NCBI RefSeq assembly: GCF_001426705.1
Contig: NZ_LMFC01000001.1
Span: 651-64,650 of the forward strand
Origin: Cellulomonas sp. Root485
GTDB taxonomy: Bacteria > Actinomycetota > Actinomycetes > Actinomycetales > Cellulomonadaceae
Direction: 5' to 3'
Length of the DNA stretch: 64,000 nucleotides
Shown: piece after piece, positions 1 through 64,000 of the stretch
How the letters are laid out: every line of letters begins with the position of its first letter
Position numbering within the stretch: position 1 is the stretch's first letter
Notes under the pieces: model-generated
The model's database searches: none
Told to the model about the DNA's origin: nothing
Seen by the model: the letters and a program-made list of their open reading frames with translations, nothing else
Program-made: the position numbers and the translations under genes

Positions 1-1
1 C

Positions 2-187
2 ACCTTCCACCTCGGTGAGGGCTCGTCCCCGGCGGGCACGCTCGTGGCGAGGAACAACTACTTCGTCAACTCCACCGCCGGCCAGACCGGTGGCTCGGTG
101 AAGTCGGTGACGTACTCCTACACGCTCGACACCGCGAGCACGGTGAAGTCGATCGTCACCTCCGGTGCGGGGGTCGGCCACCTCTGA
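2..187 (+). CDS. C-terminal end of a secreted polysaccharide lyase, probably pectate lyase (partial)
   Basis: The window opens inside a reading frame that runs to a TGA at 185-187, leaving 61 residues. The visible part has the repeating short polar strands of a right-handed parallel beta-helix (RNNYFVNS, VKSVTYSYTLD) and ends VKSIVTSGAGVGHL. From memory this tail is typical of family 1 pectate lyases, which cleave pectin outside the cell by beta-elimination. The catalytic part lies upstream and cannot be checked. A strong hairpin follows 11 bases after the stop, so this is the end of its transcript. Another beta-helix enzyme remains possible. Confidence 0.55.
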   Translation, partial: TFHLGEGSSPAGTLVARNNYFVNSTAGQTGGSVKSVTYSYTLDTASTVKSIVTSGAGVGHL

Positions 188-198
188 GTCCTGGAAGA

Positions 199-227
199 GG
201 AAGGGCCGCGCGGTGCGCGGCCCTTCC
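199..227 (+). terminator. Hairpin terminator after the lyase
   Basis: A perfect 13-bp stem (199-211 pairs with 215-227) closes a 3-base loop (GGT). It begins 11 bases after the lyase stop and lies upstream of the rsgA start. Only a weak T run (TATTT) follows, as is usual in high-GC actinobacteria. Confidence 0.75.
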
Positions 228-271
228 TATTTCCGTGGCTCCTCGCTGCCGCGCGCTCGTACCGTCGTGGT

Positions 272-1282
272 GTGACCGACCTCTTCCGTGTGGTGCGCGC
301 CGACAAGGGCGCCGTGCTCGTGCTGCCCGCCGACGGGCTGGACGGCGAGCACGAGCCGCACCGGGTGGAGCTCGACCGGGACGGCCTGCTCGCGACGGAG
401 GACGGCGAACGGCTGCCGCCGACGGTCGGCGACTGGCTGCGCGTCGACGACACGGGGCCGAGCCTGCGTCCCCGCACCACCGCCCTGGTCCGCGACAGCG
501 CGGGCGCCACCTCCCGGGTGCAGGCGCTCGCCGCCAACATCGACGTCGTCCTCGTGGTCGAGCACCTGGAGCCCGACCCGGACCTCGGCCGCGTCGAGCG
601 GATGCTCACGCTCGCATGGCGCTCGGGGGCGACGCCCGTCGTCGTCCTGACGAAGGCCGACCTCGTCCCGGACCCCGAGGGGATGACCGCGGAGGTCGAG
701 GCGGTGGCGCTCGCGGTCGACGTCCACACGGTCAGCGTCCCCACCGGCCAGGGGATCGACGCCCTGCGGGCACTGCTCGTCCCGGGCGCCACACTCGTCG
801 CCGTCGGCCCGTCGGGCGCGGGCAAGTCCACCCTGGTCAACGCGCTCGCCGGCCGGGACGTCATGGCGACGGGTGAGCGCCGGGTCGACGGGCGCGGCCG
901 GCACACCACCACGCATCGTGAGCTGGTCCCGCTCGCCGGCGGCGCGATGCTCATCGACACGCCCGGCATCCGCGGGGTCGGCGTGGTGGCCGACGAGGAC
1001 GCGCTGGACACGACCTTCGCGGACGTCGCGGAGCTGGCCGCCGCGTGCCGGTTCGCCGACTGCCACCACGCGGGCGAGCCGGGCTGCGCGATCCAGGCGG
1101 CGCTCGACAACGGTGAGCTCGCCGAGCGCCGGTTCGACAGCTGGCGCCGGCTGGCGCGCGAGGCGGCCTACCAGGCGCGGCGGTCGGACGCGCGGCTGCG
1201 GGCCGAGGAGCGCGACCGGTGGAAGAAGGTCACCAAGGAGTACCAGCGGGGCCTGCGCGGACCCGGCCGCCCGCGTCCCTGA
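272..1282 (+). CDS. rsgA: Ribosome small-subunit-dependent GTPase A
   Basis: 336 residues from a GTG start. RsgA is a GTPase that assists late 30S subunit maturation. The G motifs are circularly permuted, the hallmark of the family: G4 TKAD at 127-130 comes before the P-loop GPSGAGKS (179-186) and G3 DTPG (229-232). The switch region has the HTTTH run (211-215). The C-terminal zinc knuckle is visible as CRFADCHH followed by EPGC. An OB-like domain occupies about the first 85 residues. Length is normal for the family. The gene appears monocistronic, with a terminator upstream and the cellulase promoter region downstream. Confidence 0.96.
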   Translation: MTDLFRVVRADKGAVLVLPADGLDGEHEPHRVELDRDGLLATEDGERLPPTVGDWLRVDDTGPSLRPRTTALVRDSAGATSRVQALAANIDVVLVVEHLEPDPDLGRVERMLTLAWRSGATPVVVLTKADLVPDPEGMTAEVEAVALAVDVHTVSVPTGQGIDALRALLVPGATLVAVGPSGAGKSTLVNALAGRDVMATGERRVDGRGRHTTTHRELVPLAGGAMLIDTPGIRGVGVVADEDALDTTFADVAELAAACRFADCHHAGEPGCAIQAALDNGELAERRFDSWRRLAREAAYQARRSDARLRAEERDRWKKVTKEYQRGLRGPGRPRP

Positions 1283-1323
1283 GACGGTCGCGGAAGCGCA
1301 TCGACGACCCGGATCGAGTACCA

Positions 1324-1351
1324 AAACGTTTCGTATCCGGCCGAGCGCTCG
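1324..1351 (+). promoter_or_regulatory. Candidate cellulase operator/promoter region
   Basis: Two palindromes lie about 105-135 bases upstream of the cellulase start: AAACGTTT at 1324-1331 and CGAGCGCTCG at 1342-1351. GAGCGCTC is the centre of the 14-bp CebR/CelR operator described for cellulase genes of Streptomyces and Thermobifida (LacI family, cellobiose responsive). The flanking bases of that operator do not match here, so LacI-type control is an inference. Confidence 0.4.
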
Positions 1352-1456
1352 CCAGACCTGAGGGCGGTCGGGTTTCCTCGTCGGGACCGGGGTGCGCCGC
1401 CGTCATCGCCGACGTGCGGCCCACCCCGCCCAGACACAGACGTCCCGAGGAGACCC

Positions 1457-2833
1457 ATGCCCACCCGCAGATCCGCCACCGCGCTGCTCGCTGCCGCGAC
1501 CATCGCGGTCGGAGGCCTCACGGCCGCCGCGACCGCAGCGCAGGCCGCGCCCGGCTGCAAGGTCGAGTACAAGATCACGAACCAGTGGGGCGGTGGCTAC
1601 GGCGCCGACGTCACGGTCACCAACCTGGGTGACCCGGTCAGCTCGTGGACGGTCGGGTGGACCTTCACGGCCGGGCAGAAGATCACGCAGCTCTGGAACG
1701 GCAGCGCGACCCAGAGCGGTTCGTCGGTCTCCGTCGCGAGCCTTCCGTACAACGGCTCGGTGGGCACGAACGGGAAGACGAACTTCGGGTTCAACGGCTC
1801 CTGGAGCGGGTCCAACCCGGTCCCGTCGACCTTCACGCTGAACGGCACCACCTGCACCGGCACGACGCCGACGCAGACGCCCACCGCGACGCAGACCCCG
1901 ACGCCGACCCCCACGGCGACGCAGACGCCGACGCCGACCCCCACGGCGACGCAGACCCCGACCCCCACGCCGACGGTGACCAACCCGCCGAACAGCAGCA
2001 ACTTCTACCTCGACCCCACCACGCAGGCGTACCGCGCGTGGCAGGCGGCGGGCGGCTCCGACAAGACGCTGCTCGCGAAGATCGCCCTGACGCCGGCCGC
2101 GTACTGGGTGGGCAACTGGGCCGACGCGGCGCACGCCAAGGCCGAGGTCGCCGACTACACCGGTCGCGCCGTCGCCGCCGGCAAGACGGGGACGCTCGTC
2201 GTCTACGCCATCCCCGGCCGTGACTGCGGCTCGTACTCCGGTGGCGGCGTGGCCGAGAGCGCCTACGCGGCGTGGATCGACACGATCGCGTCCGGCATCC
2301 AGGGCCGCCCGTACGTGATCCTCGAGCCCGACGCGCTCGCCCAGCTGGGCGACTGCAACGGCCAGGGCGACCGCATCGGCTTCCTGAAGTACGCCGCGAA
2401 GGCACTCACGCTCAAGGGCGCACGCGTCTTCATCGACGCCGGCAACTCGGGCTGGCTGCCGGTCAGCACCGTCGTGAGCCGCCTCAACCAGGTCGGCTTC
2501 GAGTACGCGGTCGGCTTCGCGCTGAACACGTCGAACTACCACACCACCTCGGCGTCGAAGACGTACGGCCAGCAGATCTCCCAGCAGCTGGGCGGCAAGA
2601 AGTTCGTCATCGACACCTCCCGCAACGGCAACGGCTCCAACGGCGAGTGGTGCAACCCGCGCGGCCGGGCGCTCGGCGAGAAGCCGACCCTGGTGAACGA
2701 CGGCTCGGGCCTGGAGGCCCTCCTGTGGGTCAAGCTGCCCGGCGAGTCCGACGGCACCTGCAACGGCGGCCCGTCCGCCGGTGCGTGGTACCAGGAGATC
2801 GCCCTGGAGCTGGCGCGCAACGCCACGTGGTGA
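1457..2833 (+). CDS. cenA: Secreted endoglucanase: CBM2, Pro-Thr linker, GH6 catalytic domain
   Basis: 458 residues with a good Shine-Dalgarno (GAGGAG at 1447-1452). A signal peptide with an Ala-rich core ends AQA before APGCKVEY (about residue 30). Residues 31-134 are a family 2 cellulose-binding module (NQWGGGYGADVTVTNLG, the SSW/WTF aromatic residues, Cys near each end). Residues 135-178 are a Thr-Pro-Gln linker. The rest is a GH6 domain with YAIPGRDCGS, ILEPDALAQLGDC, DTSRNGNGSNGEWCNPRGR and LLWVKLPGESDG, which hold the family's aspartates. The order and sequence closely match my recollection of C. fimi CenA (endo-1,4-beta-glucanase, CBM at the N terminus), hence the symbol. It hydrolyses cellulose outside the cell. 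A strong hairpin follows the stop. Confidence 0.93.
   Translation: MPTRRSATALLAAATIAVGGLTAAATAAQAAPGCKVEYKITNQWGGGYGADVTVTNLGDPVSSWTVGWTFTAGQKITQLWNGSATQSGSSVSVASLPYNGSVGTNGKTNFGFNGSWSGSNPVPSTFTLNGTTCTGTTPTQTPTATQTPTPTPTATQTPTPTPTATQTPTPTPTVTNPPNSSNFYLDPTTQAYRAWQAAGGSDKTLLAKIALTPAAYWVGNWADAAHAKAEVADYTGRAVAAGKTGTLVVYAIPGRDCGSYSGGGVAESAYAAWIDTIASGIQGRPYVILEPDALAQLGDCNGQGDRIGFLKYAAKALTLKGARVFIDAGNSGWLPVSTVVSRLNQVGFEYAVGFALNTSNYHTTSASKTYGQQISQQLGGKKFVIDTSRNGNGSNGEWCNPRGRALGEKPTLVNDGSGLEALLWVKLPGESDGTCNGGPSAGAWYQEIALELARNATW
1886..1975 (+). repeat. Three 30-bp direct repeats coding the cellulase linker
   Basis: Three near-identical 30-bp units (1886-1915, 1916-1945, 1946-1975), each starting GCGACGCAGAC, encode the ten-residue ATQTPTPTPT-type linker repeats. 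Units one and two differ by a single base; the third differs more in its second half. The in-frame period lets the linker change length by slippage without breaking the enzyme. Confidence 0.85.
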
Positions 2834-2841
2834 CCGCCTGA

Positions 2842-2881
2842 CACGAGGGCCTGCGGGGGTTCGTCCCCGCAGGCCCTCGTG
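2842..2881 (+). terminator. Strong terminator hairpin after cenA
   Basis: A perfect 17-bp GC-rich stem (2842-2858 with 2865-2881) closes a 6-base loop. It starts 8 bases after the cellulase stop. There is no T tract. Confidence 0.88.
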
Positions 2882-2935
2882 CGTGGGGCGGCGACCTCAC
2901 ACGGCAGTCCCCTCGGCGTCGGGGAGAATCGGACC

Positions 2936-3316
2936 ATGCCGCCGCGCCGTCGTACCGATCCTGCCGACGGGCGGGCCGCACTTGCCGTCTGGCGGGCTGA
3001 CCCGTCCGGCGCCCCGACGTCCGCCCGGCGCACCGCGGTGCGGTTCACCCTCGAGGAGCTCGCCGAGGTGGCGCCCGGCAACGCGGTCGAGGTCCGGGTC
3101 CCACCGGACGGCGCCGTGCAGGCGGTGGAGGGACCTCGTCACACCCGTGGGACCCCGCCGAACGTCGTGGAGACGGACGCGCAGACCTGGCTCGGACTGG
3201 CGACCGGCGCGCTGACCTGGGACTCCGCCGTGGCCGACGGCCGGATCCGGGCGTCCGGCGAGCGCGCCGACCTGCGCGAGTGGCTCCCGCTGCAGGCCGC
3301 CCGCCACCGCGGCTGA
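2936..3316 (+). CDS. Sterol carrier (SCP-2-like) family protein
   Basis: 126 residues from the ATG at 2936, preceded by GGGGAGA; a longer in-frame form would run back into the terminator. The sequence is an MPPRR start, [44 protein letters not shown], then [14 protein letters not shown] and [10 protein letters not shown]. This is the pattern of the small actinobacterial proteins annotated as sterol carrier family, which sit beside purF in many genomes. The biochemical role is not established; the fold suggests binding of a hydrophobic ligand. It lies 35 bases upstream of the next gene in the same direction. Confidence 0.75.
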
Positions 3317-3351
3317 GCACGCCGACGGGGGCGCTGACCTAGGATCACGGG

Positions 3352-3741
3352 GTGCCTGACGACCCCCAGCCCGTGACCCCGGAACCAGCGCCCGGTCCGT
3401 CGGTTCCCGTGGACGCGCGCGGCGTGCCGATCCCCTCGGAGGAGGAGCTGGCCCTGGTCGCGCAGCCGGCGACCGTGCGCCACGCCCCCAAGTACGGCGC
3501 GTTCATCACCGCGGGCGTCCTCGTCGGCGTCGTCGTGGCCCTGGTGCTGGTCGCGGTCGTCCGCCCCGAGGTCCCCTGGGTGGCCGACGGCTCCGGCTTC
3601 ATCTCGTTCCTCGACGGCGAGGGTGCCGTGCGCACCGTCATGGCCGTCGCCGGTGGCGTCCTCGGTGGGTTCCTCGGCGGGCTCGTCGCGGTGCTCGCGG
3701 ACCGGCGCAGCGTGCGCAAGGCCGTCCGCCCCACCGTCTGA
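3352..3741 (+). CDS. Small two-helix membrane protein upstream of purF
   Basis: 129 residues from a GTG start. The first 45 residues are Pro-rich and polar, followed by two hydrophobic segments (about 50-72, AFITAGVLVGVVVALVLV, and about 95-117, MAVAGGVLGGFLGGLVAVL) with a short loop between. The C terminus is basic. I do not recognise a functional family; similar short membrane proteins occur beside purF in actinobacteria. It probably shares a transcript with the SCP-2-like gene. Confidence 0.7.
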   Translation: MPDDPQPVTPEPAPGPSVPVDARGVPIPSEEELALVAQPATVRHAPKYGAFITAGVLVGVVVALVLVAVVRPEVPWVADGSGFISFLDGEGAVRTVMAVAGGVLGGFLGGLVAVLADRRSVRKAVRPTV

Positions 3742-3791
3742 CGCGCGGTCACCCTGGTCGCCCACCACGAGGACTGTGCGACCATAGGCAC

Positions 3792-5339
3792 GTGGCCCCC
3801 CGCGCAGACGGACGTCTGAACCACGACCTCCTCCCCAACGAAAAAGGCCCCCAGGACGCTTGTGGCGTCTTCGGTGTGTGGGCACCTGGCGAGGAAGTCG
3901 CCAAGCTGACCTACTTCGGTCTCTACGCACTGCAGCACCGTGGTCAGGAGTCGGCGGGCATCGCCACCTCCAACGGCCAGCAGCTGCTGGTCTACAAGGA
4001 CATGGGTCTCGTCTCCCAGGTCTTCGACGAGACCGCGCTGAACGCCCTGCAGGGGCACATCGCCATCGGGCACACGCGCTACTCGACCACCGGTGGCAGC
4101 ACCTGGGAGAACGCGCAGCCGACGCTCGGCCCCACGGCCGCCGGCACCGTCGCCCTGGGCCACAACGGCAACCTCACCAACGCCGCGGAGCTGGTCGACC
4201 TCGTCGCCGAGCGGTACGGCAGCCAGCGGCGCGGGGAGCTCGCGCGCGGCAACACCACCGACACCGCGCTGATCACGGCGCTGCTGGCGGGGGACCCGGA
4301 CCACACCCTGGAGGCCACCGCGCTCGAGGTGCTCCCGCGCCTGCGCGGCGCGTTCAGCCTGGTCTTCATGGACGAGCACACGCTGTACGCCGCGCGGGAC
4401 CCGCAGGGCGTCCGGCCGCTGGTCCTCGGCCGGCTGGAGCGCGGCTGGGTCGTGGCCAGCGAGACCCCGGCCCTCGACATCGTCGGCGCCTCGTTCGTCC
4501 GCGAGATCGAGCCCGGGGAGTTCATCGCGATCGACGCCGACGGTCTGCGCAGCAGCCGCTTCGCGACGATCGACCGTGCCGGATGCGTCTTCGAGTACGT
4601 CTACCTCGCGCGTCCCGACACCTCCATCGCCGGTCGGTCCGTGCACGCCGCGCGCGTCGCGATGGGCCGGCGCCTCGCGGTCGAGCACCCGGTCGAGGCC
4701 GACCTGGTCATCCCCGTGCCCGAGTCCGGGACACCCGCGGCCGTCGGCTACGCCGCCGAGTCCGGCATCACGTTCGGCCAGGGACTGACCAAGAACGCCT
4801 ATGTCGGGCGCACGTTCATCCAGCCGTCGCAGACCCTGCGCCAGCTCGGCATCCGGCTCAAGCTCAACCCGCTCAAGGACGTGATCCGCGGCAAGCGCCT
4901 GGTGGTCGTCGACGACTCGATCGTCCGCGGCAACACCCAGCGCGCCCTGATCCGGATGCTGCGTGAGGCCGGAGCCGCCGAGGTGCACGTGCGCATCAGC
5001 TCCCCGCCGGTGAAGTGGCCGTGCTTCTACGGCATCGACTTCGCGTCCCGCGCCGAGCTCATCGCCAACGGCCTGGGGGTCGACGAGATCGCCGCGTCGC
5101 TGGGCGCCGACTCGCTCGGCTACATCTCCCCGGAGGGCATGATCGCCGCCACCGAGCAGCCCGCGTCGCAGCTCTGCGCCGCCTGCTTCACGGGCCAGTA
5201 CCCCATCGAGCTGCCCCCGGACGACCGGCTCGGCAAGTTCCTGCTCGAGCAGAACGAGCTCCCGCTGGGTGCACCCGAGGACGGTCTGCTCTCGATCGTG
5301 CCCAGCGCCGGTGGCGCGAGCGCCCTGGACCACCCGTGA
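3792..5339 (+). CDS. purF: Amidophosphoribosyltransferase
   Basis: 515 residues, GTG start. It catalyses the first committed purine step, forming phosphoribosylamine from PRPP and glutamine. The Ntn-type glutaminase nucleophile is Cys24 in DACGVFGVW, after a short propeptide that must be removed. The RG(x)NTTDTA and HNGNLTN motifs of the glutaminase domain follow. The PRPP loop VVVDDSIVRGNTQ lies near residues 371-383. Cysteines in GCVFEYVYLARPD, PCFYGID and LCAACFTG fit the Bacillus-type enzyme with an iron-sulfur cluster. The stop overlaps the purM start, so the two are translationally coupled. Confidence 0.97.
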   Translation: MAPRADGRLNHDLLPNEKGPQDACGVFGVWAPGEEVAKLTYFGLYALQHRGQESAGIATSNGQQLLVYKDMGLVSQVFDETALNALQGHIAIGHTRYSTTGGSTWENAQPTLGPTAAGTVALGHNGNLTNAAELVDLVAERYGSQRRGELARGNTTDTALITALLAGDPDHTLEATALEVLPRLRGAFSLVFMDEHTLYAARDPQGVRPLVLGRLERGWVVASETPALDIVGASFVREIEPGEFIAIDADGLRSSRFATIDRAGCVFEYVYLARPDTSIAGRSVHAARVAMGRRLAVEHPVEADLVIPVPESGTPAAVGYAAESGITFGQGLTKNAYVGRTFIQPSQTLRQLGIRLKLNPLKDVIRGKRLVVVDDSIVRGNTQRALIRMLREAGAAEVHVRISSPPVKWPCFYGIDFASRAELIANGLGVDEIAASLGADSLGYISPEGMIAATEQPASQLCAACFTGQYPIELPPDDRLGKFLLEQNELPLGAPEDGLLSIVPSAGGASALDHP

Positions 5340-6466
5340 GCGGGGCGCCGGGCACGCAGGTCACCTATGCGACCGCGGGCGTCGACACCGAGGCCGGGGA
5401 CAAGGCCGTCGAGCTGATGAAGGACGCCGTCAAGGCGACGCACGGGCCGCAGGTGCTCGGTGGCGTCGGCGGCTTCGCGGGGCTCTACGACGCCAGCGCG
5501 CTGCTGACCTACCGCAAGCCGCTGCTGGCCACGTCGACCGACGGGGTCGGCACCAAGGTCGCCATCGCGCAGGCCCTCGACATCCACGACACCATCGGGT
5601 TCGACCTGGTGGGCATGGTCGTCGACGACATCGTCGTGGTCGGCGCCAAGCCGCTGTTCATGACGGACTACATCGCGTGCGGCCGCGTGGTGCCCGAGCG
5701 CATCGCCGGCATCGTGCGCGGCATCGCGGCGGCCTGCTCGGTGGCCGGGACGGCCCTCGTCGGTGGCGAGACCGCCGAGCACCCGGGGCTGCTGGGTCCC
5801 GACGAGTACGACGTGGCCGGTGCCGCGACGGGCGTCGTCGAGGCCGACCAGCTGCTGGGCCCGGAGCGGGTGCGCGCCGGAGACGTGCTGCTCGCCCTGG
5901 GCTCGAGCGGTCTGCACTCCAACGGGTACTCGCTGGTCCGCAAGGTCGTGTCGGTGGCCGGCTGGTCGCTGGACCGCCACGTCGACGAGCTCGGCCGGAC
6001 GCTGGGGGAGGAGCTCCTGGAGCCCACCCGCGTCTACGCGTCCGACTGCCTCGCGCTGGCGGAGCGCGCCGGTGTCGCCGGCCTGCACGCGTACAGCCAC
6101 GTCACCGGTGGTGGGCTCGCGTCGAACGTCGCCCGCGTGCTGCCGCAGGGTCTGGTCGCGGACATCGACCGCTCGGGGTGGACGCTGCAGCCGATCTTCT
6201 CGCTGGTGCAGCGCTTGGGGCAGGTGCCGTGGACCGACCTGGAGGGCACGCTCAACCTGGGTGTCGGCATGGTCGCGATCGTCGCCGCCGACGCCGTGGA
6301 CGGGGTCCTCGCGCACGCCGCCGAGCTCGGGCTGCCGGCCTGGGAGCTGGGCACCGTCCGGCACGCCGACCCCGCGACCGACGTCGTCGGCGCCCCGGGC
6401 TTCGTGGCCGGGACGAAGGGCGTGCACGGCGGAGCGGTCCGGCTCACGGGTGCCTACCGGGCGTAG
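5336..6466 (+). CDS. purM: Phosphoribosylformylglycinamidine cyclo-ligase (AIR synthetase)
   Basis: 376 residues. The GTG at 5336 overlaps the purF TGA (GTGA), which fixes the start over a longer in-frame extension into purF. PurM closes the imidazole ring to give aminoimidazole ribonucleotide using ATP. The family motifs are present: YATAGVDTEAGDKAV at the N terminus, STDGVGTKV, GFDLVGMVVDDI, GGETAEHPG, ALGSSGLHSNGYSLVRK and HVTGGGLASNVARVLP. Length is usual for the family. It is the last gene of the purF-purM unit; the opposite strand after it carries a degenerate membrane gene and DUF3073. Confidence 0.96.
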   Translation: MSGAPGTQVTYATAGVDTEAGDKAVELMKDAVKATHGPQVLGGVGGFAGLYDASALLTYRKPLLATSTDGVGTKVAIAQALDIHDTIGFDLVGMVVDDIVVVGAKPLFMTDYIACGRVVPERIAGIVRGIAAACSVAGTALVGGETAEHPGLLGPDEYDVAGAATGVVEADQLLGPERVRAGDVLLALGSSGLHSNGYSLVRKVVSVAGWSLDRHVDELGRTLGEELLEPTRVYASDCLALAERAGVAGLHAYSHVTGGGLASNVARVLPQGLVADIDRSGWTLQPIFSLVQRLGQVPWTDLEGTLNLGVGMVAIVAADAVDGVLAHAAELGLPAWELGTVRHADPATDVVGAPGFVAGTKGVHGGAVRLTGAYRA

Positions 6467-6788
6467 CCGGGGTGCCACCGGGCGTCGACCGCGGTGACAG
6501 CAGGGCGTAGCCCGACGAGCCGCGCCGTGGTTGCCGTGCGTAGTGCGCGGGCGTCGTGCTGATCAACGCGAGGACCACGGCTACGGCCGTGAGCCACCAG
6601 CCCAGCGCGCAGACCGCCGACGGGCGTCAGGGGAGTGCGTGACCTGGTAGCCCCACCTCGGCAGGACGGCGGAGAGCACGACCATGACAGCAAGGGCCCA
6701 GAGAGCGACGTGCGAGACGAGCGACAGCTGGGCTGCCGCCGTCTCGCTCGGCGATCCCGCGACGGGCGCGAGATGAGTGACGACCGCG
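6444..6788 (-). pseudogene. Possible frameshifted two-helix membrane protein gene
   Basis: Downstream of the DUF3073 gene on the same strand, one frame encodes a hydrophobic segment (VSHVALWALAVMVVLSAVL, then PRWGYQVTHSP) and stops at a TAG near 6581. A different frame, opening right after an in-frame stop near 6630, encodes a second one (VCALGWWLTAVAVVLALIS) and a polar tail ending at the TGA at 6444-6446, inside the purM 3' end. One indel near 6625-6640 would join them into a single two-helix protein of about 100 residues. No convincing start codon was found. It could be a decayed gene, a sequencing error or chance. Confidence 0.3.
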
Positions 6789-7001
6789 TCAGCGGTCGTC
6801 GTCGGACCAGCGCCGGTAGTCGTCGCTGTCGTCGTCAGTGTCCGTCTCCACAGCCGCGCGAGGGCGGTTGTCGGTGACGACATCGTTGTGGCCGTGCGAC
6901 GTGAGCTCCTGCTCGAGAGCTCGGTAGTTGGTCTCCGGGCTGAAGTACTTCAGCTCCCGGGCCACCTTCGTCTGCTTAGCCTTCTGACGGCCGCGCCCCA
7001 T
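6789..7001 (-). CDS. DUF3073 family protein
   Basis: 70 residues, highly charged. It begins MGRGRQKAKQTKVARELKYFSP, which is diagnostic for DUF3073, a short actinobacterial family without known function, and ends in an acidic Asp/Arg tail (TDDDSDDYRRWSDDDR). The basic head and acidic tail suggest a nucleic-acid or ribosome partner, but that is inference. It is divergent from bldC, with about 510 bases between the two genes. Confidence 0.88.
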   Translation of the reverse strand: MGRGRQKAKQTKVARELKYFSPETNYRALEQELTSHGHNDVVTDNRPRAAVETDTDDDSDDYRRWSDDDR

Positions 7002-7513
7002 GGCATCGACCCCCTCTTACGTGGATGCGGGGCGGCTCCGTGCTGACACGTGCGGCCCCGGGGTGCTGAATCGTCTCTTCGAGGGGCAACGGTACATGGT
7101 CGTTCGCTATTCCGACCACTCGCCGCGGGCGATCCGCGTCACGTGCCCGCCTCCGACCGGTTCGTGCCGACCGCGGGTCCAGGTCACCCGTCCAAGCGTG
7201 CGTGGACGGATGCGCGCGTCGGTGCGTATGACCGTTTGGTCGGGTTTAGGGTGGTGCTGTGGCCGCAGAGTGCAGCGGTATGAGAGTTCTATGAGAGTCC
7301 TGTAGAGGTTCGTTACGGGAACGTGTCCCGGAATGCGCTGTCTGCGGCTTTCGTTCATGCTAGAGGGGCGATGTCATGATTTGGGCATCGACGACGTAGG
7401 CTCGGCATCGCAAGAACGATTCACACGGTTGGACCCTGCACCACCCGCACCTGAACTGGCCGGGCGCCGGCACTGTCGGCACCGCGGGCCGCACGCTTGC
7501 CAGGAGGCAGCTG
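7002..7513. other. Long non-coding leader region upstream of bldC
   Basis: The 512 bases between the DUF3073 start and the bldC start hold no credible gene; short open frames here lack codon bias and ribosome sites. The region contains an inverted repeat GACC-GTTT-GGTC (7230-7241), three 11-bp direct repeats (7279-7311), and an AGGAGG ribosome site just before bldC. It must hold the divergent promoters of both genes and is long enough for a regulated leader. Confidence 0.6.
7279..7311 (+). repeat. Three 11-bp direct repeats upstream of bldC
   Basis: TATGAGAGTTC (7279-7289), TATGAGAGTCC (7290-7300) and TGTAGAGGTTC (7301-7311) follow each other without spacers. The first two differ at one base. 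Read in a shifted register they are GTTC/GTCC/GTTC-headed 11-mers. An 11-bp period places each unit on the same DNA face, as in binding sites filled head-to-tail by a regulator. Confidence 0.65.
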
Positions 7514-7723
7514 ATGAACGCACACCCCGTAGAGACCGAAGCACTGCTCACGCCCTCCGAGGTCGCGACTCTGTTCCGGGTTGATCCGAAGACTGTGACC
7601 CGGTGGGCCAAGGCCGGGAAGCTGTCCTCGATCCGCACCCTCGGTGGTCACCGGCGTTACCGCGAGTCCGAGGTGCGCGACCTGCTGAACGGTGTTCCGC
7701 AGCAGCGCGCGTCGGACGGCTGA
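7514..7723 (+). CDS. bldC: BldC-type MerR-like transcriptional regulator
   Basis: 69 residues, almost entirely one winged helix-turn-helix: LLTPSEVATLFRVDPKTV, then TRWAKAGKLSSIRTLGGHRRY and RESEVRDLL. This is nearly identical, from memory, to Streptomyces BldC, a developmental regulator that binds direct repeats as a cooperative head-to-tail multimer. A perfect AGGAGG (7502-7507) sets the ATG start. Unlike full MerR proteins there is no effector or dimerisation domain. Its presence supports an actinobacterial host, whether or not the organism has a complex life cycle. Confidence 0.95.
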   Translation: MNAHPVETEALLTPSEVATLFRVDPKTVTRWAKAGKLSSIRTLGGHRRYRESEVRDLLNGVPQQRASDG

Positions 7724-7831
7724 GCGACCGCACCCGCCCGGCCGAGCCCGTCGACCAGGATCGACGGGCGCTCGACGGTCGAGCGCACGGTACGCCCCGC
7801 TCCACAGACTGCCCTCCCGATCTGCACACGA

Positions 7832-7871
7832 AGAACTGCGGGGCTCGCGACGACGCGAGCCTCGCAGTTCT
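7832..7871. terminator. Bidirectional terminator between bldC and the DUF3618 gene
   Basis: An 18-bp stem (7832-7849 with 7854-7871, one G-T pair) closes a 4-base loop ACGA. It lies between two convergent genes and can serve both. Confidence 0.85.
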
Positions 7872-7905
7872 CCTGTCCCGAGAGACGTCGAGCAGGACCT
7901 GACGC

Positions 7906-8220
7906 TCAGCTCTTGCGGCCCGCGGCGATGACGAGCGCGAGCAGAGCCACCGCCCCCGCCGCGACCCCGCCGATCACGGCCAGCGCCTTCTTGCGGGCGT
8001 CCGGCGCCACGCCGCTGCTCGTCGCATCACTCCAGAGCTGACGTCCCGACGCGACGGCCCGCCCGGCCTGCGCACGCGGGTCCAGGCGAGCCACGAGCTC
8101 GTCCACCGTCGACGCCAGCTGGGCACGGGTCACCGCGAGCTCGGCCTCCAGAGCCACCATCTCGGGTGTGCTGAAGGGCTTCTGCGTGCTCGCGGGCTTC
8201 TGGACCGACTCGTCGCTCAT
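7906..8220 (-). CDS. DUF3618 family membrane-anchored protein
   Basis: 104 residues. The start at 8220 overlaps the stop of the upstream gene (ATGA). The N-terminal half has the DUF3618 pattern (ALEAELAVTRAQLASTVDELVARLDPR), and a single C-terminal transmembrane helix (about 80-100) ends in a basic RKS. DUF3618 proteins are small actinobacterial membrane proteins, usually next to holin-superfamily and stress-related membrane proteins as here. Function unknown. Confidence 0.85.
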   Translation of the reverse strand: MSDESVQKPASTQKPFSTPEMVALEAELAVTRAQLASTVDELVARLDPRAQAGRAVASGRQLWSDATSSGVAPDARKKALAVIGGVAAGAVALLALVIAAGRKS

Positions 8221-8627
8221 GCGCTGAACCCCGCCTTGACTGCCTCGATGTCCTGCTGCACGTTCTCGATCGCCTTCGCCGGCGTCGGTGGCGACCCGGC
8301 CTTCACGCGGTTGATGCCGATCAGGACCAGGATCACGATCACGAGCAGCAGGAACGCGCACACGATCAGCGCGGCCAGCCACAGGTCGAGCCACAGGTCC
8401 AGCACGATGATGGTGGTGGCGATCCCGGCGGCGAGCAGGTAGAGCGCCAGCACGGCGCCGGCGATGATGAGCCCGGCACCGACGCCCAGCTGCTGCGCCC
8501 GCCCGGTGATCTCCGCCTTGGCCAGGTCGATCTCGGCGCGGACCAGCCGCGCTCCTTGCTCGCTGAGCTCGGACACCAGCTGGCCCAGCGACTTCTCGTC
8601 GCCCGGCAGTCCCGACTGCGTGGTCAT
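8217..8627 (-). CDS. Phage-holin-superfamily membrane protein (DUF1469 type)
   Basis: 136 residues from the ATG at 8627, which has GAGAGG eight bases upstream; a GTG two codons earlier is the alternative. An amphipathic N-terminal helix (SLGQLVSELSEQGARLVRAEIDLAKAEI) precedes two transmembrane helices (about 50-72 and 80-104), the usual layout of the actinobacterial phage holin family. Despite the name these are housekeeping membrane proteins of unknown role. It is coupled to the DUF3618 gene downstream. Confidence 0.82.
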   Translation of the reverse strand: MTTQSGLPGDEKSLGQLVSELSEQGARLVRAEIDLAKAEITGRAQQLGVGAGLIIAGAVLALYLLAAGIATTIIVLDLWLDLWLAALIVCAFLLLVIVILVLIGINRVKAGSPPTPAKAIENVQQDIEAVKAGFSA

Positions 8628-8693
8628 GGGCACGGCCTCTCGTCTGCTTGTCCGTAGGGCATCAGTCTGGTGGTCGGCGAACCCGCCCGCGAG

Positions 8694-9134
8694 TCAGTCT
8701 GCCCACGGGTGCACCTGCTCCTCGGCGGGGTGGACCGGCTCGTGGATGCGGACCACCGACACCGACGGTCCGGGAGGCAGGTGCCGCTTGGCCCACGCGG
8801 CGACGCCGGCGCCGATGAGCAGGAGGGCGACGCCGATGATGAGCGCCGAGAGCCAGGGCTCGACGGCGTGGGACAGGCCCAGCACGGAGGCGGTGACCAG
8901 GAGGGCCAGACCGAAGAAGCTGAGGAGCGCGGCGACGCCGAACCCGATGGCGGACGGGCGCACCTCGATGGCCCGCGTCCGGACACTGCGTGCCACGGCG
9001 TCGATCTCGTGCTGGATGGCTTCGCGGACGTGGTCCTCGGCCTGCTCGAACTTCTCGCGCGCCCGGTCCGTGAACGGCTCCGTCAACCGGTCGAAGAAGC
9101 TGCGGGGTCGATCGGCACCGGGGGTGCTGGCCAT
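8694..9134 (-). CDS. Two-helix membrane protein, holin-superfamily-like
   Basis: 146 residues with a GAGGAGG ribosome site. The first 65 residues are charged and helical (FFDRLTEPFTDRAREKFEQAEDHV), followed by transmembrane helices at about 65-88 and 95-117 and a His/Pro-rich tail. The topology matches the neighbouring DUF1469-type protein, but similarity is at the level of layout only. Function unknown. It probably shares an operon with the two genes downstream; the 66-base gap has no clear hairpin. Confidence 0.7.
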   Translation of the reverse strand: MASTPGADRPRSFFDRLTEPFTDRAREKFEQAEDHVREAIQHEIDAVARSVRTRAIEVRPSAIGFGVAALLSFFGLALLVTASVLGLSHAVEPWLSALIIGVALLLIGAGVAAWAKRHLPPGPSVSVVRIHEPVHPAEEQVHPWAD

Positions 9135-9201
9135 GGGTCCTCCTCGTACGGCGGTGCACCCAGCGTAGGAGGAAGAGCGCTGGTCAGGGGTCCGCCGCGC
9201 T

Positions 9202-10227
9202 CTACCCGCCCGGGACCGGTGCCGAGCACGCGTCCGCGTCGGCCGGGCAGAGGCGGGTGCCGCCCACGACGAGGCGGAGCCGCAGGTCGACGTCCTGGAG
9301 CGTCTGGTCGTCGAAGGCGTCGCGGAGCGTCTCCGGGTCGATCGACGGCGGCGGGCCCAGCGCGTCGACGGTCACCAGGCCGTTCAGCGCCGTGACCCTC
9401 GTGACCTCCCAGCCGGCGTCGCGAGCCCACTCCTCGGCGACCGGCCGGGCGGTCGTCTCGAGGTGCTGGTCGCGCGCCACCCGCACGGAGCCTGCGGCCA
9501 ACGGGACCGCGACGACGACCAGCAGCCCGACCACGAGCGCGATCGTCCGGCGGCTGGTGCGCCCGACCGGTCCGCCGGCGGCCTGCGCGGCGGACCGGAC
9601 CCCGGCGAGGCCGAGGACCAGGGTCCCGGTCGCGATGATCGCCGCCACGTTGGTCAGGAACAGGAGCGTCGACTCCGCAGCGTCGGCCGTGCGTCCGGCC
9701 TCCAGGAGCAGGCCGGTGACGGAGAGCGGAGGGACGAGCGAGATGGCGATCGCGACGCCCGGCAGCGCGTCGGAGATGTCCGAGCGCACCAGCGCGAACG
9801 CGCCGACGGTGCCGGTCGCCAGGGCGGCGAGCAGGTCGATGAGCTTGGGGCTGATCCGGCCGGCGACCTGCGAGTTGCCCACGTAGTCGTCGGCGGGGTC
9901 GACCAGCATCCCCACGAGGTAGCCGATGGCGATCACCACGAGAGCGCCGAGGATCACGTGCACCAGGCTGCGGAGCAGGTGGGGCCGGTCGGCGAGCACG
10001 ACGGCGAGCGCGATCCCGAGGATCGGCGTCATCAGCGGGGCCACGATCATGGCGCCGATGACGGTCGCCGTGGAGTCCGCGACGACGCCGGCCGACGCGA
10101 TGACCGACGCCAGCACGAGGAGCACCCAGAACCGCGTCGACGAGCGGCTGGTGACCGGCGGCTCGATGAAGACCGACGTCCGGATGCGGTCGATGTCCTC
10201 GGCGGTGATCGTCGTCAGGCTGGCCAC
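9202..10227 (-). CDS. DUF389 family membrane protein (TIGR00341-like)
   Basis: 341 residues. The frame stays open into the tRNA genes, so the GTG at 10227, with GGGGAGG upstream, is chosen. The family core is clear: a run of transmembrane helices with STATVIGAMIVAPLMTPILG, then VRSDISDALPGVAIAISLVPPLSVTGLLL and a FLTNVAAIIATG segment. About seven helices precede a soluble C-terminal domain ending in a Cys-containing tail. DUF389 proteins are widespread and uncharacterised; a transport role is often suggested. Confidence 0.88.
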   Translation of the reverse strand: MASLTTITAEDIDRIRTSVFIEPPVTSRSSTRFWVLLVLASVIASAGVVADSTATVIGAMIVAPLMTPILGIALAVVLADRPHLLRSLVHVILGALVVIAIGYLVGMLVDPADDYVGNSQVAGRISPKLIDLLAALATGTVGAFALVRSDISDALPGVAIAISLVPPLSVTGLLLEAGRTADAAESTLLFLTNVAAIIATGTLVLGLAGVRSAAQAAGGPVGRTSRRTIALVVGLLVVVAVPLAAGSVRVARDQHLETTARPVAEEWARDAGWEVTRVTALNGLVTVDALGPPPSIDPETLRDAFDDQTLQDVDLRLRLVVGGTRLCPADADACSAPVPGG

Positions 10228-10324
10228 AGCGCCTCCCCGAGCTCCCGGTGGATCCTCGTCATCGTCGCGGACCTGACCGGCCGGTCCGAGGAGACGCGCC
10301 GCACGGCGTCGGGGGGAGGACGAC

Positions 10325-10356
10325 GAAGCCCCGCTCCGGAGTCCGGGCGGGGCTTC
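10325..10356 (-). terminator. Terminator of the Glu-Asp-Phe tRNA operon
   Basis: A 10-bp perfect stem (10325-10334 with 10347-10356) with further CCGG pairing inside lies 6 bases beyond the 3' end of tRNA-Phe, in the expected place for a tRNA operon terminator read on the minus strand. Confidence 0.75.
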
Positions 10357-10361
10357 TGCTG

Positions 10362-10434
10362 TGGCCACTGGCAGGGTCGAACTGCCGACCTTTCGATTTT
10401 CAGTCGAACGCTCTACCAACTGAGCTAAGTGGCC
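10362..10434 (-). tRNA. tRNA-Phe (GAA)
   Basis: 73 bases. The acceptor arm GGCCACU pairs with AGUGGCC, discriminator A, with no encoded CCA. The anticodon loop reads CUGAAAA, giving GAA. The D loop (AGCUCAGUUGGUAGAGC) and the TTCGA T loop are standard. Last gene of the Glu-Asp-Phe cluster. Confidence 0.97.
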
Positions 10435-10485
10435 GTAACCGACGACGCCCGGGTTCCTGTGAACAGGATGACCGGGCGGATCGAG

Positions 10486-10559
10486 CGACCCCGACGGGAC
10501 TTGAACCCGCGACCTCCGCCGTGACAGGGCGGCGCGCTAACCAACTGCGCTACGGGGCC
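10486..10559 (-). tRNA. tRNA-Asp (GTC)
   Basis: 74 bases. The acceptor GGCCCCG pairs with CGGGGTC (one G-U pair), discriminator G. The anticodon loop CUGUCAC gives GUC. The TTCAA T loop and D arm are normal; CCA is not encoded. Confidence 0.97.
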
Positions 10560-10604
10560 TTGAACTGCTGCAAGGCCTGTACTGCTGAACTTCTGAACTG
10601 CTCG

Positions 10605-10677
10605 TACCCCCAACGGGATTCGAACCCGTGCTACCGCCGTGAAAGGGCGGGGTCCTAGGCCGCTAGACGATGGGGGC
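10605..10677 (-). tRNA. tRNA-Glu (TTC)
   Basis: 73 bases. The acceptor GCCCCCA pairs with TGGGGGT (first pair G-U, normal in tRNA-Glu), discriminator A. The anticodon loop CUUUCAC gives UUC. First gene of the Glu-Asp-Phe cluster on the minus strand, an order common in actinobacteria. Confidence 0.97.
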
Positions 10678-10825
10678 GTGTCCAACGCGAACATCCAACC
10701 CCCAACGCCGAGGCGCCGGATGACCGGTGATGAGCATACGGGGTCAGCGGCCCGAACTCCAAAGTCGATCGACAGTGGCGGTCGTCACCCGCCTGCTCAC
10801 GTCGCTGAGCAGGCAGGATGGGTTC

Positions 10826-11179
10826 ATGGTCGACATGTCTCCCGCCGAGTTCGAGGACGCGGTCCGTGACGCGCTCGACGAGATCCCCGACGAGCTCGCG
10901 GCGATGATGGACAACGTGGTGGTCCTCGTCGAGGACGCGCCGCCCGAGGGCGAGGTCGACCTGCTCGGGCTCTACGAGGGCACCCCGCTGACGGAGCGCG
11001 GGGAGTTCTGGGCCGCCGGGTCGCTGCCCGACCGGATCACGATCTTCCGCCTGCCGACGCTCGCCGTCTGCGACAGCCGCGAGGAGGTCGTCGAGGAGGT
11101 CGCCGTCACGGTCGTGCACGAGATCGCCCACCACTTCGGCATCGACGACGAGCGGCTGCACGAGCTGGGCTGGGACTGA
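10826..11179 (+). CDS. Zincin-like metallopeptidase family protein
   Basis: 117 residues from the ATG at 10826; a longer in-frame start at 10727 adds a segment without coding character. The protein carries VVHEIAHHFGIDDERLHELGW, where HEIAH (98-102) is the HExxH zinc site. It belongs to the short actinobacterial metallopeptidase family (FEDAVRDALDEIPDELAAMM at the N terminus). The substrate is unknown. It sits 3 bases upstream of the CDF exporter gene and is likely cotranscribed with it. Confidence 0.85.
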   Translation: MVDMSPAEFEDAVRDALDEIPDELAAMMDNVVVLVEDAPPEGEVDLLGLYEGTPLTERGEFWAAGSLPDRITIFRLPTLAVCDSREEVVEEVAVTVVHEIAHHFGIDDERLHELGWD

Positions 11180-11182
11180 CTC

Positions 11183-12094
11183 GTGGGACACGACCACTCC
11201 CACTCCACCGCGGCCCAGGCGCATCGCGGCCGGCTCCTCGCGGTCCTCGTCCTCACGCTCGTCGTGCTCGTGGTCGAGGTGGTCGGCGGTCTGGTCTCGG
11301 GGTCGTTCGCGCTGATCGCCGACGCGGGGCACATGCTCACCGACGCGGCCGGGGTCGGCCTGGCGCTCGGCGCCACCGCGCTCGCCGCACGGCCCGCGAC
11401 CGCCGCCCGCACGTTCGGGTGGCAGCGCGCGGAGATCCTCGCCGCGCTGGTGAACGGGCTGGTCATCGGGGCTGTCGGGGTCGGCGTGATCGTGGGCGGG
11501 ATCAGGCGGATCGTCACACCCGGCGAGGTGGAGGCGGGGCTGATGCTCGCCGTCGCGGTCGTCGGGCTCGTCGCCAACGGGGTCGGTCTGGCGCTCCTGC
11601 GCCGCGGTCAGGAGGAGTCGCTGACCGTGCGGGGTGCCTACCTGGAGGTGCTCGGGGACCTGCTGGGGTCCGCGGCGGTCGTCGCGGCCGCGCTGGTCGT
11701 GCTGGCTACCGGGTACCTGCGGGCCGACGGCATCGCGTCGGTGCTCATCGGCCTGATGATCGTGCCGCGGGCGGTCTCGCTGCTGCGCGAGGTGGGGACG
11801 GTGCTCCTGGAGGCCACCCCGCGCGGCGTCGACCTGGACGCGATCCGCGCGCACATCTGCGGCGTCCCCGGTGTGCTCGGCGTGCACGACCTGCACGCCT
11901 GGACCATCACGTCCGGCGTCCCGGTGCTCTCCGCGCACGTCGAGGTGCCCGACGACCTCCTGTCCCGGGGTGAGGCCGGACGCGTGCTCGGCGACCTTCG
12001 GCACTGCCTGGCCGGCCACTTCGACGTCGACCACTGCACGTTCCAGCTGGAACCCCCGTCCACCACCGGCACGGAGCACCACGCCCACGCCTGA
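11183..12094 (+). CDS. Cation diffusion facilitator family metal exporter
   Basis: 303 residues, GTG start. The His-rich N terminus (HDHSHS) and tail (EHHAHA) flank six transmembrane helices. The first CDF metal site is in ADAGHMLTDA (helix II) and the second in helix V (YLRADGIASVLIG). A cytoplasmic C-terminal domain (about 205-290) contains VHDLHAWTITSG, typical of zinc-exporting CzcD/ZitB proteins. It likely exports zinc or a similar divalent ion in exchange for protons. A hairpin follows its stop. Confidence 0.93.
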   Translation: MGHDHSHSTAAQAHRGRLLAVLVLTLVVLVVEVVGGLVSGSFALIADAGHMLTDAAGVGLALGATALAARPATAARTFGWQRAEILAALVNGLVIGAVGVGVIVGGIRRIVTPGEVEAGLMLAVAVVGLVANGVGLALLRRGQEESLTVRGAYLEVLGDLLGSAAVVAAALVVLATGYLRADGIASVLIGLMIVPRAVSLLREVGTVLLEATPRGVDLDAIRAHICGVPGVLGVHDLHAWTITSGVPVLSAHVEVPDDLLSRGEAGRVLGDLRHCLAGHFDVDHCTFQLEPPSTTGTEHHAHA

Positions 12095-12111
12095 CCCGCC
12101 GCCGCGACGTT

Positions 12112-12145
12112 CGCACTCGTGCGGGCTCCGAGCCGCACGAGTGCG
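12112..12145 (+). terminator. Terminator after the CDF exporter
   Basis: A 13-bp perfect stem (12112-12124 with 12133-12145) closes an 8-base loop, between the exporter stop and the next gene on the same strand. Confidence 0.8.
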
Positions 12146-12178
12146 GACGCTGTGGGTCGGCGGGCCTAGGGTCGGCGC

Positions 12179-13090
12179 ATGGTTGCTGTGGGGATCGCGT
12201 TGCTGCCGCAGGAGCGGTGGGTGTCTGCTCGTCGCCGGTGGGTCCAGGTCGAGGAGTGGGGGTTCGACCACGCGTGGACGTACGACCACCTGGCCTGGCG
12301 CACGCTCGTCGACCAGCCGTGGTTCGCGACCGTCCCGCTGCTCGCCGCCGCCGCCGCGGTCACCGAGCGGATCGGGCTCGGCACGTGGGTGGCGTCGCCC
12401 AACTTCCGCCACCCGGTCCCGTTCGCGAAGGACGTGCTGGGGCTCGACGACGTCAGCAACGGCCGGTTCCTGCTCGGGGTGGGTGCCGGCGGTGAGGGGT
12501 TCGACGCCTCGGTCCTGGGCGACCCGCCCACCCGTGGCGAGCGGACGCGCCGGTTCGAGGAGTTCGTGGGGCTGCTCGACCAGCTGCTGACCCAGCCCGT
12601 GACGTCGCACCAGGGCACGTTCTACCGGGCCGACGAGGCACGGATGATCCCCGGCACGATCGCGCAGCCGCGCACCCCGTTCGTCGTCGCCGCCAACGGA
12701 CCGCGCACGATGGCGCTGGCCGCGCGGTACGGGCAGGGGTGGGCCACCTACGGACCCGCGTACGCGACGGAGGACGTGCCCGACGAGCCCCGCGCCGCGC
12801 AGGAGCAGTGGTGGACGGGCCTGGCGACGATGCTCGACCAGGTCGATGCGATCGAGGCCGAGCACCGGCCCGCGGGCGCACCACCGCTGCGCCGGTACCT
12901 GAGCCTGGACGGCGCGCCGATCTTCTCGATGACCTCCCTCGACGTGGTCACCGAGGGCATCGAGCGTGCGGCGGCGCTGGGGTTCACCGACGTGGTGGTC
13001 CACTGGCCGCGCGCCGACGGCATCTACGCCGGTGACGAGTCCGTGCTGGAGGGCCTGGTGGACCAGCTCCCGAGGCTGCAGGCGCTCTGA
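12179..13090 (+). CDS. LLM-class flavin-dependent oxidoreductase
   Basis: 303 residues. The luciferase-like TIM-barrel signature is visible: GIALLPQERWVSARRRWVQ, WGFDHAWTYDHL, ERIGLGTWVASPNFRHPV, LDDVSNGRFLLGVGAGGEGFD and FTDVVVHWP near the end. Such enzymes use FMN or F420; F420 is common in actinobacteria but cannot be assigned here. The substrate is unknown. It follows a terminator and converges with the next gene, 9 bases apart, so it is probably monocistronic. Confidence 0.88.
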   Translation: MVAVGIALLPQERWVSARRRWVQVEEWGFDHAWTYDHLAWRTLVDQPWFATVPLLAAAAAVTERIGLGTWVASPNFRHPVPFAKDVLGLDDVSNGRFLLGVGAGGEGFDASVLGDPPTRGERTRRFEEFVGLLDQLLTQPVTSHQGTFYRADEARMIPGTIAQPRTPFVVAANGPRTMALAARYGQGWATYGPAYATEDVPDEPRAAQEQWWTGLATMLDQVDAIEAEHRPAGAPPLRRYLSLDGAPIFSMTSLDVVTEGIERAAALGFTDVVVHWPRADGIYAGDESVLEGLVDQLPRLQAL

Positions 13091-13099
13091 GCGAGCGGC

Positions 13100-13588
13100 T
13101 CAGAGCTCCGGGAGTGCCGTGGCGATCTGCTTGCGCATCCAGCCGGTGAAGATCGCGCCGATCGTGGGCCGGCCACGGTGGCTGCTTCGTTCGCCCGTGC
13201 TCAGGTCGACGGTGACGGGCCAGGCGAAGGCGGCGAAGTTCCGCACGAGCTGCTTGCGGGCGTACTGCGCCGCGTCCTCCTCGACGCGCTCGCCCACCAG
13301 CACCGCGATCGCCGCGACGCCGGACTGGACCCCGCGCATCGCGCCCTTGGCGGCCTTGGTGTACTCCAGGGACGCCTGGGCGAACGCCTCCAGCTCGCCG
13401 ACCGTCACCACCGGGACCGAGCGCACGGTGACGAAGGTGTGCAGCCTGCTGGCCATCCACTGCAGCTTGAAGTCGGACCGGTAGCCGGTCAACGCCGGCA
13501 TCCCGCCGATCGCGTGCATCCCGACCTCGTACCCGGCCGTGCGCAGGCTGCTGCTGATGTCGTCCACGTACTGGCGCGTCTCGGTCAT
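13100..13588 (-). CDS. Conserved-looking protein of unknown function
   Basis: 162 residues from the ATG at 13588; the earlier in-frame ATG adds a low-complexity stretch. No signal peptide or transmembrane helix. Visible features are a helical N terminus (YVDDISSSLRTAGYEVG), FKLQWMASRLHTFVTV, ALEYTKAAKGAMRGVQSGVAAIAVLV and a C terminus ending FTGWMRKQIATALPEL. The composition and codon use look like a real cytoplasmic protein. I do not recognise the family. It lies upstream of galE's 3' end on the same strand but with a 94-base gap. Confidence 0.7.
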   Translation of the reverse strand: MTETRQYVDDISSSLRTAGYEVGMHAIGGMPALTGYRSDFKLQWMASRLHTFVTVRSVPVVTVGELEAFAQASLEYTKAAKGAMRGVQSGVAAIAVLVGERVEEDAAQYARKQLVRNFAAFAWPVTVDLSTGERSSHRGRPTIGAIFTGWMRKQIATALPEL

Positions 13589-13682
13589 GTCGTTCCGTTC
13601 CTCGGTCGGGTGCGCAGAGGTGCGCGCGCATCGTCGCACCCGTGACCAGGCCGTGTGGGCGGAACGACGGACCGGGAAGGCG

Positions 13683-14642
13683 TCAGTGGGCCTGGCGGGC
13701 TTCCCAGGCGCTGGTGACCATGTCCAGGAGGGTGTGGCGCATCTGCCAGTCGAGGTCCCGGGCCGCCAGCTCGCCGGATGCCACGATGCGCGCCGGGTCT
13801 CCCGGGCGGCGCGGGGCCACCTCGGGCTCGAACGGGATGCCCGTGCCCTCGGCCATGGCGGTCATGATCTCCCGCACCGAGACGCCCGTCCCCGAGCCCA
13901 GGTTGTAGACCGGCTCCAGGGTCCGGCCCGCGGCGAGCGCCTGGGCCGCGGCGACGTGCGAGCCCGCCAGGTCGGACACGTGGATGTAGTCGCGGACGCA
14001 GGTGCCGTCCGGCGTCGCGTAGTCGGTTCCGTTGATCCGCGGTGTGCGACCCCCGGCCAGCGCGTCCAGCACGAGGGGGAAGAGGTTGTGCGGGCTGGTG
14101 TCGTACAGGTCGGGGGTGGCGGAGCCGACGACGTTGAAGTAGCGCAGGGACGTGTGCCGCAGCCCGACGGCCCGGCCCTGGTCCCGCAGCAGCCACTCGC
14201 CGATGAGCTTGGACTCGCCGTACGGGGACTCCGGGGCCGTCGCGGTGGTCTCGGTCACCAGGTCGACGTCCGGGGTGCCGTAGACGGCGGCCGACGACGA
14301 GAACACGATCGCGTCGACGCCCTGGGAGGCCATCGCCTCGAGCAGGTGAGCCGTGCCGGTGACGTTCTGGTCGTACGTGTGCAGGGGCCGGTCCACGGAG
14401 ACGCCCGCGTACTTGAACCCGGCGAGGTGCACGACGCCGACGATGCCGTGCTGCACGAGCGTGTCCGCCACGAGGTCGGTGTCGAGGATCGATCCCTCCA
14501 CCAGCGGCACCCCGTCGGGGACGAAGTCCCGGTGACCGCTGGACAGGTCGTCCAGGACCACCGTCTCCAGCCCGACCTGCCCGAACGCCCGCACCACGTG
14601 CGACCCGATGTACCCGGCACCCCCGGTGACCAGCCATGTCAT
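13683..14642 (-). CDS. galE: UDP-glucose 4-epimerase
   Basis: 319 residues. Extended short-chain dehydrogenase fold: NAD motif GGAGYIG (7-13), DDLSSGH, LAGFKYAGVS, FSSSAAVYG and the catalytic YGESK; then LRYFNVVGSATPD and RDYIHVSDLAGSHV. This is the GalE pattern, interconverting UDP-glucose and UDP-galactose for galactose use or cell-wall sugars. Length is normal. It is divergent from the carotenoid operon. Confidence 0.93.
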   Translation of the reverse strand: MTWLVTGGAGYIGSHVVRAFGQVGLETVVLDDLSSGHRDFVPDGVPLVEGSILDTDLVADTLVQHGIVGVVHLAGFKYAGVSVDRPLHTYDQNVTGTAHLLEAMASQGVDAIVFSSSAAVYGTPDVDLVTETTATAPESPYGESKLIGEWLLRDQGRAVGLRHTSLRYFNVVGSATPDLYDTSPHNLFPLVLDALAGGRTPRINGTDYATPDGTCVRDYIHVSDLAGSHVAAAQALAAGRTLEPVYNLGSGTGVSVREIMTAMAEGTGIPFEPEVAPRRPGDPARIVASGELAARDLDWQMRHTLLDMVTSAWEARQAH

Positions 14643-14776
14643 GGAGCCGAGCGTACCGACGACCGCGCCAGGCGGCCGACGTGTCCGTCGCGCAGGAAAG
14701 TCGGCGCGGGGTGCATCCGCCGAGGGCCCTGCGGGCGAAGGGTGCAGAACAGTCCTGCGCGGTGGCGGTCCGGAGA

Positions 14777-14796
14777 ATGCTCAGTAGGCTGAGTAT
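14777..14796 (+). promoter_or_regulatory. Palindrome in the crt/galE divergent promoter region
   Basis: CTCAG-TAGG-CTGAG (14780-14793) is a perfect inverted repeat that extends outward with A-T, T-A and G-T pairs to 20 bases. It lies 75-94 bases upstream of crtE, between divergent galE and crtE, a fitting place for an operator. Carotenoid operons of corynebacteria are controlled by a MarR-type repressor (CrtR) next to crtE; no such gene is here, so the regulator is unknown. Confidence 0.4.
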
Positions 14797-14870
14797 TTCT
14801 CGCGGGCGGCGGTCGGGCGGGTCGGACGGGCCGGTGACGGCAGCCTTCATCAGCAGGGACGGGAGAGCGC

Positions 14871-16013
14871 ATGCACGTCGAGTCGGCGCTGCGGACGCAG
14901 TCGGGCACGTCGCGAACTCTGCAGACCGACGCCCACCCCGAGGTCGCGGAGCGCGCGGACCTGGCGGAGGCCGTCGAACGGACCATGGCGGTGACGTCGT
15001 CGGTGCTGCAGGAGTTCCTCGACGCGCGCGTGCGCGCCGCCGCCGCGCGGTCCGACGTCGCGGCGCGACTCTGGGCCGACCTGGCGGACGGCGTGGGTGG
15101 CAAGCTCATGCGGCCACGCCTCGCCGTCGCCGCGTACCTGGGGCTCGGGAGCGACGACGCGGCAGCGATCGCCCCCGTCGCCGCCGCGATCGAGGTGCTG
15201 CACACCGCGATGCTCGTGCACGACGACCTGCTCGACCACGACGAGGTGCGCCGCGGGCGGCCCAACGTCGCGGGTGCCACCCGAGCCCGCCTGGTCGGTC
15301 GAGGGCTCAAGGAGAGGACCCTCACCGACCAGGTGCTCGCCGCCGGCCTGCTGGCCGGCGACCTGGCCATCGCGTCGGCCTTCGCCCTGGTCGCCAGCGC
15401 TCCCGCGGACCGCACCGCGCTGGTGCGGGTGGTCGGGTTGCTCGCCGAGGGCATCGAGACGACCGTGGTCGGGGAGCTGCTGGACGTCACCGCGTCGCTG
15501 TCCTCGCCCCGGGACGTCGACGCGCTCGCGGTCGCGGAGCTGAAGACGGCGGCGTACTCCGGCAGCCTGCCGCTCGTGGTCGGCGCGGTGCTGGCGGGTG
15601 CCGACGACGCCCAGGTGGCCCGGCTCGGCGCTGTGGGGTCCGCCCTCGGGGTGGCGTTCCAGCTCGCCGACGACGACCTGGGGGTGTTCGGCGACCCCGC
15701 GGTGACCGGCAAGTCGGTGCTGTCCGACCTGCGCGAGGGCAAGCGCACCGAGCTGCTGCGCCGGGCGTACGCGATGGCCGACGAGGCCGGGTGCGCGGTG
15801 CTCGACGCACACGTCGGGCGAGCCGACCTGGACGAGGCCGGGGCCGCCGCGGTGCGGGACGTGCTGGTGTCGAGCGGGGCGCTGGACGCGGTGCGGGAGC
15901 TGACCCGGGCGACCGGGCAGCGCGCACGGGAGCTGGCGGTGGACGGGGTGCCCGAGCCGTTGGGAGGCTACCTTGTGGGCGTCGTCGACGATCTTGTCGG
16001 ACGGGGTCACTGA
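14871..16013 (+). CDS. crtE: Geranylgeranyl diphosphate synthase
   Basis: 380 residues. Trans-isoprenyl diphosphate synthase fold: GGKLMRPRLAV near residue 77, the first aspartate-rich motif DDLLD (118-122) followed by RRGRP, and the second one as DDDLG near 266 followed by KSVLSDLREGKRT. It makes the C20 precursor of carotenoids. The N-terminal 30 residues are polar and variable. It heads the crt operon; the downstream genes are contiguous or overlapping. Confidence 0.93.
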   Translation: MHVESALRTQSGTSRTLQTDAHPEVAERADLAEAVERTMAVTSSVLQEFLDARVRAAAARSDVAARLWADLADGVGGKLMRPRLAVAAYLGLGSDDAAAIAPVAAAIEVLHTAMLVHDDLLDHDEVRRGRPNVAGATRARLVGRGLKERTLTDQVLAAGLLAGDLAIASAFALVASAPADRTALVRVVGLLAEGIETTVVGELLDVTASLSSPRDVDALAVAELKTAAYSGSLPLVVGAVLAGADDAQVARLGAVGSALGVAFQLADDDLGVFGDPAVTGKSVLSDLREGKRTELLRRAYAMADEAGCAVLDAHVGRADLDEAGAAAVRDVLVSSGALDAVRELTRATGQRARELAVDGVPEPLGGYLVGVVDDLVGRGH

Positions 16014-16029
16014 GGTGCTGGGAGAGTCG

Positions 16030-16929
16030 ATGTCGGACCTGCGAACGGCCCGTGACCGGGCGCTGCGGCTGTACGACGCCACCGCCGCGCGGACGAGCGC
16101 GGGTGTACTGGCCGCCTACTCCACGTCGTTCGGCCTGGGCACGCGCCTGCTCGGGCGGCGGGCGCAGGAGGACATCCGCGCGGTGTACGCCCTGGTGCGG
16201 CTGGCCGACGAGGTGGTCGACACCTACCGCGGCGACGACGCGGGCGCCGAGCTGGACGAGCTCGAGGAGCAGACCGCTCGCGCGCTGCGGACGGGCTACT
16301 CGACGAACCTGGTGGTGCACGCGTTCGCCCGCACCGCTCGGCGCGTGGGGATCAGCGCCGCGGAGACCGTGCCGTTCTTCGCGTCCATGCGGTCGGACCT
16401 GACCGTGCGCGAGCACGACCGGCCCAGCTACGAGGCCTACGTGTACGGCTCCGCCGAGGTGGTGGGCCTGATGTGCGTGCGGGCGTTCCTCAACGAGGAC
16501 CGGCAGCCCGGGGAGCCGGTACGGGAGCCCGACCAGGAGCAGGTGGCGGGTGCGCGGGCGCTCGGTGCGGCGTTCCAGAAGATCAACTTCCTGCGCGACC
16601 TCGGTGCCGACACCGAGGAGCTCGGCCGCACCTACTTCCCGGGCACGACCCCGGGACACCTGGACGACGCGCAGCTGAGCGCGATCCTGCGGGAGATCAC
16701 CGACGACGTGGAGACGGCACGGGCGGCCGTGCCGAGCCTGCCGCGGCGCGCGCGGTACGCGGTGGGCGCCACCCTCGCGCTGTACCAGCGGCTGCTCGAC
16801 GAGATCGCGTCGCGGCCGCCGGAGGACCTCCTGGTGGGCCGGGTGCGGCTGCCCACGCCCGTGAAGCTGCTGGTCGTCGGCGAGTCCGTGCTGGCGGAGG
16901 CGCGGGCGGGCCGGGCCGTCGACGCATGA
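16030..16929 (+). CDS. crtB: Phytoene synthase
   Basis: 299 residues from the ATG at 16030, chosen because GGGAG lies at proper distance; an in-frame GTG at 16015 is possible. Squalene/phytoene synthase motifs: YSTSFGLGTRLL, the first Asp motif LADEVVD (D60/D64), FLRDLGADTEELGRTYFP with the second, and a YEAYVYGSAEVVGLM segment. It condenses two GGPP to phytoene (C40). The stop overlaps crtI (ATGA). Confidence 0.94.
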   Translation: MSDLRTARDRALRLYDATAARTSAGVLAAYSTSFGLGTRLLGRRAQEDIRAVYALVRLADEVVDTYRGDDAGAELDELEEQTARALRTGYSTNLVVHAFARTARRVGISAAETVPFFASMRSDLTVREHDRPSYEAYVYGSAEVVGLMCVRAFLNEDRQPGEPVREPDQEQVAGARALGAAFQKINFLRDLGADTEELGRTYFPGTTPGHLDDAQLSAILREITDDVETARAAVPSLPRRARYAVGATLALYQRLLDEIASRPPEDLLVGRVRLPTPVKLLVVGESVLAEARAGRAVDA

Positions 16930-18572
16930 CCGCCGGACGCGTCGTCGTCATCGGTGGGGGCATCGCCGGGTTGACCACCGCTGCCCTCCTGGCCCGCGGG
17001 GGCGCCCTGGTGACCCTGCTGGAACGGCACGACCAGCTGGGCGGGCGGGCCGGGACGCTGTCGGTCGACGGGTTCCGGTTCGACACCGGGCCGTCCTGGT
17101 ACTTCATGCCCGAGGTGTTCGAGCACGCGTTCGCGCTGCTGGGTGAGCGGATCGAGGACCACGTCGAGCTCGAGCGGCTGGATCCCGCGTACCGACTGTT
17201 CCCCGAGCCGGCCGACGGCGGGGTGTCGGAGCCGTTCGACGTGGTCGGTGACGCCGAGACCAACTGGGCGACGTTCGAGGCGCGCGAGCCGGGGGCGGGG
17301 GACGCGATCCGCAGGTACACGGAGGCCTCCACGCAGGCGTACCGGACGGCCCTCGACTCGTTCCTCTACACGACCTTCGCGCGGCCGGACCGGCTGCTGT
17401 CCCTGGACGTCGCCAAGCAGTCGGGGACCCTGGCGGGCCTGCTGACGGGCACGCTCGCCGACAAGGTGGCCGCGACGGTGACGGACCCGGTGCTCCGGCA
17501 GGTGCTCGGCTACCACGCGGTGTTCCTCGGGTCCTCGCCGTACCGGGTGCCCGCGCTGTACTCGCTGATGAGCCACCTGGACCTCGTCGACGGCGTACGT
17601 TTCCCTCGCGGCGGGATGTACACGGTCATCGAGGCGCTTGAGCGGATCGCCCGCAAGGAGGGCGTGGACGTGCGCACGGGGACCGACGTGGCGTCGATCG
17701 AGGTCGACGACGCCCGCCCGTCTCTGCGGCATCCGCGCAGGTCAGGAGAGGCCCGCGGAGTGCGGCTGGCCGACGGGAGCTTCGTCCGCGCCGACGTGGT
17801 CGTGTCCGCGGCCGACCGTCACCACACGGAGACCGCGCTGCTGGGGCGGCACCGCGAGCTGCCCGGCGCGTGGTGGGAGGACCGGGGTCCGGGGATCTCC
17901 GCGCTGCTGATCATGGCCGGGGTGCGCGGGGAGCTCCCCGAGCTGGCGCACCACTCGCTGTTCTTCACGCGCGACTGGCCCGGCAACTTCGAGGACATCC
18001 TCGGAGCGGGTCGCTCGACCCCGCCGGACGGCCTGCGGGTGCCCGAGGCGGCGTCGATGTACGTGTCGCGGACGTCCGCGAGCGACCCGACGGCCGCGCC
18101 CCCAGGGCACGAGAACCTGTTCGTGCTCGTCCCGTTCCCCGCGGACCCGTCGCTGGGAGCGGGGGACCGGGACGCCGTCGAGCGGCACGCCGACCGGTAC
18201 CTCGACCAGGTCGGGACCTGGGCAGGGATCCCCGGGCTGCGCGACCGCGTGGTGACCCGCCGGGTGGTCGCCCCCGCCGACTTCGCCCGCGACTTCTCCG
18301 CCTGGCGCGGCTCCGCCCTCGGGATGGAGCACACCCTGCGGCAGAGCGCGATGTTCCGGCCGGGCGACGCGTCGGCGCGCGTCCCGAACGTGCTGCACGT
18401 CGGAGGTGGCACGATCCCCGGTGTGGGACTGCCGATGTGCCTGATCAGCGCCGAGCTCGTGGTCAAGCGGATGCTCGGGGAGACGTCGTCGCGACCCCTG
18501 CCCGCCCCGCTGCGACCCGGGTTCCTGGCCTCGTCCCGGCCCCGCGGGGTGTGGAGCGAGTCGGTCGGATGA
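16926..18572 (+). CDS. crtI: Phytoene desaturase (lycopene-forming)
   Basis: 548 residues. The ATG at 16926 overlaps the crtB stop. The N-terminal dinucleotide motif VVVIGGGIAGLTTAALLARGG binds FAD, followed by LGGRAG and GFRFDTGPSWYFMPEVF. The C terminus carries the CrtI signature GGGTIPGVGLPMCLIS. It introduces the double bonds turning phytoene into lycopene. Length is usual. Overlaps the next gene by four bases. Confidence 0.94.
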   Translation: MTAGRVVVIGGGIAGLTTAALLARGGALVTLLERHDQLGGRAGTLSVDGFRFDTGPSWYFMPEVFEHAFALLGERIEDHVELERLDPAYRLFPEPADGGVSEPFDVVGDAETNWATFEAREPGAGDAIRRYTEASTQAYRTALDSFLYTTFARPDRLLSLDVAKQSGTLAGLLTGTLADKVAATVTDPVLRQVLGYHAVFLGSSPYRVPALYSLMSHLDLVDGVRFPRGGMYTVIEALERIARKEGVDVRTGTDVASIEVDDARPSLRHPRRSGEARGVRLADGSFVRADVVVSAADRHHTETALLGRHRELPGAWWEDRGPGISALLIMAGVRGELPELAHHSLFFTRDWPGNFEDILGAGRSTPPDGLRVPEAASMYVSRTSASDPTAAPPGHENLFVLVPFPADPSLGAGDRDAVERHADRYLDQVGTWAGIPGLRDRVVTRRVVAPADFARDFSAWRGSALGMEHTLRQSAMFRPGDASARVPNVLHVGGGTIPGVGLPMCLISAELVVKRMLGETSSRPLPAPLRPGFLASSRPRGVWSESVG

Positions 18573-18934
18573 GTTTCCTGTACCTCGGCGCCCTGCTGCT
18601 CTCGCTGGGCGGCCTCGCCCTGCTGGACCGGCGGTTCCGCCTCGCGTTCTGGTTCGACCCGCGCCGGGCCGCGCTGACCGTCGGGATCGGCGTGGTCGCC
18701 TTCCTGCTCTGGGACGGGATCGGGCTCCTGCTCGGGATCTTCGCGCGCGGGGACTCCCCGCACATGACGGGCCTGCTGCTGGCACCCGAGCTGCCGGTCG
18801 AGGAGGCGTTCTTCCTGGCGCTCCTGTGCTACACCGCGCTGCTGGCGTGGCGGTGGTTCGACCAGAGCGCCGTGCAGCGCGAGGCGGGGCGCCGGGCCCT
18901 CGACGGCGCCGCCGACGACGAAGAGCCGCGATGA
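18569..18934 (+). CDS. crtYe: C50 carotenoid cyclase subunit, CrtYe type
   Basis: 121 residues, start overlapping the crtI stop. Three hydrophobic segments and the heterodimeric lycopene cyclase motif (LPVEEAFFLALLCYTALLAW). Together with the next gene it forms the split cyclase that closes the end rings of C50 carotenoids in actinobacteria (CrtYe/Yf, decaprenoxanthin; CrtYg/Yh, sarcinaxanthin). Ring type (epsilon or gamma) cannot be read from the sequence. Confidence 0.88.
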   Translation: MSFLYLGALLLSLGGLALLDRRFRLAFWFDPRRAALTVGIGVVAFLLWDGIGLLLGIFARGDSPHMTGLLLAPELPVEEAFFLALLCYTALLAWRWFDQSAVQREAGRRALDGAADDEEPR

Positions 18935-19236
18935 CGAACATCGTGCTCAACGTGATCGTGCTCGCCGTGCTCGGGGCCCTCTCCTGGCGCGTGCTGCGGG
19001 GGATGCGCGGGATGCCGCTGGTGTGGACCGTCCTGCACCTGTGCGTGCTGACCGCCGTCTTCGACACGATCATGATCGACGTCGGCCTCTACGTGTTCGA
19101 CCCCGACAAGATCCTCGGCCTCTACATCTGGGGCGCACCCCTGGAGGACTTCGCGTACGCGATCGCCGCCGCCATCGGCATGCCGGTGCTCTGGGTGGCG
19201 CTGGGTCGGCGCACGACCCGTCAGGACCGCGCGTGA
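18931..19236 (+). CDS. crtYf: C50 carotenoid cyclase subunit, CrtYf type
   Basis: 101 residues, coupled by ATGA overlap to the previous gene. Three hydrophobic segments and the partner motif GLYIWGAPLEDFAYAIAAAIG, with the acidic pair that complements the LPVEE of CrtYe. Acts as the other half of the split lycopene cyclase in the membrane. Its stop overlaps the elongase start. Confidence 0.88.
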   Translation: MTNIVLNVIVLAVLGALSWRVLRGMRGMPLVWTVLHLCVLTAVFDTIMIDVGLYVFDPDKILGLYIWGAPLEDFAYAIAAAIGMPVLWVALGRRTTRQDRA

Positions 19237-20102
19237 GAGAGGTCCTCGCCGCGTCCCGGCCGTTCTCCTGGATCAACACCGCGTACCCGTTCGCGGCGGG
19301 CTACCTGCTGGCCACCGGTGGGCGCCTCGACGCGACGTTCGTCGTCGGCACCCTGTTCTTCCTCGGTCCGTACAACCTGCTGATGTACGGGATCAACGAC
19401 GTGTTCGACTACGCCTCCGACCTGCGCAACCCGCGCAAGGGCGGGATCGAGGGCGGCCTCGTGGAGCCCGCCCGCGCGCGGGAGGTGCACCGCCGGATCC
19501 TGTGGGCGTGCCTGGTCACGACGGTGCCGTTCGTCGTCTACCTCCTGCTGGTCGGCGACCTCGCCGCCAACCTCACCCTGGCGCTCGTCCTGTTCCTCGT
19601 CGTGGCGTACTCCGCGCCGGTGCTCCGGTTCAAGGAGCGCCCGGTGCTGGACTCGCTGACGTCGGCGATGCACTTCGTCGGCCCGCTGCTGTACGCGCTG
19701 GTGCTGGTCGGCGCCGACCTGAGCGCCTCGACGACGTGGCCCGTGCTGGTCGCCTTCGTGCTCTGGGGGATGGCGTCGCACGCGTTCGGGGCCGTGCAGG
19801 ACGTGCGGGCGGACCGCGAGGGCGGGATCGCGTCCGTCGCGACCGCGCTCGGCGCGCACCCGACGGTCGTCGCGTCGACCGTGCTCTACGTGCTGGCGGC
19901 CGCGGTGCTGCTCGTCGTGCCGTGGCCCGGGACGCTCGCCGCCCTGCTGCCGATCCCGTACGCGATCAGCGCCGCGCAGTTCTGGTCGGTGCGCGACGAG
20001 GACTGCGAGCGCGCGAACGTCGGCTGGCGCCGGTTCCTCTGGCTGAACCTGGTGACCGGCTTCCTGGTGACGATGCTGCTGATCGTGATCGCCCGGAGCT
20101 AG
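19233..20102 (+). CDS. crtEb: Lycopene elongase (UbiA-type prenyltransferase)
   Basis: 289 residues from the GTG overlapping the crtYf stop. UbiA-superfamily membrane prenyltransferase: first Asp motif NDVFDYASD (55-63) with LRNPRKGG, second Asp motif near DVRADREGG, and about eight transmembrane helices. It adds two C5 units to lycopene, giving C50 flavuxanthin, the step that commits the pathway to C50 pigments. Last gene of the operon; its 3' end overlaps the convergent membrane gene by four bases. Confidence 0.92.
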   Translation: MREVLAASRPFSWINTAYPFAAGYLLATGGRLDATFVVGTLFFLGPYNLLMYGINDVFDYASDLRNPRKGGIEGGLVEPARAREVHRRILWACLVTTVPFVVYLLLVGDLAANLTLALVLFLVVAYSAPVLRFKERPVLDSLTSAMHFVGPLLYALVLVGADLSASTTWPVLVAFVLWGMASHAFGAVQDVRADREGGIASVATALGAHPTVVASTVLYVLAAAVLLVVPWPGTLAALLPIPYAISAAQFWSVRDEDCERANVGWRRFLWLNLVTGFLVTMLLIVIARS

Positions 20103-20536
20103 CCGGGCTCCGGGGTCCTGCGCACCTGCGTCACGATCCCGATCCCCGTCAGGGTCCACAGGAGCCCGAGCAGGACCGGGACGGCGACGCGGACGGCACC
20201 GAGCGCGAGCGTCGGCGAGGGGTCGCCTGCCGACCCGGTCGACCAGGCGAACCAGCCCGCCTGGCTCGCTCCGGAGAACCACCACCGCGTGAGCAGGAGT
20301 GCCGGGACGACGTGCAGGAGGGCGATCCGCGAAGGGGACACCCTCGCGAGCGCCACGCCCGCCGACAGGACGACGACGGCGGTGAGGCCGACGGCCCAGC
20401 CGAGGTCGGGGGACAGCCCGACGGGCCCGACGAGCAGGACCTGCATCGCGAAGCCGATCCCTACCGCCAGCACCGCCGCCACCTGGGCCAGGACGTATGC
20501 GAGCCGGTCGGTGCGGGTGCGGGTCGGCTCTGTCAC
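20099..20536 (-). CDS. Four-helix membrane protein of unknown function (paralogue A)
   Basis: 145 residues, GTG start. Four hydrophobic segments (about 14-36, 46-64, 68-84, 113-135) with a short outside loop containing WSTGSAGDP and an end GIVTQVRRTPEPG. It resembles the protein at 21596-22078, which has the same four-helix layout, a GSAGQDP loop and an end GIAARVRRTP. I do not recognise the family. Confidence 0.7.
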   Translation of the reverse strand: MTEPTRTRTDRLAYVLAQVAAVLAVGIGFAMQVLLVGPVGLSPDLGWAVGLTAVVVLSAGVALARVSPSRIALLHVVPALLLTRWWFSGASQAGWFAWSTGSAGDPSPTLALGAVRVAVPVLLGLLWTLTGIGIVTQVRRTPEPG

Positions 20537-20580
20537 GGAAACACGCTACCGACGCCGGGCATCGTGGCTACAGTCCGGGA

Positions 20581-21642
20581 ATGACGGACGCGAGCACGAT
20601 CGACTGGACCGTGTTCGTGCTGGTCGTGGGGCTGCGGCTGGTGGTGCCGCTGTTCATCCCGCGGTTCCCGCTGCCGGCGATCCTCGCCGCGCTGGTGATC
20701 GACGGCGTCGACAAGTCGATCTTCACGGCGTTCACCGGGCTGCCGCTCGACAACTACCAGTCGTACGACAAGGCCCTCGACATCTACTACCTGACGATCG
20801 CCTACCTGTCGGTGCTGCGGAACTGGCGCAACCCGTTCGCGGTCGGGGTTGCGGCATTCCTCTGGTACTACCGGTTGGTCGGGGTGCTCCTGTTCGAGCT
20901 GACCGACCTGCGCTGGCTGCTCATGGTGTTCCCGAACACGTTCGAGTACTTCGTGATCGCGATCGAGGTGGTCCGGACGCGGTGGGACGCCGCGCGCCTC
21001 AGCAAGGCCGCGTTCCTCTGGACGGCGGGCCTCATCTGGGTGGTGGTCAAGCTGCCGCAGGAGTGGTGGATCCACGTCGCGCAGCTGGACTTCACCGACG
21101 AGTTCGGGAAGCTGGTGGACGCGTACCCGTGGGTCTGGGGGCTGCTCGCGGTGCTCGCGGTCGTGCTGGTCGTGGTCGGCCGCCGCGTGGTCCGGCGCCT
21201 GCCGCCCGCGGACTGGCCGTTCACGGTGGACGCGGACGTCGTGGCCGCGCGGGTGGGCTGGGTGCCGCGGGGTCCGGTCGGGGTCGCGCCGAGGGGCATC
21301 GGTCACCTCGCCGAGAAGGTCGCGCTGGCGGGGCTGGTCACCGCCGTCCTGTTCGAGTCGTACCCGCTGACGGAGGGGCGGCTGTCCGTGGTGGTGCTCG
21401 TGGTGGCCGGGACGGTGCTGGTCCACGCGGCGCTGGCCCTGTGGCGCGGGCGGGCGTCGCTCGGCGTCGAGGTGGTTGTCAACACCCTCATCAGCGTCGT
21501 CACCATGCTGGTCTTCGCGGCGTTCGCGACCGGGCAACGCGGGCAGGTGGCGGTCGGCGACGTGCTGCTCTTCGCCTACGTGGTCGCCCTGGTCGTCACC
21601 CTGTACGACCGGTACTCGGCCCGCCGCGAGGCGTGCGTCTGA
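20581..21642 (+). CDS. Polytopic membrane protein of unknown function
   Basis: 353 residues from the ATG at 20581. About eight hydrophobic segments; notable aromatic-rich loops (LDNYQSYDKALDIYYLTIAYLSV, NWRNPFAVG, LWYYRLVG, VFPNTFEYF, LPQEWWIHV). No transporter or enzyme motif that I recognise. It lies between two minus-strand membrane genes that look like paralogues of each other and overlaps the 3' end of one by 47 bases. Confidence 0.75.
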   Translation: MTDASTIDWTVFVLVVGLRLVVPLFIPRFPLPAILAALVIDGVDKSIFTAFTGLPLDNYQSYDKALDIYYLTIAYLSVLRNWRNPFAVGVAAFLWYYRLVGVLLFELTDLRWLLMVFPNTFEYFVIAIEVVRTRWDAARLSKAAFLWTAGLIWVVVKLPQEWWIHVAQLDFTDEFGKLVDAYPWVWGLLAVLAVVLVVVGRRVVRRLPPADWPFTVDADVVAARVGWVPRGPVGVAPRGIGHLAEKVALAGLVTAVLFESYPLTEGRLSVVVLVVAGTVLVHAALALWRGRASLGVEVVVNTLISVVTMLVFAAFATGQRGQVAVGDVLLFAYVVALVVTLYDRYSARREACV

Positions 21643-22078
21643 CGCGCGCGGCGATCCCGATCGCGGCGAGCGTCCACGTGAGGACCACCAGCAGGACCAG
21701 GGCCGCCGCGACCGCGAACCAGGGCGACGTGAACGCGTGCGGGGGATCCTGCCCCGCCGAGCCGAACATCGCGACGGTGTAGCTGCCGCCACCCTCCGTG
21801 CGCCACCACACCCAGCTCAGCGCCACGGCCGGCACCGCGAAGAGCGCCACGACGCGCCGGCCGCGCCACAGCGTCAGGCCGGCGAGCAGCACGACGAGGA
21901 CCAGTGCCGCGAGCCGCACCACAGCGACCCCGTGGGGAGCGGCCGCCGCAACCATGAAGACTCCGTCGGAGGTGGTCACGTGGTCCGGCGGGGCCCACAG
22001 CGGGATCGTCGCGAGGGCAGCCAGCACCGCGAGCACGCGCACCAGGCGCGAGCGAACCTGCTGGTCAGCGGTGGGCAT
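21596..22078 (-). CDS. Four-helix membrane protein of unknown function (paralogue B)
   Basis: 160 residues. Four hydrophobic segments and a central loop SWVWWRTEGGGSYTVAMFGSAGQDP, ending WTLAAIGIAARVRRTP. It matches the protein at 20099-20536 in helix number, in the GSAG(x)DP loop and in the WTLxxIGIxxxVRRTP end, so a shared ancestry is likely. Its 3' end overlaps the convergent gene by 47 bases. Function unknown. Confidence 0.7.
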   Translation of the reverse strand: MPTADQQVRSRLVRVLAVLAALATIPLWAPPDHVTTSDGVFMVAAAAPHGVAVVRLAALVLVVLLAGLTLWRGRRVVALFAVPAVALSWVWWRTEGGGSYTVAMFGSAGQDPPHAFTSPWFAVAAALVLLVVLTWTLAAIGIAARVRRTPRGGPSTGRTG

Positions 22079-22130
22079 CCCGCCACGCTAGGAGCGGACC
22101 GGTCCACCTGGGGGTGAACCGGTCCGGGGT

Positions 22131-23828
22131 TCACCCGTGCGCGCGCAGGTTCCTCCACGTCTCGCGGCGAGCGGCCTGCTCGACCGGGTCCGGCACCGGC
22201 AGCGACGCCAGCAGGCGCTGCGTGTACGGGTGCTTCGGTGCACCGAGCACCTCGTCGCCCGTGCCCTCCTCGACCAGCACGCCGCGGTGCAGGACCGCGA
22301 TGCGGTGGGCCAGCAGGTCCACGACGGCCAGGTCGTGGCTGATGAACAGGCACGCGAAGCCCAGCTCGGCCTGCAGGCGGGCGAACAGGTCGAGCACCCG
22401 GGCCTGCACCGAGACGTCCAGGGCGCTGGTCGGCTCGTCGGCGATGAGCAGCTCCGGGCCCAGGATGAGCGCCCGGGCCAGGCTGGCGCGCTGCCGCTGC
22501 CCGCCCGACAGCTCGTGCGGGAACCGGTCGCCGAACGCCTTGGGCAGCTGGACGGCCTCCATCAGCTCGTCGACCCGCGGACGGGCCTCCTCGGGGTTCG
22601 GCGCCAGACCGTGCACGACCATCGGCTCGGCGACGCACTGGGCGATCGTGAGCAGCGGGTTGAAGCTGGTCGCCGGGTCCTGGAAGACGAACCCGATGCG
22701 CTTGCGGACCGGGCGGAAGACCTTCTCCTTGACGTCGAGCATCTCGACGCCGTGGACCTTCAGGGAGCCGCCGCTGATGGGGGTCAGCCCGGCGATGGCC
22801 CGGCCGATCGTCGTCTTGCCGCTGCCCGACTCGCCGACCAGGCCCAGCACCTCGCCGGGCCGGATGACGAGGTTGACGCCGTCGACGGCCGTGAACGAGG
22901 GCTGCCGCAGCCGGCCGGGGTAGACGATCCGCAGGTCGGACGCCTCGACGACCGGGGTGGCCGACTCGTCGACCACCATCGCCTCGAGCTCGTCGGCGAC
23001 ACGGACGCGGTCCCGGAGGCGCCGCCCGCCCACTCGCGGCACGGCGTCGAGCAGCCGCTGCGTGTAGGGGTGCTGCGGCGACGCGAACAGGGTGTGGACG
23101 TCGGCCTGCTCGACGATCTCGCCGTTGTACATCACCGCGACGCGGTCGGCGAGGTCCGCGACGACCCCCATGTTGTGCGTGATCAGGACGATCGCGGAGC
23201 CGAACTCCTGGGGGAGCCGGCGCAGCAGCTCGAGGATCTCGGCCTGCACGGTGACGTCCAGGGCCGTGGTCGGCTCGTCGGCGATGATCAGGCCCGGGTC
23301 GAGGACGAGCGCCTGGGCGATGACGATGCGCTGCTTCTGCCCGCCCGAGAACTGGTGCGGGTAGTGGTCGACGCGGTGCTCCGGGTCGGGGATGCCGACC
23401 AGGCGGAGCACCTCGATCGCGCGTGTCCGGGCGTCCTTGTCGGACAGGCGGCCGTGGGCCCTCAGCCCCTCCGCGATCTGCCAGCCCACCGGGAACACCG
23501 GGTTCAGGGCGGTGGACGGCTCCTGGAAGACCATCGCGGCATCCCGCCCGCGCACGTCGCGCAGGTCGTTGCCGCCCAGGGTGACGATGTCGTGCGTGGC
23601 CGACCCGTCCTTGCGCGTGAGCAGGACGGTGCCGCTGCTCAGGGCGGTCTCCGGCAGCAGGCCGAGGATCGAGCGGGCGGTGACGGTCTTGCCGGAGCCG
23701 GACTCGCCGACGATCGCGAGCACCTCCCCGGCGGCGACCTGGAGGGTCACGCCCTCGACGGCCCGGACGGTGCCGGCGTCGGTGGCGAACGAGACGTGCA
23801 GGTCGGTGATGTCGACGACGTTGGTCAT
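22131..23828 (-). CDS. Dipeptide/oligopeptide ABC transporter, fused double ATPase
   Basis: 565 residues holding two complete ABC ATPase domains. Domain 1 (about 1-255): Walker A GESGSGKT, signature FSGGQKQR, Walker B LIIADEPTTALD. Domain 2 (about 285-550): GESGSGKT, LSGGQRQRASLARAL, LLIADEPTSALD. Both have the C-terminal peptide-transporter extension (HPYTQRLL). It is thus DppD and DppF in one chain, energising uptake by the two permeases upstream. Its start touches the upstream stop (TGATG), so it is translationally coupled. Confidence 0.93.
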   Translation of the reverse strand: MTNVVDITDLHVSFATDAGTVRAVEGVTLQVAAGEVLAIVGESGSGKTVTARSILGLLPETALSSGTVLLTRKDGSATHDIVTLGGNDLRDVRGRDAAMVFQEPSTALNPVFPVGWQIAEGLRAHGRLSDKDARTRAIEVLRLVGIPDPEHRVDHYPHQFSGGQKQRIVIAQALVLDPGLIIADEPTTALDVTVQAEILELLRRLPQEFGSAIVLITHNMGVVADLADRVAVMYNGEIVEQADVHTLFASPQHPYTQRLLDAVPRVGGRRLRDRVRVADELEAMVVDESATPVVEASDLRIVYPGRLRQPSFTAVDGVNLVIRPGEVLGLVGESGSGKTTIGRAIAGLTPISGGSLKVHGVEMLDVKEKVFRPVRKRIGFVFQDPATSFNPLLTIAQCVAEPMVVHGLAPNPEEARPRVDELMEAVQLPKAFGDRFPHELSGGQRQRASLARALILGPELLIADEPTSALDVSVQARVLDLFARLQAELGFACLFISHDLAVVDLLAHRIAVLHRGVLVEEGTGDEVLGAPKHPYTQRLLASLPVPDPVEQAARRETWRNLRAHG

Positions 23829-24946
23829 CAGCGGTCACTCCTCTCGTCGAACGGCCCGTCGAACAGGTCAGTGGGCCCTTCCAGGTCGTCGATGCTCTCG
23901 ACGCCCGGGACGCGGTCGGTGGCGACGCCGCCGGGGACGGCGGTGACCGGGCTCAGCGGCGCGGCGGCCTTGGCGGCCCGGCGCCGGCGCAGACGCGGGT
24001 CCGCGAGGTCGTTGAGCGACTCCCCGACGAGCGTCAGCCCGAGCACGGTGAGCACGATCGCGACGCCCGGGGGCACCGCGGTCCACCAGATGCCGCTGGT
24101 CACGTCGGACAGCGACTTCGACAGGTCGTAGCCCCAGTCGGCGGCGGCCGTCGGCTCGATGCCGAAGCCGAGGAATCCGAGGCCCGCCAGGGTGAGCACC
24201 GCCTCGGAGCAGTTCAGGGTGAGGATCAGCGGGAGGGTCCGCGTGGAGTTGCGCAGGACGTGGCGGCCCATGATCCGCAGGTGCCCCGAGCCGATCACGC
24301 GGGCGGACTCGACGAACGCCTCCGCCTTGACACGCACCACCTCGGCACGGACCACGCGGAAGTACTGGGGGATCATCACCACGCTCAGCGAGATGGCCGC
24401 GGCCATCACCCCGCCCCACATCGACGACTGGCCGCCGCTGATGACGATGGCGACGACGATGGCGAGCAGCAGCGACGGGAAGGCGAAGAGCGCGTCGGCG
24501 ATGACGACGAGCACGCGGTCCACCCAGCCGCCGAAGTAGCCCGACACCAGGCCGAGCGCGACGCCCGCGAAGATCGAGAGCACGACGGCGACGACGATCA
24601 CGAGGAACGCGGGACGGGCGCCCCAGATCGTGCGGGACAGCACGTCGTAGCCGCCGACCGTGGTGCCCAGCAGGTTCTCCGCCGAGGGCGGCTGCTGCGA
24701 GCCGAAGTTCACGTCCCCCGAGCTCAGCTGCGCGTACCCGTAGGGGGCGAGCAGCGGGGCGAACGCCGCGGTGATGACGAAGATGAGCATCAGGACGATG
24801 CCGATGACCAGCATGGTGCGCTGCAGGCCGACGCTCGTGCGGACGTGGCGCACCACCGGCAGGCGCTTCCACAGCGCCACGTGCTCCGGCGCGGCAGGTT
24901 CCGCGTGGACGACGTCGGGGCCGTCGAGGGGGGTCAGTGCAGTCAT
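23828..24946 (-). CDS. Peptide-type ABC transporter permease, DppC-like
   Basis: 372 residues. About six transmembrane helices; a long cytoplasmic N terminus, then GIVLMLIFVITAAFAPLLAPYGYAQ, the DppC-type entry segment. The EAA loop is visible as EAFVESARVIGSGHLRIMGRHVLRN. A charged C-terminal tail of about 70 residues is longer than usual. Forms the channel with the DppB-like protein encoded one base upstream. Confidence 0.92.
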   Translation of the reverse strand: MTALTPLDGPDVVHAEPAAPEHVALWKRLPVVRHVRTSVGLQRTMLVIGIVLMLIFVITAAFAPLLAPYGYAQLSSGDVNFGSQQPPSAENLLGTTVGGYDVLSRTIWGARPAFLVIVVAVVLSIFAGVALGLVSGYFGGWVDRVLVVIADALFAFPSLLLAIVVAIVISGGQSSMWGGVMAAAISLSVVMIPQYFRVVRAEVVRVKAEAFVESARVIGSGHLRIMGRHVLRNSTRTLPLILTLNCSEAVLTLAGLGFLGFGIEPTAAADWGYDLSKSLSDVTSGIWWTAVPPGVAIVLTVLGLTLVGESLNDLADPRLRRRRAAKAAAPLSPVTAVPGGVATDRVPGVESIDDLEGPTDLFDGPFDERSDR

Positions 24947-24947
24947 G

Positions 24948-26060
24948 TCAGTACCTGATCCTCGGGTCGACGAGCGCGGCGATGACGTCGACGATGAAGT
25001 TCGTCAGCGCCACCACCACGGCGAGCAGGACGACGATGCCCTGCACGGCGACGAAGTCGCGGGCCAGCAGGTACTGGACCAGCTGGAAGCCGAGGCCCTT
25101 CCACTCGAAGGTCTTCTCGGTCAGGACGGCGCCGGACAGCAGCAGCGCGACCTGGAGGCCGATCACGGTGATGATCGGGACGAGCGCGGGGCGCCACGCG
25201 TGCTGGCGCAGCAGCCGGCGCTCGTTGACGCCGCGCGAGCGGGCCGCCTCGACGTACCCCGTCGACAGCGTGCCGATGACGTTGGTGCGGACCAGGCGCA
25301 GGAAGATGCCGCCGGTCAGGAGCCCGAGCGCGAGCGCGGGCAGGATCGCGTGCTCGAGCACGTCGAGGACCACGGACGGGTCTCCGGTGCTGATCGCGTC
25401 GATGAGGAAGATGCCGGTGTCGGACCCGTTGCGCTGGATCTCGATCTGCGCGTCGGTGGACGCGCGCCCCGCGACCGGGAGCCAGCCCAGCCAGACGGAG
25501 AAGATGAGCTTGAGCAGGATGCCGGCGAAGAACACGGGCGTCGCGTAGGCCAGGATCCCGGAGATGCGCAGCGATGCGTCGACGCCCTTGTCGCGGCGGG
25601 CGGCGGCGATGCGGCCCAGCGGGATGCCGACCAGGAGCGCGACGAGCAGCGCGTAGAACGCGAGCTCCAGAGTCGCGGTCCCGTACGTCAGGACGACCTC
25701 GGTGACCGGGCGGTTGTCGGAGATCGTGGTGCCGAAGTCCCCGCGGAAGACGTTGCCCAGGTACTCGACGTACTGCACGAGGATCGGCCGGTCGTAGCCG
25801 GCCTCGTGGATCCGCTCCTGCAGCTGGTCGTGCGTCAGCCGCCCGCCCAGCGAGGCGGTGATCGGGTCGCCGGTCGCGCGCATGAGGACGAAGACGGTGG
25901 TGACCAGGATGAAGATCGTCGGGAAGATCAGCAGGAACCGCACCAGCAGGTAGCTGCCGAGGTGTCCCCCCGATCGCCTGCTCTTCGCGGCCGGGGTCGC
26001 CGGCGTGGTGGGCCCCGGGGGCGCGACGCCGACGGGCGCTCCGGTGGTGGTGGAGGTCAT
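24948..26060 (-). CDS. Peptide-type ABC transporter permease, DppB-like
   Basis: 370 residues. The N-terminal 35 residues are Pro/Gly-rich, followed by the DppB pattern (SYLLVRFLLIFPTIFILVTTVFVLMR), GDPITASLGG, YLGNVFRGDFGTTISDNRPV, and the EAA loop YVEAARSRGVNERRLLRQHAWRPAL. About six helices. It pairs with the DppC-like permease to import peptides or oligosaccharides bound by the lipoprotein encoded upstream. Confidence 0.92.
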   Translation of the reverse strand: MTSTTTGAPVGVAPPGPTTPATPAAKSRRSGGHLGSYLLVRFLLIFPTIFILVTTVFVLMRATGDPITASLGGRLTHDQLQERIHEAGYDRPILVQYVEYLGNVFRGDFGTTISDNRPVTEVVLTYGTATLELAFYALLVALLVGIPLGRIAAARRDKGVDASLRISGILAYATPVFFAGILLKLIFSVWLGWLPVAGRASTDAQIEIQRNGSDTGIFLIDAISTGDPSVVLDVLEHAILPALALGLLTGGIFLRLVRTNVIGTLSTGYVEAARSRGVNERRLLRQHAWRPALVPIITVIGLQVALLLSGAVLTEKTFEWKGLGFQLVQYLLARDFVAVQGIVVLLAVVVALTNFIVDVIAALVDPRIRY

Positions 26061-26105
26061 GGGTTCCTGCCTTGTCGAAGACGTGCCGTACGGACGTGCC
26101 GGACG

Positions 26106-26140
26106 GCCCCGCCCCCCGAGTGTGGCGGGGGACGGGACCG
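26106..26140 (-). terminator. Hairpin between the binding-protein and permease genes
   Basis: A GC-rich stem with a one-base bulge (CCCGCCCCC on the left, GGGGGACGGG on the right) fills the 96-base gap after the binding-protein stop. Such intra-operon hairpins commonly stabilise or attenuate so that the binding protein is made in excess of the membrane parts. Confidence 0.5.
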
Positions 26141-26156
26141 TCGGCCTGCTGAAGGA

Positions 26157-27803
26157 TCAGCCGTTCGCGAGCGCGCCGTAGCGGAACTTGAACGAGGCGT
26201 CGAGGGTGTCCTCGGTGCCCGTCACGTCCTTGCCGACGACGGCCACCTGAGCACCCTGGAGGTACGGGACGGTGGACAGGTCCGCTGCCACCTTGTCCTG
26301 GATCTCCTCGATGAGCGCGGTGCGGGCGTCGGCGTCCGTCGTCGTCGCCTGCTCCAGGATGAGGTCGTTGACCTCGGGGTTGTCGTAGTGGTTCGACAGG
26401 AAGTTCTCCTTGAGGAAGAACGGCGTCAGGTAGTTGTCGGCGTCCGAGTAGTCCGGGAACCAGCCGAGCTGGTACGACGGGTAGACGTCGGCGGTGCGGT
26501 CCTTGGAGTACTGCACCCACTCGGTGGTCTGCAGGTCGACCGCGAACAGGCCGTCCTTCTCCAGCTGGTCCTTGATCAGCGCGTACTCGTCGGCCGACGA
26601 CGGACCGTAGTGGTCGTTCGAGTACTGGAGGCTGAGCGCGACCGGGACGGTGACGCCGGCTGCCTCGAGCGTGGCCTTGGCCTTGTCGGCGTCGGGGCCG
26701 CCGTTGCCGTCGCCGTACAGGCTCTTCAGCGACTCGGTGGCACCGGTCAGGCCGTCCGGCACGTAGGAGTACAGGGGCGTGTAGGTGCCCTTGTAGACCT
26801 GCTCCGACAGCGGCGCGCGGTCGATCAGGTCGGCGACCGCCTGGCGGACCGCGAGGGCCTTCGCCGGGTCGGCGCCGTCGGCCTTGGTGCCGTACGGCTG
26901 CGTGTCGAAGTTGAACGTGATGTAGCGGATCTCACCGCCGGGACCGTCGACGACCTTGACGGCGTCGTTCGTCGCCAGGTCCGCGATGTCCGTGGCCGAG
27001 AGGCTGCGGAACGCCACGTCGATGTTGCCCTCCTGGATGTCCAGCTTGAGGTTCGACGAGTCGGCGTAGTACTTGACGTTGACCTCGGCGGTCTCGGCCG
27101 GGGGCAGGACACCCGCGTAGTCCGCGTAGGCCTCGTACGAGATGAGCTCGTTGAACGCGTAGCTCGTGATCGTGTACTGGCCGGCGAACGCGTTGCCGTC
27201 GACGATCTCGTTGTCCGGCGTCAGCGCGTCGGCGGAGAAGACCTCGTCGTCGACGATCGGGCCGGCCGGGCTGGACAGGATCTGCGGGAAGATCTGGTCG
27301 TTCTCCGACTTCAGGTGGAAGACCACCGTGGTGTCGTCGACCGCGTCCACGCTGTCCAGGTTGTAGAGCAGCGAGGACGGACCGTTCTCGTCGGCGATCG
27401 CGAGCTGGCGGTCGAACGAGAACTTCACGTCCGCGGACGTCAGGTCGTTGCCGTTGGCCCACTTCAGGTCCGGCTTGAGCGTGACGGTGTACTCGGTCGG
27501 CGCCGTGAACTCCGCGGACTCCGCGATGTCCGGCTCGACGTCCGGGCTGCCGTACGGGGTGTTCATGAGGAACGGGAACACCTGGTTCATGACAGCGAAC
27601 GAGCCGTTGTCGTACGAGCCGGCCGGGTCGAGGGTCGTGACCTTGTCGGTGGTGCCGATGGTCAGGGCGCCTCCGGCGGAGGTGCCGCCGTCGCCGCCCT
27701 CGTCGTCGTTGCCGCCCGAGCAGGCGGTCAGGACGAGAGCGGTCGCTGCGAGACCGGCGGTCGCCGCGAGGACGCGGCGACGGTGTGGTGCGAGGGAGGA
27801 CAT
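26157..27803 (-). CDS. Peptide-type ABC transporter substrate-binding lipoprotein (family 5)
   Basis: 548 residues. Signal with lipobox LTAC (Cys28), then a Gly/Asp-rich linker. The family 5 solute-binding pattern is clear: TIGTTDKVTTLDPAGSYDNGSFAVMNQVFPFL, LKPDLKWANGNDLTSADVKFSFDR, IEIQRN-type absent but YITFNFDTQPYG and AVRQAVADLIDR present. It captures the substrate outside the membrane. Substrate (peptide or oligosaccharide) cannot be told; in this plant-polymer setting sugars are possible. First gene of the operon. Confidence 0.93.
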   Translation of the reverse strand: MSSLAPHRRRVLAATAGLAATALVLTACSGGNDDEGGDGGTSAGGALTIGTTDKVTTLDPAGSYDNGSFAVMNQVFPFLMNTPYGSPDVEPDIAESAEFTAPTEYTVTLKPDLKWANGNDLTSADVKFSFDRQLAIADENGPSSLLYNLDSVDAVDDTTVVFHLKSENDQIFPQILSSPAGPIVDDEVFSADALTPDNEIVDGNAFAGQYTITSYAFNELISYEAYADYAGVLPPAETAEVNVKYYADSSNLKLDIQEGNIDVAFRSLSATDIADLATNDAVKVVDGPGGEIRYITFNFDTQPYGTKADGADPAKALAVRQAVADLIDRAPLSEQVYKGTYTPLYSYVPDGLTGATESLKSLYGDGNGGPDADKAKATLEAAGVTVPVALSLQYSNDHYGPSSADEYALIKDQLEKDGLFAVDLQTTEWVQYSKDRTADVYPSYQLGWFPDYSDADNYLTPFFLKENFLSNHYDNPEVNDLILEQATTTDADARTALIEEIQDKVAADLSTVPYLQGAQVAVVGKDVTGTEDTLDASFKFRYGALANG

Positions 27804-28158
27804 GCGCTACCTCTTCTGTCAGGGCCGCGGGCGCGCGTCAACACGGACCCGTCGGCTGTTTCTCAGTGGGCTATGGGTAGCACACAGATGTGTCAGGCAT
27901 CACGAGGGTCTTACCGGTAAGTAACATCCACATCTCGGGATGGTCACGATCGGTCGGAGATTTCCCGGGGGACGCCGTCGTCGTCGGTCGACGGCACGCG
28001 CACCGCATGGCCCAGGAGCTGGCCCGGCACGCCGAGCAGGATGCCGGCGGTGAACCCGAGCTCCAGTCCGCCATGGTGTGGCGAGCTCCCGTTCGTCGTC
28101 GGCTACGTTGGCGGGTGGTCTGGTCAGGGGGCCGGAACAGCGCACACGAGGAGATGAC
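27804..28158. other. Divergent regulatory region between the ABC operon and the epimerase gene
   Basis: The 355 bases between the binding-protein gene and the epimerase gene hold no convincing gene. A minus-strand frame reading GLELGFTAGILLGVPGQLLGH over about 27950-28075 has no start codon. The region contains a perfect 12-base palindrome (27910-27921) and a shorter inverted repeat ACACA-GA-TGTGT (27882-27893), both on the ABC operon side. Confidence 0.5.
27910..27921 (-). promoter_or_regulatory. Palindrome CTTACCGGTAAG, candidate operator of the ABC operon
   Basis: A perfect 12-base palindrome about 107-118 bases upstream of the binding-protein start. Its position fits an operator for a dimeric repressor. 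No regulator gene lies next to it. Confidence 0.4.
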
Positions 28159-29079
28159 ATGACCGGCACGCCACCGTCCGGGCGGCAGTACCGCATCATG
28201 GCCGGCGACCACGAGGCGGTCGTCACGCAGGTGGGGGGCGGGCTGCGCGAGTGCACCCTCGGCGGGCGGCCCGTGCTGGACGGCTTCGCGGAGTCCGAGC
28301 GTGCGCCCGACGGCCGGGGACAGGTGCTCGCGCCGTTCCCGAACCGGATCGCGGACGGCCGGTACACCTTCGGCGGCCGCACGTGCCAGGTCGCGATGGA
28401 CGAGCCGGAGCGCGGCAACGCCATCCACGGAATGGTCCGCTGGCTGGACTGGGCCGAGGTGTCCTTCACCGAGAGCGACGTCGTGCTCGCGTGCGTGCTG
28501 CGCCCGCAGCCCGGGTACGCCTGGGAGCTGACCCTGCAGGTCGGGTACCACCTCTCCGCCGACGGGCTGACGGTCGCGTCGTCGGCGACGAACACGGGCA
28601 TCGAGCCCGCCCCGTTCGGCATGGGGTTCCACCCGTACCTCGGCCTCGGGGCCCCCGTCGAGGGCCTGGACCTGCTGGTGCCCGCCGGCACCCACTCCCC
28701 GGTGCCGGCCGACCGCGACGAACGACCCGTGCCGGTCGACGTGACCGGCGGACCGCTCGACTTCCGCTCCTCGCGTGCCGTGGGGTCCACGGTGCTCGAC
28801 ACCGTGTTCGGCGACCTCGCCCGGGGTGCCGACGGGCGCGCCGTCGTCCACCTGACCGACCCGGCGAGCACCCAGGGCGTGCGGCTGTGGGTCGACGAGG
28901 CCTTCCCGTACCTCATGGTCTACTCGGCCGACGGAGTCCTTCCGGCCGAGCGGCAACGGCAGTCCCTGGCCGTCGAGCCGATGACCTGCCCACCCCATGC
29001 GTTCCGGTCCGGCGCGGACCTGATCACGCTCGTCCCCGGGGAGACCTGGACCGGGACGTGGGGGCTGGCGGCAGGGTGA
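28159..29079 (+). CDS. Aldose 1-epimerase family protein
   Basis: 306 residues from the ATG at 28159, set by GAGGAG (28149-28154). Beta-sandwich galactose mutarotase-like fold: LAPFPNRIADGRYTFGG, ERGNAIHGMVR (catalytic His region), GFHPYLGL (second His), and the C-terminal FPYLMVYSADG and AVEPMTCPPHAFRSG with the catalytic Glu. It interconverts sugar anomers (galactose, glucose or related). Ends at a terminator shared with the GH51 gene. Confidence 0.9.
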   Translation: MTGTPPSGRQYRIMAGDHEAVVTQVGGGLRECTLGGRPVLDGFAESERAPDGRGQVLAPFPNRIADGRYTFGGRTCQVAMDEPERGNAIHGMVRWLDWAEVSFTESDVVLACVLRPQPGYAWELTLQVGYHLSADGLTVASSATNTGIEPAPFGMGFHPYLGLGAPVEGLDLLVPAGTHSPVPADRDERPVPVDVTGGPLDFRSSRAVGSTVLDTVFGDLARGADGRAVVHLTDPASTQGVRLWVDEAFPYLMVYSADGVLPAERQRQSLAVEPMTCPPHAFRSGADLITLVPGETWTGTWGLAAG

Positions 29080-29087
29080 CGTGCGAC

Positions 29088-29119
29088 GGGGGCGGCCGGT
29101 GAGGGGTCCGGCCGCCCCC
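29088..29119. terminator. Bidirectional terminator between epimerase and GH51 genes
   Basis: A perfect 12-bp stem (29088-29099 with 29108-29119) with an 8-base loop sits between two convergent genes. Confidence 0.85.
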
Positions 29120-29124
29120 GCCCG

Positions 29125-32100
29125 TCAGGGCAGGACGACCAGCACCCTGCGGTCGGCGGACGCCTGGACCGTCGGCGACCCCGCGTACGTCGTCTCGACC
29201 ACGTAGATCCCGGTGGCCAGCCGAGGCAGCCGGAGCCGGGCGACCGAGTCCTTCTTCGGGCCGGGCGTCAGGGTGCCGGTGACCTGCGCGACGACCGGGC
29301 CGTCGCCGTGCACCCGGGCCCGGCGGACCGTCGTGGTCACCTCACCGGTGGGTGCGGCACCCTGCTGGGCCTTGACCGTGGCGACGACCGTGGCCTGCGT
29401 GGTGCGTCGGACGACGTGCGGCTCGATCGTCACCGACGTCGTCGAGCGGACGGCGTTCGCGGCGGGGACGGTGGTGCTCGTCGTCGCGCCCACGTTGCCG
29501 ACCTCGTCGACCGCCCGGTGCTCGACCGTGGTGGCCGCGGCACCGAGCTGCACCGGTGCGGTGTAGGTCGTCCACGACCCGGCGCCGACCCGGTACTCGA
29601 TCCGATCGACCCCCGAACCCTGGTCGGTCCCGGTGAGCGTCACGCGCCGCTGGGCATCCACGCTCGCGGACGTCGCCGGCGCGATCGCGTCCAGCCGGAA
29701 CGTGGCCGACCGGACGTCCGACACGTTCCCGGCGGCGTCCGTCGCGCGGACTGCGACGGTGTGCTCGCCGTGGCCGTCGACCTGCACGGAGGCGGTCGGC
29801 GTCCACGAACCGCCGTCGACCGACATCTCGAGCGAGACGCCCGCCCGGTCGTCGGACGCCGTGGCCACGACGGTCGCCGGGGCCTTGCGCCAGTCGCCGA
29901 CCGGGTCGGGGGTGACCAGGAGGGAGTCGACCGTCGGGGCCGTCGTGTCCTTCGGCACGGTGTGCAGCGTCAGGAACGTCACCGAGTAGGGCGGGAGGTC
30001 GTACGTGAACGACGACGACAGGCCGCCGAGCTCGCGGGTGACCGGCTCGACCGTGCTCGGAGCGGTCTTGGTGTTGGTGGCGCCGGGCGGCGCGACGATC
30101 TCGGTGACCGAGCCCGTCGGAGCGATCTCCGCGTCGGAGACCTCCACCTGGGTGCGCTGCGTGACGGCGGAGACGTTGACGACCTTGGCGACGATGTCGC
30201 CGCTGTCCTCGTCGCGGGTGACCACCTGGAAGACGTCCGCGGCGGGCGCCGGGTCGTCGTAGGACATCTGCAGCACGCCGTCGAGGTACAGGTCGATGTG
30301 CCGGTCGGTGACGACGACCTTGACCCGGTACGTCTGGCCGGTCGCGATGCTGTGGCCCTCGACCGCCTTCACCTCACCGGCACCGCCGCCGTCGGCCTTC
30401 TGCAGCGCCTGGCGGGTGTTGTTCCAGCCACCCAGGTTCCACCAGAAGAAGTCGCTCGGCCCGCCCGCGGCGAAGCCCACGAGGAAGCCCTCGGACCCCG
30501 CCGTCTTGCGGGCGTCGAGCTCGAGCGTGTAGTTGCTCCAGTCCTGCTCGTAGGTGCCCGTCGGGATGCTGCGGGCGTCGGTGACGGTGGTGCTGGACTG
30601 CACGTACTCGCCGTCCACCACGGACCAGTCGCCCGTCTGCGGCGACCAGGCGGACGCGTCGGCGAAGTCCTCGTCGAACAGGACCTCACCGCCGTCGTTC
30701 CCGGTCACCCTGACGTTGTCGTACGCGGCCGAGGTGGCCCACGTGGACAGGAACACGCCGCCGTCCAGAGGCTGCGGCTCCACCGACGGGGTGGTCAGGA
30801 CGCTGGGCACCACCTGGTCGCCGACGTTGTTCGAGAACAGGTGCTGGACCCAGTAGTTGGCGCTGGACCAGGACTCGTCGTTGTCGAACCAGATGGCGTC
30901 CGGCGACCACTGCACGTACGACTCGTTGGCCAGCAGGGGCGCGTACGACGCGAGCTCGACCAGGTCGCCGTTGCGCTCCAGGCCTGTCATGTACGCGGCC
31001 TCGGTCAGACCGTTCCACCACGTGTTGCCGCGCGAGGCGTACTCACCGAGGAAGACGTGCGGACCCTCGCGGTCGTAGGTGTCGTAGCGCTCCGTGTTGG
31101 CCAGGAACCAGCTCGGGTCGTTGTAGTAGTGCTCGTCGACCAGGTCCACGTCCTGCTCACGGTTGAACTCCCACAGGGCGTCGAACCGTGCGCCGGTGTC
31201 GTCCGGACCAGAGTTGGAGATGATCTTGATGTCCGGGTACCTCGCCACGATCGCGTCGCGGAACGTCGGGAAGTTGGCCTCGAACGTGGGGGTGTTCTCC
31301 TCGTTGCCGAGCCCGATGTACGGCAGCTCGAACGGCTCCGGGTGACCCAGCGCGGCACGCTTCGCGCCCCACGTCGTGGACACGTCGCCCGTCGTGAACT
31401 CGATGAGGTCGAGCGTGTCCTGCACCCACCGGTCGATCATCGCCGGGTCGGTCAGCTCGGGGATGCTGCTCCCGCAGCCGTTGGCGCCGACCGACAGCAC
31501 GGGCAGCGGGACGGACCCGAGGTCCTCGGCCAGCTCCATGTACTCCAGGTAGCCGATGCCGTACGACTGGTTGTAGCCCCAGAAGTTCCAGTTGGTGGCG
31601 CGCTCCTCCACCGGGCCGATGGTCTCCTTCCACTGGTACGTGCGGCGCCGGTCGGTGTACCCGGACTCCTCGTACGAGCGGAACGTGCCGACGTTGGTCA
31701 CGCAGCCGCCGGGGAAGCGCAGGAAGGACGGGTCCAGCGCCGCGATCTTCTCGGCGAGGTCCTTGCGCAGCGGGGACTTCCCGTTGACCGGGCCGACCCA
31801 CGTGTCCTGCGGGAACAGCGACACCTGGTCCAGGTGGAGCGTGGACGCCGCACCGGCGAGCACGACGAACCGACCGGAGTCGGTGGTCGCGCTCGCGGTC
31901 AGCGTGACCTCGTACCTCGTCCAGACGTCCGATCCGTCGACGTCGACGGCACCCGACGCGACAGTCTCCGTGCCGTTCTCGACGGCCAGGGTCAGGGTCT
32001 GCGGCGTGGTGGTGCGCACCCAGACGCTCGCGTCGTAGGACGCGCCGTCCTTGACCGCGACACCCGAGCTGTAGCTCGCGTTGCGCAGCCCGTCGCCCGC

Positions 32101-33504
32101 CGCGTCCGCCACGAGGACCGCCCGGTTGCGGTTGGTGGCGTTGAGCCGGCCCGCGTCGTCGACGACCGAGACGGTGGTGCCCGCGCCGCTGCGGTCCAGG
32201 ACGTCCCACCCGGTCAGGCCGGTGAACGAGCCGTTGTCGGAGGTGTTGAACTCGAACGAGCGGTTCCGCACCAGCTCGGCGTAGAGGCCGCCGTCCGCGG
32301 CGTAGTTGATGTCCTCGTAGAAGATCCCGTACAGCCGGTCGGAGATCTCGGCGTCGGTCCCGTCGCCGTCGATCTCGATGGTCGTACCCTCGCCCAGCGT
32401 GAACGGCTCGAGCACGAACCCGGCGGCCGCCCCGGGGTCGCCCAGGACGAGCGCACCGTCGACGATGCCCACCGCCTTTGAGCCGTCCTGCGACGTGACG
32501 TGCAGCTTGCCGCCGCCCGCCTCGGTGAGGCGGAGCACCGTGGGCTCGTCACCCAGCGCGAGCCGGCCGTCGGGCAGCACGGTGACGGAGCGGTCACCGG
32601 CGGTGAGCGTCAGACCGTCGGCGACCTCGGTCGCCTCGAGCACGAACGCGTCGCCCGGCCGCTGCTGGACGACGACGAGGGCGTCGTCCGCACCGGTGGT
32701 CAGGTGCGGGGCGGTCCCCGGCGCGCGCAGGGTGAACGGCCCGTCGGGAACCACGTCCTCGCCCGGCGACGCCACGAGCGCGACGTCGTCGAAGACCGCC
32801 GGGAACGTCGTGCCGTCCTGCGCCCCCAGCGCGTAGAGGCCGACGTGCTCGATGGGGAACGTGACCTCGACGGAGCTCACGTCGACCCAGGCGGAGGTGG
32901 GCTCGTCCCAGCGCGCGGTGGTGACCGTGCTGCCCGTGCGGGTCAGCCGCAGGGTCTCGGCGCTCGACCCGGGCCGGTCCTCGAAGTGGTCGGCGGCGAA
33001 GATCGCCGCGGTCTCGATGTCGGTCTCGATGGCGACCCCGGACGGCGTGAGCCCTCCGACGAACGTCAGGCCGGAGCGCACGTAGTTGTCGAGGTCCTGG
33101 TACGCGATGAGGCCCGCGCCCTGGAACGTCTTCGCGACCGGTGCCTGCACGCTCACCGAGATCGAGAAGTCGCCGTCAGGGATGTCGAGCGTCATGACGT
33201 TGCGCGCCGAGTTGTTGCCCTGCCACGTGTCGCCCGGCAGCGCGGTCAGCGTCAGCGCTCCGGGGGTGGTGGTCAGGGACCTGGCGGTCGGCTCGTCGTT
33301 GACTGCCGTCCAGCGCGGGTCGAGCGTCGCTGCGTCGAACGCGTCGGTCCACGCGCCGTCGGGCACAGGCGGAGCGGCGCTGGCCGGGGCCACGACGGTC
33401 GCGCCCAGCGGCACGACGAGGGCCACCGCGAGCGCGGCACGAAGGCCGAGCCGACGGCGGTGCGGACGGGTCCTGCTGGTCTGTCGCGACAGTGCGACGG
33501 GCAT
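29125..33504 (-). CDS. Secreted multidomain GH51 alpha-L-arabinofuranosidase
   Basis: 1459 residues. The start is the ATG at 33504 with GGGGAGG upstream; the frame stays open much further but without coding character. Signal peptide 1-44 (ending PASA-APP). About 45-195 is a concanavalin-like sandwich, followed by a linking domain. From about 325 the GH51 core begins (ISDRLYGIFYEDINYAADGGLYAELVRNRSFE), with an inserted CBM-like sandwich, LRFPGGCVTN, acid/base Glu735 in GLGNEENTP and nucleophile Glu821 in VFLGEYAS. A second concanavalin-like domain (about 930-1100) sits inside the GH51 beta-sandwich. The C terminus has Ig-like repeats (TAPTVDSLLV, DAAGNVSDVR). It releases arabinose from arabinan or arabinoxylan outside the cell. 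Confidence 0.92.
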   Translation of the reverse strand: MPVALSRQTSRTRPHRRRLGLRAALAVALVVPLGATVVAPASAAPPVPDGAWTDAFDAATLDPRWTAVNDEPTARSLTTTPGALTLTALPGDTWQGNNSARNVMTLDIPDGDFSISVSVQAPVAKTFQGAGLIAYQDLDNYVRSGLTFVGGLTPSGVAIETDIETAAIFAADHFEDRPGSSAETLRLTRTGSTVTTARWDEPTSAWVDVSSVEVTFPIEHVGLYALGAQDGTTFPAVFDDVALVASPGEDVVPDGPFTLRAPGTAPHLTTGADDALVVVQQRPGDAFVLEATEVADGLTLTAGDRSVTVLPDGRLALGDEPTVLRLTEAGGGKLHVTSQDGSKAVGIVDGALVLGDPGAAAGFVLEPFTLGEGTTIEIDGDGTDAEISDRLYGIFYEDINYAADGGLYAELVRNRSFEFNTSDNGSFTGLTGWDVLDRSGAGTTVSVVDDAGRLNATNRNRAVLVADAAGDGLRNASYSSGVAVKDGASYDASVWVRTTTPQTLTLAVENGTETVASGAVDVDGSDVWTRYEVTLTASATTDSGRFVVLAGAASTLHLDQVSLFPQDTWVGPVNGKSPLRKDLAEKIAALDPSFLRFPGGCVTNVGTFRSYEESGYTDRRRTYQWKETIGPVEERATNWNFWGYNQSYGIGYLEYMELAEDLGSVPLPVLSVGANGCGSSIPELTDPAMIDRWVQDTLDLIEFTTGDVSTTWGAKRAALGHPEPFELPYIGLGNEENTPTFEANFPTFRDAIVARYPDIKIISNSGPDDTGARFDALWEFNREQDVDLVDEHYYNDPSWFLANTERYDTYDREGPHVFLGEYASRGNTWWNGLTEAAYMTGLERNGDLVELASYAPLLANESYVQWSPDAIWFDNDESWSSANYWVQHLFSNNVGDQVVPSVLTTPSVEPQPLDGGVFLSTWATSAAYDNVRVTGNDGGEVLFDEDFADASAWSPQTGDWSVVDGEYVQSSTTVTDARSIPTGTYEQDWSNYTLELDARKTAGSEGFLVGFAAGGPSDFFWWNLGGWNNTRQALQKADGGGAGEVKAVEGHSIATGQTYRVKVVVTDRHIDLYLDGVLQMSYDDPAPAADVFQVVTRDEDSGDIVAKVVNVSAVTQRTQVEVSDAEIAPTGSVTEIVAPPGATNTKTAPSTVEPVTRELGGLSSSFTYDLPPYSVTFLTLHTVPKDTTAPTVDSLLVTPDPVGDWRKAPATVVATASDDRAGVSLEMSVDGGSWTPTASVQVDGHGEHTVAVRATDAAGNVSDVRSATFRLDAIAPATSASVDAQRRVTLTGTDQGSGVDRIEYRVGAGSWTTYTAPVQLGAAATTVEHRAVDEVGNVGATTSTTVPAANAVRSTTSVTIEPHVVRRTTQATVVATVKAQQGAAPTGEVTTTVRRARVHGDGPVVAQVTGTLTPGPKKDSVARLRLPRLATGIYVVETTYAGSPTVQASADRRVLVVLP

Positions 33505-33562
33505 GGCTGCCTCCCCTGCGCGCACGTCGTCGTGCGCCTCGTCCTGGACACCGTCACGCCCG

Positions 33563-33578
33563 ATGTGAGCGCTAACAT
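33563..33578 (-). promoter_or_regulatory. LacI-type operator upstream of the GH51 gene
   Basis: ATGTGAGCGCTAACAT is a 16-base palindrome with one mismatched pair and the AGCGCT centre typical of LacI-family operators of sugar genes in actinobacteria. It lies 59-74 bases upstream of the GH51 start, so repression by a sugar-responsive LacI protein is likely. No such regulator is encoded in the window. Confidence 0.65.
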
Positions 33579-33624
33579 CCCGGTGTCCGACGACCATAGG
33601 GGGAGCCTGCAATGTCCGGCAAGG

Positions 33625-33640
33625 GTTGTTTACAACGTTT
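33625..33640 (-). promoter_or_regulatory. GTTGT-TT-ACAAC palindrome with repeated GTTTAC
   Basis: A perfect palindrome at 33625-33636 is fused to AACGTT (33635-33640 region), giving two copies of GTTTAC three bases apart. It is an unusually AT-rich island in this genome, 121-136 bases upstream of the GH51 gene and beside the DUF808 3' end; it probably forms part of the GH51 promoter or a second operator. Confidence 0.4.
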
Positions 33641-33659
33641 ACCGAAACTGCCCGGACGG

Positions 33660-34607
33660 TCAGTGCGCAGGTTCGGCCTTCTTGCGCTTCGGGATGAGGT
33701 GCATGATGCCGACGACCACGGCACCCACCACGAGCCCGACCAGCGCCGAGCCGAGGGTGTCCACCAGCCAGGCCAGCAACCCGCCGACGCCGGGCACGAC
33801 CGCCACGGCCTCCTCCAGGTGGTGCAGGAGCTCGTACGGCGCGTGCCAGCCCAGCTCGTCGACGCCGGCGAGCAGGATGTGCCCGCCGACCCACAGCATC
33901 GCGACGATGCCGACGGTCGACAGGACCGAGAGCACCTTCGGCATCGCGAGCACCAGCCCGCGGCCGATCGCGGCGACCGCACCGTTGCGACGCTCCGCGA
34001 GGTGCAGCCCGATGTCGTCCATCTTCACGATGAGCCCGACGACGCCGTAGACCAGCACCGTGATGGCCAGCGCGACGACCGCCAGGATGATCGTGCGGGA
34101 CAGGAACGGCTCGTCGGCGACCTCGTTGAGGGCGATCACCATGATCTCGGCGGACAGGATGAAGTCGGTGCGGATCGCGCCGCGCACCATCGACTTCTCG
34201 GTGTCCTCGCCCTGGACCGCGACCGGGGTCGTGGTGTGCTCCTTGGCGTGCCCGGAGATCAGCTCCCAGATCTTCTCCGCACCCTCGTACGCGAGGTACG
34301 TCCCTCCGACCATGAGGATCGGGGTGAGCAGCCACGGCAGGAACTGGCTGAGCAGCAGGGCGGCCGGGAGGATGAACAGCAGCTTGTTGCGCAGCGACCC
34401 GACGGCGATCTTGCGGACGATCGGCAGCTCGCGCTGCGGCTGGAACCCGTGGACGTAGCGCGGGGTCACGGCCGTGTCGTCGATGACGACGCCCGCCGCC
34501 TTCGCGCTCGCCCGGCCGGCGGCCGCGCCCACGTCGTCGACCGACGCCGCGGCCAGCTTGGCCAGGGCGGCGATGTCGTCCAGAAGCGCGGCCAGACCGC
34601 CAGCCAT
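33660..34607 (-). CDS. DUF808 family membrane protein
   Basis: 315 residues. N terminus MAGGLAALLDDIAALAKLAA is diagnostic of DUF808 (E. coli YedI). About six to eight transmembrane helices (KLLFILPAALLLSQFLPWLLTPILMVGG, FILSAEIMVIALNEVADEPFLSR, VGIVAMLWVGGHILLAGVDELGW). Found widely, function unknown; sometimes regarded as an inner-membrane transporter. The GAEKIWELISGH segment is conserved in the family. Probably monocistronic. Confidence 0.92.
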   Translation of the reverse strand: MAGGLAALLDDIAALAKLAAASVDDVGAAAGRASAKAAGVVIDDTAVTPRYVHGFQPQRELPIVRKIAVGSLRNKLLFILPAALLLSQFLPWLLTPILMVGGTYLAYEGAEKIWELISGHAKEHTTTPVAVQGEDTEKSMVRGAIRTDFILSAEIMVIALNEVADEPFLSRTIILAVVALAITVLVYGVVGLIVKMDDIGLHLAERRNGAVAAIGRGLVLAMPKVLSVLSTVGIVAMLWVGGHILLAGVDELGWHAPYELLHHLEEAVAVVPGVGGLLAWLVDTLGSALVGLVVGAVVVGIMHLIPKRKKAEPAH

Positions 34608-34664
34608 CAGTTCTCCCTCGTCGGTTCTGCCGGGTGCTCGGGTGATCCTGACACAGCGAGCGTC

Positions 34665-35225
34665 TCAGTTCAGGCTGGCGTCCTCCGCGAACGTCGACAC
34701 GATCGCGAGGTCACCGCCCTGGCGTCGCAGCACCCGTCGCCACAGCGTCTCGGGCTCCGGCGTCAGCACGTCGTCGGGGACCGCGTCGACCACGAACCAG
34801 GCGCGCTCGACCAGCTCGTCCTCCAGCTGCCCGGCGCCCCACCCCGCGTGCCCGGCGAACACCCGGACGCCACCCACGTGGTGTGCCACCGATGTCGGCT
34901 CCGCATCCAGGTCCACCAGGCCGAACCGGCCCGTCACCCGGTCGACCTCCGGCGACGAACCGGCGCCGCGGGGGAGCGCCGCGACGCCCATCGCCCCGTC
35001 CAGGCCGACGGGGCCGCCGTGGAACAGCCGCGGCGGGTCGCTCACGTGCTCCTGCCAGTCGGGCAGGACCACTCCGACGTCGACCGTCGACGGGCGGTTG
35101 AGCACGACGCCGATCGCGCCGTCCTCGCCGTGGTCGAGCACCAGGATGACGGTCCGGTGGAACGTGGGCTCGCGCAGGCGGGGGGTCGCGACGAGGAGCC
35201 GGCCGCGCAGTGCCGCATCCGTCAT
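34665..35225 (-). CDS. YqgE/AlgH family protein
   Basis: 186 residues from the ATG at 35225, overlapping the stop of the upstream acetyltransferase gene. The pattern is that of YqgE/AlgH: LRGRLLVATPRLREPTFHRTVILVLDH, GVVLNRPS, FHGGPVG, RVFAGHAGWGAGQLEDELVERAWFVV. The structure of the family is known but its function is not; in Pseudomonas AlgH was linked to regulation. Cytoplasmic. Confidence 0.93.
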   Translation of the reverse strand: MTDAALRGRLLVATPRLREPTFHRTVILVLDHGEDGAIGVVLNRPSTVDVGVVLPDWQEHVSDPPRLFHGGPVGLDGAMGVAALPRGAGSSPEVDRVTGRFGLVDLDAEPTSVAHHVGGVRVFAGHAGWGAGQLEDELVERAWFVVDAVPDDVLTPEPETLWRRVLRRQGGDLAIVSTFAEDASLN

Positions 35226-35791
35226 GTGCCCACCTCCCGCCGCATGACCACCCGCGGCCGACCGCCGCTGTGCCCCGTCGTCTCGGCGGCCTGCGTGAAC
35301 CCCGCCGCCTCGAACAGGCGGCTGGTGCCCACGTACCCCGAGATGACGTCCACCCGGTCGCTGCCGTCGATGCTGACCGGGTACCCCTCGACGACCTCGG
35401 CACCGTGCCCTGCGGCGTGCGCGACCGCGCCCTCGAGGAGCTCGTGCATCAGTCCCTGGCGCCGGAACGCGGGCCGGACCACGAAGCAGACGACGCTCCA
35501 TGCCTCCCGGTCGTCGACGAACGGGATGGTCCGCGAGCCCATCAGCCGGCGGTAGGTGCTGCGCGGGGCCACGGAGCACCAGCCCGCCACCTCGCCGTCC
35601 ACGTACGCCAGCACGCCCGGGCCCGGCTCGGCGGCGCACTCGTCGCGCATGTACTGCGCGCGCTCCTCGTTGGGTACGCGGCTGTCCCGGTACGCCATGC
35701 ACCAGCAGCCCGCGCCGCCCGGCTTCTTCACGCCGACGACCTCGAAGAAGTCGTCGTACCGCCCGACGGCGGGGAGCACCTCGATGGCCAT
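35222..35791 (-). CDS. GNAT family N-acetyltransferase
   Basis: 189 residues. Acetyl-CoA binding core VVCFVVRPAFRRQGLMHELLEGAVAHA, with R/QxxGx/A in RRQGLM. N-terminal CWCMAYRD and GWCSVAPRSTYRRL segments are typical of a subgroup with a Cys-rich entry. Substrate unknown. Overlaps algH by four bases, so the two are cotranslated; this pairing may be local. Confidence 0.85.
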   Translation of the reverse strand: MAIEVLPAVGRYDDFFEVVGVKKPGGAGCWCMAYRDSRVPNEERAQYMRDECAAEPGPGVLAYVDGEVAGWCSVAPRSTYRRLMGSRTIPFVDDREAWSVVCFVVRPAFRRQGLMHELLEGAVAHAAGHGAEVVEGYPVSIDGSDRVDVISGYVGTSRLFEAAGFTQAAETTGHSGGRPRVVMRREVGT

Positions 35792-35832
35792 CCCCCCAGG
35801 CTACGGAACGACTCAGACGCGCTCTGCCGCGC

Positions 35833-36063
35833 TCAGCCGCGCTCAGTCGCCTGCTCGTCGATCCTGTGCCGCTCGTCCTGGATCGTCGCGCCGGCCGCGA
35901 CGAGCTTGAGCTCGTGGGCGCGGAAGTGGTGACCGCAGAAGAGCAGCTCCATGCCGTCGGCCGTGGGGAGGGTCGCCTTGACGTACGCCTGCGCGCCGCA
36001 GCGGTCGCAACGGTCCTGCCGGGTGAGCTCGGGGGCGAGGGTGTCGATCGTGAGTGCGGTCAT
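35833..36063 (-). CDS. DUF7455 small zinc-binding-type protein
   Basis: 76 residues from the ATG at 36063; an in-frame start 75 bases earlier adds an Arg-rich stretch with no coding character. It has CDRCGAQAY and LFCGHHFRAHE, four candidate zinc ligands, the pattern of the short actinobacterial DUF7455 family. No function is known. Single gene upstream of the GNAT/algH pair. Confidence 0.85.
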   Translation of the reverse strand: MTALTIDTLAPELTRQDRCDRCGAQAYVKATLPTADGMELLFCGHHFRAHELKLVAAGATIQDERHRIDEQATERG

Positions 36064-36277
36064 GTCGGATACCTCGTCTCGCTGGGGTGGGCGGTGCTCG
36101 CCGGGGCGGGCTCCGCGTGTGCTGCTCATCCGAACCATCGGTCATCGGCAGACCATCCCGCAGGGTGTTCGCTCTGCGGTGAACTGCCTCACCTGGAAGG
36201 GGGCGAGAGCCGAGGTCGGAATACCCGGCGCCGAAAAGGTCCGGCACTCGCTCCAGGCTGTCCTGCACACTGGCCCC

Positions 36278-36841
36278 GTGAACGACCTGCGCACGAGCCT
36301 GATCTCGGGGTTCACCTGGCGATCCGACCCCCCGGTCTGGCCCGAGCACCGCAAGAACTACGCCGACTACAGCGCGTGGTGGCGCGACCCCGCGGTCCTG
36401 GCCGAGATCGGTCCCGCGCTCGCCGCGCTCTTTCGCGACGCCGAGCCCACCGTGATCCTCGGCACGGAGTCGCACGGCTTCCTGCTCGGCCCGCTCGTGG
36501 CTCTGCACCTCGGGATCGGGTTCGCAGCGGTGCGCAAGGAACCCGAACGCGGCTCCCACGACGAGGTGTGGCTGGTCCGCAGGACGCCGCCCGACTACCG
36601 GGACCGGCACCTCGACCTCGCCGTCCGCCGCTCCGTCCTGCGCCCCGGTGACCGGGTCCTCTTCGTCGACGAGTGGGCGGCGACGGGTGGACAGGCGCTG
36701 GCGTGCCAGCAGCTCGTCGACGACGCGGAGGCCAGGTGGCTGGGCGCCGCCGTCGTCGTGGATGCCCTGGAGAGCTCCGCCGACCGCCGGGTCCTCAACC
36801 TCCGCGGCCTGGTCCACGTGCGGGAGCTCCGCCGCCGGTAG
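36278..36841 (+). CDS. Phosphoribosyltransferase-like protein
   Basis: 187 residues from the GTG at 36278; upstream in-frame sequence overlaps the DUF7455 gene and lacks coding character. It has VILGTESHGFLLGPLVALHLGIGFAAVRK and RVLFVDEWAATGGQ, the PRPP-binding loop form (usually VDDxxATGGT) of the adenine phosphoribosyltransferase group. The N terminus (FTWRSDPPVWPEHRKNYADYSAWW) is specific to a subfamily whose substrate I do not know. Cytoplasmic purine or nucleobase salvage is the likely role. Confidence 0.75.
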   Translation: MNDLRTSLISGFTWRSDPPVWPEHRKNYADYSAWWRDPAVLAEIGPALAALFRDAEPTVILGTESHGFLLGPLVALHLGIGFAAVRKEPERGSHDEVWLVRRTPPDYRDRHLDLAVRRSVLRPGDRVLFVDEWAATGGQALACQQLVDDAEARWLGAAVVVDALESSADRRVLNLRGLVHVRELRRR

Positions 36842-36867
36842 CCGTGGGTGCGTGAACCCCTGGGTGG

Positions 36868-36940
36868 TGGGCCCCGTGGGGATCGAACCCACAACCCGCG
36901 GATTAAAAGTCCGCTGCTCTGCCAATTGAGCTAGAGGCCC
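36868..36940 (-). tRNA. tRNA-Lys (TTT)
   Basis: 73 bases. The acceptor GGGCCTC pairs with GGGGCCC (one U-G pair), discriminator A, no encoded CCA. The anticodon loop CUUUUAA gives UUU. The D loop and TTCGA T loop are normal. It stands alone; the roughly 200 bases upstream to the next gene show nothing else. Confidence 0.97.
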
Positions 36941-37138
36941 GGGGGATGCGGGTTTGGTCCGTGGAACTCTCGGGACAGCTCCCGTGTCGTTCCCCGCTCC
37001 TCCCGCCTGCCGACTGTAGTCGGCACGGGACGCGGTGCCATGCACGTCGAGGTCCCTGCGCAACCGCCTCAGCCCCGTGACACAGCACCGCCGGCGTCCT
37101 GCGGTGACGACACCGCCGTCGCGGGGCTGCTCGCGACG

Positions 37139-38059
37139 TCAGGGCCTCGAGGGGTTGAGCTCGGCCGTGGTGACCTGACTGGCGCTCACCAACCAGCTGG
37201 TGAGGATCCTGCCGTACGCGCCGCTGTCGATGAGCTCCTGCACGGCCTTCTGGATCGCGTCAGTCAGCGCCTGGTCGTCCTTCGAGACGACGATGCCCTG
37301 CGGGGCGGTGGCGAACGCCTCGCCGAGCAGCTCGAGCTGGCGCGACATCTGGACGGCGTAGGTGACGATCGGAGAGTCCGCGTAGATCGCGTCGGCCTGG
37401 CCATCGAGCAGAGCGTCGGTCGCCTCAGTCTGCGTGTCGAACGAGAGCGTCCTGATCGACTCCGTGCCGGCGCTCTCGCACTCCTCCGTGAGCGTGCCGA
37501 GCTCCTCCTCCTGGATCGTGCCTGCCTGGACCGCGACGGTCACGCCGCACAGGTCGTCGGGGGAGATCTCCTGGGGATTCCCCTTCCTGACGGCGAAGGC
37601 CTCGCCGGCCTCGAGGTACTGGACCATGTTCACCTGCGTCATGCGCTCGGCATTGATGGTGAACGACGAGATGCCGACGTCGTACGTGGACCCGACCTCC
37701 GGGATGATGCTGGAGAAGTCGGCCGTCCGGACGTCGGCCTCCAGCCCGAGCACGACGGCGATGGCCTTCGCGAGGTCGACGTCGTAGCCGACGGGCGTCA
37801 CGCCATCGACGTCCAGGTACTCGGCCGGAGCGTACGAGGTGTCCGACCCGACGACGAGCGTGCCCCTGTCGGCGATCTCGCGGGGCACCAGGGCCGCGAT
37901 GCTGTCGACCTTCACGATGCTGCTCGAGCCGGGCGAGCTGCCGTCGTCCGGCAGCGCGACGGCGGCCGAGCCTGAGCCGGCACCGCCGCAGGCGGTGAGA
38001 AGCAGGGCGGACGCGGCACCGAGTGCTGCGGCCGCGAGGACGAGACGAGGACGACGCAC
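37139..38059 (-). CDS. Amino-acid-type ABC transporter substrate-binding lipoprotein (family 3)
   Basis: 306 residues from the GTG at 38059, which gives a tight signal peptide with lipobox LTAC (Cys24); a longer start at 38125 would place 22 extra residues before it. Family 3 features: GTLVVGSDTSYAPAEYLD, GYDVDLAKAIAVVLGLEA, FSSIIPEVGSTYDVGISSFT, VAVQAGTIQEEEL and DALLDGQADAIYADSPIVTYAV. Likely binds a polar amino acid. No permease or ATPase gene is adjacent, so it is an orphan or works with a system elsewhere. Confidence 0.9.
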   Translation of the reverse strand: MRRPRLVLAAAALGAASALLLTACGGAGSGSAAVALPDDGSSPGSSSIVKVDSIAALVPREIADRGTLVVGSDTSYAPAEYLDVDGVTPVGYDVDLAKAIAVVLGLEADVRTADFSSIIPEVGSTYDVGISSFTINAERMTQVNMVQYLEAGEAFAVRKGNPQEISPDDLCGVTVAVQAGTIQEEELGTLTEECESAGTESIRTLSFDTQTEATDALLDGQADAIYADSPIVTYAVQMSRQLELLGEAFATAPQGIVVSKDDQALTDAIQKAVQELIDSGAYGRILTSWLVSASQVTTAELNPSRP

Positions 38060-38319
38060 GGGGGACCTCTCGCGGCGCCAGGGTGGGGCACCGTCTGGTT
38101 CTCGGCTGGGCCACGGGCTCGGCATCGATCAGGTGCCGCGCACGCGGGAGAGCAATCGCGAGATCGTACGGTGCGGTAGCCGTCACCACACAATCCGACA
38201 GTTCGGCACATGGGTGAGGGCGCGGCGCCGTGACCAGCAGGATCGTCCGGTACGGCTCGCGCGGGTGAACCTCGTCGGGACATGACGCACGGACTGCGAC
38301 CTCCGCTACGGTGCGGCGG

Positions 38320-39276
38320 ATGAGTGAGCAGACGGGGCACGAGCCCGGCGGGACGCCGTTCGCCGCGCCGGGCGGCTTTCGCGCGGCGCCGGCCGCCGTG
38401 GTGCCGGAGTCTCGGCCTCCTGCGGGTGCGCCGTCTCCGTACGCCCCACCGACCGCGGGGGAGGCGTCGCCCTTCGCCCCGCCCGCTTCGTACCGTGCGT
38501 CGCAGACCTACGCGCCACCACCGTCCTACGGGGCCCCTGTCGGCTACGGTGCGCCACCGCCGTACGGCACGGCCGATGCCTCGGGAGCGCCCTACGGGTA
38601 CGGCGCCTACGTCGCGCCTCCGACCGACGGGCTGGCGATCGCCTCGCTCGTGACCAGCGCCGCGGGTCTGCTGGTCCTCGGCGGGCTCCCGGGGCCCGTC
38701 GGTCTGGGCCTGGGGATCGGTGCGTTGCGCAGGATCCGGCGGCGCGGCACGAAGGGTCGCGGGATGGCGATCGCCGGTGTGGTCGTGGGTGCGGTGGGCA
38801 CGCTCGTGTGCATCGGCTGGGTGTGGCTCGCGATCTGGGCGTCGACGAACCCCGGCGTCGCCAGCGGCCTGGCGTTCGAGGACGAGCTTCCCGACTACAC
38901 GCTGCGTTCGGATCTCGTGGTCGGCGACTGCCTGCGCGAGTACCCGGGCTCGTGGGACCTCGGCACCGCCGACCCGGTGGACTGCCGCGAGGCGCACGCC
39001 CTGGAGATCGTGGCGGTCCTGCCGCTGTCGGGTCCGGTCGACTCCTCGGACGACACGACGGACGCGGAGTACGACCGCGGGTTCGCCGAGTGCACCGCGA
39101 GGATCGAGCGCGCCGCGCCCGGCCTGCTCGACGAGTGGGTCGTCTGGACGGACGTGAGCTTCCCGCACCCGGACGACTGGTCGGCGGGCGCGACGACGGC
39201 CTACTGCGCGGTGGCGACCGACTACCCGGAGCTGCGGGGGTCGGTTCTGGACGGGTCGGTCACGGGGCCGGAGTAG
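38320..39276 (+). CDS. DUF4190 membrane protein with septum-formation-type domain
   Basis: 318 residues from the ATG at 38320. The first 100 residues are Pro/Tyr/Gly/Ala-rich with YGAP repeats. Two transmembrane helices (about 105-130 and 148-172) enclose LRRIRRRGTKGRGMAIAGVVVG, the DUF4190 signature. The outside part has four cysteines (VGDCLREY, VDCREAH, FAECTAR, AYCAVA) in the spacing of the actinobacterial septum-formation domain. Role in envelope growth is inferred from that domain only. Confidence 0.8.
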   Translation: MSEQTGHEPGGTPFAAPGGFRAAPAAVVPESRPPAGAPSPYAPPTAGEASPFAPPASYRASQTYAPPPSYGAPVGYGAPPPYGTADASGAPYGYGAYVAPPTDGLAIASLVTSAAGLLVLGGLPGPVGLGLGIGALRRIRRRGTKGRGMAIAGVVVGAVGTLVCIGWVWLAIWASTNPGVASGLAFEDELPDYTLRSDLVVGDCLREYPGSWDLGTADPVDCREAHALEIVAVLPLSGPVDSSDDTTDAEYDRGFAECTARIERAAPGLLDEWVVWTDVSFPHPDDWSAGATTAYCAVATDYPELRGSVLDGSVTGPE

Positions 39277-40126
39277 TCGGGTCCTCGGCGTCGTGGTCGA
39301 GCCCGGTGGACAGGTCGAGCAGCGCACCGGCCTGGTCGATCAGGGTCTCGCCCTTGCGCCGGATGCCGTCGACCGCGTCCGCGCCTGCGACCCACCGGGC
39401 GGGGGCCTCGTCGAGCGCGACGACCGTGACGAGGTTCGCGGCGAGCCTGGCGGGATCGCCGCTCTGCTGCCCGTTCATCGACTTCCACGCCGCGATCGTC
39501 TGCTCGGTGGCCTGGGCGTAGTCGTCGATCGAGAGCTCGGGCCAGATGGTCGACGAGCCCTCCACGAGAAGCTCGGTGCGGAAGAAGCCGGGTTCGACTG
39601 CGGTGACGCGGATGCCGAACCGCGCCACCTCGTCACGCAGGGACTCGGTCCAGCCCTCGAGGGCGAACTTGGAGGCGCCGTACGCACTGCCGAAGGGTCC
39701 ACTGACGATGCCGGCGGTCGAGGTGATGGTCACGACGTGGCCGGAGCGCTGACGGCGCATGACGGGCAGCACGGCCCGGGTGACGGCGAGGGGACCGAAG
39801 AAGTTGGTCTCCATCTGAGCGCGGAACTGCGCGGGGGAGACCTCCTCGAAGAAGCCGGGCTGGAAGTTGCCGGCGTTGTTGACCAGGACGTCGATCCGGC
39901 CGAACCGGTCGGTCGCGGCGTGGACGGCCGCGTCGACCGAGTCGGGGTCGGTGACGTCGAGGGCCACGGTCAGCAGGTTCGCGTGCTCGCCGACGGCTGC
40001 GGCCGCCTTGGCCGCGTCGCGCGCGGTCGCGACGACCTGGTGGCCGGCGGCCAGCGCGGCCTGGGCGATGTCGACGCCCATGCCGCGGCCGGCGCCGGTG
40101 ATGAGCCAGACGTGAGAGTCGGTCAT
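39260..40126 (-). CDS. Short-chain dehydrogenase/reductase
   Basis: 288 residues. Classical SDR: VWLITGAGRGMGVDIAQAAL (TGxxxGxG cofactor site), VLVNNAGNFQPG (NNAG), ITSTAGIVSGPFGSAYGASKFALEGWTESL (catalytic Ser and YxxxK). NAD or NADP use cannot be settled; the substrate is unknown. It is the third member of the set with the dehydrogenase and the transporter encoded upstream; its 3' end overlaps the DUF4190 gene by 17 bases in the convergent direction. Confidence 0.9.
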   Translation of the reverse strand: MTDSHVWLITGAGRGMGVDIAQAALAAGHQVVATARDAAKAAAAVGEHANLLTVALDVTDPDSVDAAVHAATDRFGRIDVLVNNAGNFQPGFFEEVSPAQFRAQMETNFFGPLAVTRAVLPVMRRQRSGHVVTITSTAGIVSGPFGSAYGASKFALEGWTESLRDEVARFGIRVTAVEPGFFRTELLVEGSSTIWPELSIDDYAQATEQTIAAWKSMNGQQSGDPARLAANLVTVVALDEAPARWVAGADAVDGIRRKGETLIDQAGALLDLSTGLDHDAEDPTTPAP

Positions 40127-40142
40127 GAGGACTGCCTCCGGA

Positions 40143-41162
40143 TCAGAGAGTGAGAAGAACCTTGGTCGCCCGACGCTCGTCCATGGCCCGGTAGCCCGCG
40201 GCGGCCTGGTCGAGCGGCAGGGTGAGGTCGAAGACCTTGCCGGGGTCGATCGTGCGGTCCCAGATGAGCGTGATCAGCTCGGGCAGGAAGCGCCGCACGG
40301 GTGCCGGTCCGCCGTGCAGGTGGACACCGGAGAAGAACAGCTCGTCGCCGGGGAGGGACACGTCGTGGGCGACACCGACATACCCGACATGCCCACCGGC
40401 GCGGGTCGCGCGGATGGCCTGCATCATCGACTCCTGGGTGCCGACGGCCTCGATCGTGGAGTGCGCGCCGAGGCCGCCGGTGAGCTCCTTGATGCGGGCC
40501 ACGCCCTCGTCGCCGCGCTCCTCGACGATGTCGGTGGCACCGAAGTCGCGGGCGAGCGCCTGCCGGTCGGCGTGCCGGGACATGGCGATGATCCGCTCGG
40601 CGCCGAGCTGCTTGGCCGCGAGCACGCCGAGCAGGCCGACCGCGCCGTCGCCGACCACGGCCACGGTCTTGCCCGGGCCGACCTCGGCCGCGACGGCGGC
40701 GAACCAGCCGGTCCCGAGCACGTCGGAGGCGGCCAGCAGGGACGGGACCAGGTCGTCGTCCGGCATGCCGGGGGTCGCGACGAGCGTGCCGTCGGCGTGC
40801 GGGATCCGGGCGTACTCCGCCTGGGCGCCGGGGACGGCACCGGGTCCACGGTGCACGCAGTGCGTCTGGTAGCCGGCCTGGCAGATCTCGCAGGTGTTGT
40901 CGGAGGAGAAGAACGAGCCGACGACGAAGTCGCCGACCGCGAGGCTCGTGACCTCGGACCCGATCTCCGCGACGACGCCCACGTACTCGTGGCCCATCGG
41001 CTGGTGGTCGACCTCGTCGGCACCGCGGTACGGCCACAGGTCGGACCCGCAGATGCAGGTCGCGGCGAGCTTGATGATCGCGTCGGTCGGCTCGACGAGG
41101 GTCGGCCGCTCGGTCTGGTCGACCCGGACGTCGCCGGGGCCGTACATGACGACTGCACGCAT
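40143..41162 (-). CDS. Zinc-dependent alcohol dehydrogenase family protein
   Basis: 339 residues. Medium-chain dehydrogenase: ATCICGSDLWPYRG (catalytic zinc Cys), GHEYVGVVAEIGSEV (GHE), structural zinc cysteines in CEICQAGYQTHC, and the nucleotide motif VAVVGDGAVGLLGVLAAKQLGAERII. The structural zinc set appears partial. Likely oxidises an alcohol or reduces an aldehyde with NAD(P). 16 bases upstream of the SDR gene, same strand. Confidence 0.9.
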   Translation of the reverse strand: MRAVVMYGPGDVRVDQTERPTLVEPTDAIIKLAATCICGSDLWPYRGADEVDHQPMGHEYVGVVAEIGSEVTSLAVGDFVVGSFFSSDNTCEICQAGYQTHCVHRGPGAVPGAQAEYARIPHADGTLVATPGMPDDDLVPSLLAASDVLGTGWFAAVAAEVGPGKTVAVVGDGAVGLLGVLAAKQLGAERIIAMSRHADRQALARDFGATDIVEERGDEGVARIKELTGGLGAHSTIEAVGTQESMMQAIRATRAGGHVGYVGVAHDVSLPGDELFFSGVHLHGGPAPVRRFLPELITLIWDRTIDPGKVFDLTLPLDQAAAGYRAMDERRATKVLLTL

Positions 41163-41188
41163 GAGGGGTGCCCTTTCTGGTGGTGGTC

Positions 41189-42451
41189 CTACCGCTGCTC
41201 GACGAGCTCAGCGAGCGCGACGGCGGGGGTGGTGGTGTGTGCCGGGCCCCGACGGGCGCGGCGCGTCAGCGCCAGGTACGTCCCGGCGGCGAGGGTGAGG
41301 CAGGTGAGGGTCACGACGCCCATCGGCAGGATGCTCGCGGCTCCGGCGACGCCCACCAGCGGCGCGGCGATCCCGCCGAGGCCGAACCTGACCATGCCCA
41401 GCAGCGAGGAGGCGGTGCCGGCCAGCTGCGGGTAGCCGGCCAGGGCGAGCGTGGTGGCCGGGGGTGAGCTGAACGCGACCCCGCTGGCCAGGACGAGCAG
41501 CGACACCACGACCACACCGACCGGCAGGGGTGTCAGTCCGGCGACGAGCAAGCCCGCCGCCCCGAGGGCGGCGATCGCGGTGCCGGCGAGCAGCGTGCGG
41601 TGCGCACCCCACGCCGCGGCGCACCGGCCACTGAGGTGGCCGAACAGCATGAACCCCGCGGAGTTGAGCCCGAACGCGAGCGCGTACCCCTGCGGCGACA
41701 TCCCGTAGCTGCCCTGCAGGACGTAGGTGGCCCCGGCGAGGTAGGCGAACAGGGCCGCGTACGTGAAGCCCTGGCTGAGCACGGCCCCGAGGTACGCCCG
41801 GTCGGACAGCAGCAGCCGGTAGGCGCGGCCGGTCTGCGCGAAGCCGCCGACCGTCCGCCGCTGGTCGGGGAGGGTCTCGGGGAAGAGCGCGAGCGCTGTC
41901 ACGAGCAGCAGCGCCCCGACCGCAGCGAGGACGACGAACAGGCCGCGCCAGTCGGTGACCGTGGTCAGCTGCCCACCGAGCAGGGGCCCGACGACCGCGG
42001 CCAGACCTCCGGCCACGGTCAGCCGGCCGTAGAAGCGCAGCAACGCCGGACCGTCGTAGACGTCGCGGCCGGCCGCCTGGGCGATCACGATGCCGACGCC
42101 GCCGGCCAGGCCCTGCACCAGCCGGGCCAGGACCAGCGACTCCACCGTCGGGCTCGTCGCGCACAGCAGCGACGTGAGCACGTACGCCACGACACCGACC
42201 AGGAGCACCGGACGTCGGCCGAACCGGTCGGACAGCGGCCCCGCCACGAGCTGACCCAGGGCGAGACCCACGAGGCAGGCGGTCACGGTCAGCTGCGCGG
42301 TCGACGTCGCGGCGCCCAGCTCCGCCGTGAGTGCGGGCAGGGCGGGCAGGTACAGGTCCATCGAGATCGGCCCGAAGACGGTCAGCAACAGCAGGAGAGG
42401 TGGCAGCAGGCGCCCGACGGCGGGTGGGGGGTGCTCGGACGAGGACGTCAT
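41189..42451 (-). CDS. MFS drug exporter, Bcr/CflA type
   Basis: 420 residues from the ATG at 42451; an upstream in-frame extension overlaps the divergent regulator and is not used. Twelve transmembrane segments. The Bcr/CflA pattern is present: FGPISMDLYLPALPALTAELG, ALGQLVAGPLSDRFGRRPVLLVG and ARLVQGLAGGVGIVIAQAAGRDVY. It probably expels small lipophilic compounds. First gene of the set with the two dehydrogenases and divergent from the regulator. Confidence 0.92.
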   Translation of the reverse strand: MTSSSEHPPPAVGRLLPPLLLLLTVFGPISMDLYLPALPALTAELGAATSTAQLTVTACLVGLALGQLVAGPLSDRFGRRPVLLVGVVAYVLTSLLCATSPTVESLVLARLVQGLAGGVGIVIAQAAGRDVYDGPALLRFYGRLTVAGGLAAVVGPLLGGQLTTVTDWRGLFVVLAAVGALLLVTALALFPETLPDQRRTVGGFAQTGRAYRLLLSDRAYLGAVLSQGFTYAALFAYLAGATYVLQGSYGMSPQGYALAFGLNSAGFMLFGHLSGRCAAAWGAHRTLLAGTAIAALGAAGLLVAGLTPLPVGVVVVSLLVLASGVAFSSPPATTLALAGYPQLAGTASSLLGMVRFGLGGIAAPLVGVAGAASILPMGVVTLTCLTLAAGTYLALTRRARRGPAHTTTPAVALAELVEQR

Positions 42452-42511
42452 GCCGACAAGACAACCTGCGCTCGCCGACGCCCGGGAGTCCCTGCCGTGG
42501 GGTGTACCGGC

Positions 42512-42540
42512 AGGGCACCCCTCGCGTCGAGGGGTGCCCT
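42512..42540. promoter_or_regulatory. 13-bp perfect inverted repeat in the MFS/regulator divergent promoter
   Basis: AGGGCACCCCTCG (42512-42524) is repeated inverted at 42528-42540 with a 3-base gap. It lies between two divergent start codons, 45 bases from the regulator start and 61 from the exporter start, where an operator rather than a terminator is expected. Confidence 0.55.
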
Positions 42541-42584
42541 CGCAGGTCTCCCTCTCGACCCGGGGGCGATCTACCGTCGACGTC

Positions 42585-43472
42585 ATGGACAACCGAGCCG
42601 ACGTGCGCGAGTTCCTCATGTCGCGACGCGCCAAGGTCACCCCCGCGGCGGCAGGCATGATCGGAGGCGCCAACCGGCGGGTTGCGGGACTGCGCCGCGG
42701 AGAGGTGGCAGCCCTCGCCGGGGTCAGCGTGGAGTACTACGCCAAGCTCGAGCGGGGCGCGATCGCGGGCGCCTCCGCCTCGGTCCTGGACGCCGTCGCC
42801 CGCGCCCTGCAGCTGGACGACACGGAGCGTGCGCACCTGTTCGACCTGGCGCGGGCGGCCGACGGCATCCCGCTCTCGGGGCGCGCCCGCCGCCGCGCGA
42901 CCACGACCGGCGCGCCCCGCCCGAGCCTCCAGTGGGCGCTGTCCGCGATCACCGACGGCGTCGCGTTCGTCCGCGACCAGCACCAGGACCTCCTGGCGAC
43001 CAACGCCCTCGGCCGCGCCTTCTACTCACCGGTCATCGGAGCCGGCGGCGGACGCACGCCGAACCTGGCCCGCTTCCAGTTCCTGGACCCCGCGGCGCAC
43101 GACTTCTACCCGGACTGGGACCTGTTCGCCGAGATGTGCGTCGGGATCATGCGCGCCGACGCCGGCCGCGACCCTCACGACAAGGGGCTGCAGGACCTGG
43201 TCGGCGAGCTCTCGACCCGCAGCGACGTCTTCCGGCGGCTGTGGGGCGCCCACAACGTGCGCACCCACGGCACCGGGACCAAGCGGTTCCACCACCCCCT
43301 CGTCGGCGAGCTCACCCTCGTGTACGAAGAGCTCGCCATCACCGCCGAGCCGGGCCAGGCCCTCCTCATCTACACCGCCGAGCCAGGCTCCCCGTCGGCG
43401 GAGCGGCTCCGGCTGCTCGCCTCGTGGGCCGCCGACCCCGTCGACGCCGGATCGGGGCCGGCGCAGCGGTGA
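42585..43472 (+). CDS. XRE-family regulator with MmyB-type ligand domain
   Basis: 295 residues. N-terminal helix-turn-helix (VAGLRRGEVAALAGVSVEYYAKLERG), then a hinge and the MmyB-like domain: ALSAITDGVAFVRDQHQDLLATNALGRAFYSPV, RFQFLDPAAHDFYPDWDLFAEMCVGIMRADAGRDP, and RRLWGAHNVRTHGTGTKRFHHPLVGELTLVYE. Such regulators usually control adjacent oxidoreductase genes in response to a small, perhaps lipid-like, ligand. It is divergent from the MFS-ADH-SDR set and probably its repressor. Confidence 0.9.
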   Translation: MDNRADVREFLMSRRAKVTPAAAGMIGGANRRVAGLRRGEVAALAGVSVEYYAKLERGAIAGASASVLDAVARALQLDDTERAHLFDLARAADGIPLSGRARRRATTTGAPRPSLQWALSAITDGVAFVRDQHQDLLATNALGRAFYSPVIGAGGGRTPNLARFQFLDPAAHDFYPDWDLFAEMCVGIMRADAGRDPHDKGLQDLVGELSTRSDVFRRLWGAHNVRTHGTGTKRFHHPLVGELTLVYEELAITAEPGQALLIYTAEPGSPSAERLRLLASWAADPVDAGSGPAQR

Positions 43473-43479
43473 CGGCCCG

Positions 43480-44232
43480 TCAGGGCGTCGGCACCGTGAT
43501 GGGCCGGGGCGGCACCGTCGACGCGTCCAGCAGCAGCCGGTCGCCGAGGGGCTCGTCGAGGTCGACCGTGAACGGGGTCGGTGGGTTGGACGGGCAGGTC
43601 TGGTCCCCGCGCCGGGGCGAGACCGCGATCACCACCTCGACGGTGGAGCCGGTCTCCTGCAGCGAGGTCACCTCGACGCGACCTGCGGCATCCTGACCGC
43701 TGTTGCACGCCGTCTCGGTGACCAGGAGAGCGACTGCGGTCGAGGCCGGGCTCACGGGTGCGGCCGGGTCGAGGGTCACTGTGGCCGTGCCCCCGCCGGG
43801 ACCGGGCACGGTCAGCGCGCACGAGCCGAGCGCCGAGAGCATCCAGGCCGGTGAGCCCGGGATGTTCGGCGCGTCCACGAGGGTGATGACCATGCGCTCG
43901 TGGGTGCGGACGTCGCCGGCGCCGTGGTCGTCGGGCTCGGCCAGCGCACGCAGCAGCACGACCTCCTGCGGAGCCGTGGACACGATCGTCCACGCGGCCG
44001 GGTCGATCGGGGGCACCTCCAGCCCGTCGAGGGCGGCCCGGCCGGTGGCGTCGAGCTCGGTCGCCGGCCGCGGGTCGGTCAGCGTCTCGGCGGAGATCGG
44101 CGTCCCCATGCAGTCGTAGGTGCCGGACGAGCTCGCACCGGCCGGACCCGCCCCGGTGGCGCACCCGGCGAGCGTGGCGAGCAGCGCGCCACAGAGTGCC
44201 GTCTGCCGTCTCACGCGTCCTGCCGTCGTCAT
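43480..44232 (-). CDS. Lipoprotein of unknown function
   Basis: 250 residues. Signal peptide with lipobox LAGC (Cys24), then a Gly/Ser-rich linker. The mature part has no motif I recognise; it is rich in beta-prone segments and has paired cysteines (TYDC, GSCALTV, ACNSGQ, DQTCPSN). It converges with the regulator gene (7 bases between stops) and is a single gene. Anchored to the outer face of the membrane. Confidence 0.75.
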   Translation of the reverse strand: MTTAGRVRRQTALCGALLATLAGCATGAGPAGASSSGTYDCMGTPISAETLTDPRPATELDATGRAALDGLEVPPIDPAAWTIVSTAPQEVVLLRALAEPDDHGAGDVRTHERMVITLVDAPNIPGSPAWMLSALGSCALTVPGPGGGTATVTLDPAAPVSPASTAVALLVTETACNSGQDAAGRVEVTSLQETGSTVEVVIAVSPRRGDQTCPSNPPTPFTVDLDEPLGDRLLLDASTVPPRPITVPTP

Positions 44233-44649
44233 CGAGGCCTCCTGCCGTCAAGGATCGTCTGTCAGGTGGACGGCCGGGGCCTCTGCAGGTCACAGCTCGA
44301 TCTCGTCTGCGACCGCGAGGCGTCCCGCCCGAATGTCCGAAAAGGGGCGGGAGTGGATTCCTCATTCCGATCGTGCGGATTTCTGGTGACGTTCTTCGTC
44401 GCCTGCTGAGGTCGGGGCGGAGCCACGACAAAAGCCGGGCTTCCGCGCGCGCGGAGGAGGCCGCGGGAGGTCCATATTCGCTGGTCATAGCAGTATCTGC
44501 CGCGCTGAGTGCCGTTCCCGGATTGCGATTCGGCATCGTTACCGGAACGGGATCCTCGTTACTCGAACGGGACAGTCGCGTGACCCTGCCGTGCTGGTCC
44601 CGGCCCTCGTCGACCGCGACGCTTCAGTCCTCGAACAATGGAGGCAACG
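44233..44649. other. Intergenic region upstream of the VWA gene, with direct repeats
   Basis: The 417 bases between two divergent lipoprotein genes hold no credible gene. The part nearest the VWA gene is less GC-rich than the surroundings and contains two direct repeats with a 20-bp period (44536-44572). I see no other structure in the first 250 bases. Confidence 0.5.
44536..44572 (+). repeat. Two 17-bp direct repeats with 20-bp period upstream of the VWA gene
   Basis: TCGTTACCGGAACGGGA (44536-44552) and TCGTTACTCGAACGGGA (44556-44572) agree at 15 of 17 positions. The 20-bp spacing is about two helical turns, so both face the same side of DNA. They lie 78-114 bases upstream of the VWA start. 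Confidence 0.65.
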
Positions 44650-46248
44650 ATGCGCGCTCAGTCATTCCACCTGGTTGCGGCGAGCCGGCGTGCTCACGCG
44701 AGGACGTCGAGCCGAGTGGTCGCCGCGGCGGCCGTGGTTGCCGTCGTGGGCGTGCTCGGTGCCTGCAGCGCCGGCGGCTCGAGCGACGCCTCCTACGACC
44801 AGGGAGTCGCCTACGACGACTCCTTCCCGTCCGAGGGGTGGCGCGACGTCCCGCCCGACGACCAGGAGGAGTACGACGACTCCCCGGAGCAGTCGTTCCA
44901 GGACGTGTCGACGAGCCCGTTGTCGACGTTCGCCTCCGACGTCGACACGGCGTCGTACAGCAACCTGCGCCGCCAGCTGAACCAGGGCGTCGCGCCGGAG
45001 GGGGTCCGGATCGAGGAGCTCGTCAACTACTTCGACTACGACTACCCGACGCCGGAGCCGAGCGCGGAGGACCCGTTCACGGTCACGACGCAGATCGCGG
45101 ACGCTCCGTGGGCCGACGACCACCAGCTCGCGATGATCGGCGTCCAGGCCACGGCCGCGAAGACCACCGAGCGTGGCAACAACGTCGTCTTCCTGCTCGA
45201 CGTGTCCGGCTCGATGGACGAGCCCAACAAGCTGCCGCTGCTCGCCGACTCGTTCGAGCTGCTGGTCGAGCAGCTCGACGAGGACGACACCGTCTCGATC
45301 GTGACCTACGCCGGCAGTGACCAGGTGCTCGCCGACTCCGTGCCGGGCGACCAGCACGGCGAGCTGGTGAGGGTCCTGCGCGACCTGCGGGCCGGCGGTT
45401 CGACGGGCGGCGCACAGGGCCTGCAGACCGCCTACGAGCTGGCGTCGAGGAACTTCGTCGAGGGTGGCAACAACCGGGTCGTCCTGGCGACCGACGGGGA
45501 CTTCAACGTCGGCCCGTCCAGCCCGGAGGAGCTCACCGAGCTGATCGAGGAGCACGCCCGCTCCGGTGTCTACATCTCGGTGCTGGGCTTCGGGATGGGC
45601 AACCTCAAGGACAGCACGATGGAAGCGATCGCCGACCACGGGAACGGCAACTACGCCTACATCGACACCCTGCACGAGGCGCGCAAGGTCCTGGTCGACG
45701 AGTTCGACTCGACGATGTTCGTCGTCGCCCAGGATCTCAAGGTCCAGGTCGAGTTCAACCCCGCGACCGTCGCCGAGTACCGGCTGCTGGGCTATGACAA
45801 CCGTCGCCTGGAGGACGAGGAGTTCGACGACGACACCAAGGACGCCGGCGACGTCGGAGCCGGGCACGAGGTCACGGCGTTCTACGAGCTGGTCCCGGCT
45901 CGCGGCGACTCGGTCGACGACGACCTGGACTACCAGGACGTCGACGCCGGGCGGTCCACCGACTTCCTGACGGTGCACGTGCGCTACAAGCACCCGGGGG
46001 CGAGCACCAGCACCGAGGTCGAGTTCCCCGCCACGGCCGACGCCTACACGACCCGCCCCACGAGCGACTTCCGGTTCGCGTCCGCCGTCGCCGAGTTCGC
46101 CCTCGCGGTGACGGGCTCGCAGTTCGCCGAGGATGCCGACCCCGCCCGTGCACGCGACCGCGCCGAGTCCGCGCTCGGCGAGGACTCCTACGGCCTGCGG
46201 TCGGAGTTCGTCTCCCTGATCGACGCCTACCAGCGGATCACGTACTGA
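44650..46248 (+). CDS. VWA-domain lipoprotein (YfbK-like)
   Basis: 532 residues from the ATG at 44650, with GGAGG five bases upstream; the ATG 12 bases earlier overlaps that site. Lipobox LGAC (Cys39), then an acidic Tyr/Asp-rich stretch. An N-terminal von Willebrand-associated segment (TFASDVDTASYSNLRRQLNQG) leads into the VWA domain with MIDAS DVSGSM (near 184), TGGAQGL and ATDGDFNVG. The C-terminal DUF3520-type part follows (RSEFVSLIDAYQRI). Related to E. coli YfbK; probably an adhesion or assembly factor at the cell surface; function unproven. Confidence 0.88.
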   Translation: MRAQSFHLVAASRRAHARTSSRVVAAAAVVAVVGVLGACSAGGSSDASYDQGVAYDDSFPSEGWRDVPPDDQEEYDDSPEQSFQDVSTSPLSTFASDVDTASYSNLRRQLNQGVAPEGVRIEELVNYFDYDYPTPEPSAEDPFTVTTQIADAPWADDHQLAMIGVQATAAKTTERGNNVVFLLDVSGSMDEPNKLPLLADSFELLVEQLDEDDTVSIVTYAGSDQVLADSVPGDQHGELVRVLRDLRAGGSTGGAQGLQTAYELASRNFVEGGNNRVVLATDGDFNVGPSSPEELTELIEEHARSGVYISVLGFGMGNLKDSTMEAIADHGNGNYAYIDTLHEARKVLVDEFDSTMFVVAQDLKVQVEFNPATVAEYRLLGYDNRRLEDEEFDDDTKDAGDVGAGHEVTAFYELVPARGDSVDDDLDYQDVDAGRSTDFLTVHVRYKHPGASTSTEVEFPATADAYTTRPTSDFRFASAVAEFALAVTGSQFAEDADPARARDRAESALGEDSYGLRSEFVSLIDAYQRITY

Positions 46249-46351
46249 TCCGGCAGCCGCTGCGAAGCGCCGCGCAGCCGACGGCCGGCGCCATGGACAA
46301 TCGCCCAGGACGGGCATTTACCCCGGCGGGACGCGGCAGTACTGTCCGAAA

Positions 46352-48118
46352 ATGACACATCGACCGCAGTTCATCGCCGCCGGAGCAGCAACCCTGCTCG
46401 CCGTCGCGCTGGGCGCCGCACCCGCACAGGCGTCCCAGCCCAAGCCCCCGCTGATCATGGACAGGTCCGAGGTCGAGGTCCAGGTGCTGGCCCTCAACGA
46501 CTTCCACGGGAACCTCCTGCCTCCGACGGGCAGCGGAGGGCGCGTCGGGACCATCAACGCGGGCGGGTCCGCGTACCTCGCGACCCACGTGAAGAACCTC
46601 GAGGCGACCAACAGGAACTCCATCGTGGTCTCCGCGGGCGACCTCATCGGCGCGAGCCCCCTCCTGTCGGCCCTGTTCCACGACGAGCCCACGATCGAGG
46701 CGATGAACGCGATCGGCCTCGACCTCAACGCGGTCGGCAACCACGAGTTCGACGAAGGGGCGACGGAGCTCCTGCGCATGGCGAACGGTGGGTGTCACCC
46801 GACGGACGGCTGCCAGGACGGCACGCCCTTCGCGGGCGCCGACTTCGACTTCCTGGCGGCGAACGTCGTGCAGGAGTCGACCGGAGAGACGCTCTTCGCG
46901 CCGTACTCCATCCAGAACTTCACCGGCGCCAAGGTCGCCTTCATCGGCATGACCCTCGAAGGCACGCCCAACATCGTCAGCGCGGCCGGCATCCAGGGCC
47001 TCGACTTCCGCGACGAGGCCGACACCGTGAACGCGCTCGTCCCGCAGCTGCAGGCGCAGGGCGTCGAGTCGATCGTCGTGCTGGTGCACGAGGGCGGGTC
47101 ACCGACGGCCCTCGACATCAACGGGTGCGCCGGGGTGTCCGGCCCCATCGTCGACATCGTCACGCGGTTCGACCCGGCAGTCGACCTCGTCGTGAGCGGC
47201 CACACCCACCAGCCGTACAACTGCGTGATCGACGGCATCCCGACGACGAGCGCCTACAGCTTCGGGCGCCTGGTCACGGACATCGACATGCGCGTCAGCC
47301 GGTCCACCAAGGACGTCACGAGCCTCACGATCAACAACCGGGTCGTCACCCGGGACGTCCCGGAGGACCCGACGATCAAGGCACTCATCGACCGGTACAA
47401 CACCCTCGCGGCGCCGATCGCGAACCGGCCGATCGGGCACATCACGGGCGAGCTGACCAACACGAACCAGCCCGACGGCGAGCAGCTGATGGGTGACGTG
47501 ATCGCCGACGCCCAGCTGGCTGCCACCGACGGGCCGGCACCGGAGGGGCAGGCCGTCGTCGCGTTCATGAACCCGGGCGGCGTGCGCGCGGGGCTGACCT
47601 ACCCGTCCGGCCCGGCGGGCGAGGGCGACGGAGTGGTGACGTTCGGCGAGGCGTTCACCGTGCAGCCGTTCGGCAACATCCTGCAGACCCTCACCCTGAC
47701 CGGAGCGCAGATCGACCTGCTCCTCGAGCAGCAGTTCTGCGGCCTCAACTCGCCGTTCGCGAGCCCCACACCGGGGTTCTTCAAGGTGCTGCTGCCGTCC
47801 ACCGGCTTCAGCTACACCTGGGACTTCGCCGTCGCGAACTCGGCGGCGAACGTCACCTGCGCGACGGACCCGGCACTCGGCGCGGTCAACCCCGCGTCGG
47901 TGACGATCAACGGCGTCCCGCTCGACCTCGCCGCGAGCTACCGCGTGACGGTGAACAACTTCCTGGCCGACGGCGGTGACGGATTCGGTGTGCTGCGCAG
48001 CGGCACCGACCGCGTCGGCGGTCTGGAGGACCTGCAGGCGTTCGAGGCCTACCTCCAGGCGGCGGAGCCGACGGGCATCAGCCCGCCGCCGCTGACGCGG
48101 ATCACCCGCGTCAACTGA
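46352..48118 (+). CDS. Secreted bifunctional metallophosphatase/5'-nucleotidase
   Basis: 588 residues. Signal peptide 1-28 (AQA-SQP). Calcineurin-like metal sites: LALNDFHGN (Asp50, His52), GDLIGASP, GNHEFDEG and GHTHQPYNC. The C-terminal nucleotide-specificity domain carries GDVIADAQLAAT, NPGGVRAGLTY and the late NNFLADGGDGFGVL. It dephosphorylates extracellular nucleotides for phosphate and nucleoside uptake. Its last codons are part of a 29-bp tandem duplication that continues past the stop. Confidence 0.94.
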   Translation: MTHRPQFIAAGAATLLAVALGAAPAQASQPKPPLIMDRSEVEVQVLALNDFHGNLLPPTGSGGRVGTINAGGSAYLATHVKNLEATNRNSIVVSAGDLIGASPLLSALFHDEPTIEAMNAIGLDLNAVGNHEFDEGATELLRMANGGCHPTDGCQDGTPFAGADFDFLAANVVQESTGETLFAPYSIQNFTGAKVAFIGMTLEGTPNIVSAAGIQGLDFRDEADTVNALVPQLQAQGVESIVVLVHEGGSPTALDINGCAGVSGPIVDIVTRFDPAVDLVVSGHTHQPYNCVIDGIPTTSAYSFGRLVTDIDMRVSRSTKDVTSLTINNRVVTRDVPEDPTIKALIDRYNTLAAPIANRPIGHITGELTNTNQPDGEQLMGDVIADAQLAATDGPAPEGQAVVAFMNPGGVRAGLTYPSGPAGEGDGVVTFGEAFTVQPFGNILQTLTLTGAQIDLLLEQQFCGLNSPFASPTPGFFKVLLPSTGFSYTWDFAVANSAANVTCATDPALGAVNPASVTINGVPLDLAASYRVTVNNFLADGGDGFGVLRSGTDRVGGLEDLQAFEAYLQAAEPTGISPPPLTRITRVN

Positions 48119-48148
48119 CGCTGACGCGGATCACCCGCGTCAACTGAC
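48091..48148 (+). repeat. 29-bp perfect tandem duplication spanning the 5'-nucleotidase stop
   Basis: Units 48091-48119 and 48120-48148 are identical. The first encodes the final LTRITRVN and the TGA; the second is untranslated. Each holds TGACGCGG-ATCAC-CCGCGTCA, an 8-bp hairpin, so the event doubled a small stem-loop. The duplication is exact, suggesting it is recent. Confidence 0.93.
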
Positions 48149-48155
48149 GCGACAG

Positions 48156-48187
48156 GGCGGCGCCCGACCTGCGGGTCGGGCGCCGCC
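48156..48187 (+). terminator. Terminator after the 5'-nucleotidase
   Basis: A 14-bp perfect stem (48156-48169 with 48174-48187) closes a 4-base loop, following directly after the duplicated hairpin units. Confidence 0.85.
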
Positions 48188-48244
48188 GTGGTGTGCGGGT
48201 CCCGGCTCGTGCAGCGCCGGGTCGTGGGGGAGTACCGTCGAGTG

Positions 48245-48442
48245 GTGCCCACCCCACCGGCCGACTGGTACCCCGACCCGCAGCAGCCCGCGCGACTGCG
48301 GTACTGGGACGGCGCCCAGTGGACGGGGTACCTGGTCGATCCCGACAAGCCCGGGGTCGTGCGGTACGAGCAGCCGCCGTGGGCGCCGAGCGCCCGGGGG
48401 ATCAACGTGCCGCTGTCCATCGCGGTGACGTCGGCGTTCTGA
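48245..48442 (+). CDS. Short DUF2510 domain protein
   Basis: 65 residues from the GTG at 48245 (a tandem GTG at 48242 is equally possible; GGGGGAG is upstream). It starts with DUF2510: PADWYPDPQQPARLRYWDGAQWTGY, a Trp-rich motif common at the N terminus of actinobacterial membrane proteins. Here the usual transmembrane part is missing: the frame stops after IAVTSAF, about where a helix would begin. It may be a truncated remnant or a stand-alone domain. Confidence 0.65.
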   Translation: MPTPPADWYPDPQQPARLRYWDGAQWTGYLVDPDKPGVVRYEQPPWAPSARGINVPLSIAVTSAF

Positions 48443-48451
48443 CGGACGGCG

Positions 48452-48742
48452 TCAGCTCTCGATAGATCCGTGCCGGAACACCCGCCAGACGGTCGGCAGC
48501 ATCTGCTTCCGCGGCACGCCGCGCAGGATGCGGGTGATCTGCTTGCCGGCGACGAGGGTGCCGAGCGCGCCGACCACCGTCTGCACGACGGCGAGCGCGA
48601 CGGCGACGTCCACCACGTCGAGCCCGAAGGCCTCGCCGATCACCGGGGCAGCGAGCCACACCGGGATCCACCAGAGCAGGATCAGGAAGACGCCCACGCG
48701 CAGGCGGGTCGCTGAGATCGCCCCGGGGACCTCGATCGTCAC
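48452..48742 (-). CDS. Small two-helix membrane protein coupled to a sensor kinase
   Basis: 96 residues. Its GTG at 48742 overlaps the kinase stop (GTGA). Two hydrophobic segments (about 15-33 and 40-65: VGVFLILLWWIPVWLAAPVIG and VVDVAVALAVVQTVVGALGTLVAG) and a basic C terminus (ITRILRGVPRKQMLPTVWRVFRH). No recognised family. Translational coupling suggests it works with the two-component system, for example as an accessory sensor part. Confidence 0.7.
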   Translation of the reverse strand: MTIEVPGAISATRLRVGVFLILLWWIPVWLAAPVIGEAFGLDVVDVAVALAVVQTVVGALGTLVAGKQITRILRGVPRKQMLPTVWRVFRHGSIES

Positions 48743-49848
48743 CGGTCGGTCCGCGGGGGTGCGGCGGGCAGGCGGACGACGACCCGGAGGCCGCCGCCGG
48801 CGCGGGGCATGAGGGCGACGTGGCCGTCGTGCGCGCGGACGATGCTCTCGACGATCGCCAGCCCGAGGCCGACGCCCGCCTGGTCGCCGTGTACCCGTGC
48901 GGTACCGCGCTGGAACGGCTCGGTGAGGGTCGCGACCACCCGCGGGTCGAGCGCCTCGCCGGTGTTCTCGACGGTGAGCACCGCCGACCCCTTCAGGGCC
49001 GCCGTCCGCACCCGCACGGACCCTCCGGAGGGGAGGTTGTGCACGATCGCGTTGTGCACGAGGTTCGTGGTCATCTGCAGCAGCAGCGCGCGTGACCCGA
49101 CGGTCGGCGTGATGTCGCCGGACGTCTCGAGGCTCACGCCGCGCTTCTCCGCGAACGGGAGCAGGGTCTCGGCGGCCTCCTCGGCGAGGAGCGACAGGTC
49201 GACGCGCTCGCGCGTGAAGGACCGCTGGTCGGCCCGGCTGAGCAGCAGCAGCGCCTCGGTGAGGTCGATCGCGCGGGCGTTGACGGCGTGGAGGCGTTCG
49301 ACCAGCTCGTCCGGGTCGTGCGTGGGGTCCTGCCGGGCGACGTCGAGGAGCGCCTGGGTGGTGGCCAGCGGGGTGCGCAGCTCGTGGGAGGCGTTGGCGG
49401 CGAACCGGCGCTGCTCGGCGACGTGCGCCTCGAGCCGGGCGAGCATCGTGTCGAACGCGTCGGCGAGGTCCCGGAACTCGTCCCGGCGGCCCGGCAGGGC
49501 GATCCGGTGCGAGAGCGACCCGCCCCCCGCGGCCCGCGTCGCGTCGGTGATGCGCTCGAGCGGCGCGAGCATCCGGCCGGCGAGGACCCATCCGCCGGCC
49601 AGCCCGAGCACCAGCAGGAACGCCAGCGCCAGCGCCGCCTTCGGGGCGAAGGCCCGCCAGAGGTCGGACCGCCCGGGGATGAAGAGCCCGGGGCCGCCGG
49701 GCGCGGCGACTGTGACCGCCTCGTCGGGGACGTACCGCAGGAGGAACACGAGCACCACGGCGACGAGCAGGAAGCCGGCGACCATGAGGAACCCGGCGTA
49801 GCTGAGGGTCAGCTTGAGCCGGACGCTCAGCCCCGGCTCCCTATCCAC
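48739..49848 (-). CDS. Sensor histidine kinase
   Basis: 369 residues from a GTG that overlaps the regulator's stop (GTGGATAG). Transmembrane helices at about 12-38 and 70-92 enclose a short outside loop; HAMP follows (LERITDATRAAGGG). Phosphoacceptor His155 in NASHELRTP, N box MTTNLVHNAIVHN, G boxes ENTGEALDP and AGVGLGLAIVESI. Phosphorylates the regulator encoded just upstream. The small sensor loop suggests it detects membrane or envelope stress. Confidence 0.93.
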   Translation of the reverse strand: MDREPGLSVRLKLTLSYAGFLMVAGFLLVAVVLVFLLRYVPDEAVTVAAPGGPGLFIPGRSDLWRAFAPKAALALAFLLVLGLAGGWVLAGRMLAPLERITDATRAAGGGSLSHRIALPGRRDEFRDLADAFDTMLARLEAHVAEQRRFAANASHELRTPLATTQALLDVARQDPTHDPDELVERLHAVNARAIDLTEALLLLSRADQRSFTRERVDLSLLAEEAAETLLPFAEKRGVSLETSGDITPTVGSRALLLQMTTNLVHNAIVHNLPSGGSVRVRTAALKGSAVLTVENTGEALDPRVVATLTEPFQRGTARVHGDQAGVGLGLAIVESIVRAHDGHVALMPRAGGGLRVVVRLPAAPPRTDR

Positions 49849-50509
49849 GCTCGTCCTCGATGCGGTACCCGGCGCCGGGGACGGTGGCGATGAGCCACGG
49901 CTCACCGAGCCGCTTGCGCAGCGCCGAGACGGTGATGCGCACGGCGTTGGTGAACGGGTCCGCGTTCTCGTCCCACGCCCGCTCGAGGAGCTCCTCCGCG
50001 CTCACCACCCCGCCCTGTGCGGCGACGAGGACCTCCAGGACGGCGAACTGCTTGCGGGTCAGCGGGACGTAGCGGCCGTCGCGGTAGACCTCGCGGCGGA
50101 ACGGGTCGAGCCGCAGGCCCGCGATCTCGTGGACGGGCGGCCGGTGGTGGGCGCGGCGGCGGTCGAGCGCCCGGAGCCGGAGCACCAGCTCGCGCATCTC
50201 GAAGGGCTTGGTCAGGTAGTCGTCGGCGCCGAGGCCGAACCCGGAGGCCAGGTCGTCGAGCCGGTCGGCCGCGGTGAGCATGAGGATCGGCGTCCCGCGG
50301 CCGGAGGCGACGATGCGCTGGGCGACGTCGTCACCGGACGGCCCGGGGATGTCGCGGTCGAGGACGGCGAGGTCGTAGGAGTGGACGGCGAACAGCTCCA
50401 GGGCCGTGTCCCCGTCCCCGGCGACGTCGGCGGCGATGGCCTCCAGGCGCAGGCCGTCACGGATGGCCTCGGCCAGGTAGGGCTCGTCCTCGACGATCAG
50501 CACGCGCAC
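49841..50509 (-). CDS. OmpR/PhoB-family response regulator
   Basis: 222 residues from the GTG at 50509; GTG at 50533 or 50503 (with GCAGGAG upstream) are alternatives. Receiver domain with acidic pocket VEDEP, phosphoacceptor Asp51 (LAVLDRD) and LTKPFE Lys. The C-terminal winged helix is of the OmpR type (RYVPLTRKQFAVLEVLVAAQGGVVSAEELLERAW, AVRITVSALRKRLG). Partner of the sensor kinase. Divergent from the VanY-like gene, which it may control. Confidence 0.92.
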   Translation of the reverse strand: MRVLIVEDEPYLAEAIRDGLRLEAIAADVAGDGDTALELFAVHSYDLAVLDRDIPGPSGDDVAQRIVASGRGTPILMLTAADRLDDLASGFGLGADDYLTKPFEMRELVLRLRALDRRRAHHRPPVHEIAGLRLDPFRREVYRDGRYVPLTRKQFAVLEVLVAAQGGVVSAEELLERAWDENADPFTNAVRITVSALRKRLGEPWLIATVPGAGYRIEDERG

Positions 50510-50596
50510 TCCTGCGACTCTACGAGCAGCCACCTATCGTCGAGATATCGGGAAGTGCATACGCACCGGCAACACGCGGTCGCGTTGGCTGGAGCG

Positions 50597-51229
50597 ATGT
50601 TCTCCAGCACCCAGGCGCGACCACCGGCGCGCCGTTCCTCCGCCACCGTGATCTCCCTGGTGGTCGGCGTCGCCGTCATGGTGGCCGCGGTCGTCGGGTT
50701 CCTCGGCGACCAGCAGTCGGCGGCCTCCTTCTCCGCGACGTCCGAGGCGCCCGCCCTGCCTCCCCGCCAGGACGGTCCCGGCGCCGACGGGAGCGTCCCG
50801 GACGGGGTGACGGTCTTCGACGACGACATCCCGGCGGTCGTGAACCTCGACGCCGACCTGCTCGCCGCCCTCCGCCAGGCCGCGACCGATGCCGCTGACG
50901 AGGGCATCACGTTCGTCGTCACCAGCGGCTGGCGGTCGGCGGGGTACCAGGACCAGCTGCTGCGCGACGCGGTCACCGAGTACGGCTCGGCCGCGGAGGC
51001 CGCCCGGTGGGTCGCGACTCCGGACACGTCTCCTCACGTGCAGGGTGCCGCGATCGACGTGGGACCGTGGGCGGCCATCTCCTGGCTGTCGGAGCACGGA
51101 GCCGCGTACGGGCTGTGCCAGGTCTACGCCAACGAGTCGTGGCACTACGAGCTGCGCCCCGACGCCGTCGACGGCGGCTGCCCCGCGATGTACACCGACC
51201 CGACGCAGGACCCGAGGATGCAGCAGTGA
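50597..51229 (+). CDS. VanY-like D-alanyl-D-alanine carboxypeptidase (M15 family)
   Basis: 210 residues from the ATG at 50597; a GTG at 50555 would add 14 residues. An N-terminal membrane anchor (about 17-37) leads to the peptidase: TFVVTSGWRSAGYQDQLLRDA, SPHVQGAAIDVG (zinc His and Asp, about 145-156) and ESWHYEL (catalytic Glu and zinc His, about 179-185). It trims the terminal D-Ala of peptidoglycan stems at the cell surface. Overlaps the VanZ-like gene (GTGA) and faces a two-component system. Confidence 0.88.
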   Translation: MFSSTQARPPARRSSATVISLVVGVAVMVAAVVGFLGDQQSAASFSATSEAPALPPRQDGPGADGSVPDGVTVFDDDIPAVVNLDADLLAALRQAATDAADEGITFVVTSGWRSAGYQDQLLRDAVTEYGSAAEAARWVATPDTSPHVQGAAIDVGPWAAISWLSEHGAAYGLCQVYANESWHYELRPDAVDGGCPAMYTDPTQDPRMQQ

Positions 51230-51861
51230 TCACGACAGCCGAGCCGGCCACCGCCGACCCGCAGACCCGCCCGCGGACCCGCCTGGTCGCGCTCTTCGCG
51301 GTCTACCTCGCGCTGCTCGTGTGGGTCGTGCTGTGGAAGCTCGAGCTCCCGTGGGTCGGCGACGCGGGGTGGCGCATCGTCAAGCTCGTCCCCTTCGTCG
51401 CCACGGACGATGCGGGTGCCAGCACGCGCTTCGACGTCGTCGCCAACCTCGCGCTGTTCGTCCCCTTCGGCCTCTACCTCGGCCTCCTCGCACCGTCGTG
51501 GCCGTGGTGGAAGGCCGCGGGCACGTTCGCGGCGGCGAGCCTGGGCCTGGAGGTACTCCAGTACGTCCTCGCCGTCGGGAGCTCCGACCTCACCGACGTC
51601 GTCGTCAACACCGCCGGAGGCCTGGTCGGGCTCGGGCTGTTCGCCCTCGCACAGCGCAAGTTCGGGGCGCGCACCACCACGGTCCTGACCCGCGCCTGCA
51701 CGATCGGGACGGTGCTCGCCGTCCTGGCCGGCGTGCTCGTCGTCGCGTCGCCGATGCGCTTCGGTCCGCCGGAGGACGTCCGGTGCACGCCCTCCGTACC
51801 CTGCGGGCCACCCGGAGCCCCCCGCGACGGGTTGCCTCGGGATGCGGTGTTCACCTTCTAG
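51226..51861 (+). CDS. VanZ-like membrane protein
   Basis: 211 residues, GTG start overlapping the VanY-like stop. VanZ-fold features: LVWVVLWKLELPWVGDAGWRIVKLVPF, NLALFVPFGLYLGLLAPS, and SSDLTDVVVNTAGGLVGLGL. About five hydrophobic segments and a Pro/Cys-containing tail. VanZ of enterococci gives low-level teicoplanin resistance; most actinobacterial members have unknown roles. Coupling to a VanY-like enzyme supports an envelope function. Confidence 0.87.
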   Translation: MITTAEPATADPQTRPRTRLVALFAVYLALLVWVVLWKLELPWVGDAGWRIVKLVPFVATDDAGASTRFDVVANLALFVPFGLYLGLLAPSWPWWKAAGTFAAASLGLEVLQYVLAVGSSDLTDVVVNTAGGLVGLGLFALAQRKFGARTTTVLTRACTIGTVLAVLAGVLVVASPMRFGPPEDVRCTPSVPCGPPGAPRDGLPRDAVFTF

Positions 51862-51960
51862 CCAGCCTTGCTGGATCGTGACAAACAGGGCAACTATGGA
51901 TGAATCAGACCGGCGCCGACGCCGTGGGCGGCGTGCGTCGCGCGTCCACCGGGGGTCGCC

Positions 51961-52995
51961 ATGAGGCTCGTCGCACGTCCTGTCCTGACCGCCCTGCTCG
52001 CCGCCGCGGTGCTGGCGCTCGGCGTGCCCGCCCACGCGTCGCCGCCGGGCACGGCCGCGCGGTGCGGTGACGTCCTGACCGGAGACCACCACCTCGACCG
52101 CAACCTCACGTGTCCCGGGGTCGCGTTCACGGTGGTCCCGCCCGCGACGCTCGACCTGCGCGGGCACACCCTGCGCGGTGGCGACGTCGCGTTCGCGCTC
52201 CAGGCCACCGACCTGGACGTGTTCCCGTTCGACGTGCGCAACGGGCGGATCACCGGATTCGGGACGGTCGTCGAGAACGCGTGGGGGGCGTTCGCGTGGA
52301 ACGTGACGCTGGCCGGCCTGCGGATCGACGGGAACGGCACGGTCGCGCACGCGAACGACTGGGGCGGACCGCTCGTCATCGACTCCTCGAAGGTCGTGGA
52401 CAACTCGACGGTGTTCGCGCTGGAGCGGTTCTCGGACGTGAAGGTCACGCACTCACGTCTGATCCGCAACGACGTGGTCATCTCGTCGATCTCCGACGGT
52501 GGCAGCGCGGCGTTCTCGGACAGCACGCTCGTCGACAACCGACGGCTCTCCGGGTTCGTGGGTATCGCCAACCTGTCGTTGGTCCGGAACACCATCGCGG
52601 GCTCCGAGGAGGTCGTCTCGCCGTCCGGATGGACGTTCGTCACGGCGCAGGACAACGCGTTCGTGGGCAACGACGTCGCGGTGAGCCTGGGCTCGCTCCC
52701 CGGCAACGTCGTGGGCAACACGTTCCGGGACAACGGGGTCGGCATCACGGCGTCGGCACCGAGCGGCGGCATCTGGGACGGGCCGGCCCAGATCGTCGGC
52801 AACACCCTCACCCGCAACGGCGACGGCATCGTCACCGAGGAGGGCGCAGCGGTCTCCCTCGGCGACAACCGGGCGGTGCGGAACTCCGGGTGGGGCATCT
52901 ACGCGCCGGGCGCCACGGACCTCGGCGGCAACGTCGCCAAGGGCAACGGCCTCGAACCGCAGTGCACCGGGGTGGTCTGCCCCACCCGGAGCTGA
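51961..52995 (+). CDS. Secreted right-handed beta-helix protein (paralogue 1)
   Basis: 344 residues. Signal peptide 1-26 (AHA-SPP). The mature part begins with RCGDVLTGDHHLDRNLTC and then repeats short strands with Asn ladders (LDLRGHTLRGG, VRNGRITGFG, IVGNTLTRNGDGIV), the layout of pectate-lyase-type parallel beta-helices. No catalytic residues recognised. The end NSGWGIYAPGATDLGGN matches the convergent gene's end almost residue for residue. May bind or act on a polysaccharide outside the cell. Confidence 0.8.
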   Translation: MRLVARPVLTALLAAAVLALGVPAHASPPGTAARCGDVLTGDHHLDRNLTCPGVAFTVVPPATLDLRGHTLRGGDVAFALQATDLDVFPFDVRNGRITGFGTVVENAWGAFAWNVTLAGLRIDGNGTVAHANDWGGPLVIDSSKVVDNSTVFALERFSDVKVTHSRLIRNDVVISSISDGGSAAFSDSTLVDNRRLSGFVGIANLSLVRNTIAGSEEVVSPSGWTFVTAQDNAFVGNDVAVSLGSLPGNVVGNTFRDNGVGITASAPSGGIWDGPAQIVGNTLTRNGDGIVTEEGAAVSLGDNRAVRNSGWGIYAPGATDLGGNVAKGNGLEPQCTGVVCPTRS

Positions 52996-52999
52996 GCGC

Positions 53000-54085
53000 T
53001 CAGGAGCAGGAGACCCCCACACACTGCGGGCTGTTCCCGTTGCCGCTGGCCATGTTCCCGCCCAGGTCGGTCACGCCCGGCGCGTAGATGCCCCAGCCGC
53101 TGTTCCGGGTCGCGGTGTTGCCGCCCAGCGACGTGTTCGCGTCGGCGGCGTCGAAGACGATCGCGTCCCCGTTGCCCCGCAGCACGTTGTCCTGCACGAC
53201 GAGGCCGTTGGTGGCCGTCGACTGTCCGTGCACGCCCGAGCCGTTGCGACGGAACACGTTCGAGCTGATCGTGCCGTCGACGTCGCCGAGCTCGACGGCC
53301 TGGGTGTTCGCCGTGAACGTGTTGCCCGTCAGCGCCAGCTGCGGCACGAAGCCCAGCGCGTTGACGGCGACGCCGTTGCCGCGGAACGTGCTCGCGTCGG
53401 CCGTGGCCGCACCCATGAAGTAGAGCTGGATGCCGGTCGTGTTGTCGGCGAGCGTCGAGCCGTGGACGTGGACCTCGCCCTCGGTCGCCGCGATCGCCGT
53501 CCCGTTGCCGACGAACCGGGAGCCCGACACGTCGGCGACCGAGGTGTCCACGCGCAGGCCGAGGGTCGAGTCCGTGAACGTCGAGGCGCTGACCCACACG
53601 TCGGCGAACCACGACGCGTTGATGCCGGTGCCGACGCGCTCGAAGTGGCTGCGCGTCACGGTCGTGGCCTTGCCGCCGGAGAACGGCAGCTCGCCGGACG
53701 CGTCCACGCCCGTCCCGCTGTCGGTGACCGTGACCCGGTCCACCGCCACCGTGCCCGTGCGCGGCTCGTCCACCGGGCCGCCGGTGTCGACGCCGTCGCC
53801 CCAGCCCGTGAGCGTGCCGTTGCGGATCACGACGTCCCCGTCCTGCGGCACGAGGATCCCGACCCCGGTGCCCGGGCCGCTGACCGTGTGGCCCTTGAGG
53901 TTCAGCGTGACTCCCGCGCCGAGGGTCAGCGCGGGCGCGGGACCCGTACAGGTCAGGTCGGTGGTGAGCGAGGAGCTGACGGTCACGGTCGAGCCGCAGA
54001 CCAGCGGCGCGGCGTTCGCGGGGGTGGCGACGAGGACGGCCGTGCCGACGAGGGCGGCGGTGGCCAGGACAGAGGTCGTTCGCAT
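53000..54085 (-). CDS. Secreted right-handed beta-helix protein (paralogue 2)
   Basis: 361 residues from the ATG at 54085, which gives a clean signal peptide (ATPANA-APL). The mature part (VCGSTVTVSSSLTTDLTCTG, LNLKGHTVSGPG, IRNGTLTGWGDGVD, SNVFRRNGSGVHG) is again a parallel beta-helix. It shares the opening Cys pair, the GHT motif and the end NSGWGIYAPGVTDLGGN with the neighbour, from which it is separated by four bases tail to tail. Function unknown. Confidence 0.8.
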   Translation of the reverse strand: MRTTSVLATAALVGTAVLVATPANAAPLVCGSTVTVSSSLTTDLTCTGPAPALTLGAGVTLNLKGHTVSGPGTGVGILVPQDGDVVIRNGTLTGWGDGVDTGGPVDEPRTGTVAVDRVTVTDSGTGVDASGELPFSGGKATTVTRSHFERVGTGINASWFADVWVSASTFTDSTLGLRVDTSVADVSGSRFVGNGTAIAATEGEVHVHGSTLADNTTGIQLYFMGAATADASTFRGNGVAVNALGFVPQLALTGNTFTANTQAVELGDVDGTISSNVFRRNGSGVHGQSTATNGLVVQDNVLRGNGDAIVFDAADANTSLGGNTATRNSGWGIYAPGVTDLGGNMASGNGNSPQCVGVSCS

Positions 54086-54272
54086 GGTGTGCTCCGTGGG
54101 ATCGGGGCGTCCCCTGATGGGCGCACCCTCGAGGAGGACACGCACGTTACGCCGGATACACCCGATATGTCCGTATCACCAGGTCCCGACCCACCCTCTT
54201 CCCGTCCGTACGGCCCAGCCCGGGTCGCTCGGCCTCACGCCGCACGGCGGGGGCATCTCTGGAGGGGGAGCC

Positions 54273-54647
54273 ATGGGTTTCTACGTGAAAGACCTGTACG
54301 TCCAGCGCGTGCCGAAGTTCCAGTGGCACGACAAGCTGACCAATCCGCCGACGATCCCCGAGACGTCGCCGATCATCGAGATCGCGGCACTGTCGCCGCA
54401 GATCGCCCAGGTCCGTGCCGGCGGGGGCGGCGGCGGCGTCTTCCTGCCCGCCGACGACACGACCTTCTACACGATCCCGTCGTGGCTCACCCCCATCGTG
54501 AACCCGGCCCGGCGCCTCGCGGAGGCCGACCTGCACACCGTGCGGGAGAGCCTCGCGGTGACGCTGAAGGCGGTCGAGCAGCAGATCGACGCGCTGCAGG
54601 GGTCGGCCGAGGACATCGCGTACGCGCAGTCCGTGCTCAAGGGCTGA
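54273..54647 (+). CDS. Unknown 124-residue protein, first gene of a RiPP-like cassette
   Basis: Strong ribosome site (GGAGGGGGAG) before the ATG at 54273. The N-terminal half (MGFYVKDLYVQRVPKFQW) is aromatic and basic, then Pro-rich, with six consecutive glycines at 50-55, and the C-terminal third (ARRLAEADLHTVRESLAVTL) is a predicted helix or coiled coil. No cysteine, signal peptide or transmembrane helix. No family recognised. It starts the cassette with the HopA1-like and kinase genes, spaced by 2 bases, so it may be a substrate or scaffold for them. Lack of Cys argues against a lanthipeptide precursor. Confidence 0.75.
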   Translation: MGFYVKDLYVQRVPKFQWHDKLTNPPTIPETSPIIEIAALSPQIAQVRAGGGGGGVFLPADDTTFYTIPSWLTPIVNPARRLAEADLHTVRESLAVTLKAVEQQIDALQGSAEDIAYAQSVLKG

Positions 54648-54649
54648 CG

Positions 54650-55381
54650 ATGTCGCAGCCGTCCGGCGGTCGCCTCGCACAGATGACCCGCACGGTGGTC
54701 GTCCGTGTGGCGGCGCTCGCCGGACGGGTGGGACCCGACGAGCTGGCCGCCGTCCTCTACCGGTCCGGCGGTACCGCCGCCGACCCGCGCCAGGACCCCC
54801 GCTGGCCGCACCACCTGGTCCAGCTCGCGGAACGGTCGGCTCCCGGGATCGAGCGCTACGACCGCTCCCGCACGGAGCACTGGAACGGGTGGACCACCCC
54901 CGGCGTCGAGACGTCCGCGCAGGTGCACAAGGTGTACGTGAGCCCGACGCCGCCCTGCCTGCCCGCCGCGCTGCCGCTGGTCTTCGCGACCGCGGTGGCC
55001 CTCGACGTGCCGTCGTGGAAGGTCGGCGCCGACGCGGCCGGGCTGCACCGCGCCGACAAGATCGTGCTGTACCTCCCGTCGGCGCCGCGAGCCGATGCCG
55101 TCGCCGCCGCCCTCGCGGACGTGCTCGACGGGTTCGCCGCGCAGGGGGTGCCGTTCACCGGGCAGGTCGGTGCGACGGGCATCGTGTCCCGGGGGCAGGA
55201 CCGGCAGCGGGAGAGCTGGCGGGCCGTCCTGTGCCGCGCGGTGGCCGGAGAGCTCCACCGACAACGCGCCCACCTGGGTCCTGACGTACAGCCGCACGCG
55301 GTCGCCGACTCGGCGCTGGATGCGCTCGCTGACGAGTACGACGTCGTGACGTGGCGCCCCGACGCCCGGGTGCCGGCATGA
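54650..55381 (+). CDS. HopA1-like (type III effector HopA1 fold) protein
   Basis: 243 residues. The middle reads VHKVYVSPTPPCLPAALPLV, VPSWKVGADAAGLHRADKIVLYLPSA, then VPFTGQVGATGIVSRGQDRQRESW. From memory this is the pattern of the HopA1 effector family: a sugar-free fold with a VYxN/xS strand, RADxxVLYL strand, GVPFT turn and a final SxGxxRC-type helix. In actinobacteria HopA1-like proteins pair with phosphotransferase/kinase-like proteins in class V lanthipeptide and thioamitide clusters. Its stop overlaps the kinase start (ATGA). No transfer or secretion role is implied; similarity needs a profile search. Confidence 0.6.
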   Translation: MSQPSGGRLAQMTRTVVVRVAALAGRVGPDELAAVLYRSGGTAADPRQDPRWPHHLVQLAERSAPGIERYDRSRTEHWNGWTTPGVETSAQVHKVYVSPTPPCLPAALPLVFATAVALDVPSWKVGADAAGLHRADKIVLYLPSAPRADAVAAALADVLDGFAAQGVPFTGQVGATGIVSRGQDRQRESWRAVLCRAVAGELHRQRAHLGPDVQPHAVADSALDALADEYDVVTWRPDARVPA

Positions 55382-56925
55382 GCGCCCCCGAGGTGCAGTA
55401 CCTGCTGCATGCCGACGTCGAGGCGGTGCCCATGCCGGACCAGGACGAGGTGCTCGTCGCACGGCGCGGCAGCCGCGTCCCGCCCCAGCTGATCTCGAGC
55501 GACGCGATGGCGCTGCTCGAGCACTTCCGGGAGCCGTCGACGCTGGTCGACGCGATCCTGGCGTACTGCGCGGACGTCGGCGCCGACCCGATGGCCACGC
55601 TCGACGCGTCGTTCGGCGTGCTGGTCGCGCTGACCCGCACCGACGTCCTCGTCGCGGACGGCACGGCGCCCGCGCGGTCGCTGGAGGACCGGCACCGGAT
55701 CGGCGAGGTGGTCGGACCCGCGACGATCACCGGGCGCATCCGGGTGCTGCGGGACAGCGAGATCTGGCGCGGGGTGCTGGCGGACGGCACCCGGGTCGTC
55801 GTCAAGGTCGTCGACGACGAGGCCCAGGGCCCCGGCCTCGTCTCCCGGGAGCTCGCGGCGCTGACCCGGCTCGACGGCTCCGTCGCGCCTCGGCTCGTGT
55901 GGCACGAGCGGTCGTCGACCGGCGGCACGCTCGTGCTGGACGAGGTCGACGGCGACCCCGCCGACCTGGCCGCCCTGGTGGCCGACGCCGACGGGCGACG
56001 GCGGATCGCGGTGGCCGTGCTCGACGCCTACGTCGCCCTGCACGAGCGGGACGTCCTGCACGGTGACGTCCACCCGGGGAACGTCCTCGTCGGCCGCGAC
56101 AGCACGGTGACGCTGATCGACTTCGGCCTGGCCGGGACCGCGAGCGAGCCGCCCCCGCGCCCCGGAGGTGGGGAGTACCTCGACCCGGCCAGCGCCGCGG
56201 CGCTGCGGTCCGGGACGCCCACCCCCGCGCTCGACGCGTCCGCCGAGCAGTTCGCGGTCGCGGCCGTGGTGTACCGGCTGCTCACCGGCGCAGCGCCGCT
56301 GGACCTGGCGTGCGAGCGCGACGAGGCCCTGCGGCGGATCGCGCAGGACCGGCCACGCCCCTTCGTCGCGGTCGGGGCCACACCCTGGCCGACCGGGGAG
56401 CGCGTGCTGCGCCGGGCGCTGTCCACCGACCCGCAGCGCCGGTACCGCTCGGTGCGGGCGCTGCGCGACGCGCTCGTCGGCGCACCCGTCGAACCGCGCA
56501 CGAGTGCCCCGGACCTGGCCGACGCCCTCGCCGCGCTCGACGTCACCGGGTCGGTCTGGGCCACGGCCGACGACGCCCGCGCGGCCCACGTCGCCTGGTT
56601 CGCCGGCCGGGTCGCGACCCTCACCGGCGACCCGTACGCCTACGATCTCGCGCTCGTCTGGGCGAGCCGCTGCGGGCACGTCCCGCCCCCCGCCCCCGAC
56701 CCGCGCAGCCCGCTGGGCCGCGCCCACCGCGCGCTCGCCGCGCACGCACGGACCGGGCGGCCGGCGCTGCTCCAGGTGGCCCGCGACGTCGCCGCGCAGC
56801 TGTGCGCGCAGGCCCACACGCCCGAGCCGGTCGACGTGCTCACCGGCGGCTGGGCCGGGCTCCTCCTCGCGCTCGAGTGCGAGCGACCCGCCCTCGCGCT
56901 TGCCCCGGGTACCGCCGACCACTGA
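55378..56925 (+). CDS. PqqD/RRE-like + protein-kinase-like protein with LanC-like fragment
   Basis: 515 residues, start overlapping the previous stop. About 1-100 is a winged-helix-like domain (LISSDAMALLEHFREPSTLVDAI, then LDASFGVLVALTRTDVLVAD) with the pattern of PqqD/RiPP recognition elements. A kinase fold follows: Lys143 (VVVKVV), catalytic HGDVHPGN (228-235) and IDFG (Asp248). The C-terminal 150 residues end with VDVLTGGWAGLLLALE, resembling one or two barrel repeats of LanC-type cyclases; the zinc ligands of LanC are not seen. The order recalls class III/IV lanthionine synthetases with a degraded cyclase, plus an unusual front domain. Confidence 0.75.
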   Translation: MSAPEVQYLLHADVEAVPMPDQDEVLVARRGSRVPPQLISSDAMALLEHFREPSTLVDAILAYCADVGADPMATLDASFGVLVALTRTDVLVADGTAPARSLEDRHRIGEVVGPATITGRIRVLRDSEIWRGVLADGTRVVVKVVDDEAQGPGLVSRELAALTRLDGSVAPRLVWHERSSTGGTLVLDEVDGDPADLAALVADADGRRRIAVAVLDAYVALHERDVLHGDVHPGNVLVGRDSTVTLIDFGLAGTASEPPPRPGGGEYLDPASAAALRSGTPTPALDASAEQFAVAAVVYRLLTGAAPLDLACERDEALRRIAQDRPRPFVAVGATPWPTGERVLRRALSTDPQRRYRSVRALRDALVGAPVEPRTSAPDLADALAALDVTGSVWATADDARAAHVAWFAGRVATLTGDPYAYDLALVWASRCGHVPPPAPDPRSPLGRAHRALAAHARTGRPALLQVARDVAAQLCAQAHTPEPVDVLTGGWAGLLLALECERPALALAPGTADH

Positions 56926-56939
56926 CTAGCGTGGCGACC

Positions 56940-57305
56940 ATGCCGGCCAAGGGGACACGCCAGGCGCGGTACGCGGCGCGCCGTAAGCGCCGCATGGCCG
57001 CCGTCGAGCACGACCTCAGCGCCGAGCAGTGGGCCGCGCTCACGTCGGCCTGGGGCGGGTGCGCGTACTGCGGTGCCACGGACCGGCCGTTGCAGCGCGA
57101 CTGCGTCCTGCCGATCTCCCGCGGCGGTCGTTACACCCTCGACAACATCGCTCCGGCGTGCGGGTCGTGCAACGCGAGCAAGTGCAACGACGAGGTCACC
57201 GGCTGGTTGCGCCGGAAGCGGCTGGACGAGCGGGGGTTCCTCGAGAAGCACGTGCGGGTCCAGGCGGAGCTGGCGCAGCGGTTCCCGCTCACTCCGGCGG
57301 GGTGA
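56940..57305 (+). CDS. HNH endonuclease
   Basis: 121 residues from the ATG at 56940. Basic N terminus (KGTRQARYAARRKRRM), a zinc pair CAYCG, then CVLPISRGGRYTLDNIAPACGSCNASK with the HNH-type DN and the second Cys pair. The usual first His is replaced: the motif reads VLPISRGG where most have DHVxPxxxGG. A small stand-alone nuclease; not obviously tied to the RiPP-like cassette. Converges with the VOC gene (17-base overlap). Confidence 0.8.
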   Translation: MPAKGTRQARYAARRKRRMAAVEHDLSAEQWAALTSAWGGCAYCGATDRPLQRDCVLPISRGGRYTLDNIAPACGSCNASKCNDEVTGWLRRKRLDERGFLEKHVRVQAELAQRFPLTPAG

Positions 57306-58104
57306 ACTGGCTCGCGGTGAACACCGCGCCCTGCGGGTCCCGGAGGGTCGCCGTGCGCGCCCACTGCGACTCCTCGGTGGTCAGCACCTCGCCGCCGTGC
57401 GCGGTGGCGAGTGCCACGGTCTCGTCCCGGTCGGCGACCGCGAACGTCACGTGCCAGTGCGGCCCACCATCGTCGTCGGCGGGGGCGACCCAGCCGATCG
57501 CGTCCGCGAACCCCGGCGGGGCCGAGACGCTCGCCTGACGCTCGTAGAGGTCCGGGTCGGTGCTCGCGGCCAGGTGGTCGCCGTAGCCGGGCACCCGGAT
57601 CAGCGTGGCGAACCCGATGTCGGAGAACTCCCACCCGAACAGCGCCTGGTAGAACCCGGTGGCCGGGTCGTCGGCGTGCAGGTCGCTGAAGTTCCAGGTG
57701 CCGGGGGCGTTGACGAGCTGCGCGCCCAGTCGACGATTCGCCTTCCACAGCCGCAGGACCGCGCCCGACGGGTCGACGATCTCGGCCCAGGTCCCGCCCT
57801 CGCCGGCCACGGTCGGCCCGGTGGTGACGGTCCCGCCGGCCGCGACGACCGCGTCGAGGGTCGTCTGCAGGTCGTCGACGGCGACGTAGGTCTGCCAGCC
57901 GGGGCCGTCCGTGGCGCCGCTGCCGATGCCCGCCACGTCGAGCCCGTCGACCTGCGCGATGACGTACCGGAACGGTGCGTCGGGCGGTGCCGCGTCGTGG
58001 AACGTCCAGCCCAGGACCGCTCCGTAGAACGCCAGTGCCGCGTCGACGTCGGCCTGCTCGAGGTCCACCCAGGACGTCACGCCGTGGGGATAGGTCCGCT
58101 GCAT
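57289..58104 (-). CDS. VOC family protein with two glyoxalase-like domains
   Basis: 271 residues made of two similar halves (about 8-130 and 140-265): GVTSWVDLEQADVDAALAFYGAVLGWTFHD and TWNFSDLHADDPATGFYQALFGWEFSDIG. Each has a VOC beta-alpha-beta pattern and metal-site Glu/His at the usual spots. Such two-domain proteins occur as hydroxylases, glyoxalases or resistance proteins; the substrate is unknown. Cytoplasmic. Confidence 0.88.
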   Translation of the reverse strand: MQRTYPHGVTSWVDLEQADVDAALAFYGAVLGWTFHDAAPPDAPFRYVIAQVDGLDVAGIGSGATDGPGWQTYVAVDDLQTTLDAVVAAGGTVTTGPTVAGEGGTWAEIVDPSGAVLRLWKANRRLGAQLVNAPGTWNFSDLHADDPATGFYQALFGWEFSDIGFATLIRVPGYGDHLAASTDPDLYERQASVSAPPGFADAIGWVAPADDDGGPHWHVTFAVADRDETVALATAHGGEVLTTEESQWARTATLRDPQGAVFTASQFTPPE

Positions 58105-58108
58105 GGTT

Positions 58109-58603
58109 CTAACGTAGGGACCGTTCCAGCAGCGTGCACGAGAAGTCGTCGAAGTCCCGCTGCCCGACCGCCCGGAACCCGTACCGCTCGTAGTAGGCGC
58201 GCAGGACGGGGTTGGTGGTCCGGCAGTCGAGCCGGAACAGGTCCACCCCGGCGTCGCGCCCTCGTGCGGCCGCCCAGTCGAGCAGTGCCGTGCCGAGACC
58301 GCGGCCGGTCGCCCGGCGGTCGACCATCAGACCGTGCACGTAGACCGCCGGGGTGTGGTCGTCGCCCCAGAAGTCGGGATCGGTCCACAGGAGCCGGACC
58401 GTCGCGACGAGGCCGAGGTCTGCGTCGCGCACGACGTGCCACTCGCCGGCGCCGACCTGGGCGGCGATGCGCTCGCGCGGGAGCGAACCCGGCGGCCACT
58501 GCACCGTGCCGTTCGCGGCCATCCAGTCCTCGAGGGACCGGCGCAGCGCATGGATGTCGTCGACGTCGGCCGGGGTGGCCGGCAGGGGGAGGTCGGCAGT
58601 CAC
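58109..58603 (-). CDS. GNAT family N-acetyltransferase
   Basis: 164 residues from the GTG at 58603, overlapping the stop of the upstream gene (GTGA). The core is VYVHGLMVDRRATGRGLGTALLDWAAARG with the acetyl-CoA motif RxTGRGLG, followed by LFRLDCRTTNPVLRAYYERYGFRAVG. Substrate unknown. Four bases upstream of the VOC gene's start in reading order; three minus-strand genes form one unit. Confidence 0.9.
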   Translation of the reverse strand: MTADLPLPATPADVDDIHALRRSLEDWMAANGTVQWPPGSLPRERIAAQVGAGEWHVVRDADLGLVATVRLLWTDPDFWGDDHTPAVYVHGLMVDRRATGRGLGTALLDWAAARGRDAGVDLFRLDCRTTNPVLRAYYERYGFRAVGQRDFDDFSCTLLERSLR

Positions 58604-59418
58604 GGGCCCGGGAGCCGGTTGGTGAGGAACGCGCTGACGGCAGCAGCGGCGGTGGCGAGGCGCTCCTGCGCGAGCTCCGCGTCGGGGCCCTCGCGCTTCG
58701 CGTACTTCTCCGGCGCCGCGGTGAGGACCGCGTGGTCGAGGACCCCGAACGGCTCGGCCGGCAGCTGCGCGGCATGCACCCGGGCGCCGCCGTCGAGCGC
58801 CGCGACGGTCGCGACCATCCGGCTCCGAGGGCTGATCGGGTCGCGCGCGAACCGGGTGTAGAAGACCTCGACCTCGCCCGCGACGAGCCGGTCGTGGATG
58901 TCGTCGACGTCCTGCGACGACAGCCCGAGCGCGCGTCCGCAGAACGGGCGCACCGGCAGCGCCGGCTGTGCGGCGACGGCCGCGACCACCTTCGGGGCCG
59001 CCGCCAGCGCGAGCGCGAAGCCGCCGCTGAGGCACATGCCGACGACGCCGACCCGGTCGTCGCTGTGCGTCGCGGCCACCCTGCTCGACAGCTCCCGCAG
59101 CGGGGTGACGACCGGGCTCCTGCGCCCGCTGCGCAGGACGTCGATCTCGCGGGAGATGCAGAGGGCGCCGACGGCGGCAGCCTGCTGCACGACCGAGCGG
59201 GACGGGAACGAGCCGAGGAGCTGCGGCATCCAGACGGTGAACCCGTCGTCGGCCAGCCGGTAGCAGAAGGACAGGTACATCTCGGTCATGCCGAACAGCT
59301 CGTGCAGCACGATGACCGGCGGCCCGGCACCGACGCGGTGCACCGGCCAGGGCAGCGGCACGCCCGGCAGCGCCACGTCGTGGTCGACGTGCTCCCAGCC
59401 GAAGGTGCGTGCGCCCAT
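58600..59418 (-). CDS. Dienelactone hydrolase family protein
   Basis: 272 residues. Alpha/beta-hydrolase: PVIVLHELFGMTEMYLSFCYRLAD matches the DLH entry strand, and the nucleophile elbow is VVGMCLSGGFALALAAA, with Cys as in dienelactone hydrolase. The catalytic Asp and His of the C-terminal part are not certain from reading (KYAKREGPDAELAQERL replaces the usual HGF). Probably cleaves an ester or lactone. First gene of a three-gene minus-strand unit. Confidence 0.8.
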   Translation of the reverse strand: MGARTFGWEHVDHDVALPGVPLPWPVHRVGAGPPVIVLHELFGMTEMYLSFCYRLADDGFTVWMPQLLGSFPSRSVVQQAAAVGALCISREIDVLRSGRRSPVVTPLRELSSRVAATHSDDRVGVVGMCLSGGFALALAAAPKVVAAVAAQPALPVRPFCGRALGLSSQDVDDIHDRLVAGEVEVFYTRFARDPISPRSRMVATVAALDGGARVHAAQLPAEPFGVLDHAVLTAAPEKYAKREGPDAELAQERLATAAAAVSAFLTNRLPGP

Positions 59419-59497
59419 GGTGTCTCCCGATCGGTGCCAGGACGAACGTACCCGCGGAGGGCAGACGGCGCGGAGCGTCCGTCGCTAGTGTCCGGAC

Positions 59498-61201
59498 ATG
59501 GGTGCGAAGCGTCGTCGCTGGTCGGACCGGGTGCCGATCATCGGCGTGCTGCGCACCTACGACCGTCGGTGGCTGCGTGCCGACGTGGCGGCGGGCGTCG
59601 CCGTCGCGGCGCTGATCGTCCCGAAGAACCTCGGGTACGCGGGGATCGCGGGCATCCCGCTGCAGAACGGCCTGTACGCCGCCGCGGCCGGGGCGCTCCT
59701 CTACGCGATCTTCGGCACCAGCAAGCAGATCTCCACCGGCCCCAGCTCCGGGCTGGCCGCCGTCGCTGCGAGCGCCGTGCTCGCCGTCGGCCTGACGGGT
59801 GCGCAGGCCGCGCCGTTCGTCGCGGGGATCACGCTCGTGTCGGGCGTCGTGTTCCTCCTCCTCGCGGTGCTCAGGATGGGCTGGATCGCGCAGTTCCTGT
59901 CCCGGGCCGTGGTGACGGGGTTCCTGTTCGGTGCGGCGATCGACGTCGTCGTCGGGGAGCTGCCCAAGCTCACCGGCACGAGCGCCGAGGGGGAGACGCC
60001 GCCGCAGGAGCTGTGGTCCTGGCTCGGGACGCTCGGCGACGTGAACCGCGCGACAGTCGTCGTCGGCGCGGTCGCGCTCGTGACGGTGTTCGGCCTGCGT
60101 CGCGTCGCGCCGCGCGTGCCCGGCGCGCTCGTCCTGGTGGTCGGCGGCCTGCTCGCCACCTGGCTGCTCGACCTGGGGGAGCGGGGGGTGGCCCTCGTCG
60201 GTGACGTGCCCCGAGGCCTGCCGTCGGTCGAGGTGCCCGACGTCGCGCTGCTGCTGGACAACGTCGCGACCGTCGCGCTCGCGTCCGTGGCGCTCGTGAT
60301 GATCGGGTTCTCGCAGACCGCCGGGGACGCCCGCACGTTCGCCGCGCGGCACCGCTACCGCGTCGACATCGACCAGGAGTCGTTCGCGCAGGGGGCCGCG
60401 AACGTGGGAGCGGGTCTGCTCCAGGGCATGCCCGTCTCCACCAGCCTGTCCGCGAGCTCCCTGAACGACCGCACCGGAGCGCGCTCGCCGGTCGCGTCGC
60501 TGACCTCCGGCGCGATGGTGCTGCTCACGCTGGTGTTCCTGGCGCCGCTGTTCTCCGGGCTGCCGACGGCGGTGCTGGCGGCGATCATCATCGAGGCCGT
60601 CGTCATGGGGATGATGGACGTGGCCGCGCTGCGCCGGCTCGCGCGGGTGCAGCGGTTCGACTTCTGGATCGCGATCGTCGCGCTCGTCAGCACCGTGCTC
60701 GTCGGCGTGCTGGCGGGGGTGCTCGTCGGGATCGGGCTGTCGCTGCTGTGGCTGATCTCCGTGACCACCCGGCCGTCCCTGCCGCTGATGGTCCGCGAGC
60801 GTGGCACGCAGGTGTTCCGCGAGCTCGGCGAGCACGAGGACGACGAGCCGGAGCCCGACATCGCGGTGATCCGCATCGACGGCGGGCTGTTCTTCGCCAC
60901 GGCGGACGCCCTGGAGGACCGGGTGCGCGAGGTCTCCGAGGCCAACCCCGGGCTGTCGGCGATCGTGATCGACTGCGGCGCGATCACCATCGTCGACGCC
61001 CAGGGGGCCGCGACCCTGCACGAGATCCTCGCCCTGGCGGAGGACCACGGCGTGACGGTCCGGCTGGCCCGGGTCAAGCCGTCGGTGCGCGCGACGCTCA
61101 CGCGCGACGGCGTGGTCGACCGGCTGGGGGCGGACCGGCTGCACGGGAGCGTGCACCGCGCGGTCGAGGCCCACCGGGCGCAGGCGCGCGACGTGCCCTA
61201 G
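59498..61201 (+). CDS. SulP-family inorganic anion transporter
   Basis: 567 residues. Start MGAKRRRWSDRVPIIGVL leads to the SulP pattern: DVAAGVAVAALIVPKNLGYAGIAGIPLQNGLYAA, FGTSKQISTGPSSGLAAVAA, ANVGAGLLQGMPVSTSLSASSLNDRTGARSPVASL. About 10-12 transmembrane helices. A cytoplasmic STAS domain fills about 440-565 (IAVIRIDGGLFFATADAL, VIDCGAITIVDAQGAATL). Likely imports sulfate or bicarbonate. Its 3' end overlaps the convergent SHOCT-like gene by four bases. Confidence 0.95.
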   Translation: MGAKRRRWSDRVPIIGVLRTYDRRWLRADVAAGVAVAALIVPKNLGYAGIAGIPLQNGLYAAAAGALLYAIFGTSKQISTGPSSGLAAVAASAVLAVGLTGAQAAPFVAGITLVSGVVFLLLAVLRMGWIAQFLSRAVVTGFLFGAAIDVVVGELPKLTGTSAEGETPPQELWSWLGTLGDVNRATVVVGAVALVTVFGLRRVAPRVPGALVLVVGGLLATWLLDLGERGVALVGDVPRGLPSVEVPDVALLLDNVATVALASVALVMIGFSQTAGDARTFAARHRYRVDIDQESFAQGAANVGAGLLQGMPVSTSLSASSLNDRTGARSPVASLTSGAMVLLTLVFLAPLFSGLPTAVLAAIIIEAVVMGMMDVAALRRLARVQRFDFWIAIVALVSTVLVGVLAGVLVGIGLSLLWLISVTTRPSLPLMVRERGTQVFRELGEHEDDEPEPDIAVIRIDGGLFFATADALEDRVREVSEANPGLSAIVIDCGAITIVDAQGAATLHEILALAEDHGVTVRLARVKPSVRATLTRDGVVDRLGADRLHGSVHRAVEAHRAQARDVP

Positions 61202-61629
61202 TCCCCGGCGATGACCTTCGCCTTCGCCTCGGCGTACTCGACGTCGTCGAGGTGCCCGTCGCGGTGCAGCTGGCTCAGCCGCTCCAGCCGGCTGGTCACG
61301 TCGACCGGAGGCTCCGGCACCACGTGGGAGACGGTGGCCTGCTCCTGGCGGGTCCGCTGGAACGCCTCTCCGCCGTCCTTCGCGGCGGTGACGGCACCCT
61401 TCCCGGCCTCGACCGCACCCTTGGCGAGCGCGACGCCGGTCTCCCCGACGACGACGACCGCGGTGGCGCTCTTCGACGTCAGCGAGCTCTTCGTGGTCTC
61501 GCTCACGGGCAGCTTGCTGATGCCTGCTGCCATCGCGCGCTGCAGGTCCTTGGCCATGCCGAGGCGCCGGAGCCGCTCGTCGATGGGCGCCTTGCTGTCG
61601 GGCCGGTCGGTGGGGTCGTCAGTGGACAC
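61198..61629 (-). CDS. SHOCT-like domain protein
   Basis: 143 residues from the GTG at 61629, with GGAGG upstream; a longer start at 61662 overlaps that site. The last 30 residues (RLERLSQLHRDGHLDDVEYAEAK) form a SHOCT-type helical hairpin (short C-terminal domain). The middle is Ala/Gly/Val-rich and helical (TAVVVVGETGVALAKGAVEAGKGAV) without a clear transmembrane segment. Function unknown. Confidence 0.75.
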   Translation of the reverse strand: MSTDDPTDRPDSKAPIDERLRRLGMAKDLQRAMAAGISKLPVSETTKSSLTSKSATAVVVVGETGVALAKGAVEAGKGAVTAAKDGGEAFQRTRQEQATVSHVVPEPPVDVTSRLERLSQLHRDGHLDDVEYAEAKAKVIAGD

Positions 61630-61855
61630 AGGGGACCTCCGTGCTCGTCGTCGGTCGTCCATCCTGCACCCAGCGGGCGCCGCGCGTTCGCCGAGAGGCG
61701 AAATCGACCACCCGGTCGAGCGGACCGGCCTCGCCGTCGACCCCCCGTGCTAGTGTCCGCGTGAGGACGACTTGACCATTCCATGACCTTCGTTGATGAC
61801 CATTGAGGACGCGGGCGAACCGCCCTCTGCGCCGAGCTGGACGTGAAGGACGACG

Positions 61856-63073
61856 ATGACCGACGCAGCCCCCCTGCAGCCCCCCGCACCCCAGTCGGTG
61901 TTCGCCCTGGAGGCGCCCGCGCCGGTCGCGCCCGTCGCGACGACGGCTGCCCCCGCGATGGCCCCGCAGATCCCCGAGGCAGCCCTGCCGGGCCTGGACG
62001 CCAAGGTCAACGCCTACGTCGACGGACTCATGGCCGCCCAGATCGGGTCCCCGGAGATGGCCGGCAAGGCCGACGACATCCGCCTCATGGGCGACTCCGA
62101 CATCCGCGCCGCAGCGGACACGTCGAACCGGCTGCTCCAGATGCCCGTCAAGGAGCTCCGCGAGGGTGGCGTGTCCGGGACGTCGCAGGTCAGCAAGTCG
62201 CTCCTGGACCTGCGCAAGACCGTCGAGAGCCTGGACCCCAGCGAGGCCACGATCGGCAAGAAGCTGCTCGGGCTCATCCCGTTCGGGGACTCGCTGACCG
62301 ACTACTTCCGCCGGTACGAGAGCTCGCAGAAGCAGATCGACGCCATCGTCCGCGCGCTCTACAACGGGCAGGACGAGCTCCGCAAGGACAACGCGGCGCT
62401 GAACCTGGAGAAGCAGCACCTCTGGGACACGATGGCCCGCCTGCACCAGTACATCTACGTCGCGGAGTCGCTGGACCGGCGCCTGGCGACGACGGTCGCG
62501 GAGCTCGACGCGACGGATCCGGCGCGTGCCAAGGCGCTGCGCGAGGACGTCCTGTTCTACGTGCGCCAGAAGCACCAGGACCTGCTCACCCAGCTGGCCG
62601 TCTCCATCCAGGGCTACCTGGCGATCGACATCATCATCAAGAACAACATCGAGCTCATCAAGGGCGTCGACCGGGCGACGACCACCACGGTCGCCGCCCT
62701 GCGCACCGCCGTCATCGTCGCCCAGGCACTGAACAACCAGCGGCTGGTCCTCGACCAGATCACGGCCCTGAACACCACGACGACGGGGCTCATCGCGTCG
62801 ACCGCCAAGATGCTCAAGGAGCAGTCGGCGGGCATCCAGGAGCAGGCGGCGCAGGCGACGGTCGGCCTGCCGCAGCTGCAGCAGGCCTTCTCGGACATCT
62901 ACGCGACGATGGACTCGATCGACACGTTCAAGGTCAAGGCGCTCGACTCCATGGCGACGACCATCGGCGTGCTCGAGACCGAGACGACCAAGGCGCGCAG
63001 CTACCTCGACCGGGTCAAGCGTGCGGACACCACGGACGTGGCCAGCGGTTCGCTCGACCTCGGCACGAGCTGA
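61856..63073 (+). CDS. TelA/KlaA family toxic anion resistance protein
   Basis: 405 residues. After a Pro/Ala-rich 45-residue head the protein is almost wholly helical with the TelA pattern: GKKLLGLIPFGDSLTDYFRRYESSQKQIDAIV, DNAALNLEKQHLWDTMARLHQYIYVAE, KALREDVLFYVRQKHQDLLTQLAVSIQGYLAIDII and QALNNQRLVLDQITALNTTT. Members were named for tellurite resistance, but most function in envelope-stress and Ter-type systems. It leads a set with the next two genes. Confidence 0.93.
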   Translation: MTDAAPLQPPAPQSVFALEAPAPVAPVATTAAPAMAPQIPEAALPGLDAKVNAYVDGLMAAQIGSPEMAGKADDIRLMGDSDIRAAADTSNRLLQMPVKELREGGVSGTSQVSKSLLDLRKTVESLDPSEATIGKKLLGLIPFGDSLTDYFRRYESSQKQIDAIVRALYNGQDELRKDNAALNLEKQHLWDTMARLHQYIYVAESLDRRLATTVAELDATDPARAKALREDVLFYVRQKHQDLLTQLAVSIQGYLAIDIIIKNNIELIKGVDRATTTTVAALRTAVIVAQALNNQRLVLDQITALNTTTTGLIASTAKMLKEQSAGIQEQAAQATVGLPQLQQAFSDIYATMDSIDTFKVKALDSMATTIGVLETETTKARSYLDRVKRADTTDVASGSLDLGTS

Positions 63074-63112
63074 GTGGGCCTGGGTGGGCAGAGGCTCGGG
63101 TAGGCGCCACAC

Positions 63113-63637
63113 ATGAGCTGGATCGCACGCCTGCTGGGGCGGCGTCAGGAGCCCGACGTCCCCGCGGCACCCCCGGCGCCGACGACGGCCGAGATCCTGG
63201 CGTCCGCGCACCAGGTCGAGCAGCAGATCGCGGGCAAGGTCCCGGCCGCGGTCACTGCGCGCGTGCTGCGGATCACCCGCACGGTCGACGACATGGCGCC
63301 GCGCCTGGACCGGCTCGGGGCCGGCAGCAGGCAGGCGCACACCGTCGTCGCCACCGCCACGTCGTACCTGCCCGAGGCCGTGGGCGGGTACCTGCGGCTG
63401 CCGCGCGACTTCGCCGACCGCCGTGTGGTGTCCAAGGGGAAGACGTCGCTCATGGTGCTGTGCGACCAGCTCGACCTGCTCGGGGTCACGCTGGACAAGA
63501 TCTCCGACGCCGTCTCGCGCGAGGACGCCAACGCCCTCGTGGCGCACGGCGCGTTCCTCGCCGAGAAGTTCGGCGGCTCGTCCCTCGCGCTGGCCCCGGA
63601 GGCCGGCCTCGACACCCCGCAGGTGGACCACCCGTGA
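63113..63637 (+). CDS. TelA-associated helical protein (XpaC-like by layout)
   Basis: 174 residues, 39 bases after telA. The N terminus is basic (MSWIARLLGRR) then Pro/Ala-rich; the rest is helical: ILASAHQVEQQIAGKVPAAV, YLPEAVGGYLRLPRDFADRR, GKTSLMVLCDQLDLLGVTL and ALVAHGAFLAEKFG. Helical partner genes of the XpaC group often follow telA; the similarity here is tentative. No signal or transmembrane helix. Stop overlaps the next gene (GTGA). Confidence 0.7.
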   Translation: MSWIARLLGRRQEPDVPAAPPAPTTAEILASAHQVEQQIAGKVPAAVTARVLRITRTVDDMAPRLDRLGAGSRQAHTVVATATSYLPEAVGGYLRLPRDFADRRVVSKGKTSLMVLCDQLDLLGVTLDKISDAVSREDANALVAHGAFLAEKFGGSSLALAPEAGLDTPQVDHP

Positions 63638-64000
63638 CGCTCACCGACGCGCTCGACACCCTCGCGACGGCCGGCGCGGCCGCCGGGCTGGAGGGCGCCG
63701 CCGTCCGCGACGAGGGCGCACGCCTCGCAGCCGCCGTCGCCGAGTCGATCCCGGGGGCCGCGACCGGCTGGCTCGCCGCCGTCGGAGCACCGGACGCGAC
63801 GTTCGGGGCGTTCTTCGCGGCGGCGTCCAGTGCGCGTCGCTGGCGGTCGGCGCCCACCGACCTGCTGACCGGGCTCGTCGGCACCCCGCACGCCGAGCCG
63901 TACGCGGCGGCGCTCGCGGAGGTGGTGTCCGCGGCGTGCGACCTCGGTCCGGCCCCGATCGACGTGATCGCGCGCGCGTCGGCCACCGCCGCGGTCCAGC
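63634..64000 (+). CDS. Partial gene of unknown function running off the window end
   Basis: A GTG at 63634 overlaps the stop of the previous gene, and the frame stays open for 122 codons to the window edge with strong third-position GC. The visible residues (MTLTDALDTLATAGAAAGLE, LAAAVAESIPGAATGWLAAVG, FGAFFAAASSARRWRSAPTD) are Ala-rich and helical. No motif that I recognise yet. Coupling suggests that it belongs to the TelA set. Confidence 0.7.
   Translation, partial: MTLTDALDTLATAGAAAGLEGAAVRDEGARLAAAVAESIPGAATGWLAAVGAPDATFGAFFAAASSARRWRSAPTDLLTGLVGTPHAEPYAAALAEVVSAACDLGPAPIDVIARASATAAVQ

Follow-up and report, generated by a model that had tools for sequence, protein, structure and literature searches.

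A direct repeat upstream of bldC in Cellulomonas as the probable operator of a two-component response regulator

The bldC gene of a Cellulomonas genome is preceded by two adjacent 11-bp units, each carrying the half-site ATGAGA, that we predict are probably an operator for an OmpR/PhoB-family response regulator paired with a HAMP/HisKA kinase. The proposal is built on what was observed: a conserved motif whose geometry is fixed, which recurs at other genes and which co-occurs with the regulator. Response regulators such as PhoP use sites laid out as 11-bp direct repeats, and a first-pass annotation of this DNA had read the array as a binding site for either PhoP or BldC. A direct-repeat protein-binding site is very probably what units 1 and 2 form, as that reading supposed, whereas the two proteins it named are wrong or unsupported. 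Below, the window denotes the whole 64-kb stretch of DNA that was analysed, and G000 is the genome to which it belongs.

Table 1. Features of the bldC upstream region and of the candidate regulatory pair (positions are those of the window unless a contig is given)
Feature	Position	Strand	Basis or description
DUF3073 gene, divergent, on the other side of the shared gap	6789..7001	-	Pfam PF11273, E 1.2e-23
Candidate promoter P1, sigma-A-type -10 box TANNNT at 7247-7252	7242..7253	+	conserved GGGTTTAGGGTG
Unit 1, core half-site ATGAGA at 7280-7285	7279..7289	+	TATGAGAGTTC; repeat present in 14 of the 67 bldC regions of the genus
Unit 2, core half-site ATGAGA at 7291-7296	7290..7300	+	TATGAGAGTCC; letters and comparison of relatives
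So-called unit 3, at most a weak third half-site	7301..7311	+	TGTAGAGGTTC; not a repeat in relatives
Candidate bldC promoter P2, GGAAT-N18-GTT	7330..7355	+	exact match to the published SigR motif
bldC, 69 aa	7514..7723	+	NCBIfam NF033787 HTH_BldC, 106.5 bits (cut-off 77)
Candidate regulator, group II	G000:C1:308853-309509		OmpR/PhoB-family, best candidate in the window's genome
Partner kinase	G000:C1 309563-310957		HAMP, HisKA and HATPase domains

Results

Two adjacent 11-bp units upstream of bldC are conserved

The divergent DUF3073 and bldC genes are separated by a gap of 512 bp that contains the repeat array (Table 1). Three contiguous 11-bp repeats had been annotated at 7279-7311, and their coordinates and letters proved exact. 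As a repeat, the array is confined to its first two members: units 1 and 2 are identical at 10 of 11 positions, whereas unit 3 matches unit 1 at only 6 and unit 2 at 5.

In a 64-kb window an 11-bp tandem pair with at least 10 of 11 identities is by itself unremarkable, since such pairs begin at six positions and 30 first-order Markov simulations gave 3.9 on average. Requiring at least six A/T per unit left this array as the only instance in the window (simulated mean 0.0), and when the 512-bp intergenic region was simulated 2000 times, 0.35% of the runs contained a pair with at least 10 of 11 identities. Once any period from 6 to 20 was allowed, a tandem pair with at most one mismatch appeared in 97% of 300 simulations, so that chance within a single sequence is weak evidence for the array. 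Tandem Repeats Finder, run at a minimum score of 30, did not report 7279-7311; elsewhere in the window, 48090-48150 holds a perfect 29-bp tandem repeat (2.1 copies, 100% match). The case for the importance of units 1 and 2 is a comparative one, rather than one of single-sequence statistics.

The comparison covered 81 Cellulomonas genomes, 67 of which encode BldC at E ≤ 1e-30. From their 68 bldC loci, 67 intergenic regions complete at both ends were obtained; these represent 66 genomes, one of which has two copies. ATGAGA-N5-ATGAGA is present in 14 of the 67, which come from the window's genome, from seven near relatives and, in a second clade, from six species. Conservation in close relatives, which the first-pass annotation had named as the check on its repeats, was found for units 1 and 2, but unit 3 is not kept as a repeat; its counterpart in the near relatives is TGTGNAGGTTY-like. 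TGTGAAG-like blocks also occur in species without units 1 and 2, and because they persist there unit 3 may be an element in its own right or, at most, a weak third half-site. A search for the pattern ATGAGAGTTSNATGAGAGT in 84,980 named species returned 21 matches. Seven lie in named Cellulomonas (biazotea, sp. Leaf334, algicola, septica, xylanilytica, fimi and humilata), with the DUF3073 start found in all seven and BldC in six, the seventh sequence ending before bldC. None of the 14 matches outside Cellulomonas had DUF3073 plus BldC protein motifs in the adjoining DNA examined.

The repeat keeps a fixed distance from two candidate promoters

In the congeneric alignment, units 1 and 2 sit between the P1 -10 box and the GGAAT of P2 and are flanked by conserved blocks. 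The block at 7242-7253 recurs as GGGTTTANNNTG in 28 of the 67 congeneric intergenic regions and is a candidate sigma-A-like -10 element, its promoter role being suggested by its letters. The SigR promoter motif is quoted as GGAATN18GTT in a passage of PMC2375139; positions 7330-7355 share exactly this arrangement, and GGAAY-N18-GTT occurs in 16 of 67 congeneric intergenic regions. P2 is accordingly labelled a candidate SigR-type promoter of bldC.

In the window, the repeat core starts 50 bp before the P2 GGAAT, and the P1 TANNNT begins 33 bp upstream of that start. The distance to GGAAY is 49-50 bp in all 14 bldC sites, with a pattern that admitted GCT beside GTT, and the core begins 32-34 bp past the start of TANNNT in the 13 bldC sites measured.

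Other elements were seen in the same gap. An imperfect palindrome, GACCGTTTGGTC, at 7230-7241 adjoins the P1 -10 block and is retained with changes in near relatives; it is a possible second operator. The leader before the DUF3073 start (7002-7070) is identical in 68 of 69 columns among 11 aligned species. Its predicted fold was not better than shuffles (z -0.97) and it had no Rfam match; a scan of 6700-8000 against Rfam gave no match up to E 5.

The motif recurs upstream of a diguanylate cyclase gene and a two-component operon

Across the 81 genomes, exact ATGAGA-N5-ATGAGA occurs 56 times and the reversed pattern not at all. Relaxed to RTGAGA-N5-RTGAGA, the motif has 134 matches in 47 genomes, some overlapping as tandem units, against three for the reversed pattern, a control matched in base composition that leaves codon and start-codon effects uncontrolled. 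Among the relaxed matches spacer position 7 prefers G (94 of 134) and position 11 is S in 126 of 134. Three tandem units are found at one place in G029 and G048, and four at another in G006.

Three contexts stand out: a diguanylate cyclase gene in 36 genomes, bldC in 14 and an OmpR-type two-component operon in 10. The first is a GGDEF gene whose product has a diguanylate cyclase domain by NCBIfam. In the 36 genomes a distance of 35-62 bp separates the upstream site from the protein match, and in the window's genome the site is 35 bp upstream of the gene; its orientation is opposite to that at bldC. At the operon, all ten sites are exact and have a group-I regulator (defined below) nearby, which is 1.8-2.1 kb from the site in nine genomes and 24 kb away in G021. 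The order in G020 is a small acidic exported protein, the kinase and the OmpR-type regulator, and parts of this order were seen in G008, G029, G032, G047 and G048; for G028 and G050 the position of the regulator near the site is the only basis for the assignment. The kinase gene of G021 appears split (L167 2277-3134; L219 2624-3367), and a ParA-like gene (named by eye) lies in the roughly 22 kb that separate its two parts, as if an element had inserted. The placement of sites ahead of a two-component operon suggests, as their ligand, the regulator encoded in it.

The remaining 74 of the 134 relaxed matches were read in part, and target genes lacking a Pfam or NCBIfam match were named by eye. 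Targets that recur in several genomes each are a carbohydrate phosphorylase gene (PF00343), purL (AIRS domains), a gene for a DUF6055 protein that follows adenosine deaminase and deoC, the pncB/helicase gap, and a neighbour of purB that has no Pfam family. In the loci read, sites before purL, the phosphorylase gene and the DUF6055 gene have the same orientation as at bldC. Matches with no obvious target were also among those read (they include L211, L263, L301 and L313), so some relaxed matches are probably due to chance. The third relaxed site of the window's genome, C3:638305 (L263), has no clear target.

A search allowing one mismatch in the window's genome and its seven near relatives returned 49 matches against one for the control. 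Two of these sequences are common to all eight genomes, one in the dnaA-dnaN gap (context read in three genomes) and one in a SHOCT/TlpA gap (read in two). We do not claim either as a target, since those regions may be conserved for other reasons. The copy between dnaA and dnaN (named by eye) lies at L246 1491-1507 (G000:C2:59290) and is identical in the eight genomes.

A response regulator co-occurs with the motif

Homologues of the OmpR-type regulator were found at E ≤ 1e-58 in 46 of the 81 genomes, the weakest among the matches listed having E 3.1e-82. They fall into group I, with at least 69% identity to the G032 protein (13 genomes, 10 of which have this group only), and group II, with 63-66% identity to it (36 genomes, including that of the window). 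The regulator is below the cut-off of all 25 NCBIfam models listed, and the nearest solved chain to the group-I protein is PrrA 1ys6 (E 4.6e-45).

Regulator and relaxed sites occur together in 43 genomes, a site alone in four, a regulator alone in three and neither in 31 (Fisher p 1e-14, which overstates the independence of these genomes because they are related). With strict ATGAGA sites the corresponding counts are 33, 1, 13 and 34. A site without a detected regulator was seen in G012, G052, G054 and G060, and a regulator without a relaxed site in G030, G031 and G076; sites scoring 11 of 12 precede the kinase genes of G031 and G076 themselves, a score that four of 357 overlapping 700-bp segments from the rest of the 64-kb window also reach. 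The cyclase site follows group II in the 79 genomes in which a search at E ≤ 1e-60 found a homologue of the cyclase, although the more distant of these homologues may not be orthologues: 35 genomes have both the site and a group-II regulator, one the site only, one the regulator only and 42 neither. The exceptions are G060, which has the site only, is 89% complete and is sister to the regulator-bearing G006, and G037, which has the regulator only.

BldC, DUF3073 and the leader were used to build a tree of 66 genomes, on which the regulator is absent from several separate lineages, and sites are absent there too except in G012 and G060. Group II and the cyclase site are jointly missing from several separate lineages, with the exception of G060. 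The sisters G038 and G039 differ in both regulator and site, and G039 retains the cyclase gene with a decayed site. Seven of the 10 group-I-only genomes have exactly one exact site, which lies close to the operon (close to the split kinase in G021), and the other three have none.

The recognition helix SNVVDVYVRYLR is shared by 29 of the 30 regulators read (30 of 50 matches); in the window's genome it occurs in one of 18 PF00486 domains. The exception is G030, which has VYIAYLR where the other 29 have VYVRYLR and which lacks an exact site. The kinase-regulator pair of the window's genome has no site upstream (best score 8 of 12), and autoregulation is therefore suggested for the group-I homologue only. 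The bldC site is present in only 14 of the 36 group-II genomes.

Alternative ligands and an RNA-level explanation

The main and serious rival to the response regulator is BldC, which would bind the repeat head-to-tail and autoregulate bldC, the cyclase site being another BldC site. Passages of PMC5859096 describe cooperative binding of BldC to direct repeats of the form AATT(N3-4)(C/G), and in PMC6428758 the ChIP-seq targets of S. venezuelae BldC include the promoters of bldC itself and of a diguanylate cyclase gene, which are the two kinds of gene at issue here. The Streptomyces sites at whiI and smeA-sffA are likewise direct repeats upstream of promoters. They are 9-bp and loose, with an A/T-rich tract plus C/G, whereas the bldC site here is a strict 11-bp RTGAGA repeat, with five bases per half-site fixed at an 11-bp step; this strictness is set by the chosen pattern and is kept in the 14 bldC loci. 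Units 1 and 2 contain no four-base A/T tract of the AATT(N3-4)(C/G) kind, a point to be read beside the authors' statements in PMC6428758 that the consensus is not critical and that BldC sites are not predictable bioinformatically. By distribution, BldC at E ≤ 1e-30 and sites are found together in 43 genomes, sites alone in four, BldC alone in 24 and neither in 10 (p 0.02), an association far weaker than that with the regulator. In particular, 21 of the 23 genomes with BldC at this threshold but without the response regulator have no site, and sites before the two-component operon are unaccounted for by BldC. We regard BldC, the binder first named for the array, as an unlikely ligand on these grounds. 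The window's genome also has a second BldC-like gene, G000:C1:1064764-1064952 (L002, L221), 75% identical over query residues 5-67.

Co-occurrence cannot separate proteins of equal distribution, and the true ligand could be some other transcription factor gained and lost in the regulator's lineages by shared ancestry. However, a site precedes the group-I response-regulator operon itself, and the single altered recognition helix, in G030, coincides with the lack of exact sites; an unseen factor of this kind is distinctly improbable.

Binding of PhoP to a PHO box, and with it the phosphate control of bldC that had been proposed, is highly implausible. The window's genome does encode a PhoP-like protein. 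The window also reads GTTC, GTCC and GTTC at 11-bp steps, and PHO boxes are 11-nt direct repeats whose most conserved motif, in a passage of PMC6283541, is GTTCACC. This register is found in one of the 14 bldC sites, that of the window, where ACC does not follow; it is not kept in relatives because GTTC falls in the variable spacer. PhoP is present in 80 of 81 genomes irrespective of sites, which 47 genomes have, and its helix in the window's genome, GDTKTLDVHVKRVR, differs from that of the linked regulator. Compared by letters and by distribution, the sites showed neither GTTCACC-like 11-nt units nor a spread explained by PhoP: the PHO box shares the 11-bp direct-repeat layout of the bldC site but has GTTCACC where the half-site here is RTGAGA.

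Scarcely credible is an explanation by translated mini-ORFs or an RNA element in the upstream transcript: ATG AGA GTT CTA TGA (MRVL stop) and ATG AGA GTC CTG TAG are both present in the window and P1 would put them in a leader, but the frame of the first arises from any 11-bp ATGA repeat, the amino acids of the inner codons differ between species, no ribosome-binding site was seen upstream of them, and the motif before the cyclase gene is inverted relative to that at bldC.

Two other named sites were considered and rejected. The MprA box comprises two 8-bp repeats three bases apart. A link to it was dropped, as no confirming passage was found and PMC12113857 gives a different motif for Corynebacterium. 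The MtrA repeats of S. coelicolor, two short GT..AC-type half-sites five bases apart in a passage of PMC5650626, do not match the RTGAGA repeat; the same passage reports bldC transcription in an mtrA mutant as slightly reduced, at some time points only.

Discussion

The nearest known systems to the bldC site are operators of the OmpR/PhoB family such as the PHO box and the MtrA site, which likewise have two short half-sites in a direct repeat at 11 bp. Half-sites about 11 bp apart were found here (14 of 67 bldC regions; 134 matches against 3), as was a regulator where the sites are (43/4/3/31; for the cyclase site, 35/1/1/42). The likeness extends to extra tandem units at some targets and to a site before the two-component operon in relatives. 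PrrA of Mycobacterium tuberculosis (1ys6), to which the group-I regulator is likened by its sequence, shares the receiver and winged-helix layout.

For the favoured response regulator we infer binding, phosphorylation, the direction of control and the signal. In the proposed mechanism, two regulator molecules would bind ATGAGA-N5-ATGAGA head-to-tail, and the group-II protein of the window's genome is the candidate to act on units 1 and 2. The same regulator would control the diguanylate cyclase through the site 35 bp upstream of its gene, which would place bldC and a c-di-GMP synthase in one regulon. Given that the core lies 50 bp before GGAAT and 33 bp after the start of TANNNT, we propose that kinase signalling would lead the regulator either to tune the SigR-type P2 or to block the upstream P1; we lean towards P2, with blocking of P1 possible. 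Relative to a SigR-type start, if that start is near 7363, the half-sites would occupy positions of about -83 to -67, and they would be inside a transcript from P1.

More broadly, and with rather less assurance than for the operator itself, we favour a reading in which a Cellulomonas two-component system reads RTGAGA-N5-RTGAGA and one kinase sets c-di-GMP synthesis and BldC jointly. It would include lineage-specific recruitment of bldC, glycogen phosphorylase and purine or nucleotide loci, and the joint control would sit beside a SigR-type stress promoter. Among the papers listed in a literature search, none described such a Cellulomonas two-component system or an RTGAGA direct repeat.

To our knowledge, Cellulomonas form no aerial hyphae, and the control of bldC and cyclase expression in non-sporulating relatives has been little studied. 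In the Streptomyces developmental switch, BldC and c-di-GMP are central, as a passage of PMC6428758 describes. The operator, the candidate regulator and the short list of targets make the proposal directly testable, and the close co-occurrence of gene and site offers a clear example of a regulator proposed for an orphan motif by comparative genomics alone. If the proposal is true, two regulatory circuits, that of bldC and that of c-di-GMP, would be linked in Cellulomonas.
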